A stretch of DNA of 49,754 nt from positions 1 to 49,754 of the forward strand of contig JAMPKV010000038.1 of NCBI GenBank assembly GCA_039962225.1. Direction: 5' to 3'. The translations under genes were made by a program, and so were the position numbers. This DNA is from Microcoleus sp. AS-A8. GTDB lineage: Bacteria > Cyanobacteriota > Cyanobacteriia > Cyanobacteriales > Coleofasciculaceae. The notes below the pieces were generated by a model. That model saw only the letters and a program-made list of their open reading frames with translations, had not been told where the DNA came from and ran no database searches. This document shows, in pieces, positions 1 through 49,754 of this stretch (the stretch's first letter is position 1; each line of letters starts with the position of its first letter).

Positions 1-377
1 CCACACGTTCGCAGATTCGCGACGCTGTAATGTGGTTGTCATGTTTTTATGATGGCTTAATAATTTTTCAAGGTTCAGCGGGCGCTTTTGTGTTCGCCCA
101 TACTTAACTTAACGCATTTGTTTCGGTTTGTAAAGGTATTTTGAGTAAAAACTCTCATAATTATTAACTTTGATATTCCAAGTCGGCTGCAACCCTTTTC
201 CTGAAAGGCTTATAAGCTGTAACGCTGTTAAATTTCACTGGGCGGACGGGCAAGATGCCGCTCCCACGCCTCGTTTCCAAAATAGGGTCATGCAAAACTG
301 AATGGCTGTCAGCTTAAACCCAATCATGTAGCGATGAGATGGGTATCGCCCTTGGCTTCAACATCTGAATGAAGGGG
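1..377. other. Gene-free left edge
   Basis: No convincing coding frame, tRNA or strong terminator is visible. There are only short dyads, such as a GGGCG/CGCCC pair near 79-105 and a CCTTT/AAAGG pair near 194-208. The stretch lies downstream of the minus-strand gene that ends at 378, so it could hold its 3' untranslated region. Confidence 0.5.
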
Positions 378-1391
378 CTAAAAATCAAGCTGGGACAGAG
401 CTTGTTCCATGTCTAAGTCCAAAAACTGGTTGACGGGTTTGTAAATCCAGTAGCTCGGTGATAGTGAATCTGAGCCGATTCTTTCAAACCCCAAAGCCAT
501 TGCTAAGCTCTCATAGCTGTATACGGGATGGAGAATCATCACATATAAATCGCACAGGTTGGGAAAATCAACCTGCATTTGTCTTAAGGTTTCTTGCGTA
601 TCCTTTAAGAATCGACACACATTGTCTCTCGTTTGGTAGGGAGTATCGATCTTCCAGCTCCGGACAAAGACAGCAGAGCAATCTGGATCGGGAGGGATAG
701 CGATTTGCAGTGGATCGCTCTCGGAATTAGAACCTAAATGCAGGGTTTTGCTCGGAGGGAGAAAGAAATTTTTCTCACAATCTTCAGCGGTAGGATACAA
801 AAGGTAAAATCCTACCGGTTTATAGTTATCACAACGGCGCAGTACCCGCATACCTTTGGGGTATTCCTTGACCCAACGGCGCAAGACATTAACAATCTTG
901 AGTTTGACAGCAGCGGTGTCGCTGTTTAGCCAGCCATAGAGGTTAGAGAGAACTTCTGCAACGAAGACAGCATCGCTGTGGTGGAAGGCATCCACCTTTA
1001 CGGGTTGAGGAGATGGCGGCGGCTTGAGTTGATATAGGATTTGAATACAAAGACTATTGCCATCAAATTTTTTCTCGATTAATCCGCGATCGCGCAGTTT
1101 ATCCAGCATCATTCCCGCCGCGCGATCGCTTCCCTGCTCTTGGTCACAATAGAACAGTGTGGCAGCTTCCTGAAGGGTACAAGAGACAAAACCATCGGGT
1201 AGTGACAATTCTGTAAGTGGCAATTTCAGGTGTTCTCCCAGCTTTCGCTGCTGCTTGACTATGAGATAAGCCCACAATCGGAGATAGCATCTAGCCTGAC
1301 GCGCCGTTAGGGTAATCTGTTCGCAAATCCTGGAGATGTATTTTTGCTGCTGTTCAATCGGAAAACACTGATTGATATTTTCTGGCCCCAT
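378..1391 (-). CDS. Winged-helix / GNAT-like two-domain protein, copy 1
   Basis: This 337-residue protein has no function I recognise. Residues about 20-120 are helix-rich and look like a winged-helix module; the motif GSDRAAGMMLDKL followed by GLIEKKFDGN resembles a recognition helix and wing. Residues about 135-325 look like a GNAT acyltransferase-type fold, with strands around GMRVLRRCD and VGFYLLYP and a late ALGFERIG motif typical of GNAT C-termini; this fold call is inference. It is a clear paralogue of the minus-strand gene at 3257-4309, sharing RSW-ID-PY, DFPNLCD and RVLRRCD motifs. It is transcribed away from the PAS-LuxR regulator at 1730, across a shared 338-bp control region. A GGAGG lies only about 2 nt before the ATG, which is unusually close. 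Confidence 0.7.
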   Translation of the reverse strand: MGPENINQCFPIEQQQKYISRICEQITLTARQARCYLRLWAYLIVKQQRKLGEHLKLPLTELSLPDGFVSCTLQEAATLFYCDQEQGSDRAAGMMLDKLRDRGLIEKKFDGNSLCIQILYQLKPPPSPQPVKVDAFHHSDAVFVAEVLSNLYGWLNSDTAAVKLKIVNVLRRWVKEYPKGMRVLRRCDNYKPVGFYLLYPTAEDCEKNFFLPPSKTLHLGSNSESDPLQIAIPPDPDCSAVFVRSWKIDTPYQTRDNVCRFLKDTQETLRQMQVDFPNLCDLYVMILHPVYSYESLAMALGFERIGSDSLSPSYWIYKPVNQFLDLDMEQALSQLDF

Positions 1392-1729
1392 AGCCTCCGG
1401 GTTGCTGCGCTTTCAGTCCCTAAAATGCTACTACGAAATTCAGTTATCTAAGCCTTAAGTAACCTAAATGATAGATGGCCTCATCTATTTTGTGACTCTC
1501 GCTACTAATCAGCGATGCGAATCTTGTAAAAGATCGGCTCAAAACTTCCCCTAACTTCAGCTAACTTCACCCCACTTCACCTTACAGCACCGACTTCAGA
1601 TTGTTTGATGCATCTACAACAGGCTCATGGCAGATACACCGATGCAAAAAGCAGAATGACAGTAATACTCAACTGATAAGTCTTGCGGCAACTTAACTTT
1701 TTTGTTGACAATCCTCAAGGATATTCACG
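1392..1729. promoter_or_regulatory. Divergent control region, module 1
   Basis: This region separates two divergent genes. It contains an inverted repeat ATAGATG-GCCT-CATCTAT at 1471-1488 and a run of ACTTC-type repeats spaced by one helical turn. Those repeats start at 1544, 1554, 1564, 1574, 1584 (degenerate, ACAGCAC) and 1593. The same kind of repeat run, and a downstream block resembling CATCTACAACAG, recur in front of the paralogous regulator at 4757. This suggests conserved cis-control, perhaps by the LuxR-type proteins themselves. Confidence 0.6.
1544..1599 (+). repeat. 10-bp-phased ACTTCA(C/G) repeats, module 1
   Basis: ACTTC starts at 1544, 1554, 1564 and 1574, with a degenerate unit at 1584 and another ACTTCAG at 1593. 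Exact 10-bp spacing places the copies on one face of the helix, which fits cooperative binding of a regulator. Confidence 0.75.
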
Positions 1730-2344
1730 ATGGTCATTCTCAGTGGTGAACTCAAGAGCAATATCGAAACAGCCGAAACATCAAAGCATTCAGGAAAAAA
1801 TTTTAAAGAGATTCACTCTAAAAATTCTCAACAAGCTTCTTGGTTGCAAGTCATTATCGAAGGCTTGGTTGATGGTGTTTTGGTTCTAACTCAGCAAGGA
1901 GAGTGGGTTTACGCGAATGAGTGCGGACGTCAAATTTGCCACCAAATTTCCCCAGAGCAATCACAACAGAATTTTGTCCCACCAGCCATCTGGCATGTGT
2001 GCGAATTGTTGCTCGATCACCTCGATCCGTTTGCCGAGAAAGAAATAGTTATTAATAATGAAATCAAACTGACGAATTCAGCTAATTTTCGGATTCGAGT
2101 TCGCTGGTTAGTCTTAGAAGAAAGTGCTTGCCCTTACTTGTTGGTGACAATCGAAGACCAACATCAGGCTAGAAAAATGCAAGCCATGGCGGATGCCCAA
2201 AAATATCGATTAACTCGTCGTGAAGCAGAAGTTTGGTCACTGCATCAATCTAAGCTTTCTTACAAAGAGATTGCCGACCAGTTGTACATTACACTCAATA
2301 CTGTCAAAAAGCACATCAAGAATATTTACGCTAAACAACAATGA
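1730..2344 (+). CDS. PAS-like / LuxR-type HTH transcription regulator, copy 1
   Basis: This 204-residue protein is a predicted DNA-binding regulator. Residues about 43-80 (IIEGLVDGVLVLTQQGEWVY then AN) match the start of a PAS sensor domain. Residues about 155-202 form a LuxR/GerE helix-turn-helix, seen as LTRREAEVWSL, YKEIADQLYI and TLNTVKKHIKNIYAKQQ. There is no receiver domain. The start is supported by AAGGA 8 nt upstream of the ATG, in a context (ATTCACGATG) shared with the paralogue at 4757. The protein ends directly after the HTH. The paralogue has 12 more residues, and comparing the DNA suggests that a single-A loss at the CAACAATGA stop region shortened this copy. The ligand is unknown. 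Confidence 0.85.
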   Translation: MVILSGELKSNIETAETSKHSGKNFKEIHSKNSQQASWLQVIIEGLVDGVLVLTQQGEWVYANECGRQICHQISPEQSQQNFVPPAIWHVCELLLDHLDPFAEKEIVINNEIKLTNSANFRIRVRWLVLEESACPYLLVTIEDQHQARKMQAMADAQKYRLTRREAEVWSLHQSKLSYKEIADQLYITLNTVKKHIKNIYAKQQ

Positions 2345-2467
2345 TTCCTGGAAAGTTAGGATTAAGCCATCGTTAAATCTGTCATTTTTCGTTCAATTTA
2401 TCGGTCGCTTAACTTTCTCTATGGGGCATTGCAGCACAAAACTTTTTTGACTGTTCGTGACGCCTGT

Positions 2468-2950
2468 TTAATCCTTATTAAGGGGTATAATATTGAGTCG
2501 TTTACGAACTTCAACCAGTGGAGTATGCCAGTCGGATTGAATATCCCAATCAATTAAAGATTTGGCTTGCCGACTCATCTTGAAGACTTGTCTAATTTCT
2601 TGGAAATTGCACATACCGCTTAGCCATCCCACTAACACAACTATCGCACTCGTTGGACGAAACACTTGAGCACGGGTAAAGATCTGAAGCATAAATTCAT
2701 CACGGGGTGAGGAGGTGAAGCCTGTAAGAACATGCCAAATATCGTGGGTTCGCTGAATCAAATCTCCACTATTCAGCGGATTCAAACGGTTATGATCGAG
2801 GAAATTTGCGACTTCACGACCTAAGGTTCCATGAGGTAACTGACGTAATTCTTCTAATTTTTCTGAGGTGATTGTAAACTCTCGCTCAGGATAAATTTGA
2901 GGATTAACCGTCTGAGCAAGCTTCAAGATAATTTTTAACCAAAATGGCAT
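2468..2950 (-). CDS. Coq4-family protein
   Basis: This 160-residue protein carries the signature HDxxH-x11-E (HDIWH at about residues 69-73, then E 12 residues on). That is the metal-binding motif of the Coq4 family of quinone-biosynthesis proteins. Coq4 is known from the ubiquinone pathway, where it binds polyprenyl lipids. A cyanobacterial homologue (Nostoc Alr8543) has been crystallised with a prenyl lipid. Cyanobacteria make plastoquinone rather than ubiquinone, so the substrate here is open. The protein is soluble, with a hydrophobic helix (SAIVVLVGWLSG) around residue 100. The start is supported by AAGGAG about 9 nt upstream. It stands alone, between the two regulator modules, with an inverted repeat AGTACCC-CAGA-GGGTACT at 3021-3038 in its promoter region. 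Confidence 0.8.
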   Translation of the reverse strand: MPFWLKIILKLAQTVNPQIYPEREFTITSEKLEELRQLPHGTLGREVANFLDHNRLNPLNSGDLIQRTHDIWHVLTGFTSSPRDEFMLQIFTRAQVFRPTSAIVVLVGWLSGMCNFQEIRQVFKMSRQAKSLIDWDIQSDWHTPLVEVRKRLNIIPLNKD

Positions 2951-3256
2951 GATAAAATTCTCCTTTCTTAGAGTTGTCTTTAATATGCCTGTAGATTAAA
3001 AAAATTTTTTGATGGGCGATAGTACCCCAGAGGGTACTCTTCCCCACAAAAACTGTAGGTAGAAACAAAGATATCACAGGATAGATCAGGTACTTCATAG
3101 AGTCTGATCTGTCATTTCCCCTATTACTTTCTCTGGGAGCATCCCATTTGTACAAATATCTTTTTTGTCTCAGTACTATCCCCCTTGTCCCCCTCGTCCC
3201 TTCTCAAAACTGTTTTTGCAACTTTGGGATGCCCACTTTCTCCTTTCAAGGGATGC
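2951..3256. promoter_or_regulatory. Upstream region of the Coq4-like gene
   Basis: The region holds a perfect inverted repeat AGTACCC-CAGA-GGGTACT at 3021-3038, about 70 bp upstream of the Coq4-like start, and a 12-bp palindrome ATTTGTACAAAT at 3146-3157. Either may be an operator. Short ORFs here have no ribosome site or family features and were not accepted. Confidence 0.5.
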
Positions 3257-4309
3257 TTAAAATTCCGGAGAAGGGTAGCAAAATTCAAGCTTTGAAACGA
3301 TTTCTGCCATGTCTAAGGCTAAAAACTGATCGACTGCCATGTACAACCAGTAGACAGCTATCTTCGGATCGATACCAATTTTTTGAAACCCTAAAGCCTG
3401 TACCAGTGCTTCATATCTAGGATGAATTAGGAGCGCGTAGAAATCACAAAGATTGGGAAAATCAGCTTGCATTCGCACTAAGGTATGCTGCACATCTTCT
3501 AAAAAACGATGCACATTTTGCCAATTCTTATAGGGTGCATCAATCATCCAGCTACGCACCATAATTGAGGTACAGTCATCCTTGCCAGGGATAGCTATTT
3601 TAACAGGGTCGATATCCGAGGCGGAACTCAAATGAAGACTTTTTCCAGGAGGTAGAGAAAATTTTTCCTCAGATTCCGGCGCGACAGGATAAAGCACGTA
3701 AAATCCAACGGGATGAGAGGTGTCACAACGACGCAGCACGCGCATCCCAGTGGGATATTGTACTGCCCAAGAGCGTAGTAACTTTTTAATCTTGTGAGGT
3801 ACAGTTGCCGTCGTGTTGTTCATCCAGTTGTAGTTGTGAGCGAGAAAACTCGCCACGGGAACGGCGTCAGTTCGAGGGTTAAACTCATCGAGTACGAACT
3901 CTACGGGGTGTGCTGACTCAAAGGATTCGTGCAGGTTCGGCACACAGCGAATCTGCAAACAAATTGTATTGCCATCAAAATCTTTCTGAATTAATCCAAG
4001 GGCAGCGAGGATATCAATCATCATTCCCGCCGCGCGATCGCTGCCTCGGTCTTTGTTAGCATAAAACAATTCTGCTGCTTCGCGATGGGTGCAAGCAACA
4101 AAACCTTCTGGAAGTTGTAATTGAGTCAACGGTTGTCTCAAAACAGAGCCTAATTCTTGTTGCTGCTTGAGTAGTAGATAAGTCCACAACCGCACAAAAC
4201 ATTCAGCTCGACGACGTGTTAAACCGACTCGCCGGGGATTTAGGAGCATTGAAATGTAATTGCGCTGTTGCTCAATCGGAAACCACTGATCGATCAATTC
4301 TGGATTCAT
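3257..4309 (-). CDS. Winged-helix / GNAT-like two-domain protein, copy 2
   Basis: This 350-residue paralogue of the gene at 378-1391 has the same layout. The N-terminal winged-helix-like part contains REAAELFYANKDRGSDRAAG and GLIQKDFDGN (residues about 75-115). The C-terminal half is GNAT-like, with GMRVLRRCD, VGFYVLYP, DFPNLCDFYALLIHPRY and ALGFQKIG. No catalytic role can be read from the sequence. It is divergent from the PAS-LuxR gene at 4757, exactly as copy 1 is from the gene at 1730. The ribosome site before its ATG is weak. The strong similarity of both genes and their control regions indicates duplication of the whole pair. The Coq4-like gene now lies between the copies. Confidence 0.7.
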   Translation of the reverse strand: MNPELIDQWFPIEQQRNYISMLLNPRRVGLTRRRAECFVRLWTYLLLKQQQELGSVLRQPLTQLQLPEGFVACTHREAAELFYANKDRGSDRAAGMMIDILAALGLIQKDFDGNTICLQIRCVPNLHESFESAHPVEFVLDEFNPRTDAVPVASFLAHNYNWMNNTTATVPHKIKKLLRSWAVQYPTGMRVLRRCDTSHPVGFYVLYPVAPESEEKFSLPPGKSLHLSSASDIDPVKIAIPGKDDCTSIMVRSWMIDAPYKNWQNVHRFLEDVQHTLVRMQADFPNLCDFYALLIHPRYEALVQALGFQKIGIDPKIAVYWLYMAVDQFLALDMAEIVSKLEFCYPSPEF

Positions 4310-4756
4310 ATCCCGTAGGTTGTTGAACGAATAGAGCCTTTGGTCGAGTCAATTCGTGTTCCGTAGCTATAGTACTTATCGTTGTTTCTTGATTTTTTAT
4401 GCAATCCATCTCGTCTAAAAACACATTCAGCGTTCTAGAACGAAACTTAATCATCCCTGAAACAGTCACTACGGATACTCATTGCCTCCAATTACCGGAG
4501 CAATCTAGATCAACACCCTGAAATCGCATGATTTCGTATTGTATTAGCAAAAGCCTGAAATCGCCGAAAAACTTCACCCTACTTCAGGTTAATTCAGCTT
4601 TCCTCTATCTCTACAACAGAATTCGCTAAGTTTGGGAAATCTCCGACTCAATCCTTGTAGCTACACCCAACCGAAACGCAAAATGACCTTAACCCTCAAC
4701 TGAGAAGAGTCTCCCATCGCTTGACTCCTCAGCTGTGACTTTGAAGGAGATTCACG
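4310..4756. promoter_or_regulatory. Divergent control region, module 2
   Basis: The 447 bp contain an inverted repeat GAAATC-GCAT-GATTTC at 4520-4535. They also hold three 10-bp-phased repeats: ACTTCAC at 4571, ACTTCAG at 4581 and AATTCAG at 4591. A CTCTACAACAGA block follows, and a segment resembling CAAAATGACCTTAACC. All are positioned as in the module 1 control region, so the regulatory DNA was duplicated with the genes and kept. Confidence 0.6.
4571..4597 (+). repeat. 10-bp-phased ACTTCA repeats, module 2
   Basis: Three units start at 4571, 4581 and 4591 (the last is AATTCAG). It is a shorter version of the repeat run at 1544-1599, with the same spacing and orientation relative to the LuxR-type gene. 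Confidence 0.7.
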
Positions 4757-5407
4757 ATGTCCATGTTGGCAGCTAAACTGAACCGTCACCTTAAAACTGT
4801 TGAAAGACTGAATTCTTCTGACATACAGCTCAAAGCGTCTCATGCTGAACATTCAAAACACCCTAATTTGCTGCAAGCCATTATTGAAGGCTTTATGGAT
4901 GGTGTCTTAATTTTGACTGAAAAAGGAGAATTGATTCACGCGAATCAGCGTGCGCGTCGCCTTTGCCTGCAATTTTCCTCAGAGCAATTACAACCCAATT
5001 TAGTCCCTCTACCTATTTGGCGAATTTGCGAATCCTTGATCGATAGCCGCGAACTATTTCCCGAACAAACCATGATTATTGAGGCGGAACTAGACACAAA
5101 GAATGCAGAGGTTTTGCGCGTTAGGGTTCGATGGCTACAGTTCGAGCAAGGTGATACTCCTAACTTGTTAGTAACCCTTGAAAATAGGAGTCAGTCTACT
5201 AACACTACAGCGTTTACGGAGGCACAACAATATAATTTGACTCCCCGTGAATCAGAAGTTTGGTCACTCCGTCGCGCCAACTACTCTTACAAAGAAATCG
5301 CCACCAAATTGTATATTACGACCAACACCGTCAAGAAACACCTGAAAAATGTTTACGCCAAACAACAAATGAGTGATTGGAGTGAGAAAGAACGAGACGT
5401 CAGTTAG
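4757..5407 (+). CDS. PAS-like / LuxR-type HTH transcription regulator, copy 2
   Basis: This 216-residue paralogue of the gene at 1730 has a PAS-like segment at residues about 38-75 (IIEGFMDGVLILTEKGELIH then AN) and a LuxR-type HTH at about 155-203 (LTPRESEVWSL, YKEIATKLYI, TNTVKKHLKNVYAKQQ). A short tail, MSDWSEKERDVS, follows. There is no phosphoacceptor receiver domain, so any signal would enter through the PAS part. AAGGAG 8 nt upstream of the ATG fixes the start. It is divergently paired with the winged-helix/GNAT-like gene at 3257. Autoregulation through the phased repeats at 4571-4597 is an inference. Confidence 0.85.
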   Translation: MSMLAAKLNRHLKTVERLNSSDIQLKASHAEHSKHPNLLQAIIEGFMDGVLILTEKGELIHANQRARRLCLQFSSEQLQPNLVPLPIWRICESLIDSRELFPEQTMIIEAELDTKNAEVLRVRVRWLQFEQGDTPNLLVTLENRSQSTNTTAFTEAQQYNLTPRESEVWSLRRANYSYKEIATKLYITTNTVKKHLKNVYAKQQMSDWSEKERDVS

Positions 5408-5580
5408 TTTTAGCTAACCTCAATTCCAGCTTTCAGCTTTTCTGCTGAGCAACGGGAGGATTTCTCAACCCAGCGCGGGGAGTCCTCTACTATTGCATTC
5501 ACGAAGTGAGTCTTGGAGAATTTTACACAAAAACCGGGATGTTGTTGGATACGTCACACTTCTAAATAAATGACTGTGTG

Positions 5581-6621
5581 ATGATCGAACCCATGCCAAT
5601 TTTCCACTCCCGAACCGTTACTTACAGTCCTGCTTACACTCTTGTTCCGACTTACGAGTGCTTTAATCGCTGTACTTACTGCAATTTTCGCACCGACTCA
5701 GGGCAAAGCCCTTGGTTGAACCTTTCTGAGGCACAAAGTAAGCTGAGACAGCTTCAAACTCAGGGTGTGTGTGAAATTCTGCTACTCAGTGGCGAGGTAC
5801 ATCCCCGATCATCACGTCGAGCTGAATGGTTCAAACGAATTTATGATTTAGGTGAACTCGCCCTGTCATTGGGATTTTTGCCCCATACCAATGCCGGCCC
5901 CCTGAGTTTTGAGGAAATGAAAGCCCTCAAACAGGTGAATGTGTCGATGGGGTTAATGCTGGAACAGTTAACGCCCAAGTTACTGCAAACTGTTCATCGT
6001 CATGCTCCCAGTAAGATACCAGGGGTGCGTTTGCAACAGTTGGAATGGGCAGGAGAATTGCGGATTCCGTTTACAACGGGGTTACTGTTGGGGATTGGGG
6101 AGACTCAAGAAGATTGGTGGGAGACGTTGGAGGCGATCGCACGGCTTCACTATACTTATGGTCATATCCAAGAAGTTATCCTGCAACCCCATAGTCCTGG
6201 AAGTCAGCAGAGTTGGGATGCTCCTGCTTTTGATCCCGACCAATTACCAGAGGTTATTGCCAAAGCGCGTGAAATTTTGCCAGCGGATATTACGATTCAA
6301 ATTCCGCCGAATTTAGTCGGCGACACCGTAGGGGCGATTCATGAATCGCCCCTACAGGTATGTTTGGAGGCGGGTGCGAGGGATTTGGGGGGAATTGGGC
6401 CAAAAGATGAGGTGAATCCTGATTATCCTCATCCTAGTGCTCAGGAACTTAGGGAAATTTTAGAGCCTGCTGGGTGGGAGTTGGTGCCGAGATTGCCGAT
6501 TTATCCTCAATATGACAGTTGGTTGTCACCGAATTTGAGATCGCTGGTTGAGGGGTGGCGGACTGGTGCATTGCCTGAAACTGTAGGGGAGATTCATGAA
6601 TCGCCCCTACGCGAGATTTAA
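5581..6621 (+). CDS. cofG: 7,8-didemethyl-8-hydroxy-5-deazariboflavin synthase, CofG subunit
   Basis: CofG is a radical-SAM enzyme that, with CofH, makes the deazaflavin FO, used as the antenna of some DNA photolyases and as F420 precursor. The radical-SAM cluster motif CFNRCTYCNF (CxxxCxxC) lies near residue 27, and GARDLGGIGPKDEVNPDYPH, typical of CofG, near residue 270. The protein is 346 residues from the ATG; a GTG at 5578 and an ATG at 5593 are alternatives, and no ribosome site decides between them. Two palindromic repeats are translated in frame: one internal (VGAIHESPL, 6328-6355) and one at the C-terminus (VGEIHESPL, 6583-6610), so this protein carries repeat-derived peptides. cofH is not in the window. 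Confidence 0.93.
   Translation: MIEPMPIFHSRTVTYSPAYTLVPTYECFNRCTYCNFRTDSGQSPWLNLSEAQSKLRQLQTQGVCEILLLSGEVHPRSSRRAEWFKRIYDLGELALSLGFLPHTNAGPLSFEEMKALKQVNVSMGLMLEQLTPKLLQTVHRHAPSKIPGVRLQQLEWAGELRIPFTTGLLLGIGETQEDWWETLEAIARLHYTYGHIQEVILQPHSPGSQQSWDAPAFDPDQLPEVIAKAREILPADITIQIPPNLVGDTVGAIHESPLQVCLEAGARDLGGIGPKDEVNPDYPHPSAQELREILEPAGWELVPRLPIYPQYDSWLSPNLRSLVEGWRTGALPETVGEIHESPLREI
6328..6355. repeat. 28-bp perfect palindrome inside cofG
   Basis: It is a perfect palindrome with half-site GTAGGGGCGATTCA. It lies in frame within cofG, just before the conserved GARDLGGIGP segment, and encodes VGAIHESPL. It looks like a dispersed REP-type element. Confidence 0.85.
6583..6610. repeat. Second copy of the 28-bp palindrome, cofG 3' end
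   Basis: Same element as at 6328-6355 with one mismatch in the left arm (A for C). It is read in the same frame (VGEIHESPL) a few codons before the cofG stop. Confidence 0.85.
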
Positions 6622-6690
6622 ACTCTAGGTTAGAATCGCGCTCAATGGCAAAATTTTCGATTTATGGCTTCCAATCCCGACTTACTCGAT

Positions 6691-6704
6691 AACCTCTAAC
6701 CTCT
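6691..6704 (+). repeat. 7-bp tandem duplication AACCTCT x2
   Basis: Two adjacent AACCTCT units lie 27 bp after an ATG at 6664. Removing one unit would join that ATG in frame to the downstream P-loop ATPase (MASNPDLLDNLYNAFDP onward). As it stands, the ATG frame stops right after DNL. Confidence 0.8.
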
Positions 6705-6754
6705 ACAACGCCTTTGACCCGTGTCGACCTTTACCCGCAGGTGACCCGAACTAT

Positions 6755-7996
6755 GTGGATTGTCGCGACGTGCGGGGAGATGAGGATGTTGTGGAGGATT
6801 TGGGGAAGCGGATGCGGCGTTCTGAGCGAGTGACGTGTCAGCTATACTCCGGTCATCGAGGCGCGGGAAAATCCACCGAACTGCTCAGGTTAAAGCAATA
6901 TCTGGAACAGCAGAAGTTCTATGTGGTCTATTTTGCCGCCGATGAAGAGGATATTCAATCTGAGGATGCTCAATATACCGATATTCTTTTAGCCTGTACC
7001 CGCCATCTGCTGGATGAATTAAACAAAAGTGCAAATCCAGCACCATTGTTGAATTGGGTGAAAAAACGCTGCCAAGAGTTGAAAGATTTGGCACTGATGG
7101 AGATATCGTTTGAGGGGATGAGTGTCGAGGGACAAATCGCCCAGTTTGCCAAGTTGACTGCGAATTTAAGAGCAGAACCCACGATGCGGCAACAGATTCG
7201 AGAGAAGGTGAATCCTCATACGGTTAGCTTGATTGATGTTTTAAATGAGTTTCTCAATGAGGCGAAGCAGCATTTGCCCAATGGTTGTAATCAACTGGCG
7301 GTGATTGTAGATAACTTAGATCGGATTGTGCCAGTGTTTCAGGAGACTGGACGCACGAACCATGAGGAGATTTTTCTCGATCGCAGCGAACAACTCAAAG
7401 CTTTAGATTGCCATCTGATTTACACGGTTCCTATCTCAATGGTGTACTCGAACCGTGCTACGGATATCCGAGATATCTATAGCGATACTCAAGTTTTGCC
7501 CATGATTATGGTGCGGACTCCGGATGGGACAGTCTACCAACCGGGACTTGAGAAAATCAAAGAAATTATTGGTAGGCGAGTCAGGCAATTTGCGCCTAAG
7601 TTATCTCTGGATACAGAAATCTTTGATAGTCGGGATACCTTAGAGCAACTGTGTCTGATGAGTGGGGGTCATGTGCGGAATCTGCTATTGTTGACGCAAG
7701 ATGCGATCGCACGCACGGACGAGTTACCGATTTCCGCCAAAGCAGTACGCACAGCGATTACTAGAGCGAGGGATACTTATCGCCGCACGGTTGGGAACGA
7801 GCAATGGTGTTTATTAGCTGAAATCTCTCGCTCTAAGCGGATTGTTAATGATGATGACTATCGGAGTTTATTATTTAATCGCTGTCTTTTAGAATATCGT
7901 TATTGGAATCAAGAGGGTGAGTTGGATCGCTGGTGTGACGTTCACCCGCTCATTCGAGGGATTCAGGAATTTAAGGAAGCGGTAGCTCAACTTTAG
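6755..7996 (+). CDS. P-loop ATPase (STAND/AAA-like), 5' end probably frameshifted
   Basis: This 413-residue predicted NTPase has a Walker A GHRGAGKST (residues about 33-41), a Walker B-like QLAVIVDNLDR near 185, and a C-terminal region with a winged-helix character. The only clean start in frame is a GTG at 6755, but coding similarity runs further upstream in the same frame (LYNAFDPCRPLPAGDPNYVD). It would connect to ATG 6664 if one unit of the AACCTCT tandem duplication at 6691-6704 were removed. The gene may therefore be N-terminally truncated, use a poor start, or be switched by slippage. It is followed by the TPR gene at 8350. Related ATPase-TPR pairs are common in large cyanobacterial genomes; a link to signalling or conflict is inference. 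Confidence 0.75.
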   Translation: MDCRDVRGDEDVVEDLGKRMRRSERVTCQLYSGHRGAGKSTELLRLKQYLEQQKFYVVYFAADEEDIQSEDAQYTDILLACTRHLLDELNKSANPAPLLNWVKKRCQELKDLALMEISFEGMSVEGQIAQFAKLTANLRAEPTMRQQIREKVNPHTVSLIDVLNEFLNEAKQHLPNGCNQLAVIVDNLDRIVPVFQETGRTNHEEIFLDRSEQLKALDCHLIYTVPISMVYSNRATDIRDIYSDTQVLPMIMVRTPDGTVYQPGLEKIKEIIGRRVRQFAPKLSLDTEIFDSRDTLEQLCLMSGGHVRNLLLLTQDAIARTDELPISAKAVRTAITRARDTYRRTVGNEQWCLLAEISRSKRIVNDDDYRSLLFNRCLLEYRYWNQEGELDRWCDVHPLIRGIQEFKEAVAQL

Positions 7997-8349
7997 CTCG
8001 TTAATATTGACTTACCCGCTTAACGCCAGGGATTCAAATCCCTGGCTAATAGCATATCAGTCCTCTTCAGAGGACTGATATGCTAACTGTACAAGGGTTT
8101 TACTCAGATCTTGCAGCAAGTCGCTTTGACCCCACCCCAACCCTCCCCTTATTAAGGGGAGGGAGCTAAGTTCCCCCCTTACCAACCGGAGCTTTAGTGA
8201 GGAGGGCTAGGGGGGTGATGCAAGATGTGAGTTTTAGTCCATTGAAATGGACTTGAGCTATGAGCCGTGGATTTAAATCCACGGCGGACTTCCTTCCTTA
8301 CAGGAATTGGCGGTCAGAAATTCAAGGAATTTGTATAACCTCAGAAGCA
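7997..8349. repeat. Cluster of palindromic repeats between ATPase and TPR genes
   Basis: Five dyads follow one another. 8025-8046 has half-site GCCAGGGATT. 8050-8085 has a 17-bp arm TAGCATATCAGTCCTCT and a 2-nt loop. 8141-8163 is CCCTCCCCTTA, T, TAAGGGGAGGG. 8236-8253 has the arm AGTCCATT. 8264-8285 is a perfect 22-bp palindrome with half-site GCCGTGGATTT. The hairpin at 8050-8085 could also end transcription. The last palindrome overlaps an ATG at 8260 that opens the TPR frame, so that ATG is probably not the native start. Confidence 0.75.
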
Positions 8350-10305
8350 ATGGATTGGGACGAGGAAATCCCTGATGACCCAGAAGAAGAATATCTTGCC
8401 TTAGTCTGCGCTCTCAAGCGGAAAAAAGGCTTTGGTTTGTTTTTCGTTCGCTGCTCCCAGAAGGAAGGGAAGCAGATAATCGAGAGAATGAAGCAGGATA
8501 TTCCTCAGAAAACCATTGAGGTTTTACGATTCATTGAGCCGATTGATAATTTATACAATCGAGTTACCAAGCTCGCCAATAGAGATAAGATAGATATTCT
8601 CTTTATCCAAGGCATTGAATACTCGTTGTATGAGTACGAACTTAAGACATTTGGAGAAATTACTGAACTTTACTATAATAATTTTACCAGCGTTCCTCGG
8701 ATTTTAAGTCATTTAAATCAACAGCGAGAACGGTTTCGAGACGATTTTGATATTTGCTTTGTTTTCCTGTTGTGTCCATTTGCGCTTAAGTATTTTATTC
8801 AACGCGCTCCAGATTTTTTTGATTGGAAATCTGGGGTTTTTGATTTTCCGACTCATCCAGAGATTGTAAAGGAAGAAACAAAACGCCTCCTGCTGGAAGG
8901 AGATTATGAGGAGTACCTAAAACTGACTCCTCAAGAACGGGTTAAAAAAATTATAGAAATTCAAGGTTTGCTGGCAGAAGACTATCAGACCTACAGTTAT
9001 AGAGTTTATTTACTGGGTGAACTAGGTAATTTGTTGGTTACAGCGAAAGAATATGAAGGTGCGATCGCATCTTACGACCAAGCCCTCAAAATTCAACCCG
9101 ACGACCACCAAGCCTGGATTATCCGGGGCATTGTGCTTTTTGATTTAGGACGACTAGAAGAGGCGATAACTTCTTGCGACCAAGCCCTCAAAATTCAACC
9201 CGACGACCACCAAGCCTGGATTATCCGGGGCATGGCGCTGAGTAATTTAGGTCGCTTAGAAGAGGTGATCGCTTCTTACGACCAAGCCCTCAAAATCAAA
9301 CCCGACGACCACCAAGCATGGAACAACCGGGGCTATGCGCTGGGGAAATTAGGACGCTTAGAAGAAGCAATAGCATCTTACGACCAAGCCCTCAAATTTA
9401 AACCCGACTACCACCAAGTCTGGAACAACCGGGGCTATGCGCTGATTAATTTAGGACGCTTAGAAGAAGCAATAGTATCTTACGACCAAGCCCTCAAATT
9501 TAAACCTGACTACCACGAAGTCTGGAACCTTCGGGGCATGGTGCTGAGTAATTTAGGACGACTAGAAGAAGCAATAGCATCTTACGACCAAGCCCTCAAA
9601 TTTAAACCCGACTACCACTATGCCTGGAACTTCCGGGGGATTGCGCTGAAGAATTTAGGACGATTAGAAGAAGCAATAGCATCTTACAACCAAGCCCTCA
9701 AAATCAAACCCGATTATCACGAAGCCTGGTACAACCGGGGCATTGTGCTGGGGAATTTAGGACGATTAAAAGAGGCGATAGCTTCATTCGACCAAGCCCT
9801 CAAAATCAAACCCGATTATCACGAAGCCTGGAACAACCGAGGCTATGCGCTGGGGAATTTAGGACGACTAGAAGAGGCGATAGCGTCATTCGACCAAGCC
9901 CTCAAAATCAAACCCGATTACCACGAAGTCTGGAACCTTCGGGGCATGGTGCTGAGTAAATTAGGATGCTTAGAAGAGGCGATAGCGTCATTCGACCAAG
10001 CCCTCAAATTTAAACCCGACTACCACTATGCCTGGAACTTCCGGGGGATTGCGCTGAAGAATTTAGGACGATTAGAAGAAGCGATCGCCTCTTACGACCA
10101 AGCCTTAAAAATTAAACCCGACTCCCCCAACGCTTTCTATAACAAAGCTTGCAGTTATGCTTTGCAAGGCAATATCGAGCAGGCAATTGAAAACCTGCAA
10201 CAGGCAATTAATCTAAGTCCTGATGAATATCGACAGATGGCAAAAACTGACTCGGATTTTGACAGCATTCGAGAAGACGAACGCTTTCAAATGTTAATTC
10301 AATAA
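8350..10305 (+). CDS. TPR protein with N-terminal degenerate NTPase-like domain
   Basis: The protein is 651 residues if started at ATG 8350 (MDWDEEIPDD). An upstream in-frame ATG at 8260 lies on a palindromic repeat and is less likely. Residues about 1-220 resemble an NTPase core without a true P-loop (GLFFVRCSQKEGKQI, then DILFIQG and DICFVFLLCPF), perhaps an inactive STAND-type domain. From about residue 235, eleven consecutive 34-residue tetratricopeptide repeats follow (AIASYDQALKIKPDYHEAW type). A partly matching twelfth is at the C-terminus. TPRs bind partner proteins. The repeats are nearly identical at DNA level, and units 9-10 copy units 5-6 at a 408-bp offset, indicating recent expansion. 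It follows the ATPase at 6755, and the two probably form a pair. Confidence 0.8.
   Translation: MDWDEEIPDDPEEEYLALVCALKRKKGFGLFFVRCSQKEGKQIIERMKQDIPQKTIEVLRFIEPIDNLYNRVTKLANRDKIDILFIQGIEYSLYEYELKTFGEITELYYNNFTSVPRILSHLNQQRERFRDDFDICFVFLLCPFALKYFIQRAPDFFDWKSGVFDFPTHPEIVKEETKRLLLEGDYEEYLKLTPQERVKKIIEIQGLLAEDYQTYSYRVYLLGELGNLLVTAKEYEGAIASYDQALKIQPDDHQAWIIRGIVLFDLGRLEEAITSCDQALKIQPDDHQAWIIRGMALSNLGRLEEVIASYDQALKIKPDDHQAWNNRGYALGKLGRLEEAIASYDQALKFKPDYHQVWNNRGYALINLGRLEEAIVSYDQALKFKPDYHEVWNLRGMVLSNLGRLEEAIASYDQALKFKPDYHYAWNFRGIALKNLGRLEEAIASYNQALKIKPDYHEAWYNRGIVLGNLGRLKEAIASFDQALKIKPDYHEAWNNRGYALGNLGRLEEAIASFDQALKIKPDYHEVWNLRGMVLSKLGCLEEAIASFDQALKFKPDYHYAWNFRGIALKNLGRLEEAIASYDQALKIKPDSPNAFYNKACSYALQGNIEQAIENLQQAINLSPDEYRQMAKTDSDFDSIREDERFQMLIQ
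9052..10132 (+). repeat. 102-bp tandem repeats coding for TPRs
   Basis: Eleven in-frame 102-bp units share strings such as GACCAAGCCCTCAAA and GGACGACTAGAAGA. Segments around 9628 and 10036 are the same, 408 bp (four units) apart. Confidence 0.85.
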
Positions 10306-10688
10306 CTGCTACCGAGCAATTAGCACCATACCCTAGAAATACGATGTATATATCGTGCCTCTACAAGTTCTCAGGAAAACACAATCCTATCCACTCCCCC
10401 TTTGTTAAAGAACTCTAACCGAAGCTCCGCCATTGTGTCCCCGATAGGACTTACGCACTCAGCCAGTTTGACAACGGTAGAATGGGGTTCCCAGCTTCTT
10501 GAGCAACGCTCAAAACAACCAGATTTCGTTGCAGTGCATAAGTCCTACCCTCTTCCCAAAAGCAGAGTGTAAACTCCCCATAAAGGCTGAAGCCCCAAAT
10601 CCGAACGAAAAGGCAAGATTCAGGCGTTGAGTCACTCATCAATGCTATGATCGCGGAGAAATTCATGCATGAACAAAGGGTAATACAT
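10306..10688. other. Gap before gpmI, with a MITE-like element
   Basis: The gap carries the element described at 10445-10547 and otherwise no gene. An ATG at 10647 is in frame with gpmI, but it would add 14 residues not expected in the family. Confidence 0.5.
10445..10547. mobile_element. 103-bp MITE-like element with 15-bp inverted ends
   Basis: The left end is TAGGACTTACGCACT and the right end is AGTGCATAAGTCCTA, which is the inverse complement with one mismatch. The interior is non-coding. No target-site duplication is obvious. The GGACTTACGCA end type occurs at miniature elements in many cyanobacteria, from general knowledge. Confidence 0.6.
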
Positions 10689-12287
10689 ATGACGCAAGCA
10701 CCTGTCTCCCCTGTGGTGCTAGTCATCTTGGACGGCTGGGGCTACCGTGAAGCAACGGATGGAAATGCCATTGCCGCCGCCAAGACACCCGTGATGGATA
10801 GCCTCTGGGCAGCTTACCCCCATACTCTAATTCGCACTTCCGGGAAGGCTGTAGGGCTACCAGAGGGTCAAATGGGTAACTCAGAAGTGGGTCACCTCAA
10901 TATTGGCGCTGGACGCGTGGTTCCGCAAGAATTAGTTCGTATCTCTGATGCCGTAGAAGATGGTACGTTGAGAGACAATAAGGCGCTACTGCAAGTCTGC
11001 CAGGACGTTAAAAATCGAGGCAGTAAGCTTCACCTGGTAGGTTTGTGTTCGGACGGTGGGGTGCATTCTCACATAGACCATCTGCTCGGATTGCTGGATT
11101 TCGCTAAATCCCAAGAACTGTCTAATGTCTGTATCCACGCCATTACCGATGGCCGTGATACCCAGCCGATGGACGGGGTTAAGGCGATTCAAAAAATTGA
11201 AGATCACATTCAAAAAATCGGTGTTGGACGCATCGTCACAATCAGCGGTCGCTACTACGCCATGGATCGAGACCGACGCTGGGATCGCGTTCAGCTAGCT
11301 TATCAGGCCATAACCCAGGATGGCATGGGAGATGGTCGCTCAGCGATTGAGGTGTTAAAAGCTTCCTATAACTCAAATCTCACAGATGAGTTTGTCCTGC
11401 CCACCCGAATTGACACGGGGGCTGTGGAAGCAGGAGACGGGATCATTTTCTTTAACTTCCGCCCCGACCGTGCGCGGCAACTCACACAAGCATTAGTTGA
11501 TCCCAACTTTAAAGGATTTGAGCGAGAGCAAATCCACTCCCTCGCTTTCGCTACCTTTACCCAGTACGACCCGTCATTCCCTGTACTGGTCGCGTTTGAG
11601 CCTCAAAACTTGAACAATATTCTGGGGGGAGTGATTGCTCAGCACGGTTTACGTCAATTTCGCACGGCTGAAACCGAGAAATATGCCCACGTTACTTACT
11701 TTTTTAATGGTGGTTTAGAACTGCCGTTTGAGGGTGAGGACAGGGAACTGGTACAAAGTCCCATGGTGCCAACTTATGACCGGGCACCGGCGATGTCAGC
11801 CGCAGAAGTCACAGATGTGGCGGTAAGAGCGATTGAAAAACGCATCTACTCTCTGGTTGTGATCAACTATGCCAATACTGACATGGTCGGGCATACCGGG
11901 AATATTGAAGCCTCCGTGCAAGCGGTGGAGACGGTAGACCGATGCCTGGGACGCCTAATCGAAAGCATTAACAAAGCGGGTGGTACAGCCTTGATTACCG
12001 CAGACCACGGCAATGCTGAGTATATGCGCGATGAGGCAGGCAATCCTTGGACGGCTCACACAACCAACCCCGTGCCCTTTATCCTAGTGGAAGGGGAAGG
12101 ATTAAAAATCCCCGGATATGGCACAGAAGTTGCCTTAAGCAGCGACGGGCGTTTGGCAGATCTTGCGCCGACAATCCTGGAAATTTTAAAATTACCCCAG
12201 CCGCCAGAGATGACAGGCCACTCTCTGCTACAACCCATTGAATTAGAAGTCCGGCCCAATCGAACACCCGTGCGTGTTTCTCTTTAG
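10689..12287 (+). CDS. gpmI: 2,3-bisphosphoglycerate-independent phosphoglycerate mutase
   Basis: GpmI interconverts 3- and 2-phosphoglycerate in glycolysis using two Mn ions and a phosphoserine intermediate. The protein is 532 residues from ATG 10689, the usual cyanobacterial length. VVLVILDGWGYR near the N-terminus carries the first metal Asp. GQMGNSEVGHLNIGAGR holds the catalytic Ser. TDGRDTQP and ALITADHGNAEYM supply further active-site and metal ligands. AAAGGG lies about 8 nt before this ATG. An upstream in-frame ATG at 10647 would give an atypical leader. secG follows after 48 bp in the same direction, a gene order seen in other cyanobacteria. Confidence 0.97.
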   Translation: MTQAPVSPVVLVILDGWGYREATDGNAIAAAKTPVMDSLWAAYPHTLIRTSGKAVGLPEGQMGNSEVGHLNIGAGRVVPQELVRISDAVEDGTLRDNKALLQVCQDVKNRGSKLHLVGLCSDGGVHSHIDHLLGLLDFAKSQELSNVCIHAITDGRDTQPMDGVKAIQKIEDHIQKIGVGRIVTISGRYYAMDRDRRWDRVQLAYQAITQDGMGDGRSAIEVLKASYNSNLTDEFVLPTRIDTGAVEAGDGIIFFNFRPDRARQLTQALVDPNFKGFEREQIHSLAFATFTQYDPSFPVLVAFEPQNLNNILGGVIAQHGLRQFRTAETEKYAHVTYFFNGGLELPFEGEDRELVQSPMVPTYDRAPAMSAAEVTDVAVRAIEKRIYSLVVINYANTDMVGHTGNIEASVQAVETVDRCLGRLIESINKAGGTALITADHGNAEYMRDEAGNPWTAHTTNPVPFILVEGEGLKIPGYGTEVALSSDGRLADLAPTILEILKLPQPPEMTGHSLLQPIELEVRPNRTPVRVSL

Positions 12288-12301
12288 TCATTCGTTGCGA
12301 C

Positions 12302-12329
12302 TAACAACCAACCACTAACAACCAACCAC
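12302..12329 (+). repeat. 14-bp tandem repeat before secG
   Basis: Two perfect copies of TAACAACCAACCAC end 6 bp before the secG start, replacing any clear Shine-Dalgarno sequence there. Confidence 0.8.
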
Positions 12330-12335
12330 TTAACT

Positions 12336-12569
12336 ATGTCGATTGTTCAAGTCATACAAGCTATCTGGGCCGTATCTGCCTTGGGTGTAATTGTTTTGGT
12401 ATTGCTCCATAGTCCCAAGGGCGATGGAATTGGGGGCATCGGGGGTCAAGCCCAACTGTTTACGAGTACCAAGAGTGCAGAGACAGCCCTAAACCGGATT
12501 ACCTGGGTATTTTCTGTGATTTTTATTGGTTTGACCGTGGTTTTAAGCGCGGGTTGGTTGGGCAAGTGA
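12336..12569 (+). CDS. secG: Preprotein translocase subunit SecG
   Basis: SecG is the small membrane subunit of the SecYEG translocon. The 77-residue protein has two membrane helices (residues about 3-22 and 53-73). Between them is the conserved loop with SPKGDGIGGIGGQAQLF, the family hallmark. The start ATG has no good ribosome site because of the tandem repeat just upstream. It lies 48 bp after gpmI and is probably cotranscribed. Confidence 0.93.
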   Translation: MSIVQVIQAIWAVSALGVIVLVLLHSPKGDGIGGIGGQAQLFTSTKSAETALNRITWVFSVIFIGLTVVLSAGWLGK

Positions 12570-12641
12570 TGATCACTGCGCTACGTGTCATTTTGACATG
12601 TTTCCTGTGCAGGGAATGTCTCATGAGTCACATCTTTTTAC

Positions 12642-12708
12642 AACCGCAGATAGAGGCGGATTAACCCAGATCATCTCAAAATTTCACGGATTTAAAATAT
12701 CTGCGGTT
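12642..12708. repeat. 67-bp element with 11-bp inverted ends
   Basis: AACCGCAGATA at 12642-12652 is matched by TATCTGCGGTT at 12698-12708. It sits between secG and the protease gene. It looks like a small non-autonomous repeat or a long hairpin; function unknown. Confidence 0.5.
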
Positions 12709-12721
12709 ATCAATTGAAAAG

Positions 12722-13627
12722 ATGAGACGAATGACTAGACAAAGGTTAAGGCGTCACCGGGTTAGTGCCTGGAGACGCCTTCTACTATTAGGAGTGGCGA
12801 TCGCTACAAGTCTATGGCTCATCTTGTCTCAGTTACAGCCGCTGAAGGCTCAAGGTATCGCGAGCCGTAGCGGCGAAGCGACAGGGGTTAAGCCAGGAAA
12901 CCAAGAGTATCTATTAAAAACTGCGGAGTTATCTTCAGCTTCAGCTTCCCTACCCACTCCTCAGGTTCACCCGTTGCCAACACCTCTAGCACAATGGCAA
13001 GACGTGACAGACGCAGGTGATTACTTCGCTGAAATAAAACTAACTCCGGTAGGCTATCTGGTTTGGTCACATTTCCCTGTGACAATTTACGTCGAACGAC
13101 CGAAAGAGCCGAATGAATCATCCGCGAGTAACCAGCGTTTCCAGAAGTGGGTTGATGCCGTATTGCAGGCTGTACGGGAATGGAATATCTATTTGCCTTT
13201 GCAGGTAGTCACCCAGCGAGAAGGCGCGGATATCTTGATTTTGCGCGAGCGCCCTCCTGTGCAAGCCTCCTTGGATCGCGAAACAGGAAAATTCAACATC
13301 CCTCGCGCTCGTTCTGCTCAAACCCGCTACGAATTTTATCTCCGTCAAACCGACAAGGCACCGCAGGAGATATTATCACAACGCTTAACCATCCAGCTAA
13401 GTCCCCACCAAACCGATCACTATACCCTAGCAACGGCACGTCACGAACTCGGTCATGCTTTGGGACTCTGGGGGCATAGTGCTTTAGAAACCGACATCAT
13501 GTACTTTTCCCAAGTCCGCCATTCGCCTCCGATTTCGGTCAGGGATATTAATACCCTGAAACGGATTTATCAACAACCAACCCGTGTAGGATGGCCTTTG
13601 GCGACTCAGACTCGTGGTGAAGAATGA
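12722..13627 (+). CDS. Matrixin-like zinc metalloprotease (M10 type), secreted or anchored
   Basis: This 301-residue predicted protease has a basic N-terminus and a hydrophobic stretch (LLLLGVAIATSLWLILS, residues about 20-38). That implies a signal peptide or membrane anchor. The zinc site HELGHALGLWGHS (HExxHxxGxxH) lies near residue 240, and a downstream IMYF supplies the Met-turn expected of metzincins. The catalytic core is in the C-terminal half; the Ser/Pro-rich linker after the signal is low complexity. A GC-rich in-frame segment near 12858-12884 (SRSGEATG) looks like a translated dispersed repeat. It converges with the small gene at 13633, with stops 5 bp apart. The substrate is unknown. 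Confidence 0.85.
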   Translation: MRRMTRQRLRRHRVSAWRRLLLLGVAIATSLWLILSQLQPLKAQGIASRSGEATGVKPGNQEYLLKTAELSSASASLPTPQVHPLPTPLAQWQDVTDAGDYFAEIKLTPVGYLVWSHFPVTIYVERPKEPNESSASNQRFQKWVDAVLQAVREWNIYLPLQVVTQREGADILILRERPPVQASLDRETGKFNIPRARSAQTRYEFYLRQTDKAPQEILSQRLTIQLSPHQTDHYTLATARHELGHALGLWGHSALETDIMYFSQVRHSPPISVRDINTLKRIYQQPTRVGWPLATQTRGEE

Positions 13628-13632
13628 GAGGT

Positions 13633-13914
13633 TTAAGCTTGATAAATTTTGCTCTCAATCTGGGATAATTTCTCATCGATTTCAAAATGGTTGCACTGCT
13701 CCCATTTATCTGCGATCGCCAAAATTTGTCCCATCAAAGAGTAGGCATCCTGTGAGCAAGACAGTTCTATAATGCCCCAATCGCCATCCTCAATAGCGGT
13801 ATCTTCCAGAACGGCGAGACTTTGTTCGAGTTCCGTTCTGGCATCTTTGAGTAATTGACCTAACCGTTTGGCATTTCGTTTTTGAGCTTTGGCTTGTTGA
13901 CGTGTAAGTAACAT
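13633..13914 (-). CDS. Small hypothetical protein
   Basis: This 93-residue soluble protein has a lysine/arginine-rich N-terminal helix (RQQAKAQKRNAKRLGQLLKD), then an acidic part. No family is recognised. The coding frame is plausible from composition and from its tight convergence with the protease gene. Function cannot be stated. Confidence 0.55.
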   Translation of the reverse strand: MLLTRQQAKAQKRNAKRLGQLLKDARTELEQSLAVLEDTAIEDGDWGIIELSCSQDAYSLMGQILAIADKWEQCNHFEIDEKLSQIESKIYQA

Positions 13915-14210
13915 AGTGATTCTTTTAACCTCTACTGCTGATATTTCAACAATAGAAATTCCACCTCATCCGGATGAAGTACAATATGTAACTTTGTCAA
14001 GTGTCTCGTTGATTTTGCTGAGTTTAGGCTGATTTGTCGCGGTTGCGGTGGTTTGGGTTAGGACAATCTGCCAAGTGGTTTTTTCGGGTCAGGCGCGAGC
14101 GCACACCCTTATCTTTAGCCTGACTTCCAGTTCAGATAGTTGTCTCATCGTTTATATTTGATGAGATTGAGTAAGTAAGACTCTAACTGGAATTTGGGAA
14201 AAAGGAATAC

Positions 14211-14513
14211 ATGATGGAGACGATTCCATTTTTAGTGACCCTGCCTGAAGAAGATGAGCAGGAGGTAAAAGGCATTTTTTCCGGTGACACAGAAATAGTG
14301 GTGCGGGATTTGCCGACAGAGCAACTTCGAGAAAACTTGAAGAAGGTCTGCCAGGGAGTTACTACTATACTCAAAGATGTCAAGCAGGTCGGAGGCTTTC
14401 AGCTCAAGCAAGTCACAATTCAGGTTGAAGTGACTGCTGAAGGCGGTATAGAGCTTGTTGGGACAGCTAAGCTGGGAGGCAAAGGGGCAATCACGCTAAC
14501 GTTCTCGGAGTAA
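14211..14513 (+). CDS. Small Pepco/Trypco-like accessory protein of a conflict system
   Basis: This 100-residue protein is compact and beta-rich at its C-terminus (QLKQVTIQVEVTAEGGIEL then VGTAKLGGKGAITLTF). This resembles the small peptidase-co-occurring domains (Pepco/Trypco) described beside caspase- and trypsin-like proteases in bacterial conflict systems. The assignment rests on pattern and context. Two adjacent ATGs (14211, 14214) follow AAAGGA. Its stop is 3 bp before the caspase-Hsp90 gene start, so the pair is probably translationally coupled and works together, for example as a regulator, sensor or substrate of the protease. Confidence 0.65.
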   Translation: MMETIPFLVTLPEEDEQEVKGIFSGDTEIVVRDLPTEQLRENLKKVCQGVTTILKDVKQVGGFQLKQVTIQVEVTAEGGIELVGTAKLGGKGAITLTFSE

Positions 14514-14516
14514 TCG

Positions 14517-17500
14517 ATGAAAAAACGGCGGGCGCTGCTGATTGGGGTTCCTGAGTATCAAAATAAATCCATCCCAGATTTACCAGTTGTACGGCGAGAT
14601 GTGGCAAGCCTTGAACTGGTTTTGAAAAGATCTGGATTTGATGTGCGCTCACAAGGTATTGAGGACAAGTTTGATAGTGGGCGCAGCATGATCTGGGATA
14701 GTCTCCTACAGATATGCCAGAACGCAAAATCTGGAGAGATATTGCTCCTTTATTTTTCAGGGCATGGAGTGCATTACCAAGGTAAGGATTACCTTGTCCC
14801 CTCGGATGCAATTTTGGAACGACCTGGAGCATTCGCTCAATTTCTTGTTCCTTGCGATCTTTTGGATGACGTAGTTGACAAGTCAAAGGCGGAAACTATT
14901 GTCTTTTTCATTGATGCTTGTCGTGAGGGTCTTGATTTAGGAGTGAAGGGTCTTTCTCTAGTGAAGTGGGCTGATAGCCTGCAAAAGAAAGCTATGCAGC
15001 GTAATTTCCTCCGGGTATTTTCTTGCGGTCGCGGTCAGTTTAGCCGCTTCACAAAGGGTGAACAAGGATTCAGTCTCTTTACCCAGGCTTTAGTAGATAT
15101 TCTCGATCCAGAGCATCCAGCCCATGAGCTTGGCGACATCTTGAGAGCAGCTCAAGCCAGACTTGATGAGTTGGTGGAGGAACATGACATAAAGCACCGA
15201 CAGCAAATTTGTTACTTAACCGAGGATAGGGTAGACGCTTTACTGGCACAGGACATTCTCTCGCGAGTTATCCTCAAGGACACGCCTCTGGTAATAGCTG
15301 CAAGTCAGGCTGAAGAGCGTTGGCGTGTAGAAGTCTTGCACTCGCCTCTGTGGAGTGAGGAAAATACTGACACCGATGGCGCAATCGCTGAGCTTAAACA
15401 GCAGGTATATAGAATAGTCACTGCTTGTTGGCAACAATGGAGCCTTGCCCATGAAAAGTTTCAGCAAGATCCCTGGCGGGATGAATTATACCCAATCCGA
15501 ATTTTAAAGGCTCTTGAGTTGCTGGTGCTTCAGTCCGATCCACCTACTGAGCTTACTCCAGTTGAAAAAGCCCTAATTATTGCTGCTCCATTTGTTTGTG
15601 AAGCAGTACTGGCTAATGCCTTAGTGCAGGCGGTTGAATTCAAACTCGACCCCTTGTCTTTGGATGAAAATAATCCAGCAATTGGTTTCCAAATTGCTTT
15701 AGGGAAAGTGCATCGACTCCACCAACGATTAGTTACGAAAGCTCAGCAATTTACAAAACAGGGATGTGTGACAGAATGTGAGGCAGTGAAATCATGGTTG
15801 CTATATCGTTGCTTGCTTCGTACACCTGAAATCTGGCAGTTCCAGTTAGCAGGAGGTTATCTTTCTGTCAATTTTGCCAACGCGTTGGAAGAGGCAATTA
15901 GAAGTAAGTTTGGTTTTGGGACGACAACTTTGTCACCACCGATTCCCCTAGAAATTCTAACGGATTTGGGGCGCTCTCTTCTTGCAGAACCTGAAAGTAT
16001 TGACCGTTATGCTGCTAAGCAGCCGGTTGGATTTCTTAAAACACAGGTTGTCCGAGTAAAGATGCTTGGCTACCTCTTGAAACTAGCTGGATTGCTAGCT
16101 ATAGATGTGCGAACACTCTCAGATGTGTTAGTGGATAATATAGGTCTTGCTGACCGCCTGACAGATGAAGCAAATCGACTAACTCCTGAAGAGGTATGCA
16201 CTAAGATATCTGAATCTCTCTGGCTTAGAGCTGGAGCTGGCTATACACTTAGTGTGACCTGCCGTCATCCAGCACTAGATTTTGCACTACGCGAACATGT
16301 CGAGTACGCTAGCACAGTTCTTAACCATGTTCTTCGGAATAGGGATGAGAAACCTCACGCTTTGGAAGCGCTTTCGGGTTTACCATTACGCCTAACCACT
16401 GATGGTATTAAGCCAGAGAAAGGGAAAAATAGAGCTCCACTTTATAAAACACCCCATGTATATTTTCAACTAGCTCACGATGAAATTCGCGATTTGCTCA
16501 TGGGAGAACAGCTCTATGGCGATCCTGCCCTAGCTATCCGAGAACTATATCAAAATGCACTAGATGCCTGCCGCTATCGAGAAGCGCGGCATAAATATCT
16601 AAAACAGAAGTCCCTTGATGAATATCTGGATCATTCATGGGAGGGACATATCATCTTCACTCAGGGAATTGATGATGATGGGCGCTCCTATATTGAGTGC
16701 AAGGACAATGGAATTGGTATGGGATCTCAGCAGTTAACTCAGTGCTTCGCCCGTGCGGGTCGTCGCTTCTCCGATTTGCCGGAATTCATTAAAGAACAGG
16801 CTGAATGGCTGCAATGTTACCCACCTATCCGGCTGTACCCAAACAGTCAGTTTGGAATTGGTGTGTTCAGCTACTTTATGCTAGCTGAGGAGTTACTTGT
16901 GGAGACTTGTCAGCTTGAAAGCGATGGTCGGCCTGGAAAACGCTTGCGCGTCCACGTACCTGGTAGTAGTGGTCTTTTCCGAATACAAGAGTCGGGGTTG
17001 GGAACTGATTCAGGGACGCGGGTACGTCTTTACTTGAACAAAACTCACCTTAAAGGTAAAGGTCAGCTAATCTCTTGTATTGAAATACTGCGGAAGCTGT
17101 TGTGGGTAGCGGAGTTCCGAACTGAAGTCCAGCAGTTTGGCAGGTTAGAAGTATGGGAACCTGGACAACTGCGGCATCCTGATTATCCTCAGAGTTCCTG
17201 TCTCAAGGCAGCAGACACTGATATCTGGTGGGTGCCAGAGAAGAGTGAGTATTGGTATAAAGATAGTGGATGTATTTTGTCAGATGGACTTTGGACTGAG
17301 GAGTCTCAGCCCGGTTTTGTAGCAAACTTGCGCGGGAAACGCCGTCCCAAACTAACGGTGGATCGCAAAAATATTGTGCAGTGGGATCGTACCTGGGTCA
17401 GTGAGGCACTAAAGCAGAATTCAGAACCTTTACTAAACTGGCCTCATTTGGATCTTGAATGGCTGTGGAAGCTGGCACAAAAACATCCGCAAGTTGCTGA

Positions 17501-19103
17501 AAATGTAGTAGCAATGCTTTCGCAAAGGAAAGCAAATGTGAAATTAGGAATATGGGGTTACAGTGATGAAGTGCCAATTTCAGAGTTGGGATGCTTTGAA
17601 CATGATCGAAATCTACACTTCTTTAGACATGGATTAGGATTAGAGTTCCGGTTCCTCACCTACTACTTTCCTTGGTGGATACTTACTTATCGGGTCATTG
17701 CATGGGAACGTTGCGGATTAGTAAAGGTTTCAACGACATTCTTGGAAAGTCTACCCGCATCAATGAAGTTAGAATTGTGTCCGGTACCGCGAGCTGGTGA
17801 TGGTATTGCTCTCTCCCAAGATCTACATGGCTCGCTAATTCATTCTCTTCAGGATAATGTCCCGCCTGCTCATATAGTTTTGGCTACCGAACGACTAAAT
17901 GAACCTATAGCCTCAACAGTCAAACGACTTCAGCGATTTGTACCTTTGGGGTTGAAAATGCCGAGGGTAGTTCTAGAATCTCTTAATGAGAAAAGTGCCG
18001 ACGAAGAAGATTTGATTGCACTGTCAAGGAGAATAACGGAAAAGGATAAGTATCCTTGGATTGAGCAGCGAATATCTGCTGCCCATATTGTTCTAACGTC
18101 TGCACGGCTAGGCGAATCTGTGCCTGACATCATTAGACGACTCCGGAAATTTTTACCTTTAGGGTTAGAAGTAACACAGGTTAATTTGGAGACATTGGAC
18201 AAAGTTCCTGTAAATCAGGAAGATATCATTGCTCTTTCAAAAGAACTAGACGGAGAAGAAGCTTTATCTAGTGATCGGATATCTCCCGTTCAGATAGTTT
18301 TTGCTGCTAATCGGCTGAATGAGCCTATAGTTGAAACTCTTAAACGGCTAGAAAAATTTATACCCTTAGGTCTAGAATTACCTAAAGTACATTTAGAAAC
18401 ATTAGGTAACTTTCAGCCGAATCAGAAGGATTTGATTTCTCTTTCGGAAAAAATGGATGGAAAAAGGGCTTGGACTGAAGACCGGATACCTGTCGCTCAT
18501 ATAGTTCGATTGGCTGGGCAGCTAAATGAGCCTGTAGCTGATACTCTACAACGACTTCAGAAATTTTTACCCTTAGGACTAAAGTTGCCACAGGTAAATC
18601 TGAACTTTTTAGAAAATTTCACGATAGACCGTGAGGATGTAATCATCTTCTCAGAAGAGTTAGGCTCAGAGTATTCAAAGATCAGAAGTACATGGCTTGA
18701 AGATCGGCTGACTCCTGCCCACTTAATCACAACTGCTGTCAAGTTAAATAAAACTGTAGTTAATTCCTTGGAACGCTTTAAACGATTTGTACCTTTGGGG
18801 TTAGAGGTTCCAGAGATAGACTTACAGTCTCTAGAAGCTCTCATTTCAGATAAGAAGAACTTGATTTCACTCTCGAAAAACCTAAGTGAAAAGCCAGATA
18901 GTCCAAATGACATACTACAAGGTACCATTCACCCTACTCGCATAATTCTGGCTGCATTGGCTTTGGATGAGCCAGTAACAGAAACGCTAGAGCGATTTCG
19001 TCGTTTTGCACCAGTACTAGAGCTGACTTTACCCGAAGGAGAGCCAGAATCTTGGAAATTTTGTAATGACGAGAGTGAGCGCAGTGTTAACGGGGAACAG
19101 TAA
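14517..19103 (+). CDS. Giant caspase / Hsp90-type ATPase / repeat fusion protein
   Basis: The 1528-residue protein has three parts. Residues 1-240 form a C14 caspase-like protease, with catalytic His83 in SGHG and Cys135 in DACRE. About 240-630 is helical, perhaps the inactive-HD-like region of related proteins. About 655-950 is an Hsp90/GHKL ATPase, with Glu676 and Asn680 of ELYQNALDA, DNGIGM at 730-735 and FGIGVF at 779-784. From about 1112 to 1515 run five full repeats and one partial repeat of 68-74 residues. Each has an AHIV...RLNEP...TLxRLxxFxPLGLE...LSxxL pattern, perhaps small winged-helix units. Caspase-Hsp90 architectures are predicted conflict or programmed-death effectors in multicellular bacteria. 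Here the ATPase would sense or switch and the caspase would execute; that is inference. It is coupled to the small gene at 14211. Confidence 0.85.
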   Translation: MKKRRALLIGVPEYQNKSIPDLPVVRRDVASLELVLKRSGFDVRSQGIEDKFDSGRSMIWDSLLQICQNAKSGEILLLYFSGHGVHYQGKDYLVPSDAILERPGAFAQFLVPCDLLDDVVDKSKAETIVFFIDACREGLDLGVKGLSLVKWADSLQKKAMQRNFLRVFSCGRGQFSRFTKGEQGFSLFTQALVDILDPEHPAHELGDILRAAQARLDELVEEHDIKHRQQICYLTEDRVDALLAQDILSRVILKDTPLVIAASQAEERWRVEVLHSPLWSEENTDTDGAIAELKQQVYRIVTACWQQWSLAHEKFQQDPWRDELYPIRILKALELLVLQSDPPTELTPVEKALIIAAPFVCEAVLANALVQAVEFKLDPLSLDENNPAIGFQIALGKVHRLHQRLVTKAQQFTKQGCVTECEAVKSWLLYRCLLRTPEIWQFQLAGGYLSVNFANALEEAIRSKFGFGTTTLSPPIPLEILTDLGRSLLAEPESIDRYAAKQPVGFLKTQVVRVKMLGYLLKLAGLLAIDVRTLSDVLVDNIGLADRLTDEANRLTPEEVCTKISESLWLRAGAGYTLSVTCRHPALDFALREHVEYASTVLNHVLRNRDEKPHALEALSGLPLRLTTDGIKPEKGKNRAPLYKTPHVYFQLAHDEIRDLLMGEQLYGDPALAIRELYQNALDACRYREARHKYLKQKSLDEYLDHSWEGHIIFTQGIDDDGRSYIECKDNGIGMGSQQLTQCFARAGRRFSDLPEFIKEQAEWLQCYPPIRLYPNSQFGIGVFSYFMLAEELLVETCQLESDGRPGKRLRVHVPGSSGLFRIQESGLGTDSGTRVRLYLNKTHLKGKGQLISCIEILRKLLWVAEFRTEVQQFGRLEVWEPGQLRHPDYPQSSCLKAADTDIWWVPEKSEYWYKDSGCILSDGLWTEESQPGFVANLRGKRRPKLTVDRKNIVQWDRTWVSEALKQNSEPLLNWPHLDLEWLWKLAQKHPQVAENVVAMLSQRKANVKLGIWGYSDEVPISELGCFEHDRNLHFFRHGLGLEFRFLTYYFPWWILTYRVIAWERCGLVKVSTTFLESLPASMKLELCPVPRAGDGIALSQDLHGSLIHSLQDNVPPAHIVLATERLNEPIASTVKRLQRFVPLGLKMPRVVLESLNEKSADEEDLIALSRRITEKDKYPWIEQRISAAHIVLTSARLGESVPDIIRRLRKFLPLGLEVTQVNLETLDKVPVNQEDIIALSKELDGEEALSSDRISPVQIVFAANRLNEPIVETLKRLEKFIPLGLELPKVHLETLGNFQPNQKDLISLSEKMDGKRAWTEDRIPVAHIVRLAGQLNEPVADTLQRLQKFLPLGLKLPQVNLNFLENFTIDREDVIIFSEELGSEYSKIRSTWLEDRLTPAHLITTAVKLNKTVVNSLERFKRFVPLGLEVPEIDLQSLEALISDKKNLISLSKNLSEKPDSPNDILQGTIHPTRIILAALALDEPVTETLERFRRFAPVLELTLPEGEPESWKFCNDESERSVNGEQ
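17850..19060 (+). repeat. Protein repeat array in the caspase-Hsp90 gene
   Basis: Repeat units begin near 17850, 18070, 18277, 18482, 18706 and 18924; the sixth is truncated. DNA divergence between units is considerable, so the array is old compared with the TPR array at 9052. Confidence 0.75.
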
Positions 19104-19129
19104 AAATTTTAGGCGATCGCACTCCACCC

Positions 19130-20017
19130 TCAACGCCACAATCCCTTAATTTCCCGCCAAATGGGTGACTTCCCAGACTTAGAAACCGGATGAGTTAAAA
19201 CTCCCTGACTGGGACTAAATAAAAACGCCAGCATAAAAAATCCGAAGGCAACTAAAACAATCGCTGGCCCAGAAGGTAAATTGAAAAAATAACTCAAATA
19301 CATCCCGCTAATACTAGCAACAACCCCAATTGCCGAACCCAACATCATCATCTGGTGCAATCGACTGACTAATAAATAAGCCGTTGCTCCCGGAGTAATC
19401 AGCATGGCTAGGACTAGGATGACACCCACAGCTTTGAGACTGGCAACAATCGTCAAAGCAATCAAAATCATTAAACCAAAATTCAGTAAATTGATAGGTA
19501 AACCAGCCGCTTGGGCACCGATAGGGTCAAAGGTATAAAACATCAATTCTTTATACAAAAGTGCAACAATCGCTAAAACAATGACTGTAATAATTGCTGT
19601 ATTAATAACCTCTTGAGACGAAACACTGAGGATATTCCCAAACAGAAAGTGATTCAGGTCAATTTTATTATCTTTCTGAACAACAGTAATTAAAGTGATA
19701 CCCAAGGCAAAAAAGGCAGAAAAAACAATGCCCATTGCCGCATCTTCTTTAATTTGCGATCGCGTCCTAATCCAAGTAATCACCATCGTGCTGACAACAC
19801 CCGCGATAAACGCTCCCACAAAAATATCGGCACCCACAATAAACGCGATCGCAAGTCCCGGCAACACCGAATGACTAATCGCATCTCCCAGCAACGCCAA
19901 CCGCTGCACCATCAAATAGCTGCCAACCGAAGCGCACACAATACCAACCAAAACGGCGACTATTAGCGATCGCTGCATGAATCCATATTGCAGCGGTTCA
20001 ATTAGAGTTTCGAGCAT
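19130..20017 (-). CDS. Metal ABC transporter permease (Mn/Zn type)
   Basis: This 295-residue inner-membrane protein of the ZnuB/MntB (ABC-3) family has about eight hydrophobic helices. It carries the family motifs GDAISHSVLPGLAIAF near the N-terminus and VGVILVLAMLITPGATA near residue 210. It forms the channel for a divalent metal. It lies 56 bp downstream of the ATPase gene on the same strand, with the solute-binding protein divergent at 21223. It converges with the caspase-Hsp90 gene, with stops 26 bp apart. Metal specificity is judged from the binding protein; Mn is favoured. Confidence 0.92.
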   Translation of the reverse strand: MLETLIEPLQYGFMQRSLIVAVLVGIVCASVGSYLMVQRLALLGDAISHSVLPGLAIAFIVGADIFVGAFIAGVVSTMVITWIRTRSQIKEDAAMGIVFSAFFALGITLITVVQKDNKIDLNHFLFGNILSVSSQEVINTAIITVIVLAIVALLYKELMFYTFDPIGAQAAGLPINLLNFGLMILIALTIVASLKAVGVILVLAMLITPGATAYLLVSRLHQMMMLGSAIGVVASISGMYLSYFFNLPSGPAIVLVAFGFFMLAFLFSPSQGVLTHPVSKSGKSPIWREIKGLWR

Positions 20018-20073
20018 AAACAGTTATTTGATTCGCTGTTGAGTTCAAGAGTGAAGAGAGTATTGAATCAACC

Positions 20074-20886
20074 TTAAGCCGCTGCATTCTCCGAAAAGAA
20101 CACCACCTGCCCCCCATAAGCACGCTGCAAATTCTCCGAACTCAGCACCTCTTGACGCGAACCACTAGCAATTAACTCTCGATTCAACAAAATCAAATCA
20201 TCAAAATTAGTAATCGCTTGCCCTAAATCATGATTAACAACTACCAAGGTTTTGCCAGCGTCAGCAAGTTCGTGAAATATATCAAAAATCACAGCTTCGG
20301 TTTTCTTATCAATCCCCACTAACGGCTCATCAAAGCAGAAAATCTCCGCTTCTTCCGTTAACGCCCGTGCCAAGAAGACACGCTGTTGCTGTCCTCCCGA
20401 TAGCTGTCCAATGGGGCGAGATCGAAACTCACTCATCCCCACCCGTGCCAAAGCCTCTGCCGCCAAACGCCTGGATACTGTGGAAAAGCGGCGAAACCAT
20501 CCCGTCTTCCGTACTCGCCCCATCATCACCACATCCCACACGGTTGCGGGGTAAGTCCAATCAATTTGCGATCGCTGCGGCACATACGCGACTTTTTCCA
20601 ACTGCTCCATCAAGGGTTGCCCCTGATACATCGCTGTCCCGCTTGTTGCGGGAATTAAGCCCAACATGGCTTTGATTAGGGTACTTTTACCCGCACCATT
20701 AGGCCCAATAACTCCCGTCAGCTTACCAGGCTGGATGTCACAATTGATATTTTTTAGCGCCTCTACCATACGGTACTGCACACCAAGTTGCTGTATGGTT
20801 ACAGTTTTGAGCTGTGACCTACAATTATCTCCGCATTCATAGTCTCTAAGCATCGAATCGACCTTCCGGAAAGTGGCAGTTGTCAT
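20074..20886 (-). CDS. Metal ABC transporter ATP-binding protein (Mn/Zn type)
   Basis: This 270-residue ATPase powers the metal importer. It has Walker A GPNGAGKST, the signature LSGGQQQR, Walker B IFCFDEP and an H-loop in VVVNHDL. The start at 20886 (MTTATFRKVD) is chosen because AGGAAGG precedes it. The open frame continues upstream to 21096, but that part overlaps the divergent gene's control region and is not ABC-like. It forms an operon with the permease at 19130. Confidence 0.93.
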   Translation of the reverse strand: MTTATFRKVDSMLRDYECGDNCRSQLKTVTIQQLGVQYRMVEALKNINCDIQPGKLTGVIGPNGAGKSTLIKAMLGLIPATSGTAMYQGQPLMEQLEKVAYVPQRSQIDWTYPATVWDVVMMGRVRKTGWFRRFSTVSRRLAAEALARVGMSEFRSRPIGQLSGGQQQRVFLARALTEEAEIFCFDEPLVGIDKKTEAVIFDIFHELADAGKTLVVVNHDLGQAITNFDDLILLNRELIASGSRQEVLSSENLQRAYGGQVVFFSENAAA

Positions 20887-21222
20887 GGTGGAGCCTTCCT
20901 GGGAGCGAAATATGAAACAATTGTGAAAATATCGTAACGTGAAAAATGAAAAGAATATGAAAATAAATGTATCAACGCTATGAACGTGAACCCTCACTCT
21001 GAAGGAAGAAAGCAGACATTCTTGAAGAAGGCAGAAGGCAGCGGAGTTCATACGAGGAAGCAGAAGGCAAAAGGTTTTGTTTACAAGGGGATTCAAACCC
21101 CTCCTGAACAGGAGTCAGTGAAGATTGTTCACTCTTGGCTTGATAGCCTTACTCCTTGCAGTCGTGGGTTCATGTCGAAGGGATTCATAAAAGCCTTCTG
21201 CTTCTGTCCTCTGCCTTTTTTT
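20887..21222. promoter_or_regulatory. Divergent control region of the metal ABC importer, with an inserted inverted-repeat element
   Basis: Next to the ATPase start there are TGAAA motifs at 20913, 20924, 20940, 20947 and 20958, possible sites for a metal-responsive regulator. From 21043 an imperfect inverted-repeat element begins (GGAGTTCA at 21043-21050, TGAACTCC at 21224-21231). It is rich in AGAAGGC and GCCTTCTGC-type strings and separates the promoter side from the lipoprotein gene. Confidence 0.5.
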
Positions 21223-21231
21223 GTGAACTCC
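21043..21231. repeat. About 189-bp inverted-repeat element at the 5' end of the binding-protein gene
   Basis: The ends are GGAGTTCA and TGAACTCC. The inner arms carry CAGAAGGC against GCCTTCTG. It is open in frame with the solute-binding protein, so it either provides an artificial leader or the current GTG start at its right end. Confidence 0.55.
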
Positions 21232-22260
21232 TCACCACTACGCCCTTCGAGCTATCCTCCCCTAGTCAGTAGCAACGCTTCACGCCAACGCTATGGGTGG
21301 TTAGCCGTTACAGGTCTTATGCTTGGCTTTTTAATCAGTGGATGTAACTCCACTAAGAGCAAGCCAATCGGTTCTGAGCAATCCGATCAGCCTCAAGTCG
21401 TTTCTACCAGCACGATTATCACAGACTGGACGGAGCAAGTGGGGGGAGACGAGATTCAACTGAAGGGTATCCTAAAACCAGGTGCAGACCCCCATGTTTA
21501 TGAACCTGTGCCCATGGATAGTCAGGTGTTGGAAGAGGCCGATCTAATTCTCTACAACGGCTACAATCTGGAGCCAGGGCTGATTAAGCTGATGAATTCT
21601 GCGGGGGTGAAGGCGAAGAAGTTGGCGGTTGGGGAAGTCGTTCAGCCGTTAGATTTTAACTACAACGGGAAACGAGCGCCTGATCCTCATGTTTGGGGTG
21701 ATGCCAAAAATGCGATCGCGATGGTGAATGCAATTCGCGATCAGTTAATCGAACTTTCACCCGAAGATAAACAGAAGTTTACCCAGAATGCAGCACAACT
21801 TACGGCTCAATTGCAGCAGATTGATGTTTGGATCACTCAGCAAATTCAAACCATTCCAGAAAAGCAGCGCAAACTTGTAACCACACATGATGCGTTTCAA
21901 TACTATGCTCGTGCCTACAGTATACCCGTTGCAGGTACCCTAATTGGCATCAGTACCGAAGAACAACCCAGCGCCCAAACTGTGAAACGGTTGTCCGATT
22001 CTGTAAAAGCGGTGGGCGTACCCGCCATTTTTGCCGAAACCACCATTAACCCAGCTCTGATTAAAACCGTCGCCCAGGAAGCTGGGGTAAAACTCGCGTC
22101 ACAAGAACTCTACTCTGACTCTATTGGCGCACCAGGGGGGGAGGGGGATAGCTACGTCAAAATGATGGTGGCGAATACTCGCACCATTGTAGAAGCGCTG
22201 GGCGGTCAGTACAGAGCTTTCGAGGCTGTCCAAAAGCCAAAAACAACTTCTAAGCGATGA
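21223..22260 (+). CDS. Metal ABC transporter substrate-binding lipoprotein (cluster A-I, probably Mn)
   Basis: This is the periplasmic metal receptor of the importer. A signal (LAVTGLMLGFLISGC) ends in a lipobox Cys about 42 residues from the GTG start. Likely metal ligands are His of DPHVYEP, His of DPHVWG, Glu of FAETTINP and Asp of LYSDSIG. The His-His-Glu-Asp set, with no His-rich loop, matches Mn-type MntC/PsaA more than ZnuA. The frame is open back to ATG 20980, but that leader is mostly an inverted-repeat element. The start is therefore uncertain, and none of the candidates (20980, 21172, 21223) has a good ribosome site. It is divergent from the ATPase and permease genes. Confidence 0.88.
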   Translation: MNSSPLRPSSYPPLVSSNASRQRYGWLAVTGLMLGFLISGCNSTKSKPIGSEQSDQPQVVSTSTIITDWTEQVGGDEIQLKGILKPGADPHVYEPVPMDSQVLEEADLILYNGYNLEPGLIKLMNSAGVKAKKLAVGEVVQPLDFNYNGKRAPDPHVWGDAKNAIAMVNAIRDQLIELSPEDKQKFTQNAAQLTAQLQQIDVWITQQIQTIPEKQRKLVTTHDAFQYYARAYSIPVAGTLIGISTEEQPSAQTVKRLSDSVKAVGVPAIFAETTINPALIKTVAQEAGVKLASQELYSDSIGAPGGEGDSYVKMMVANTRTIVEALGGQYRAFEAVQKPKTTSKR

Positions 22261-22364
22261 GCTTGCCCTCAAACGCTGTTTTTCCAAAAATTAAACTCTT
22301 TGATTTTTCTCAATATCATAAGATCTTAATAAAAGTGAACAAATAGCGGCTGGAAGCTAAACCA

Positions 22365-23051
22365 ATGGCTGTCAACTACTCAGATATAGATATTGCACCG
22401 TTAATTGATCACGCCCTGCTCAATCCAGCAGCAACACCCGAACAAGTGGAAAAGTGTTGCGGCGAGGCAGACCGATTTAACTTCGCCACGGTGTGTATCT
22501 ACCCAGTTTATGTGAAGCAAGCCACTGAGTTGCTTCGCGGCAAGACACCGAAAGTCTGTACAGTCATTGGTTTTCCCACAGGGGCAACAACACCAGCCGC
22601 CAAGCTTTATGAAGCACAAGAGGCCGTGGAAAATGGAGCAACGGAACTCGACGTGGTGATTCACATTGGTGGCTTGAAGGCGGGAAAAACGAACGAAATC
22701 TACCGAGAAATTGCCCAAATTTGTGAGACAACGGGTCAAACCGTAAAAGCGATATTAGAAACTGCCCTCTTGACAGATGCTCAGAAGCGCCTCGCTGCGG
22801 AAATATGTATGGACGCAGGAGTGCAATTTCTGAAAACGAGTACTGGCTGGAATGGAGGTGCAACCGTGGCGGATATCCGACTTTTGAAAAAAGTGACACA
22901 AGGACAAATTGGCATTAAGGCAGCAGGAGGTATACGGACACTAGAGCAAGCTTTTGAGTTAGTTCAAGCAGGAGCGACGCGTCTGGGTACATCTCGCGGG
23001 CCTGATTTACTCCGACAGCGCGATACGCTGGAAAAGGACGATGGAGAATAG
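22365..23051 (+). CDS. deoC: Deoxyribose-phosphate aldolase
   Basis: DeoC cleaves 2-deoxyribose-5-phosphate to glyceraldehyde-3-phosphate and acetaldehyde. The 228-residue TIM-barrel protein shows the Schiff-base lysine in [10 protein letters not shown], and the family motifs [28 protein letters not shown] and KAAGGIRT. The length fits the family. It lies about 100 bp upstream of recO on the same strand, a pairing found in other cyanobacteria. Confidence 0.96.
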
Positions 23052-23088
23052 GTGAGCGCGTTAACAGGTTGGCAAGGAAAGCCAATTG

Positions 23089-23130
23089 AACCTTCAAGCT
23101 TCAACCTTTAAGCTTCAACCTTCAAGCTTC
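23089..23130 (+). repeat. Three 14-bp tandem repeats between deoC and recO
   Basis: There are three adjacent units of AACCTTCAAGCTTC (the second has TTTA for TTCA). They are of the same length class as the tandem pair before secG at 12302. Confidence 0.85.
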
Positions 23131-23150
23131 AACCCTCTGACCCAGGAGCG

Positions 23151-24110
23151 ATGAGCCGAACCTACAAAGCCACTGGTATTATTCTTAAATGTATGCCGCT
23201 TGGGGAAGCGGACAAACTGGTCACGATTTTGACGCGGGAGTTGGGTCTGATCCGAGCGGTCGCACCAGGCGCTCGCAAGCAGAACTCGAAATTGGGTGGC
23301 AGAAGTGGTTTGTTTGTCGTCAATGATCTGTTGTTGGCGAAGGGGCGATCGCTCGATAAAATTACTCAGGCAGAAACCCTGGAGTCTTACCCAGGATTGA
23401 GTAAAACTTTAGGAAAACTGGCCGCCAGTCAATACTTGGCAGAAGTCGTTCTCTGTCATGCTTTAAGTGAGCAGCCACAGGAGGAACTGTACGAGCTACT
23501 TAACGAACATTTGCGGCGTCTGGAGTGTTTGCCGCATACCAGCGATCGCCAAGCGCTCCTATTGAGCGCCGATCCTAATTCAGAGGCATCCTCGGTACTG
23601 GCTCACTTATCACACGGAGTTTTTCATCTGCTGGCGTTGGCAGGCATCGCGCCCCAAGTTCGAGTTTGTTGTGTTACCCAAGACTTCCTCCAACCGGATT
23701 TTACCGACCCGGATTGGCGAGTTGGTTTTAGTGTTGACGCCGGTGGTACAGTCAGCTTAGCGGCCAAGGCATTGGAGGGTGAGCGATTTAAGCGTTCCGT
23801 GCTAGTCAGGAAAGTTGAGCCTCAAGCCCAGGGGGACGACTCGATGGATGTCCCGACTACACCGCCTCCTAGAGTGAATATGAAACTAGATGCGATCGAG
23901 TTAACGCTGCTTCAACAGCTAGCGGAGGCGGATTTACCACAACTGACGGCGATTTTACCAGAGTCACTGACAAACCTGTTGCATCCGGAATCCATCAATG
24001 AGGCTTGGGTAAAAGTAGAGCGAGTTTTACGAGAGTATGTCCAATATCACTATGGTCGAGCGATTCGCTCAGCGGCGTTAGTTGATGCCCTCTCTATTCC
24101 CGATTTTTGA
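23151..24110 (+). CDS. recO: DNA repair protein RecO
   Basis: RecO helps load RecA in the RecFOR recombination-repair pathway. The 319-residue protein begins with the typical N-terminal OB-fold sequence ([40 protein letters not shown]). A helical domain with [13 protein letters not shown] and a C-terminal YVQYHYGR follow. It is longer than many RecO proteins because of a linker around residues 215-245. AGGAG 5 nt before the ATG supports the start. It follows deoC. Confidence 0.94.
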
Positions 24111-24173
24111 GATTCACTCATTCATAAAAAAGTCTAGTCCATATGAATTTTATTCATCACCTAAACAAGAAGA

Positions 24174-25634
24174 ATGCAATTATCTGACCCAGAACGATTA
24201 ACAAAACTATCCTGTAATGAAACGTCTGACCCTATGGCTGAGCCCAGCTCCTCTGGAGACGAAGAGCAAAAACCTAGTCAGGTAGAGGGTTTGTTACCAG
24301 CTCCTGGTGATACCCTGCTTGAGCCATTAACACGGGGATTTGCGCCGGTTCTCAAGAATCGTAACTTCTTGACACTCTGGAGCGGTCAGGTCTTCTCTCA
24401 GATGGCAGACAAGGTTTATTTAGTACTCATGATTGCCTTGATTGCCAATCGCTTTCAAGACGAGAATCAACCGATTAGCGGCTGGGTATCCGCGATTATG
24501 GTGGCGTTCACGATTCCCGCCGTGCTATTTGGTTCATTAGCGGGTGTTTTTGTAGACCGATGGTCTAAAAAAGCCGTGCTGGTGGCTAGTAATATTGTGC
24601 GAGGTGTGCTGGTTCTAACCTTGCCCTTATTATTGTGGGTGACTCAAGGGTGGGCACCATTTTACAATTTGCCGATCGGCTTCTGCATTTTGTTGGGAAT
24701 TACGTTCCTGGTTTCTACGTTGACGCAGTTTTTTTCACCCGCAGAGCAGGCCGTGATACCGCTGATTGTGGAACGTGGAGATTTGCTCTCGGCTAACTCT
24801 TTATATACGACAACGATGATGGCGTCGTTGATTGTTGGCTTTGCCGTGGGCGAACCCCTGTTAGGACTGGCTGATACGCTGGTGCGTAGTGTCAGTACGA
24901 ATTGGGACTTTGGCAAAGAACTGCTTGTGGGAGGTTCTTATGCGATCGCCGGTTTACTCCTACTGCTGTTGAAAACCGGCGAAAAGAAAAAGGTGTATGA
25001 GGGAGAACCCCCTCATGTGTTTGCGGATATTTTGGACGGTTTGCTCTATGTGAGACACCACCGACGTGTCCGCAATGCCTTAATTCAACTGGTGATTTTA
25101 TTTTCGGTGTTTGCGGCTTTGTCCGTTCTCGCTGTTCGTCTGGCGGAAATGCTACCCGGATTGAAAGCGTCCCAGTTTGGTTTTTTGCTAGCGGGTGGAG
25201 GTGTCGGGATGGCTGGCGGTGCAGCAATTTTGGGGCACTGGGGTCAGCGCTTCTCTCACAACCAACTGAGTCTGTATGGTTCTATGGGGATGGCCGGTTC
25301 GCTGGTGGGTATAGCTTTATTCACCCATAGTCTCTGGTTAACTCTTTTAATGACCATTCTGTTGGGAAGTTTCGCAGCTTTGGTCGGCATCCCCATGCAG
25401 ACCACAATCCAGGCAGAAACGCCGAAAGAAATGCGAGGCAAGGTGTTTGGGCTACAAAATAACGCGGTCAATATTGCTCTGAGCTTGCCCTTAGCTTTAG
25501 CCGGTGTGGCAGAAACCATCCTGGGGCTAAAGACAGTATTTTTCAGTTTAGCGGCACTAGTGGTCGCCGGTGGGGTCTTAAACTGGTATATTTCCGGTAC
25601 AGGATTAACGATGTCAAACAAAGCTGACAAATAG
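24174..25634 (+). CDS. Major facilitator superfamily transporter
   Basis: This 486-residue membrane protein has about 12 predicted helices after an acidic, Ser/Pro-rich N-terminus of about 55 residues. NFLTLWSGQVFSQMADKVYL at the first helix and GVFVDRWSKKAVL in the 2-3 loop are MFS signatures of the drug/macrolide exporter-like group (MFS_3 type). The substrate cannot be read. A second ATG at 24234 (MAEPSSSG) is possible. The glycosyltransferase follows 25 bp downstream, suggesting cotranscription. Confidence 0.88.
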   Translation: MQLSDPERLTKLSCNETSDPMAEPSSSGDEEQKPSQVEGLLPAPGDTLLEPLTRGFAPVLKNRNFLTLWSGQVFSQMADKVYLVLMIALIANRFQDENQPISGWVSAIMVAFTIPAVLFGSLAGVFVDRWSKKAVLVASNIVRGVLVLTLPLLLWVTQGWAPFYNLPIGFCILLGITFLVSTLTQFFSPAEQAVIPLIVERGDLLSANSLYTTTMMASLIVGFAVGEPLLGLADTLVRSVSTNWDFGKELLVGGSYAIAGLLLLLLKTGEKKKVYEGEPPHVFADILDGLLYVRHHRRVRNALIQLVILFSVFAALSVLAVRLAEMLPGLKASQFGFLLAGGGVGMAGGAAILGHWGQRFSHNQLSLYGSMGMAGSLVGIALFTHSLWLTLLMTILLGSFAALVGIPMQTTIQAETPKEMRGKVFGLQNNAVNIALSLPLALAGVAETILGLKTVFFSLAALVVAGGVLNWYISGTGLTMSNKADK

Positions 25635-25659
25635 AGACTCGATACCCCACTCAATCTGA

Positions 25660-26817
25660 ATGCATATCGCCTGGATTGGAAAAAAATCACCCTTTTGTGG
25701 CAATGTCACTTACGGTCGAGAAGTCACCAACTCGCTCCTAGACCGAGGCCACCAAGTCAGTTTCCTTCACTTCGCCCAAGAAGAACCAGAGGAAGCAGAC
25801 GATCAAAATCCCTTCGGTTGCCAGGAAGTTTCGCTTCCTTGCCTGTACAAATCTCAGGTGTACACGATTCCATCGCCCAAAGCGAGCAAGCTATTGACGC
25901 GATCGCTTAAGCAGTTGCGCCCGGATATCGTCCATGCTTCCCTGACTTTGTCCCCTTTAGATTTCGTACTCCCGGAAATCTGCGAGGAACTCAATATCCC
26001 CTTAGTCGCAACGTTCCATCCGCCGTTTGATGGGAAGCGACGAAACTTAAAATCAGGAACGCAACTGTTCACCTATCAACTCTATGCGCCTTTTCTAGCC
26101 AACTATCACCGGGTCATTGTCTTCTCTCAGCTCCAGCGGAATTTTCTAGTGCGATTAGGAGTTCCGCCGGAAAAGCTTGCCGTAATTCCCAATGGGGTTG
26201 ATATCCAGAAATATGCTCCTGGTTCGTCGAATTTTAAGTTACAACTCAATGCCCAACGCTTGTTTGTTTACCAGGGTCGAATTGCCACTGAAAAAAATGT
26301 GGAAGCCATGTTGAAAGCGTGGAAGCGCTCAAACTTGGGTGACTCTTGTAAGCTGGCTATTGTGGGCAATGGCCCCCTGAGTGCCTCATTGATGCCCTTT
26401 TATGGAGAAGAATACGGCATCATTTGGGTAGGATTTGTAGCGGATGAGCAGCGACGAATTGATATCCTGAGAGCCGCTGATGTGTTTATTTTGCCGTCCC
26501 TTTTAGAAGGACTATCCTTATCTTTACTGGAGGCCATGGCTTGCGGCGTCGCTTGTGTGGCAACTGATGCGGGAGCGGATGGCGAAGTGTTGGAGGATGG
26601 TGCTGGCGTCGTTCTCACAACTCATCGGGTCACATCCCAACTGTGTACTCTTTTGCCTCTATTTCGAGACCATCGGGAGTGGACAACTCTATTGGGACAA
26701 AACGCCCGAAAGAGGGTTCTAGAACGTTATACGCTCAGTGGCAATATTACCCAGCTCGAAAAGCTCTATGCTGAGGTTCTCCAAGGGCAGCCTGTACAGC
26801 TAAGTCGTCGTGCGTAG
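25660..26817 (+). CDS. Glycosyltransferase, GT4 family
   Basis: This 385-residue GT-B-fold enzyme transfers a sugar from an activated donor to an unknown acceptor. The acceptor-side N-terminal domain contains YGREVTNSLLDRGHQVSF and PDIVHASLTLSPLDFVLP. The donor-side domain has VIPNGVDIQKY, FVYQGRIATEKNVEAMLKAW and the conserved PSLLEGLSLSLLEAMACG (EX7E) motif near residue 290. There is no membrane helix. It is just downstream of the MFS gene, so the two may act in one envelope or export pathway, by inference. Confidence 0.9.
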   Translation: MHIAWIGKKSPFCGNVTYGREVTNSLLDRGHQVSFLHFAQEEPEEADDQNPFGCQEVSLPCLYKSQVYTIPSPKASKLLTRSLKQLRPDIVHASLTLSPLDFVLPEICEELNIPLVATFHPPFDGKRRNLKSGTQLFTYQLYAPFLANYHRVIVFSQLQRNFLVRLGVPPEKLAVIPNGVDIQKYAPGSSNFKLQLNAQRLFVYQGRIATEKNVEAMLKAWKRSNLGDSCKLAIVGNGPLSASLMPFYGEEYGIIWVGFVADEQRRIDILRAADVFILPSLLEGLSLSLLEAMACGVACVATDAGADGEVLEDGAGVVLTTHRVTSQLCTLLPLFRDHREWTTLLGQNARKRVLERYTLSGNITQLEKLYAEVLQGQPVQLSRRA

Positions 26818-26975
26818 AACGGCTATAACTGAAGATATTGACGCTTCACCTTGCCATCATCCGCAAAGAAAGCCAGTCTCTACCCCTTTACAGGAATTTC
26901 GACTGACTGTCTATTGATGGGAGACCAAACGAGTAGCAACGACAAGAAACTCAGTTGGGGGTTAAGACAGAGCGG

Positions 26976-27626
26976 TTAGATCGTACTTGACTTTTCGCCT
27001 GTAGATTCAGCCCGTTGGGCTGTCTTGCCGTTTTTGGAATGGGTATGACCATTGCCATTGCGGGGTTGGATGACTCCATAACCGCCATGGTTACGTTCGT
27101 AGATCACGTTGATTTCACCTGTTTTGGCATTCCGGAACATATAAAAGTCGTGATCAACTAATTGCAACTGTTCCAGGGCTTCCTCCATCGTCATGGCGGG
27201 CATGGCGAAATACTTCATTCGCACCACTTCACCTGGCAGTGCTGGAGTGCGATCACCAATTAAATCATCGGCTACAGGCACTTGTTCAACAACAATGCCT
27301 GTTTTGGGTTGATCGTGAGTTTTCTTATGTTGTAGTTTTTCTTTGTATTTCCGCAGTTGGCGCTGAATCTTATCCGCGACCAAATCGATGCTGGCATATA
27401 GGTCTTCACTGCCCTCTTGAGCGCGAATGACCGTTCCGTTAGCATAAATAGTCACTTCAGCAGTCTGCTTAGAATTGATCCGGGGATTGCGAGCCACAGA
27501 TAGATGTACATCTACCTCAGTTGTCATGTTTTGAAAATGATTAACCGCCTTTTCAATTTTTTGATGTACATACTCACGAATTGCATCGGTGATTTCGATG
27601 TTTTTGCCCTGGATTACAAGCTTCAT
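26976..27626 (-). CDS. hpf: Ribosome hibernation-promoting factor, long form (LrtA type)
   Basis: Long Hpf/LrtA dimerises ribosomes into inactive 100S particles in darkness or stationary phase. The 216-residue protein has the N-terminal S30AE domain ([20 protein letters not shown], residues 1-100) and the C-terminal dimerisation domain ([19 protein letters not shown] then [20 protein letters not shown], about 130-190). A His/Asn/Gly-rich tail is extra. The start at 27626 is chosen because GGAG stands about 8 nt upstream; the longer frame to 27683 lacks family similarity. The long upstream region is consistent with the long leaders known for lrtA. Confidence 0.94.
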
Positions 27627-28190
27627 ACCGACTACTCCATCCTGTACTGTTTGAGTCGCAAAAAGCAGCAGGGGCTGCAACAAATGTATGAAGAGTGTTA
27701 GCGCTTGCTTTACTCTCGCGTCTAGTCAGGACATTGCCCCGGCTGAAGTCTGAAAAAGATGCGCTAAGCACTGCTGTGCTTGCTAACGCTGACGCTAACG
27801 CAATCCGAGTTCATACTTGTTTTTGGGTCTTGAGTCCCCCACCCATCGTTGGTGGAAACGCCAGTTGTTAAGAGTTGAAATCTTCTCCCAACAACTCTGA
27901 AAGCTACTGTTTCTACTTCATACTTTATCCTTCAGCCTTCAATTGCTACTCTTGGATGATACTCTCACGGTAGCACTTTGTATTCTAGTGAACATAGCCC
28001 TTTGACTTCTCTTCAGATTCCTTTGCATTCTTTGACAATTGTCCAAGAGTTAAAGGTTTAATGCCTGAAAGCTATAGTTTGTCAAGGGTTTAAAGGTGAA
28101 GATTGAAGGTCGAAGCTTGAGAAGATCACTTTATAACTTGCTCGTCTTGCTAAGCTGAAACCTGCAACCGACCAATAGTAGGATTTGACT
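27627..28190. promoter_or_regulatory. Divergent region between hpf and lipB
   Basis: About 560 bp without a gene. Near 27760-27800 it contains repeat-like AACGCTGACGCTAACG strings and an AAGCACTG/TGTGCTTG dyad, then AT-rich DNA. It presumably holds the promoters of both genes and a long hpf leader. No defined operator was recognised. Confidence 0.5.
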
Positions 28191-28898
28191 GTGCGGCGTC
28201 GATGTTTGTTAAATAATCAAGGGTTAGTGCCTTATGCCATCGCTTGGGATTGGCAGCGATCGCTGTTTGCCCAACGGGTTAAAGACCCGACACTGGATGA
28301 TGTTCTTCTGTTGTTAGAGCATCCGCCCGTTTACACTCTGGGTCAGGGTTCAAGTCTTGAGTTTCTCAAATTTGACCCCAATAAATCCAGCGCCCAGCTT
28401 TATCGAGTGGAACGTGGCGGTGAAGTAACCTACCACTGTCCGGGTCAGTTAGTCGGCTACCCAATTCTGAATCTACGGCATTACCAACAGGACTTACACT
28501 GGTATTTGCGACAGTTGGAGGAGGTCTTAATTCAGGTCTTGGGTGACTTGGGACTCAACGGCGCTCGCATTCCAGGTATGACCGGTGTTTGGCTAGAGGG
28601 ACGTAAAGTTGCCGCGATCGGCATCAAAGTGTCACGCTGGATTACGATGCACGGCTTTGCTTTAAACGTGTGCCCCGAACTCATCGGCTTTGAGCGCATT
28701 GTGCCCTGTGGCATCGCTGAGAAACCCGTCGGTAGCCTTGCCCAGTTTCTCCCTGGTATTCGTGTTGAGGAGGTGCGTCAGTTAGTTGCCGCCCAGTTTG
28801 CCGCTGTGTTTGACGTTGAGTTCATCGAGGTTAATCAGACTCAGATCTTGCCGTCAGTCTTTTTAAACCCACCCGAACCCTCTCCTCATCCTCACTAA
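28191..28898 (+). CDS. lipB: Octanoyltransferase LipB
   Basis: LipB moves octanoate from acyl carrier protein to lipoyl domains of 2-oxoacid dehydrogenases and the glycine cleavage H protein. The 235-residue protein has [20 protein letters not shown], the catalytic lysine region [20 protein letters not shown] and the Cys of IVPCGI. The GTG at 28191 is favoured over a TTG at 28185 because AGGA lies about 7 nt upstream of it. The C-terminal tail [10 protein letters not shown] is encoded by a dispersed repeat also present, in opposite orientation, near 8177-8205. Confidence 0.94.
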
Positions 28899-28925
28899 AG
28901 CTCCGGTCGCTCCGGTTAGCAAGGG
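28865..28925. repeat. Dispersed repeat at the lipB 3' end
   Basis: The string CTCACTAAAGCTCCGGT with flanking C-rich and AAGGGGAAGG sequence is the inverse complement of the segment near 8177-8205 (ACCGGAGCTTTAGTGAG). It supplies the last codons of lipB. Confidence 0.65.
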
Positions 28926-28954
28926 GAAGGATAACAGGAATTGAAAACTCCACC

Positions 28955-29974
28955 TTAACAAGTCTGTGGCCCTAGATCGTTGAGCTGCAAGAAATGATCT
29001 AAATCCCCATAGGTTCCAGCATAGGTAGTTGTGGGAGAGTCATATCCCTTGAGATGAACCGTATGCTGCTTGAAGTCAAGCGACTGCTGTCCTATAGCTG
29101 AAAGGTAACCGTATGTGTCTTCTCCCAAAGCAATATCTAAGCCGAGTTGCTTGGTAGACGATTCTAGACGAAAGGCAGCATTGACTGTATCGCCAATCGC
29201 GGTATAGTCGGGGCGATCGCCACTACCGGTGTTCCCCACCATGGCATAGCCTGTATTGAGTCCCGTCCCAATTCGCAACGGGAAGGGCAAAGGGTATTGC
29301 TGACTCAGCGCCGAAGTCATTTTATGCAGAGAACTCACTGCCCACATAATATTCAGGGCTTCTTGAGAGCTAACTCCATGAGCATGGCTAACCCCTTGAG
29401 AGCTATGAAACCAAATCGCCATGACCGCATCACCAATATATTTATCCACCCAACTGCCAGATCTGCGGATAATATCTCCGGACTGACGAAACCAAGTGCC
29501 AATCACGGCTGAGAGGATTTTTTCATCCAGTTGGCGAGTCAGAACGGTAAAGTCGCGGATGTCGATGACCATCACCGAAATCAGGCGACGCACATGCAAG
29601 GTCGAAGTCAGGGTTTCTTTATCCGGCACCTGGATGACATCCGCATGACGGTCGCTGGCTGGGCAATGAAATTCCATTTCCGTCTGACCAAACATCAGGC
29701 GGTCGCCATTGCGTAACGTCACCGGAATACTGACTCGTCGTCCATTGACAAAGGAGCCATTACGGCTGCCTAAATCGATCAGATAAAAGTCACCGGTTTC
29801 CGTACACTGCAACATCGCGTGGTTTCGGGAAATCCAGCGATCGGAGAGCACAAAGTTATTATCATCACTGCGACCAACTGTCCAGCAATTGCTACCGACT
29901 AACGGCAGATAGCGATTACCGGTGTCGGTCGGGAGAAGCAAATAGGGAGTGGATCGCAGAGTCACCACAGGCAC
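28955..29974 (-). CDS. FHA-domain class III adenylate/guanylate cyclase
   Basis: This 339-residue predicted signalling cyclase has an N-terminal forkhead-associated domain, which reads phosphothreonine (WTVGRSDDNNFVLSDRWISR, then DLGSRNGSFVNGRRV, residues about 30-105). Its class III cyclase domain (about 130-310) has metal-binding Asp in VMVIDIRDF and KYIGDAVMAIW. The Lys of DKYIGDA and Asp of PDYTAIGDTVN are the purine-selecting pair that favours ATP, so cAMP is the likely product. There are no membrane helices. It converges with lipB. FHA control by a Ser/Thr kinase is plausible; one such kinase is at 44069, though no direct link is shown. Confidence 0.92.
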   Translation of the reverse strand: MPVVTLRSTPYLLLPTDTGNRYLPLVGSNCWTVGRSDDNNFVLSDRWISRNHAMLQCTETGDFYLIDLGSRNGSFVNGRRVSIPVTLRNGDRLMFGQTEMEFHCPASDRHADVIQVPDKETLTSTLHVRRLISVMVIDIRDFTVLTRQLDEKILSAVIGTWFRQSGDIIRRSGSWVDKYIGDAVMAIWFHSSQGVSHAHGVSSQEALNIMWAVSSLHKMTSALSQQYPLPFPLRIGTGLNTGYAMVGNTGSGDRPDYTAIGDTVNAAFRLESSTKQLGLDIALGEDTYGYLSAIGQQSLDFKQHTVHLKGYDSPTTTYAGTYGDLDHFLQLNDLGPQTC

Positions 29975-30108
29975 AGCAGCAAAAATGGGTTTAAAACAAA
30001 TGTTATTTTAGTAGATGCATTCTTGAGCCATCCTAGTGATTCCGGAAAAATAACCTGCTAACTAGACCTGACCTGAAGAATTATGCTTACGTTAATCATT
30101 AGTAGCAT

Positions 30109-30870
30109 TCAGGCCATAGAAGCTGCCACCCAAAACAACGTATCTACCAAAATTGTACTCAAGACGGCTCCACTAAAAGCCCACCAATGCAACTGCCTTT
30201 TGGCTAATGACCAAATCCCAACACTGAAAAGTGTAGCTACTAGAGCCACGGCTAAAGTTATGCCCCAAGGGGTTTGCACTTGCGCGATCGCACTTTGAAA
30301 AATGGGTGTCGCTAAGGCTGGGTCAACTCGCATCACCTGACGCCAGTAAGGAATTAAATCCGTCAGATAAAAATATACATCGGTCAGCACGGTACCAAAA
30401 AGGGAACCCAGGTAAAACAAATTGCCCACTTTCCCCCAACCTCGCTGCAAACTCCACAAGGCAAAAGGCAAACCAATTGCCTCTACAGGCAGGTGGATGA
30501 AGGGTTCCCATCGTAGCCACCCCCAATAAATTGATCCGGCTAGCCAACTCCAGCTAAATCCCAGCAATAAGTCCCCCCACACTTGGGTTTCCTTTCGCTG
30601 GAAAAGGGCGATCCCTAACCACACCCAACCCACTGTCATCAATAAACTGACAAGCGGCAACTGTCTTACCAGAGGTGCTTGAACGAAGACTGGCACGCTC
30701 ACCAAAAAAGCCGCCGCCGCAAATACCATCCAAGCTGACGCTCGCGGACTCGCTAACGCTTCGCTAGGGCGATTACCAATTTTTAATAAGGCTTCCGGAG
30801 GGACAGGAAGTTTATCAGCCTGACTGAGGTAGTCTGAGGCAGAAGATGAGAACCAAGTATTGTTAAACAA
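30109..30870 (-). CDS. DUF3120 family membrane protein
   Basis: This 253-residue protein of a cyanobacterial and plastid family has unknown role. About six to seven hydrophobic helices start at residue 45 (SAWMVFAAAAFLVSVPVFV), with a YFYLTDLIPYWRQVM segment typical of the family near residue 180. The N-terminal 45 residues are hydrophilic. They include SEALASPRASA, encoded by a repeat-like segment at 30737-30770 found dispersed in related genomes. No obvious operon partner is present. Confidence 0.8.
   Translation of the reverse strand: MFNNTWFSSSASDYLSQADKLPVPPEALLKIGNRPSEALASPRASAWMVFAAAAFLVSVPVFVQAPLVRQLPLVSLLMTVGWVWLGIALFQRKETQVWGDLLLGFSWSWLAGSIYWGWLRWEPFIHLPVEAIGLPFALWSLQRGWGKVGNLFYLGSLFGTVLTDVYFYLTDLIPYWRQVMRVDPALATPIFQSAIAQVQTPWGITLAVALVATLFSVGIWSLAKRQLHWWAFSGAVLSTILVDTLFWVAASMA
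30737..30770. repeat. Translated dispersed repeat in the DUF3120 gene
   Basis: The segment GACGCTCGCGGACTCGCTAA followed by CGCTTCGCTAGGGC is a GC-rich element of a kind recurring in cyanobacterial genomes. Here it is in frame and encodes SEALASPRAS. Confidence 0.5.
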
Positions 30871-31510
30871 GACGATGTTAATATTCTTTACTTATCTTTA
30901 CATCTCTCAAGATATCACATGAGATTAATAATCCCCCCTGGGGGGATATTAGTTCTAATCTTAATCTAGTTTTGAGGAGCTGACCAGTTCCAGGAGAGCG
31001 CGCTCACAGAAAACTAGAAAAACTGACGTGGAATTCCGGATGCTGTTGATGACTTCGGTAAGCTACATCAGAAAGGTCAGTTGACGATTTACGGAAACTA
31101 ACAAAAGGTTAGGGAATGCTAAGCTAGTGCCGCTAGTTGTCGGGTTCATCTCAGCCTAGGTGTTTTCCTAGATAGTGAAAGCAGGGCTACTAAGCTTCCT
31201 GCTAACCCCGCCATACTTGGATATTTGTCTGGTATCAATTGGTATTTGGGTGGCAATTCTGAGGGCAATTGCTACAAAGCTGTTAAAGAAGGTTTAATAA
31301 CTGTCCAAGGCTAGTAATCAAGGGTTAATTTACTAAACTTAACGAATGTGAATGACTAATGAGCTGGGGGCGCGACTCAATTTAGGTAAATACAGGAAGA
31401 CAGGATCGGAGCGTAACGTCAGTTTTTTGAGCAATTTAGCCATTAGTGATTGGCGAAGGCTTTAATAGTGTCTGGTAATTAATGATGTGGGAATTTTAGG
31501 AGTCGAGTGG
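30871..31510. promoter_or_regulatory. Divergent region upstream of uppP
   Basis: The 640 bp contain a near-palindrome ATCCCCCCTGGGGGGAT at 30931-30947. Around 31120-31205 is a cluster of small hairpins: CTAGG/CCTAG at 31156-31171 and AGCAGG/CCTGCT near 31180-31203. The latter could form a structured leader of uppP. No known riboswitch class was recognised. Confidence 0.4.
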
Positions 31511-32470
31511 ATGGCGACAATTTTTTTAGCGGCTGATGGCGCTGGCTGGCAAGAACTAAGTGCGGGATTGGCTCTCATGCTACCGGGTGGAGCAAAATTG
31601 CTTCTAGGACAGGCAAACCCAGCAGGTGAGGGGAATTTGTTAGTGGGACTGTTTCAAGCTTTTATTCTAGGGATTGTCCAAGGGTTAACAGAATTCTTGC
31701 CCATCAGTAGTACTGCTCATCTGGAAGTTTTTACTAAAGCGCTGGACTGGAAAATGGTAGCGGGAAAGCCATTTCTCGCCACGATTCAATTTGGCAGTGT
31801 TGTGGCCGTCTTAATCTATTTTTGGAAAGATCTCACCCTGATTTTTTCGGGAGGATTAAAAGCTATCCGTGAAAAAGATTGGCAGCGAGAGGAGTGGAAA
31901 ATCATTGTTGGGATAGCTGTAGGGACATTGCCAATTTTGGTGGGTGGACTTCTCCTCAAGAATGCTCTCAATGACGAACAATCGTCCATTAATAGCATGA
32001 CGACCATTGCGATTGTTTCAATTGTGATGGCACTCTTGCTGGGATTAGCCGAGCAGATCGGCAAGCGCAAGCGGAATTTTGAGAACTTGCAGATTCAAGA
32101 TGGCATCCTAATGGGGTTAGGTCAAATGCTAGCTTTAGTTCCTGGTGTTTCTCGTTCTGGCTCGACTATAACCACTGGGCTGTTTCTAGGGCTGGAACGG
32201 CAAACAGCCGCTCGATTTTCTTTTCTTTTGGGAATGCCAGCCCTTGGCATTGCTACGCTTTACCAATTTTTTAACGAAGCGTTGGGCAAGATTGACATAG
32301 CACTGGTGATTGTAGGGACATTATCAGCATTTGTGTTTTCTTATCTGTCCATCGCTTGGCTGTTGGGTTTCTTGCAGCGACAAAGTACCTGGGTATTTGT
32401 CTGGTATCGTTTGGCATTTGGGGCGGCAATTTTGAGTGCGATCGCGACAGGGGTGTTAAGAAATACATAA
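31511..32470 (+). CDS. uppP: Undecaprenyl-diphosphatase
   Basis: UppP (BacA) recycles undecaprenyl pyrophosphate to the monophosphate carrier for peptidoglycan and other glycans. The protein is 319 residues. The active-site motifs are QGLTEFLPISSTAHLEVF (near residue 60) and LVPGVSRSGSTITTGLFLGL (near 205). About eight helices are present. The first 45 residues form an extra hydrophobic leader compared with shorter bacterial homologues. ATG 31511 is preferred over GTG 31487 because TTAGGAG lies 8 nt upstream. Confidence 0.95.
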   Translation: MATIFLAADGAGWQELSAGLALMLPGGAKLLLGQANPAGEGNLLVGLFQAFILGIVQGLTEFLPISSTAHLEVFTKALDWKMVAGKPFLATIQFGSVVAVLIYFWKDLTLIFSGGLKAIREKDWQREEWKIIVGIAVGTLPILVGGLLLKNALNDEQSSINSMTTIAIVSIVMALLLGLAEQIGKRKRNFENLQIQDGILMGLGQMLALVPGVSRSGSTITTGLFLGLERQTAARFSFLLGMPALGIATLYQFFNEALGKIDIALVIVGTLSAFVFSYLSIAWLLGFLQRQSTWVFVWYRLAFGAAILSAIATGVLRNT

Positions 32471-32558
32471 AGTCCTTAAAAACTATAATTACAGTTCAAG
32501 TCTGCCCAGAAGCTTACAATGGTCATGGGTGTAGCCTTAAGATTGCTATCAAGCAGAC

Positions 32559-33896
32559 ATGAGTGAATCTTCTATTCGTCCTGCCATAATTACCAAAGTT
32601 CTCCCTGATTCGATTGCCGCTGAGGTAGGATTTGAAGCTGGGGATGCGATCGTGGCAATCAACGGCACACATCCCCGCGACTTGATCGACTATCAGTTCT
32701 TATGTGCGGATGAAGTACTTGAATTACAAGTCCTGGATAGGGCAGGTAAGACTCATTTAGTCGAAATTGAGAAAGACTACGACGAAGATTTAGGACTGGA
32801 ATTTGAGACAGCGTTGTTTGATGGCTTGATTCAGTGCAATAACCACTGTCCTTTTTGTTTTATTGACCAACAACCACCGGGTAAGCGGCAGAGTTTGTAC
32901 CTCAAAGACGACGACTACCGTCTCAGCTTTCTCTATGGTTCGTACCTAACCCTAACCAATCTCACGCAAAAAGAGTGGGACAGAATCGAGCAAATGCGCG
33001 TGTCCCCCCTCTATGTGTCCGTTCATGCCACTGAGCCGGATATTCGCATCCGCTTGCTCAAAAACCAGCGTGCAGGGCAGATTTTAGAGCAGTTGAAGTG
33101 GTTTCAGGAGCGACGGTTGCAAATTCATGCTCAGGTTGTCGTTTGTCCAGGAATTAACGATGGCGTCCACTTGGAACGTACTCTGTTAGATTTGGCGCAA
33201 TTCCACAAGGGAGCAGTGCCTACTGTGGCTTCTGCGGCGGTGGTACCTGTAGGGCTAACACGCTTTCGACCCACAGAAGACGATCTCAAACCGATCAGCC
33301 GCGAGAAAGCAGAGGAAGTAATACACCAAGTTCAGGCACTTCAGGAAAAATTCCGCCAGCAGTTGGGGACGACATTCGCTTGGTTAGCCGATGAATGGTT
33401 TCTGATTGCGCGACAGGAATTGCCGCCAGAATCCCATTATGAAGACTACCCTCAAATCGGTAACGGTGTCGGTTCAATTCGACAGTTTCTCAAGCAGTTT
33501 CAGGACATCGCCTCTGTGCAGCTACCCTTAAAACTGGAGACACCCCACAGCTATACCTGGGTAGTCGGTAATGCCGTTGAACAAGCCTTTGAGCCACTGG
33601 TGCAGATGTTAAATGCTGTGGAAGGATTGGACGTTACATTGGCACCACTGCACAGTGATTACTGGGGACAGGAGATTACGGTGACGGGTTTGTTAACTGG
33701 ACAAGATTTGCTTGAGGGGTTGAAGGGAAAAGATTTAGGCGATGGGATTCTCTTACCGTCTTTGATGCTGAAGCAGGGGGATACCCGATTTTTAGATGAT
33801 ATGACGGTTGAAGAACTCACCCATCATCTGGGGATTCCGATCCGGCCTATCAATGGTATTGAAGAACTGATTGAATCAGTTATCAGTGAGCAGTGA
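32559..33896 (+). CDS. PDZ / radical-SAM DUF512 family protein
   Basis: This 445-residue protein belongs to the cyanobacterial family annotated as a putative Fe-S oxidoreductase (TIGR03279). An N-terminal PDZ-like domain (ITKVLPDSIAAEVGFEAGD, residues about 10-65) is followed by a radical-SAM-type cluster motif CNNHCPFCFIDQQ near residue 93. The DUF512 domain makes up the C-terminal half (SYTWVVGNA and LAPLHSDYWGQEITVTGLLT). Its reaction is not known to me. The stop codon lies inside a heptamer repeat (AGTGAGC) that continues downstream. Confidence 0.88.
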   Translation: MSESSIRPAIITKVLPDSIAAEVGFEAGDAIVAINGTHPRDLIDYQFLCADEVLELQVLDRAGKTHLVEIEKDYDEDLGLEFETALFDGLIQCNNHCPFCFIDQQPPGKRQSLYLKDDDYRLSFLYGSYLTLTNLTQKEWDRIEQMRVSPLYVSVHATEPDIRIRLLKNQRAGQILEQLKWFQERRLQIHAQVVVCPGINDGVHLERTLLDLAQFHKGAVPTVASAAVVPVGLTRFRPTEDDLKPISREKAEEVIHQVQALQEKFRQQLGTTFAWLADEWFLIARQELPPESHYEDYPQIGNGVGSIRQFLKQFQDIASVQLPLKLETPHSYTWVVGNAVEQAFEPLVQMLNAVEGLDVTLAPLHSDYWGQEITVTGLLTGQDLLEGLKGKDLGDGILLPSLMLKQGDTRFLDDMTVEELTHHLGIPIRPINGIEELIESVISEQ

Positions 33897-33905
33897 GCAG
33901 TGAGC
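33885..33905 (+). repeat. Heptamer tandem repeat AGTGAGC x3
   Basis: Three perfect AGTGAGC units overlap the last codons and stop of the DUF512 gene. Heptamer short tandem repeats are typical of filamentous cyanobacteria. Confidence 0.85.
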
Positions 33906-34309
33906 AGGTTGTTACGCTCACAGATGGACATTTATGACCGCACCTGGAACTGACCCTCTTCTCTTGGCCTGGGAGACTCTCACCGGAAGAGGATGACGAC
34001 AAACAACGAAACACTATTCATAGATGGCTGACCCAATGACCCGAATGGGTGAAGCTCTTGAGGGGAAAAGTTTGTTTAGCTATATGTAGCCCTCTTGTCT
34101 CGATAGTACACCAACGGGCACTCCAGATTATAGATAGGGGCATTCACTGTTGCCAGAGTTTTCATTGGTTGGTTTGCCTGATCAGAACCCTGACTTCCGT
34201 GGCACGGCTATCCGCCTCGACGGACGTCAGGTCGAACGATTCAACCGAAGGCGAGCCATAGATGTTTGATGAATATCTGAAGTTGCTCAAGGCGTGACCG
34301 ATCAAGCAA
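33897..34309. other. Gap with strong hairpins; possible structured RNA
   Basis: No credible protein gene is seen; a 70-codon ORF at 34049-34261 lacks a ribosome site and family features. Several dyads stand out: ACCC/GGGT near 34038-34049, GAGGG/CCCTC in 34060-34096, and a 12-bp stem with one mismatch, CCTGACTTCCGT (34189-34200) against ACGGACGTCAGG (34220-34231). It may be an untranslated RNA or a degenerate repeat. Confidence 0.35.
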
Positions 34310-34537
34310 ATGATTAGTATTTGTGAAATTGTCGAACAGGCTCTTGCAACGGGCCACCTAACAGTAGAAGCCGAAAATCAACTACGACTGCTATTACAAA
34401 CAACCAAGTATGGATTGGAAGAGCTTAACGCTTTTATGACCTTGCAGGAATCCGCAAGAGTTGGCCTGGTTAGACAAGAGTCTCGTCAGTTGAGGGACTC
34501 TCTTGACCTGTGTGGTTCGAGTTCTTCGAGCCTTTAG
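34310..34537 (+). CDS. Small conserved cyanobacterial hypothetical protein
   Basis: The 75 residues begin EIVEQALATGHLTVEAENQL, followed by RLLLQTTKYGLEELNAFMTL, a pattern I recognise from short soluble proteins widespread in cyanobacteria with unknown function. It is largely helical, with a Ser-rich tail (GSSSSSL). No ribosome site is evident before the ATG. It stands alone, about 290 bp before acpP. Confidence 0.7.
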   Translation: MISICEIVEQALATGHLTVEAENQLRLLLQTTKYGLEELNAFMTLQESARVGLVRQESRQLRDSLDLCGSSSSSL

Positions 34538-34829
34538 CGATCACACCATCGGCAAGAATCCACAGTTTTACTAGATTATGTTGATTTAGCCAAGTTTGAA
34601 CCTAAAATTCTCACATCCGGCTCAAAACACCTGCTATCTATCTCCCTCTGGCCTGATCTCCTTAAGACCGCCATCTAGGGTGTGAATATCGAACCGACAT
34701 CTTAGGTGCCACTTGCAGAAGCGACTATAAGAGATCTGTAATCGTCCCTCTTTCCGATAAGATTAAAAAATGCTTAGAACCAGTTAATACGGTTTGAACC
34801 ATTCAAGCGTCTAGGTTGAGGAACATTTT

Positions 34830-35078
34830 ATGAGCCAAGAAATTTTCGATAGAGTTAAGAAAATTGTCATCGAACAACTGGAAGTCGAGCCAGAGACGGT
34901 GACACCTCAAGCCAACTTTGCCACCGACCTAAATGCCGACTCTTTGGATACCGTTGAACTGGTAATGGCTTTAGAAGAAGAGTTCGATATTGAAATCCCC
35001 GACGAAGCGGCCGAACAAATCGCAACCGTTCAAGCGGCAGTAGACTACATCAGCAAAAAAGTCGAAGCTCCCGCTTAA
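34830..35078 (+). CDS. acpP: Acyl carrier protein
   Basis: This is the small acidic carrier of fatty acid synthesis. The 82-residue protein has the phosphopantetheine Ser38 in [18 protein letters not shown]. Length and four-helix composition are typical. GAGG lies about 9 nt before the ATG. It is followed after 67 bp by fabF and then tkt on the same strand, a conserved cyanobacterial order. Confidence 0.97.
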
Positions 35079-35145
35079 GCTAAGCAACCGTTTGTAGTAA
35101 GGAAGTTCTGCGTTCTGGGTAAGTAAGCCCTGTTTTACTGGCATC

Positions 35146-36402
35146 ATGACAAACACTGAATTAAAACGCGTCGTTGTTACAGGTCTCGGCGCGATCACAC
35201 CAATAGGCAACACTCTAACTGAGTACTGGGAAGGGTTGCTGAGTGGACGCAACGGAATTGGACCGATTACCTTGTTTGATCCATCCCGACATGATTGCCG
35301 GATTGCCGGTGAGGTGAAGGGCTTTGACCCTCATTTATATATGGAGCGTAAAGAAGCAAAGCGGATGGATCGCTTTGCTCAATTTGGCGTGTCCGCAAGC
35401 AAGCAGGCCTTAGCCGATGCACAGTTTGTAATTAATGACCTGAACGCAGAACAGGTGGGTGTCATTATTGGGACTGGAATAGGGGGTCTGAAAGTATTAG
35501 AAGACCAGCAGGAAATCTACCTCACTCGCGGCCCGGACCGGTGTAGTCCATTTATGATTCCGATGATGATTGCCAATATGGCAGCGGGTCTAACGGCCAT
35601 TCATACGGGTGCAAAAGGACCAAATAACTGTACGGTTACCGCTTGTGCGGCGGGGTCTAATGCCATAGGGGATGCGTTTCGCTTGGTGCAGCGCGGCTAT
35701 GCTCAGGCCATGATTTGTGGAGGCACTGAAGCTGCAGTCACGCCTCTATCGTTAGCCGGTTTTGCAGCATGTAAAGCGCTTTCCAGTCGCAACGATGACC
35801 CAGCTCAGGCTTGTCGTCCCTTTGATCGCGATCGCGACGGTTTTGTCATGGGGGAAGGGGCAGGACTTCTCATTCTGGAAGAACTCGAACACGCCCTCAG
35901 CCGTGGAGCCAAAATTTATGCCGAAATCATTGGTTACGGCATGACCTGCGATGCGTATCACATCACCTCCCCGGTTCCGGGTGGAGAAGGTGCCTCCAGA
36001 GCTATTCAACTGGCGCTGAAAGATGCAGGCATTACGCCAGATCAGGTGAGTTACATCAACGCTCACGGTACCAGTACGCCCGCCAACGACTCAACGGAAA
36101 CGGCAGCAATTAAAACAGCTTTAGGTAAGTCGGCTTATCAGGTGGCTGTTAGCTCCACCAAATCAATGACTGGTCATCTTTTGGGTGGCTCTGGTGGCAT
36201 TGAAGCGGTAGCAACGGTCATGGCGGTGGCTAATGACCAAATTCCACCAACCATTAATTTGGAAAACCCAGATCCAGCCTGTGACCTCGATTACGTGCCG
36301 CACACGAGCCGCACTCAACTGGTAGAAGTGGCACTTTCAAATTCTTTTGGGTTTGGCGGTCACAATGTCACGCTAGCATTCAAGAAATACAGACCAGAGT
36401 AA
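35146..36402 (+). CDS. fabF: Beta-ketoacyl-ACP synthase II
   Basis: FabF elongates acyl-ACP by condensation with malonyl-ACP. The 418-residue thiolase-fold enzyme shows the Cys-His-His triad: Cys in CTVTACAAGSNAIGD, His in YINAHGTSTPAND and His in KSMTGHLLGGSGG. The C-terminal SNSFGFGGHNVTLAF is also typical. It lies directly downstream of acpP, its substrate carrier. Confidence 0.97.
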   Translation: MTNTELKRVVVTGLGAITPIGNTLTEYWEGLLSGRNGIGPITLFDPSRHDCRIAGEVKGFDPHLYMERKEAKRMDRFAQFGVSASKQALADAQFVINDLNAEQVGVIIGTGIGGLKVLEDQQEIYLTRGPDRCSPFMIPMMIANMAAGLTAIHTGAKGPNNCTVTACAAGSNAIGDAFRLVQRGYAQAMICGGTEAAVTPLSLAGFAACKALSSRNDDPAQACRPFDRDRDGFVMGEGAGLLILEELEHALSRGAKIYAEIIGYGMTCDAYHITSPVPGGEGASRAIQLALKDAGITPDQVSYINAHGTSTPANDSTETAAIKTALGKSAYQVAVSSTKSMTGHLLGGSGGIEAVATVMAVANDQIPPTINLENPDPACDLDYVPHTSRTQLVEVALSNSFGFGGHNVTLAFKKYRPE

Positions 36403-36429
36403 TGGCGATTAGAGATTAGGAACCCGATC

Positions 36430-36460
36430 AATTTCGGCATTTGCAAATTGCCGACAAAAA
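36430..36460. other. Hairpin between fabF and tkt
   Basis: CGGCATTTG pairs with CAAATTGCCG with a single bulge, about 30 bp after fabF. It lacks a T-tract, so it is more likely an mRNA-stabilising or attenuating hairpin than a simple terminator. Confidence 0.35.
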
Positions 36461-36620
36461 TCGGTATGGTATAAATACCTAGTCCCTTTCTGCCTTGCCC
36501 ATCGATCCCCGTAATGGGATGATGGGGGTATAGCCTTGGGGCGACCGAGAGCCATTGAGTTTTAGCTCACACATATCTTGCCTTAAACCGTACATCCCTA
36601 AAGTCATTTAAAGAAAAATT

Positions 36621-38633
36621 ATGGCCGTTGCAACCCAATCTCTCGAAACACTGTGCATTAATGCCATCCGCTTTCTCGCGATTGATGCTGTACAGAAAGC
36701 GAATTCTGGTCATCCAGGGCTGCCCATGGGTGCGGCTCCTATGTCATTCGTGCTTTGGGACCGCTTTATGCGGTTTAACCCGAAGAACCCTAAGTGGTTT
36801 AATCGCGATCGCTTCGTCTTGTCTGCGGGTCACGGCTGTATGTTACAGTACGCCCTACTGCATCTGACGGGCTACGATAGCGTGACGCTGGACGACATCA
36901 AACAGTTCCGGCAGTGGGGATCCAAAACCCCCGGTCACCCGGAAAACTTCGAGACACCCGGTGTAGAAGTCACCACAGGCCCATTGGGACAAGGAATTGC
37001 CAATGGGGTCGGTTTAGCAATGGCAGAAGCCCATTTGGCGGCCAAGTTCAACAAGCCCGATGCCAAGATTGTTGACCACTATACCTATGTGATTCTGGGT
37101 GATGGTTGCAACATGGAAGGGGTTTCTGGTGAAGCCTGTTCCTTGGCAGGACATTTGGGATTAGGCAAGTTAATTGCTCTGTACGACGACAACCACATTT
37201 CCATCGATGGTTCTACTGACGTCTCTTTTACCGAAGATGTAGGGAAGCGGTTTGAAGCTTACGGTTGGCACGTCCAGCATGTAGAAGACGGGAACAGTGA
37301 CCTGGACGCGATTGCCAAAGCGATCGAAGCCGCCAAAGCTGTCACCGACAAGCCTTCCTTGATTAAGGTAACCACCATCATTGGATATGGCTCCCCCAAC
37401 AAATCCAATACCGCCGACGTTCACGGGGCGGCTCTGGGTAAGGATGAAGTCAAGGCCACTCGCGAGAACTTGGGTTGGGAATACCCTGAGTTCGAGGTGC
37501 CAGAAGACGCCCTCAAGCACTTCCGGAAGGCGGTAGAACGCGGTGCCAACTTAGAAACCGAATGGAACCAAGCCTTAGCTGATTACAAAGCGAAGTATCC
37601 CGAAGATGCGGCTGAGTTTGAGCGATTTGCAAGCAACAAACTCCCCGAAGGTTGGGAGAAAGCGCTCCCCACCTACACACCAGAAGACAAAGCTCTCGCG
37701 ACTCGCAAGACTTCGGAAATGACGCTGAATGCTCTGGCTCCTGTGCTGCCAGAACTCATCGGCGGTTCCGCTGACTTAACCCACTCCAACTACACCTTGC
37801 TTAAAGGATTTGGTGACTTCCAAAAAGGGCAGTACGCCAACCGTAACCTGCGCTTTGGGGTGCGGGAGCATGGCATGGGTTCGATTTGTAACGGGATTGC
37901 GTTGCACAGTTCTGGATTGATTCCCTACTGTGCCACATTCCTCGTATTTGCTGACTACATGCGGGCGGCGATTCGCCTTTCTGCCTTGTCGCAAGCGGGA
38001 GTCATCTACGTCATGACTCACGACTCCATTGCGTTGGGCGAAGATGGCCCGACCCACCAACCCGTTGAAACGATTGCTTCGCTGCGAGCTATCCCTAACC
38101 TGTTGGTGATTCGTCCGGCTGACGGCAACGAAACCTCTGGTGCTTACAAAGTGGCTATTCAAGCTGCTAGTGAAAACCGCCCAACTCTAATGGCATTCTC
38201 GCGGCAGAACTTACCGCAATTAGCAGGAAGCGGTATTGATCATGTGGCCAAGGGGGCTTACATCCTCTCCGATAGCCAAGGGACACCCGATATTATTCTC
38301 ATCGGTACCGGTGGCGAAACCTACCTCTGTGTTGACGCGGCTGAGAAGCTACGCGCTGAAGGTAAGAATGTCCGCGTCGTCTCAATGCCTTGTTGGGAAC
38401 TCTTTGACGAACAGGATGAAGCTTACCGCGAATCCGTATTGCCTAAAGCTGTCACCAAGCGCTTAGCTGTGGAAGCTGCTTCTAGCTTTGGCTGGTGCCG
38501 TTACCTGGGTAATGAAGGTGCGATGATTAGCATTGACCGCTTCGGTGTTTCTGCTCCTGGTAACGTTGCCCTGGAGAAGTTTGGCTACACCGTCGATAAC
38601 GTGGTTGCCAAGGCTAAGGAACTCTTAGGGTAA
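36621..38633 (+). CDS. tkt: Transketolase
   Basis: Transketolase moves two-carbon units in the Calvin cycle and pentose phosphate pathway using thiamine diphosphate. The 670-residue protein has the ThDP motif region [20 protein letters not shown] then LIALYDDN. N-terminal [15 protein letters not shown] and [13 protein letters not shown], and central [17 protein letters not shown], are also family hallmarks. Codon use is biased like that of a highly expressed gene. A strong terminator follows at 38674. Confidence 0.98.
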
Positions 38634-38673
38634 GTGATACTCATGTAAGCTCTATTTTCAGAGTTAAAACGTT

Positions 38674-38709
38674 AACAAGGCTCCCTAGGGTAGAGAGCCT
38701 TGTTTTTTT
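38674..38709 (+). terminator. Rho-independent terminator after tkt
   Basis: The stem AACAAGGCTC/GAGCCTTGTT (10 bp) has an 11-nt loop and ends in a run of T to 38709. It lies 40 bp after the tkt stop. Confidence 0.9.
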
Positions 38710-38757
38710 ATCGTTGTTATAGGTTGTTATAGATTGATGTGGATTTTGCCAGAAGAT

Positions 38758-39804
38758 TTATTGATTCCAAGCCTTTGCTTGATAGTTGCTCAGGCAGGTG
38801 CTCAGGATTTGCTTGTCGTTATCGCCAACTTGATTAATCGGTAGATAGCCGTCGAGTCCTACGGAGTGAGGATACGTTAGCGAATCGTAGGTGTTTTCAA
38901 GGTTAATCTGACCCCCCACGGCTGCCATTTGTGTGGTTTGTTCGCGGGCGATAGAGTGAGAAAAGGCTGTTTGATTGTAGGGATTAACAACCGTCAAATT
39001 CATTTGTTTAGAATTTAGCGTGCCGTAAAAACAGGCATACTCAGAACTTGGCATGTACATGGCACCGACGACTTTGCCTTGTCGTGCTTCAAATACCACA
39101 TATTCTTGACCAATCTGCCCTGGTTGTGAGGTCTGACCATACAGATAGGTTCCATCGGGCATCGCAGAAGTCGGGTTGGGAACTTGGGCAATAGGTGGCT
39201 TGCGAAATTCCTGCGCCTTACGGTTCCACTTAACTGACGGCTTTGCCACAGGCTGAGAATCAACCGCTTGTTCTTGGGGTTGAGACTTGGCTACCACGAC
39301 TGGAGATGGAACCTCTGAAGCTTCGACGGTTGCTTCTTGCTCTTGTGACTGAGGTCTTGTCGTCGCCGTGGACGAAACGGCTGGGGAATCAACCGTGGGA
39401 TTTTGCAACTTTTGCGACTTAGGTACAACCGCAGCCAGGGTCGAGGGGTCTGCTGAGGATGAGGACTCAACGGCTGGTTCTTGGGGTTGAGGCTCTACTG
39501 TCAGCGCGGAGGGAAGGGCTGAGGAGTCAACGGCTGGTTCTTGGGGTTGAGGCTCTATTGTCAGCGCGGAGGGAAGGACTGAGGAGTCAACGGCTGGTTC
39601 TTGAGGTTGAGCTTGGAGTGTCTCCAAAGTGGATGGAGCCGTTATGATGTTAACCGCTTGCGCTTTGTGCGGAGATGCTGTAGTCTTGAGCGTTGCGACA
39701 CTCACCGCCAATCCAGTTGTTAGAAGTAACCCAGCTACTGGCAATTCCCAACCCTTGAGTAGCTGACGTTGCGACGAAAAAAACCCCATTACTTGGTTAA
39801 TCAC
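38758..39804 (-). CDS. Membrane-anchored protein with Pro/Gln-rich repeats and a conserved cyanobacterial C-terminal domain
   Basis: This 348-residue protein has unknown function. A membrane helix near residue 25 (LPVAGLLLTTGLAVSVA) anchors it or acts as a signal. Residues about 60-190 are a Pro/Gln/Glu-rich linker with repeats EPQPQEPAVDSSALPSALT, encoded by perfect-length 60-bp units. The C-terminal 120 residues (GTYLYGQTSQPGQIGQEYVV then FEARQGKVVGAMYMPSSEY) look like a domain frequent in cyanobacterial envelope-type proteins. The GTG at 39804 is chosen because GGAGG lies 8 nt upstream; a longer frame to 39855 exists. It converges with tkt. Confidence 0.7.
   Translation of the reverse strand: MINQVMGFFSSQRQLLKGWELPVAGLLLTTGLAVSVATLKTTASPHKAQAVNIITAPSTLETLQAQPQEPAVDSSVLPSALTIEPQPQEPAVDSSALPSALTVEPQPQEPAVESSSSADPSTLAAVVPKSQKLQNPTVDSPAVSSTATTRPQSQEQEATVEASEVPSPVVVAKSQPQEQAVDSQPVAKPSVKWNRKAQEFRKPPIAQVPNPTSAMPDGTYLYGQTSQPGQIGQEYVVFEARQGKVVGAMYMPSSEYACFYGTLNSKQMNLTVVNPYNQTAFSHSIAREQTTQMAAVGGQINLENTYDSLTYPHSVGLDGYLPINQVGDNDKQILSTCLSNYQAKAWNQ
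39464..39616 (-). repeat. 60-bp in-frame tandem repeats
   Basis: Two nearly identical 60-bp units (39481-39540 and 39541-39600) with partial units on both sides encode the Pro/Gln-rich linker. Slippage could change the linker length. Confidence 0.85.
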
Positions 39805-40342
39805 CGTGGTTACCTCCTTGGAAACAAACTTGGAAACACCCTGGAAGAGAATCACTCTTGATGAAGCCGCCTACCCCGTAGAAGCCAGAATTCTCCAGAA
39901 CTGTTGAACTTGAGCTACAACTAGGTGGTATTGACTAGCATCTCTATAGATATTTATAAGCCTTAAAGATGCTGGTTTTTGGGCCTCCTCTGACCGGTTT
40001 ATCAACCGTCACATCTGACCGTTGTTTTTGACCCCTATACCTGGCAATTAATTAGACATGAACACAAAACCAGATCCTTTCTATTACAATAGCCAATAAG
40101 TAAGGGTCATGCTTCCCTCAAATGGATGAACTTTTTTTCACCCGCTAGGCGGGTTTTAGGGGATGGCTAGGGACTGGGCACAAAGAAACAAGGGGATGAG
40201 CAGAGGAATTAAGAAGAGTAATGAGTATCTTCAACGACATTCATTAAGATTTATCAAATCTTTATAATTTTTGGCAAAAAAGAGATGGTAGCCAGAGATG
40301 GCTACCACCTTGGCTGAGGCTTAGAGATTGGTCTCATCTCTT
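39805..40342. other. Gap between sigma factor gene and envelope protein gene
   Basis: It contains the sigma gene terminator (40276-40307) and a second compact hairpin ACCCGC-TAG-GCGGGT at 40140-40154 flanked by T-runs on the left and TTTT on the right. The rest presumably holds the promoter of the minus-strand gene that starts at 39804. Confidence 0.55.
40276..40307 (-). terminator. Rho-independent terminator of the sigma factor gene
   Basis: On the minus strand a 9-bp stem TGGTAGCCA/TGGCTACCA with a 4-nt loop is followed by CTC and a run of T. It lies about 36 bp beyond the sigma gene stop. Confidence 0.85.
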
Positions 40343-41326
40343 CTAGCTGGCGATATACTCCCGGAAGTTGGCGTGGCGACGCCGTAACTGTGCTAGAGCT
40401 TGGTGTTCTAACTGACGTACCCGCTCACGGCTCAGGTTGAGTCGTTGACCGACCTTCGCCAGAGATAGCTCGTTGCCATCCTCTAAGCCAAAGCGCAGTG
40501 CTAGGACTTCTCGTTGCTGAGGGGTGAGTTCGGCTAGGAGGTCATCCAAATCTTGGCGCAGCGACTCCTGAGTGGTGTAATTCACAGGGGTTTGACCATC
40601 ATCCTCTAGAAGGTCAGATAGCTCAGTGTCCTGATTATCTCCCACGCGAACGTCGAGAGAGACCGGTTGACGCGCGATACTCAAGTATTCGCGAATCTGA
40701 GCGGGTTCTAAATCTAACTCTTGACCAATCTCGGCTGGTGTGGCATTGCGGCCAAACTTCTGAGAGAGTTCCCGTTGGACTTTTTTGATTTTGTTGAGCT
40801 TTTCGGTAATGTGGATCGGCAACCGAATCGCACGAGCTTGCTGAGCTATAGCGCGGGTAATTGCCTGACGAATCCACCAGTAAGCGTAGGTAGAAAATTT
40901 GTAGCCTTTGGTGGGATCAAATTTCTCGACACCTCGCTCTAAGCCCAAGGTTCCTTCCTGGATTAAGTCCAGAAATTCCATATTACGCTTTTGGTACTTT
41001 TTCGCGATCGCCACAACCAGACGCAAGTTCGCTTCAATCATCTTGCGCTTGGCCCATGTTCCCTGGCTTACAATTTTATTTAGTGTGGCTTCATCCTGTT
41101 TAACGTGTATCGTCCACTCTTTGGTCGTCGGCTCGCGCTGCAACTTTTCAGCCAAAGCTGCCTTTGCGTCCATGAGCGACATCATTTGCTGAACCTGCTT
41201 TCCATAGACAATTTCTTGCTCATGGGTTAGCAGAGGCACGCGACCAATCTCATGCAGATAAGTCCGCACCATATCTGCTGAGAACGTGGGCTTGGTCGTT
41301 TTTGTTTTCGTGTTAGCAGTAGGCAT
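40343..41326 (-). CDS. RNA polymerase sigma factor, RpoD/SigA-like group 2
   Basis: This 327-residue sigma-70 factor lacks region 1.1, as do cyanobacterial group 2 (non-essential, stress or nitrogen/light-responsive) factors such as SigB-SigE. Region 1.2 is seen in [20 protein letters not shown] and region 2 in [20 protein letters not shown] then [10 protein letters not shown] and [13 protein letters not shown]. Region 3 follows, and region 4 contains [18 protein letters not shown] and [18 protein letters not shown]. Which subtype it is cannot be fixed without alignment. It has its own terminator and an unusually long gene-free region upstream (41327-42999). Confidence 0.93.
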
Positions 41327-42999
41327 ATCTCTGGAAATAACTCCCTAAACAATCAGTAAATTGATCGCGGGTTCTCACCTCAAAAGCTTGTGCGATCTCT
41401 CACCCTGAGGATAGTTACGCGAATGGGTAGACTACATCTGATAAAAGATGTATGTGACCACCTGTGTTTTCTAGCGAGAGCAGGAGATCTAACCGTGAAT
41501 ATGAGTTGAAGCTGGCTACTGAGGACAGTCTCTCTTTTTCAGTTCTGCGGCGTTCCCCAGCATCTTGCTGCTCATGGCTGGGATATCAAAGCGGAAACTC
41601 GGAGTCATTATGAGTTTGCTTTAACCCTATAGTATTACAAGTTTAGACGGTGGTAAAGGGGAAAAGGTTCAACATTTCTTTACTAAAATCGGGGTGCCAA
41701 ACATCTATCCATACTCCTAATGACTTCACTGGGATGAGCCAGTCTTCCTCACATCCTTCTTCATTCCATAATCTCCCAGAAAGCTGTGAACCGATAGACA
41801 CTCCCAATAGAGATAACCGAACTGCACCAGGTCGTAATGTCCATAAACTTCTAGCATAACTGAACTGCGCCCTGTTTGGCCAAGCGCGGGAAATAATGTT
41901 GCCCTGACGTGAAGGGCTACCGTTCTCCGGGTTGGCTGTGTTTGGCAGGACTTACCTTTAAGATTCCCTATAAGCCAGAAAAAAATAACATTTTAGACGA
42001 AAACAAACATAATTCATCTAGGAAGCTTACTCCACCAGATTGTCAACCGTTTCGTCTGTCAACCTAGGGGCTAGCCATCGCTTAATCTAGCAATACTACA
42101 CCAAATCCACCGGATGGGCTTCACCCACCGAAAATTTAGCCACCACTCAGAGGTTGAAAGTCGAGTGCGGGATTGGCTGAACAATTCCACCCACTGCGGC
42201 TGTATAAGGTTCCCCTAATCGCTCCCTTAAGCCGGATTAGATATTTGTAGAGGCAAAATCAATTAGAGCTTATGATAGTCTACCCGCCTAGGCCATGGAC
42301 TCAAACTAGCCGTCATACTTAGAGTATTTCAGCGTATTTCGCTATATTCTTCTTAAAAGACTTTAGAAAATTCACAGAGTATAGCCTGATAGGGAAGGAA
42401 TAAAACCCCAACCCTTTTAAGTAACTGATTCATGTTGCTAGATTCAATAAAATGTTGATCAACTATTAAACTAATTTTCCAGGCATAAAGGTACTTAATG
42501 GAAGTTTGTGAAGTCATAGATTGACATAAAAAAATAAGTTAAGCCTATTTATCCAAGGGTGAACTAAATGAATGACATTGACGCGAATAGATAATTGCTA
42601 GCTACTTTTGCATGAGCCTAAGGGCCTTACTGTGATAGTCATCTAACTGCAAAAGTGGCTGGTAAAATTCCTACACTAGTCAGAAAATTAGAGTTCCACG
42701 AACGTGCTATATGGGTGATTTAAACTTTATATCGCCCATCCAGCAAGAGTTTATCATGACTTATATTAAGCTAAGTGATATTAATCCAATATTTTTGTGA
42801 AGGTAAGATTACTTGATATAGAGCCAAAGGATAGAGAAGTATATTTTTTCTATAAGCTTCCACACAAAAATAAACTTTTAGTTAAAAAAATACTCTGACA
42901 ATACGTCTAATAAACGGTAACTTAGGAGAAAAGCTAAATCCAGTAGCTGAAAATTGTGATTAGTTCAAATTAATTCATATTCGTTGGAATATATAGGCT
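41327..42999. other. 1.67-kb gene-free region between sigma factor and pentapeptide genes
   Basis: No supported gene was found. A 69-codon ORF at 41650-41859 lacks a ribosome site or recognisable pattern. The left part (to about 42300) has mixed composition with small dyads such as ACATCT/AGATGT at 41431-41448. The right part (about 42300-42999) is AT-rich. It may hold long leaders, small RNAs or decayed genes. I see nothing specific. Confidence 0.5.
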
Positions 43000-43857
43000 A
43001 TGAATATTAGAAAACTTCTTCGGCTTTACGATCAGGGCGATAGAGATTTTGAAGGGATTGACCTCTGCGGGGCAGACTTGAGGGGAGTCATTTTAATGGG
43101 AGTTAATCTTAAAGGGGCTAACCTGAGAGGTGCTGATTTGACTAGAGCCTTTTTAATTAAGTCAGACCTCAGTGGTGCTCAGATGAACTGGGCCAATTTA
43201 AGTTTTGCCAAAATCAGTGAAGCCAAACTAATAGAAACAGAGCTAACCAGAGCAAACCTCAGCGGAGCTTTTATGGTAAAGTCGCTCCTACCAGGAGCCA
43301 AACTGAGTGGCGCAGATCTGGTGGGTGCCAATCTTAGAGGTGCCAACTTATGGGGAGCAAACCTCTGCGGAGCACAGTTAGAAAGAGCCAATCTGCGAGA
43401 TACCAATCTTATGGGTGTCAACTTCAAATGGGCTAATTTATCCGAGGCAAGACTGATTGGCTCAAGGTTATATGGCTCTTCTTTGAATTTTGCCAACATG
43501 AGCAGAGCTTGGTTAAAAGGATTAGATTTGGGTGGCTTTAATTTAGAGGGCGTTAACTTCAAAAGAGCGAAATTAGCGGGTGCGACGCTAGAAGGCGCTA
43601 ACTTGACAGGGGCTAATTTAACTGACGCACAACTGAATCGGGTGAATCTACAGGGGGCAGACTTAACCGGAGCCAACCTAGAGAGAGCCTCTCTCGAAGA
43701 TGCTAATCTAACCTGGGCAATTTTGAAAAGAGCTGAGTTGAGTGGGGCAAATATGAGCGGAACAAAGCTGTATGGGGTTGATTTCAGTGATGTCCGCTAT
43801 AGTGTCGCTATGGAATCGGAATTGAGCAATCGCGCTTTGTACTCTGCTGCTGTTTGA
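43000..43857 (+). CDS. Pentapeptide-repeat protein
   Basis: The 285 residues are almost entirely A(D/N)LxG-type pentapeptide repeats (GANLRGADLTRA, GANLTGANLTDAQLNRVNLQ). They are predicted to fold into a right-handed quadrilateral beta-helix. There is no signal peptide or membrane helix, so it is probably cytosolic. Such proteins are numerous in cyanobacteria and their roles mostly unknown. A few degenerate coils (RLYGSSLNFANMSRAWLKGL) interrupt the regularity. It is upstream of the kinase gene but separated by about 210 bp with a hairpin. Confidence 0.88.
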   Translation: MNIRKLLRLYDQGDRDFEGIDLCGADLRGVILMGVNLKGANLRGADLTRAFLIKSDLSGAQMNWANLSFAKISEAKLIETELTRANLSGAFMVKSLLPGAKLSGADLVGANLRGANLWGANLCGAQLERANLRDTNLMGVNFKWANLSEARLIGSRLYGSSLNFANMSRAWLKGLDLGGFNLEGVNFKRAKLAGATLEGANLTGANLTDAQLNRVNLQGADLTGANLERASLEDANLTWAILKRAELSGANMSGTKLYGVDFSDVRYSVAMESELSNRALYSAAV

Positions 43858-43906
43858 AAATTCCTGAGTCGCACTGGTTCAAGGCTACTGAGTGCGATCG
43901 CTTCTT

Positions 43907-43934
43907 GAGGCGCTACCCTTTGGGTAATCGCCTC
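43907..43934. repeat. Compound hairpin beside HIP1 sites
   Basis: GAGGCG and CGCCTC enclose an inner TACCC-TTT-GGGTA stem. It lies about 50 bp after the pentapeptide gene, flanked by GCGATCGC at about 43896 and 43964. It could act as a terminator-like or REP element. Confidence 0.6.
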
Positions 43935-44068
43935 CTAGTGTCGTTGTGGTGAAGGCGTGAGGGGCGATCGCTTTGTAGTGAGGCAATATCACATTTTTTG
44001 AGACAACATCCAACATCACATTTTTGAAGAGGGCAAAATAAAAACAGACCTCCTGATTGCCTTCCAGC

Positions 44069-45886
44069 ATGAGCTATTGCCTCAATCCCAACTGCCTGAG
44101 TCCCCAAAATCCGGATGATGCCAAATATTGTCAACGGTGTCAGACTCGACTACTGCTTAATGAGCGCTACCGTCCCTTAGATCCAATTGGTCGAGGTGGC
44201 TTTGGCAGAACCTTCAAGGCTAGAGATGAATACAAGCCTTCAAAACCCAACTGTGTAATTAAACAATTTCACGGGAAAGGCTTTGGAGATGCGGCGAAAG
44301 CAGAAGAGTTATTTCATCGAGAAGCGGAATTACAGGAGATGTTGGGCAAGCATCCCCAGATTCCTGAATTATTGGCACTTTGTCCGCAGGATAACTATCT
44401 GTATTTGGTACAAGAATTTATTGATGGACGCAACCTGAATCAGGAACTCAAAGAGGAGGGCACTTTCAGTGAAGAGAAGGTTTGGCAATTACTTGAGGAT
44501 TTGCTGCCTGTGTTGCAGTTTGTCCACGGCAATCAGGTGATTCACCGAGACATTAAACCTGAAAATATCATTCGCCACAGTGTGGATAAAAAACTTTTCT
44601 TAGTAGATTTTGGCATTGCTAAACTTGCTACTGAAGCCATCTTAGCCAAAACTGCGACAGCAATTGGTAGTGAGGGGTATACTGCCCCGGAGCAACACGA
44701 CGGCAAACCCCGATTTGCCAGCGATCTCTACAGTTTAGGGGCAACCTGCTATCACCTGCTAACTTATGCTGACCCCTCTAGGCTATTGTATAGCTGGGTC
44801 GATTGGCAGAAGGAGCTCAAGGAGAAGCTAGAGAATAGAGATATCAGTAATGAACTGATTGATGTACTAACCAAGCTACTGCAACCAGATCTCAGCCAGC
44901 GCTACCAATCAGCAGAGGAAGTCCTCCGAGACTTAAACCTTCCGACTCAAGCAACTGCTGAGTCATCGATAGTTTTTCCTGTATCCACATCAAAGCCGCG
45001 CACTCAGTCTTGGAAATGTATAAATACCCTCACTGGACACAGATGGTATGTTATATCTGTTGCCATTAGCCCTGATGGACAAATACTTGCCAGTGGCGCT
45101 ACTGACCACAACATCAAAATTTGGAATCTGCACACTAGAGAGTTACTCCATACCCTTAAGCACTCAGGCGATGTGAATTCCCTTGCCTTCACCCCTAGTG
45201 GTGAGATTCTGGTTAGTACCAGTTGGGATAAGACAATCAAGACTTGGAATCACCGCACAGGCCAGCTACGCAATACTCTCTCTGTGCATTCAAGCTCAGT
45301 TAATTCCATCGCTATAAGTTCTGATGGTCAGACTGTGGCTAGTGGTAGTGGTGATAAGACAATCAAACTGTGGCGTCGCCCTGGAGAACTACTTTACAAT
45401 CTTACTGAGCATTCAGGGTCAGTTTTCTCGCTCACCATCAGCCCTGATAGTCAGACTTTGGCTAGTGGTAGCAAAGACAAGACAATCAAACTGTGGAATC
45501 TCGACACTGGAAAATTGCTCCGCACACTGAGTGAGCATTCAGAGTCAGTTTTCTCTCTCGCCATCAGCCCTGATGGCCAGACTCTTGCCAGTGGCAGTAA
45601 AGATAAAACAATCAAACTATGGAATCTGTCTACAGGAGAACTGCTCAATACTCTCTGTGAGCATTCAGATTCGGTTCGTTCCGTTACCTTCAGTCCTGAT
45701 GGCCAGACTCTTGCCAGTGGTAGTGATGACAGCACCATTAAGATTTGGCATCTTAGCACCGGAGAATTACTCACTACTCTCACTGAACATTCACAATGCG
45801 TTAACTCGGTTACTTTCAGTCCTGATGGTCAGACTCTTGCCAGTGGTAGTGATGACAGCACCATTAAGATTTGGCAGTGTGATTAA
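44069..45886 (+). CDS. Zinc-ribbon Ser/Thr protein kinase with WD40 propeller
   Basis: This 605-residue signalling kinase starts with a Cys4 zinc ribbon (Cys4, Cys9, Cys21, Cys24), typical of cyanobacterial kinases. A Hanks-type kinase domain follows (about 32-300), with glycine loop GRGGFG, Lys65 of VIKQF, HRD at 159-161 with DIKPEN, and DFG at 180-182, so it should be active. From about residue 325 there are seven WD40 repeats (SPDGQTLASGSKDKTIKLW type), enough for one seven-bladed propeller for protein binding. ATG 44069 is preferred to TTG 44057. The last WD repeats are very similar at DNA level. Confidence 0.92.
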   Translation: MSYCLNPNCLSPQNPDDAKYCQRCQTRLLLNERYRPLDPIGRGGFGRTFKARDEYKPSKPNCVIKQFHGKGFGDAAKAEELFHREAELQEMLGKHPQIPELLALCPQDNYLYLVQEFIDGRNLNQELKEEGTFSEEKVWQLLEDLLPVLQFVHGNQVIHRDIKPENIIRHSVDKKLFLVDFGIAKLATEAILAKTATAIGSEGYTAPEQHDGKPRFASDLYSLGATCYHLLTYADPSRLLYSWVDWQKELKEKLENRDISNELIDVLTKLLQPDLSQRYQSAEEVLRDLNLPTQATAESSIVFPVSTSKPRTQSWKCINTLTGHRWYVISVAISPDGQILASGATDHNIKIWNLHTRELLHTLKHSGDVNSLAFTPSGEILVSTSWDKTIKTWNHRTGQLRNTLSVHSSSVNSIAISSDGQTVASGSGDKTIKLWRRPGELLYNLTEHSGSVFSLTISPDSQTLASGSKDKTIKLWNLDTGKLLRTLSEHSESVFSLAISPDGQTLASGSKDKTIKLWNLSTGELLNTLCEHSDSVRSVTFSPDGQTLASGSDDSTIKIWHLSTGELLTTLTEHSQCVNSVTFSPDGQTLASGSDDSTIKIWQCD

Positions 45887-45922
45887 TTTATTTGGGGGCT
45901 AACCTCAAGGAGTTACTTATGA

Positions 45923-46294
45923 AATGACAAGAAGTTTGCGAGAATAAATACTTACAAAATTTATCCTTTTCCAAAATGTGCGATCGCTACCTCAGATAAT
46001 GTTAAAGTCGCTGACGTAGTTTGGGCTTCAGATGAACGCCTCAACATCATCGAAGATGAAGATGTCGCTTCAATTGCTCCTGAGATTTGTGTTGAAATCA
46101 AATCTGCCAGCAATACCTTAGAGGAAATGCAGACAAAGAAAGATTTATATTTTGAAGCAAAAGCAGAAGAAGTTTGGGTGTGTGATAAAAATGGAAACGT
46201 GACCTTTTTTAACAAACAAGGAAAATTAGATAAATCTTTGCTAGTGCCTGACTTCCCCACGCAAATTAGACGGAGACATCAGTCAGTTAACTAA
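45923..46294 (+). pseudogene. Uma2-family (DUF820) remnant, 5' end lost
   Basis: This plus-strand frame reads SDNVKVADVVWASDERLNII, then SIAPEICVEIKSASNTLEEM and KKDLYFEAKAEEVWVCDKNG, the C-terminal two thirds of an Uma2-type putative restriction-endonuclease-fold protein. There is no start codon in frame before it. Just upstream, AAGGAG and an ATG at 45919 give only ATG AAA TGA. This looks like the old ribosome site and start, cut off from the rest by a deletion. The predicted catalytic core half is partly missing. It sits 36 bp after the kinase gene. Expression of a functional product is unlikely. Confidence 0.7.
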
Positions 46295-46301
46295 AACAGC
46301 A

Positions 46302-48014
46302 TTAAAACCCCAAATCTGCTTTAGCCACTTCCGCCGCCGCGAATAATTCTTCATCCGGCATTTCGTCCCAGGATGTATCCCCAACCTCGGCGTAAAACGT
46401 TTGGTCATAGGGACGAGTCCGCACCACCACCGGCATCGGCACCGCGTGACCTAAAATCAACGCTTGTTGCTTAGAATCCAGCTTCGCCAACACCGATCGC
46501 AAACTTTGCCCCCCAGATACCCCGGTAAAAATCGCCTCAATATCTTTGTCATCATTCAGCAAGGCGGTAATCCGAGTCCCAATCTGGGACATCACTTCGT
46601 TATCAATCCCAGACGGACGCTGATCGACTACCAGTAATGTCACAAAGTACTTCCGCATCTCACGGGCAATAATCCCAAAGATGGTTTGGCGAACCGTAGC
46701 GGGATCGAGGAAACGGTGCGCTTCTTCGATGGTGATGACGAGGGGACGGGGGCGATCGCTAGGATTTTTCGTCTGCAAAAACGTCTCTGCCTTCTTCACA
46801 TAACTGGCGTGAATGCGACGGCTAATCACATTGGTTGCCAACATATAGGACAACATATTGGACTGAGAACCAAACTCAATCACCACATGCTTACCCGCCT
46901 CCAACGATTGCAAAATCTGACCCACATAATTATGAGGGCAAGCGCTACGCATATACTTCAACTCATCCAGACGCAGCAGTTTGCGCTGCAATGCCATGAT
47001 GGAAGACTTGTTCCCTCGCTTCTCATCACAGAACATCTGGATGTCTTCATTCGTCATATTCAGTAATTGCGTAATCCAGGATTTGCCAAACTCGTTGCGG
47101 AGGATAATGGCATTCTCCAGACTCGCCTCGGAAAGGTTTAACTCGCCGCGCACCAGCATGATATCTTCAACTTCAATCTGGTCATAGCTGAGATACAGTT
47201 CCTGAGTGCCACGCACCCCTCGACGTTTGGTTGATTCGGGATCGAGGGTGTAAATTTGGACTTGTCCGGGAAATAGCTGCCGCAATCCTTTAACGGTACT
47301 GAATTGCTTACCCTCGGAAACCGCTTCCCAACCATATTCCGAGTGCATATCAAAAATCAGGTTCACCGCGGCTTGCTTGCGGATAATCCCCGATAGCAGT
47401 AATCGGGTGAGGAAGGATTTACCCGTACCGGATTTGCCAAAAACGCCGTTACTGCGTTCCACGAAGCGATCTAAATCAATGCATATTGGTACCTCCATGT
47501 CAAGAGGATTGCCGATCGCAAAGTTGCGCCGAGTGGGGTCATCTTCCCAACCGAAGACGGCACGGAAATCGCGCTCGCTGGCATCATACACTTGAGAGAA
47601 GTGGCTGGGGATTGTCTTAACGGGTAACAATTCCATCCCCTCGCTACTGTTGGCTTGAAAAGAACCTAAAGAACTGTCTCCATTCAGGGCAACTCCTCTG
47701 GGCTGATGGCTCAGGTCTTGGGGCGTAAACATCAGCATCGGTGTGAGGTTAACTGTACCAAAGGTGCCACTACCGGCTAGGACTTCTCGTAAAAAGTCGT
47801 CGTCGGGACTGGGGGGGTTAGCCAGAATTCGTTGACTGGATGTACCCAGCGTGACATCGGTGAGCATACAGAAAAAGCGCGATCGCATCCCCTGTACCAC
47901 TAAAAATTTCCCCACTCGCATATCTTCCACCCAGATATCGGGGTGCAATCGCACTTCTAGTCCTGCGGAGAGAGAGCCTTGAATGACTGAGCCTAATGGC
48001 TTATCTAAATCCAT
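46302..48014 (-). CDS. HerA/FtsK-type P-loop ATPase (DUF87)
   Basis: This predicted hexameric DNA-translocating ATPase has an N-terminal HAS-barrel-like part (GSVIQGSLSAGLEVRLHPDI, then VGKFLVV). Its Walker A is GVFGKSGTGKSFLTRLL and its Walker B is PLVITIEEAHRFLD. A late TRITALLNDDKDIEAIF contains the sensor and arginine region. The open frame extends to 48188, but residues before MDLDKPLGS come from group II intron domain V/VI sequence. ATG 48014 is therefore the probable native start, giving 571 residues. No strong ribosome site is seen. HerA proteins usually pair with NurA nuclease, which is not visible here. Confidence 0.85.
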   Translation of the reverse strand: MDLDKPLGSVIQGSLSAGLEVRLHPDIWVEDMRVGKFLVVQGMRSRFFCMLTDVTLGTSSQRILANPPSPDDDFLREVLAGSGTFGTVNLTPMLMFTPQDLSHQPRGVALNGDSSLGSFQANSSEGMELLPVKTIPSHFSQVYDASERDFRAVFGWEDDPTRRNFAIGNPLDMEVPICIDLDRFVERSNGVFGKSGTGKSFLTRLLLSGIIRKQAAVNLIFDMHSEYGWEAVSEGKQFSTVKGLRQLFPGQVQIYTLDPESTKRRGVRGTQELYLSYDQIEVEDIMLVRGELNLSEASLENAIILRNEFGKSWITQLLNMTNEDIQMFCDEKRGNKSSIMALQRKLLRLDELKYMRSACPHNYVGQILQSLEAGKHVVIEFGSQSNMLSYMLATNVISRRIHASYVKKAETFLQTKNPSDRPRPLVITIEEAHRFLDPATVRQTIFGIIAREMRKYFVTLLVVDQRPSGIDNEVMSQIGTRITALLNDDKDIEAIFTGVSGGQSLRSVLAKLDSKQQALILGHAVPMPVVVRTRPYDQTFYAEVGDTSWDEMPDEELFAAAEVAKADLGF

Positions 48015-48127
48015 ATCATTTTGTTTGAGAATATAACTTTCTGGCTGGGATTGTGTCGGCTGCTGTTCTTTACGTTCTGTTGCCCTATTAAACTCAGCGA
48101 GACTGTCACCAGTCTCGCTGGTCTTCA

Positions 48128-48161
48128 AAACCGTGCATGAAAGTTTCCCTTCACACGGCTC
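48128..48161 (-). ncRNA. Group II intron domain V, outer copy
   Basis: The 34-nt catalytic hairpin has GAGCCGTG and CACGGTT arms and a GAAA-type loop. Compared with the inner copy it differs at one stem base (GCATG against GCGTG), a G-U/G-C change that keeps pairing. Confidence 0.8.
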
Positions 48162-48180
48162 CTCAATGATTTGGTGTTTG

Positions 48181-49641
48181 TCATACACACCTCATTACCC
48201 ATTTCCCTTCAACCATTTCTAGCTTTCTGGGGGGCTTAGGCTCGGCACTGTTGCAGCCGGATTTGTTGCCTGGGACATCTACAAGGTCGTTTAGATTTGG
48301 ATTGGTGTTATTTGAGTATGCTCTAGCAATCTCTTTGGCACGTTTAAACCTTTCGGTTATTTCCATTTCTTCAGCTTTAGCTTTCGCTATATCTGTAGCT
48401 GTCTTTATATCGTGGCAATGTCTGTGAAGGAGTTGCCAGTTATCGTATTTATCCTTTCCACCTTTCGATTTCGGGATTTTATGGTCAATCTCCATCACAT
48501 CTTCCTCGCGGAATTGTAAGTTGCACCAGGCGCATTTCCCTGTCTGTTTTTTCAAGAGCATTGCTACCCTCGTTGGCATTTCAGGGTTTTCGCCTTTTCT
48601 TTTGCTCCAATAAACTAGGTTTCCGTCGTATGGAGACGCTTCGCCTTTAACTTTCACATGCCGGACTATAGGAGTTTTGGCATGGTCAAGTAACCGGAGG
48701 GGGTTATTTCCTTCCCTGGTCGCGAAGACCCAGTTATCCCCGCCGATGGTTATCCAATAGCGCTTAACCACATCCCCCATATTCTTTTGGGGGTGGGGAC
48801 GTTTTGCCCAAGCTCGAAGCTTAAGATACATGAGGTTATCTAATTCTGCGTAAGTTACCTTGCTTACCACACTTGAGTAGTAATTAGCCCAACCCCTAAT
48901 AATTGGATTGAGATGTTTAATGAGCGCCGATTGGGGCGCTGCCTTGTGGCGGCTAATTACATCCGCAATTTTGTCGTAATGTACCTTGACCTTTTCTTGG
49001 CTTGGGGTGATGATGGTTTTAAAGCCAAGTGGTTGTTTCTGTGTATTTCTACCTGAGTGGTATTTACCCACAGAAAATTGGCGTATATTGAATCCGAGGA
49101 AGTTAAATCCCGGCTTCTCGTTTTTTACCGTATTAAGGGTGTGAGCCAATCTGGTCTTACTAGGCTTCAATTCCAGACTCATGTCATTTAACCAATCAGA
49201 AATGATTTCCTGACATCTTTGGACTACGGTTATGTCTCCGTGGAGAATCATGAAATCGTCGGCATATCGGATTAGATTAGGGCTAAAGAAGTTTTCCCCT
49301 TTCTTGTGAAACCATGTTTCCCTTGATTTTGGAACCATATAGGGAAATTCTAGTTTTATCCGTTCTTCCATTCCGTGGAGGGCTATGTTTGCAAGTAATG
49401 GCGATATCACGCCACCTTGTGGTGTACCCTCAGATGTGGGAAACAGCTCTTTGTCATCCATCACCCCCGCTTTTAACCAAGACCTGACTTGCCGTCTTAG
49501 GGTGGGGAATGTATTCAATTTTGTGAGCAGTTTCTCCTGGTCGATGCGGTCGAAGCATTTGGCAATATCTGCGTCAAGCACGTATTTTGGTGTAACGTTA
49601 ATTGCCTTGAAAATTGCTTGCATTGCATCATGACATGAGCG
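48181..49641 (-). CDS. Group II intron reverse transcriptase/maturase with HNH domain, 5'-truncated
   Basis: This retroelement protein drives intron splicing and retrohoming. Visible parts are palm motifs KYVLDADIAKCFDRID, GTPQGGVISPLLANIAL and RYADDFMIL (catalytic YADD). The KPSKTRLAHTL and FNFLGFNIR segments follow, then maturase domain X (NPIIRGWANYYSSVV). Last comes an HNH endonuclease (CAWCNLQF then EIDHKIPKSKGGKDKYDNWQ and HRHCHD). The N-terminal RT motifs are missing. The frame is cut at R|SCHDA by sequence matching an intron 3' end, so the first 35 residues of the longer open frame are not RT. Unless the inner intron splices, this copy is non-functional. Confidence 0.85.
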   Translation of the reverse strand, partial: RSCHDAMQAIFKAINVTPKYVLDADIAKCFDRIDQEKLLTKLNTFPTLRRQVRSWLKAGVMDDKELFPTSEGTPQGGVISPLLANIALHGMEERIKLEFPYMVPKSRETWFHKKGENFFSPNLIRYADDFMILHGDITVVQRCQEIISDWLNDMSLELKPSKTRLAHTLNTVKNEKPGFNFLGFNIRQFSVGKYHSGRNTQKQPLGFKTIITPSQEKVKVHYDKIADVISRHKAAPQSALIKHLNPIIRGWANYYSSVVSKVTYAELDNLMYLKLRAWAKRPHPQKNMGDVVKRYWITIGGDNWVFATREGNNPLRLLDHAKTPIVRHVKVKGEASPYDGNLVYWSKRKGENPEMPTRVAMLLKKQTGKCAWCNLQFREEDVMEIDHKIPKSKGGKDKYDNWQLLHRHCHDIKTATDIAKAKAEEMEITERFKRAKEIARAYSNNTNPNLNDLVDVPGNKSGCNSAEPKPPRKLEMVEGKWVMRCV

Positions 49642-49754
49642 ATTAAACTCAGCGAGACTGTCACCAGTCCCGCTGGTCTTCAAAACCGTGCGTGAAAGTT
49701 TCCCTTCACACGGCTCCTCAATGATTTGGTGCTTGTCATGCATACCTCATTACC
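49642..49754 (-). mobile_element. 3' end of a second, nested group II intron
   Basis: These 113 bp match 48087-48199 with five differences (about 96% identical). They include the RT C-terminal codons (VMR), domain V (49683-49716) and domain VI, and end in TTTAAT exactly where the outer RT reading frame resumes. The rest of this intron lies beyond the window. Confidence 0.8.

What the first reader, a model, noticed from the sequence alone, without database searches (positions are those of the whole stretch)
14211..19103. Coupled Pepco-like protein and caspase / Hsp90-ATPase / repeat fusion
A 100-residue beta-rich protein is followed, 3 bp later, by a 1528-residue protein joining a caspase-like protease (His83/Cys135), a GHKL ATPase with intact N, G1 and G2 boxes, and six 68-74-residue C-terminal repeats. 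Seen directly: the motifs, repeats and coupling. Established: caspase plus Hsp90-type ATPase proteins and small peptidase-associated domains occur in predicted NTP-dependent conflict or cell-death systems of multicellular bacteria. Inference: here the ATPase gates the caspase, and the repeats sense or bind a trigger. This repeat arrangement and gene pairing may not have been characterised.
Basis: partly seen in the sequence, partly recalled or inferred. Interest (0 to 1): 0.8.

Follow-up and report, generated by a model that had tools for sequence, protein, structure and literature searches.

The report
Hsp90-type switch fused to bacterial caspase
A cyanobacterial gene pair encodes a small partner protein and a large protein in which a caspase-like protease is joined to an Hsp90-type molecular switch and a string of sensor-like repeats; it belongs to a widespread family that databases already name but for which I found no laboratory test, and it probably works as a built-in alarm that kills or damages the cell when triggered.

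Summary

It is not a one-off. A pattern scan of a collection of 84,980 species genomes found 315 relatives; the best 80 were returned and analysed. iHD and Hsp90 share one ORF in 78 of 80. The front end is exchanged: intact caspase; TIR plus a dead caspase (7 Frankiaceae, one clade); or nothing recognised. Pepco lies beside 35 of 54 genes with an intact caspase and 1 of 24 without, but this rests on only 3-5 independent contrasts. Elsewhere in the class Pepco adjoins another caspase or CHAT gene in 17 of 19 sampled loci.

Best reading: an Hsp90-type clamp gates a caspase in a conflict or cell-death system; Pepco belongs to the caspase. The domains are in Pfam, so this is a new member of a known, apparently untested kind.

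The parts
14211..14513 (+). Pepco small protein (100 aa; true start probably 14214)
   Evidence: Pfam PF24393 E=7.5e-19; 4 of 5 other copies begin at the second Met
14507..14510 (+). GGAG, possible ribosome-binding site of the large gene inside the end of the small gene
   Evidence: read directly; inference
14517..19103 (+). 1528-aa caspase / iHD-CE / Hsp90 N-M / wHTH-repeat protein
14523..15203 (+). caspase domain (residues 3-229)
   Evidence: Peptidase_C14 E=2.5e-22; weak PDB match to paracaspase MALT1 E=0.0027
14763..14765 (+). His83 codon, catalytic His of the caspase (SGHG)
   Evidence: invariant in 5 of 5 aligned copies; H and C together in 53 of 60 caspase domains of relatives
14919..14921 (+). 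Cys135 codon, catalytic Cys of the caspase (DACR)
15321..16415 (+). iHD-CE domain (residues 269-633)
   Evidence: Pfam PF24401 E=2.6e-58; overlapping HD-CE PF24391 E=4.3e-24; no PDB sequence match
16473..17534 (+). Hsp90 N-terminal plus middle domain (residues about 653-1006)
16542..16556 (+). N box, E676 to N680
   Evidence: aligned to the REL..NA.DA motif of HtpG; invariant 50 of 50, partly by the way the rows were fetched
17364..17366 (+). R950 in LTVDRK, at about the place of the Hsp90 middle-domain catalytic Arg
   Evidence: invariant 50 of 50; position inferred from ends of structural alignments and recalled Hsp90 residue numbers
17772..19100 (+). six wHTH-HSP90_Na-associated repeats (residues about 1086-1528)
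   Evidence: Pfam PF24410, six stretches; period 69-71 aa; net charge -15

Best explanation
A two-gene, self-contained conflict (immune or cell-death) unit. Shown by sequence and model: one polypeptide carries a caspase with an intact His-Cys dyad, an iHD-CE domain, an Hsp90-type N plus middle-domain ATPase, and a C-terminal repeat array. The iHD-Hsp90 core is constant across relatives while the N-terminal effector is exchanged (caspase, TIR with a dead caspase, or none recognised). Inferred: the repeats bind a trigger; the Hsp90 module, using ATP-driven clamp closure, acts as the switch in the place that STAND/NACHT NTPases hold in other such proteins; closure or oligomerisation releases or pairs the caspase, which then cleaves cellular proteins. 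Pepco is a co-factor of the caspase (inhibitor, substrate or adaptor), not of the Hsp90 core, because elsewhere it accompanies quite different caspases and is nearly always missing where this family has no active caspase.
For: Domains. Hsp90 N-M fold; nucleotide-site residues and R950 invariant 50 of 50 (the N and G1 boxes partly by selection of the rows). Constant core: iHD and Hsp90 on one ORF in 78 of 80 relatives; of the other two, one is split over two ORFs and one is cut at a contig end. Effector exchange: caspase dyad intact in 53 of 60 caspase domains; the 7 without it are exactly the 7 core proteins with a TIR domain (local profile; Pfam TIR_2 in the 2 scanned), one clade with support 100/100. 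Pepco with intact caspase 35 of 54, otherwise 1 of 24. General Pepco survey: 19 Pepco loci of the class, caspase adjacent in 16 (2 of them fragments, 1 on the 5' side), CHAT in 1, neither in 2, with GUN4 or FGE-sulfatase C-termini. EACC1, the constant partner of a described caspase conflict system (PMC7159879, passages), replaces Pepco beside 6 relatives (3 by Pfam; 3 more by a local profile built from those). Precedent: VcSduA, a GHKL-ATPase plus nuclease defence protein, loses activity on E27A (PMC12137116, passages).
Against: I found no experiment on any member. 19 of 54 genes with an intact caspase have no Pepco, including the Azospirillum copy, so Pepco is not obligatory; one relative (L101) has Pepco and core but no caspase. 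Phylogeny-aware test of the Pepco-caspase link: 3-5 independent contrasts, median p 0.5. Two clades (Dactylosporangium, Lentzea) have the core with no recognised effector (local profile; Pfam on one member of each; tree), so the core can act without a fused caspase. No defence family among the Pfam hits of the 10 nearby window proteins scanned, nor conserved neighbours by eye. iHD-CE and Pepco have no solved relatives by sequence, so how they act is guesswork.
Confidence: 0.5

Rival explanations
1. A regulated-proteolysis machine of normal physiology or stress: the Hsp90-like domain and repeats recognise damaged or client proteins and present them to the caspase; no role in immunity.
For: Hsp90 N and M domains bind clients in true Hsp90s (established, recalled); repeats keep their identity position by position and the array is acidic, as a peptide-binding array could be.
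Against: Effectors are exchanged, including TIR with a dead caspase; Pepco and EACC1 partners are shared with other caspase genes, EACC1 with a predicted conflict system; distribution is patchy: iHD-CE reaches its cut-off in 6 of 388 genomes of the class, the window's own included.
Confidence: 0.2
2. The repeats are DNA- or RNA-binding winged helices and the protein is a nucleic-acid sensor, or a transcription regulator with protease output.
For: Pfam names the repeats wHTH; wHTH domains commonly bind DNA (established, recalled).
Against: The array is acidic in the window (net -15, pI 5.2) and C-terminal tails have pI under 7 in 75 of 75 relatives measured. Two of six single repeats are basic, so sequence-specific binding is not excluded. 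The wHTH fold itself was not tested by a structure search.
Confidence: 0.2
3. Pepco is an antitoxin-like inhibitor and the pair is a toxin-antitoxin-like addiction unit rather than a sensor of invaders.
For: Small 5' gene, 3-bp spacing, tied to caspase genes.
Against: 19 of 54 genes with an intact caspase lack Pepco; the long core and repeat array would be unnecessary; a plasmid-stability role was not tested.
Confidence: 0.15

Closest known systems
EACC1-caspase two-gene conflict system (System 4 of Kaur et al. 2020, PMC7159879; passages read)
   Same: Two adjacent genes, small constant 5' partner, caspase at the N-terminus of the 3' gene, exchangeable C-terminus; 6 relatives of this very core have EACC1 as the partner.
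   Different: Partner here is Pepco, not EACC1; the words Hsp90, Pepco and GHKL do not occur in the held text of that paper.
Pepco-caspase pairs of cyanobacteria (GUN4 or FGE-sulfatase C-termini)
   Same: Pepco next to a caspase gene in 16 of 19 sampled loci, on its 5' side in 15.
   Different: Their C-termini are GUN4 or FGE-sulfatase where recognised; here iHD-Hsp90-wHTH repeats.
Pfam families iHD-CE (PF24401), HD-CE (PF24391), wHTH-HSP90_Na-assoc (PF24410)
   Same: All matched well above cut-off.
   Different: Models only; no function tested in any paper I found.
Hsp90 / HtpG / TRAP1 / GRP94
   Same: N plus middle-domain fold and nucleotide-site residues.
   Different: About 13-19% identity over the N-M rows; fused to caspase, iHD and repeats; an Hsp90 C-terminal dimerisation domain was not identified (residues past 1250 were not modelled).
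VcSduA, Shedu with GHKL ATPase (PMC12137116; passages)
   Same: GHKL ATPase joined to a destructive enzyme; its authors hypothesise that the ATPase controls the nuclease; ATPase mutant inactive.
   Different: Nuclease instead of caspase; homologues had been annotated paraMORC3, not Hsp90; no partner gene or repeats in the passages read.
Phage rIIA proteins (PMC7824862, passages)
   Same: 16 of the 50 listed viral structural matches are named rIIA; GHKL ATPase at the N-terminus.
   Different: Described as poorly understood counter-defence with a variable C-terminus; no caspase; fold similarity only.

Membership tests
EACC1-caspase two-gene system | 5' gene encodes EACC1 | tested here: not met
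   Pfam gives Pepco and a sub-threshold Trypco1, no EACC1
EACC1-caspase two-gene system | 3' gene has N-terminal caspase and variable C-terminus | tested here: met
Pepco-caspase pairs | Pepco domain over curated cut-off | tested here: met
   68.7 bits against cut-off 27
Pepco-caspase pairs | adjacent caspase-fold peptidase gene | tested here: met
   conserved in close relatives
iHD-CE / wHTH-HSP90_Na-assoc protein family (Pfam) | both domains over cut-off in one protein with an Hsp90-type ATPase between | tested here: met
Hsp90 chaperone family | GHKL N-domain with N, G1, G2 boxes | tested here: met
Hsp90 chaperone family | middle domain with catalytic Arg | tested here: inconclusive
   fold aligned to about residue 1006; R950 invariant 50 of 50; residue-level equivalence only inferred
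Hsp90 chaperone family | C-terminal dimerisation domain | tested here: inconclusive
   not covered by the rows; the model ends at residue 1250
STAND/NACHT NTPase receptors | P-loop STAND NTPase domain | tested here: not met
   no P-loop NTPase family among the Pfam hits of the 1528-aa protein at E up to 1
Active caspase-like peptidase | His-Cys dyad | tested here: met
   His83/Cys135
Anti-phage defence system | protection against phage | not testable with these tools
   needs an experiment; PADLOC matches only its generic caspase model, E=2.5e-12

The most novel reading that the evidence does not exclude
A class of bacterial immune receptors in which an Hsp90 N-M clamp, not a STAND NTPase, is the signal switch: a constant iHD-Hsp90 core reads a position-specific array of wHTH-like repeats and fires whatever effector is plugged in front (caspase with Pepco or EACC1, or TIR with a dead caspase kept as a scaffold). 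Phage rIIA proteins, which share the GHKL fold and are suspected of counter-defence, could be decoys of such receptors.
Probability: 0.35. Interest if true: 0.85.

Novelty: new member of a known kind. Interest (0 to 1): 0.5.

Why it matters
If right, bacteria use an Hsp90-type ATPase as the on-off switch of a caspase in one polypeptide, and the same switch runs other death effectors. In animals and plants Hsp90 is a separate chaperone needed for NLR immune receptors (established, recalled); a fused bacterial version would be a simple, testable system for how an Hsp90 clamp can gate a death protease, and would give Pepco, a domain found in 136 of 388 genomes of this class, a role to test.

Tried and rejected
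Tried with little result. Pepco structure from six sequences: pLDDT 45.6, not used for a fold search. PDB sequence searches for Pepco, iHD and repeats: nothing significant. The listed fold-search rows were Hsp90 proteins, so iHD and the repeats were effectively not tested by structure. First genome-contig scan with the whole protein: no relative; the second, with the ATPase alignment, worked. NCBIfam and PADLOC gave only sub-cut-off or generic hits. Phages: 2 of 50,697 records matched the ATPase region, both htpG of Acinetobacter phage MD-2021a; viral contigs and metagenomes were not searched. A repeat alignment that included two distant relatives was out of register for those two rows, so one search is weak. 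My first motif patterns undercounted intact caspases, on an alignment, replaces them.

Considered and rejected: EACC1-system membership (partner is Pepco); STAND receptor (no P-loop NTPase); a decayed gene (catalytic residues intact, no stops); recent tandem duplication of the repeats (24 of 30 repeats match best the same position in another protein); a defence island (nearest genes: iPGM, a matrixin-like protein and a ZnuABC-type transporter; PADLOC was not run on them).

Results against and limits: the Pepco-caspase link is not significant once phylogeny is allowed for; 2 of 19 Pepco loci have no caspase nearby; those 19 were mostly the strongest of well over 100 matches, not a random draw. 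The 80 relatives were fetched by two patterns that hold the N and G1 motifs, so conservation of those motifs among them is partly built in. Rows dropped before counts: 3 relatives cut at the 5' end and 2 unsure ones (L119, L150) left out of the 78-row table, whose labels I entered. Paper searches: some listings were capped (20 of 289, 20 of 9,439).
Full report
Check of the observation. The two ORFs are at 14211-14513 and 14517-19103 on the + strand, separated by three bases, with a GGAG at 14507-14510 that could serve the second gene. Pfam identifies the small protein as Pepco (E=7.5e-19). The large one carries Peptidase_C14 at 3-229, iHD-CE at 269-633 with the related HD-CE model over part of it, and six wHTH-HSP90_Na-assoc stretches. 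NCBIfam sees Hsp90/HtpG at about 658-843, far below its cut-offs. PADLOC sees only its generic caspase model.

Relatives in the same class. Of 388 genomes of the class, the own one included, 136 have Pepco at E <= 0.001, 8 have iHD-CE (6 over cut-off) and 10 have the repeat family (9 over cut-off). Four full-length relatives at 47-53% identity, and a fifth interrupted by an IS4-type transposase gene, all have the Pepco gene exactly three bases upstream. Their other neighbours look different in each genome (unannotated ORF lists, compared by eye). Among the window and the four intact copies the Hsp90 part is the most conserved (72% mean identity), then caspase 57, iHD 54, repeats 47 and the 954-1110 stretch 40; Pepco 71. 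Twenty-four of 30 repeats match best the repeat at the same position in another protein, so the array looks old and position-specific.

Structure. An AlphaFold2 model of residues 260-1250 from 50 sequences has mean pLDDT 88.5. Residues about 653-1006 align to Hsp90, TRAP1 and GRP94; in the 39 top rows Z runs from 22.6 to 19.3 over 280-314 residues at rmsd 3.9-5.1 A, covering the N-terminal and the middle domain. Sequence profiles agree for the N-domain (HtpG, E=8.8e-12; alignment). E676, N680, D730, G732, G734, G780, G782, T834 and R950 are invariant in 50 of 50 rows. All rows but the window's were fetched by patterns on the N box or the G1 box, so only G780, G782, T834 and R950 are free of that selection. 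E676 aligns to the Glu of the HtpG 'REL..NA.DA' motif. R950, in 'LTVDRK', falls near the position of the Hsp90 middle-domain catalytic Arg if one counts back from the ends of the structural alignments; that residue's role and number are recalled, so this is an inference. Among viral predicted structures, the first two rows are an Hsp83 and an HtpG-domain protein, and 16 of the 50 listed rows are named rIIA; PMC7824862 (passages) describes rIIA orthologues as poorly understood counter-defence systems with a GHKL ATPase.

The family at large. A scan of a collection of 84,980 species genomes with the ATPase alignment gave 315 relatives, of which the best 80 were returned: Cyanobacteriota, many Actinomycetota, single Acidobacteriota, Planctomycetota and Pseudomonadota, and two metagenome bins labelled Methanosarcinales and Nealsonbacteria whose binning I did not check. 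With local profiles, iHD and Hsp90 lie on one ORF in 78 of 80; of the other two, one is split over two ORFs and one is cut at a contig end. Six proteins scanned with Pfam had 0, 7, 8, 8, 10 and 8 repeat stretches. Azospirillum brasilense has a plasmid copy with caspase, iHD, ATPase and one recognised repeat, no Pepco by the local profile, and an AAA_5 gene overlapping its end. A Streptomyces collinus plasmid has the ATPase alone next to a sigma-factor-like gene.

Effector exchange. Sixty caspase domains in the 80 loci were aligned: 53 keep His and Cys; the other 7 are exactly the 7 core proteins with an N-terminal TIR domain (local profile; Pfam TIR_2 in the 2 scanned), one fully supported Frankiaceae clade. 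Two clades, Dactylosporangium and Lentzea, have the core with no recognised effector (local profile; Pfam on one member of each; tree). Pepco is beside 35 of 80 relatives (34 by local profile, 1 more by Pfam). In a 78-row table (80 relatives plus window and two plasmid copies, less 3 cut and 2 unsure) Pepco goes with an intact caspase in 35 of 54 and without one in 1 of 24 (Fisher p=2.5e-7). The rows are related: only 3-5 independent contrasts exist and the sign test has median p 0.5, so within this family the link is suggestive. EACC1 is the partner in 6 (Pfam for 3; local profile for 3 more).

Pepco outside the family. I sampled 19 Pepco loci, 18 from other genomes of the class and the second Pepco of the window's own genome, mostly among the strongest matches. 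A caspase gene is adjacent in 16 (two are fragments; in one it lies on the 5' side), a CHAT-GUN4 gene in 1 (the window's own genome), neither in 2. Among the 14 downstream proteins scanned, 12 have Peptidase_C14, 1 CHAT, 7 GUN4 and 5 FGE-sulfatase. Pepco therefore behaves as a constant partner of caspase-fold peptidases. Sub-threshold Trypco1 matches (E 0.001-0.07) in the window's Pepco and in 4 of the 6 Pepco proteins scanned hint at kinship with the trypsin-co-occurring domain named in PMC7159879 (passages).

Mechanism. The constant part is iHD plus Hsp90 with, in 5 of the 6 relatives scanned, an array of repeats; the exchanged part is the effector; Pepco or EACC1 follows the caspase. The simplest model is a receptor in which the repeats detect a trigger, the Hsp90 clamp closes with ATP and the effector is activated, with Pepco tuning the caspase. 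The sensing, gating and killing steps are inference. A tested parallel for a GHKL ATPase being needed in such a protein is VcSduA (PMC12137116, passages). The array is acidic (net -15; tails under pI 7 in 75 of 75 relatives measured), which speaks for protein rather than unspecific DNA binding.

What is known. Ten paper searches in the open-licence library showed no paper on this architecture; some listings were capped and subscription journals are mostly missing. Passages of PMC7159879 and PMC8195603 describe sister systems (EACC1, EACC2, Trypco) and their held texts do not contain Hsp90 or Pepco. An orthocaspase survey, PMC8283722 (passages), lists HATPase_c in 4 orthocaspases, beside HisKA in 4, so probably histidine-kinase fusions. 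Passages of PMC3501461, PMC7517822, PMC10907252 and PMC11090510 did not describe it. Pfam already holds the domains, one named for its Hsp90 association, so somebody has recognised the association; I file this as a new member of a known, apparently untested kind.

Scores. Interest 0.5: the architecture is striking and widespread, but the domains are already catalogued and the function is unproven.

Noticed in passing
L078:7748-9115 (same record as L105; Leptolyngbya sp. PCC 7375): An IS4-type transposase gene interrupts the iHD region of this copy, leaving an intact Pepco and caspase upstream.
   Followed up: partly
L101:6475-10981: Pepco followed by iHD-Hsp90 with no caspase and with the repeats on a different ORF: looks like a decayed copy.
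   Followed up: no
L142 and L172: Two core proteins in one Streptomyces locus; in L142 both carry a caspase.
   Followed up: no
L124, L126, L128, L129, L131, L151, L175: Frankiaceae proteins of about 2150-2290 aa: TIR, then a caspase domain without the His-Cys dyad, then iHD-Hsp90.
   Followed up: partly
L075:10566-12929: AAA_5 ATPase gene overlapping the end of the Azospirillum core gene by 4 nt.
   Followed up: no
L079:5974-7721: Second Pepco of the window's own genome, next to a CHAT-GUN4 gene.
   Followed up: partly
window 6755-10305: An AAA_16-like ATPase gene (below cut-off) next to a TPR protein with about 12 repeats; possible separate signalling pair.
   Followed up: no
viral structure library, model mf1abc6112baf: 16 of the 50 listed viral matches of the Hsp90 core are named rIIA.
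   Followed up: partly
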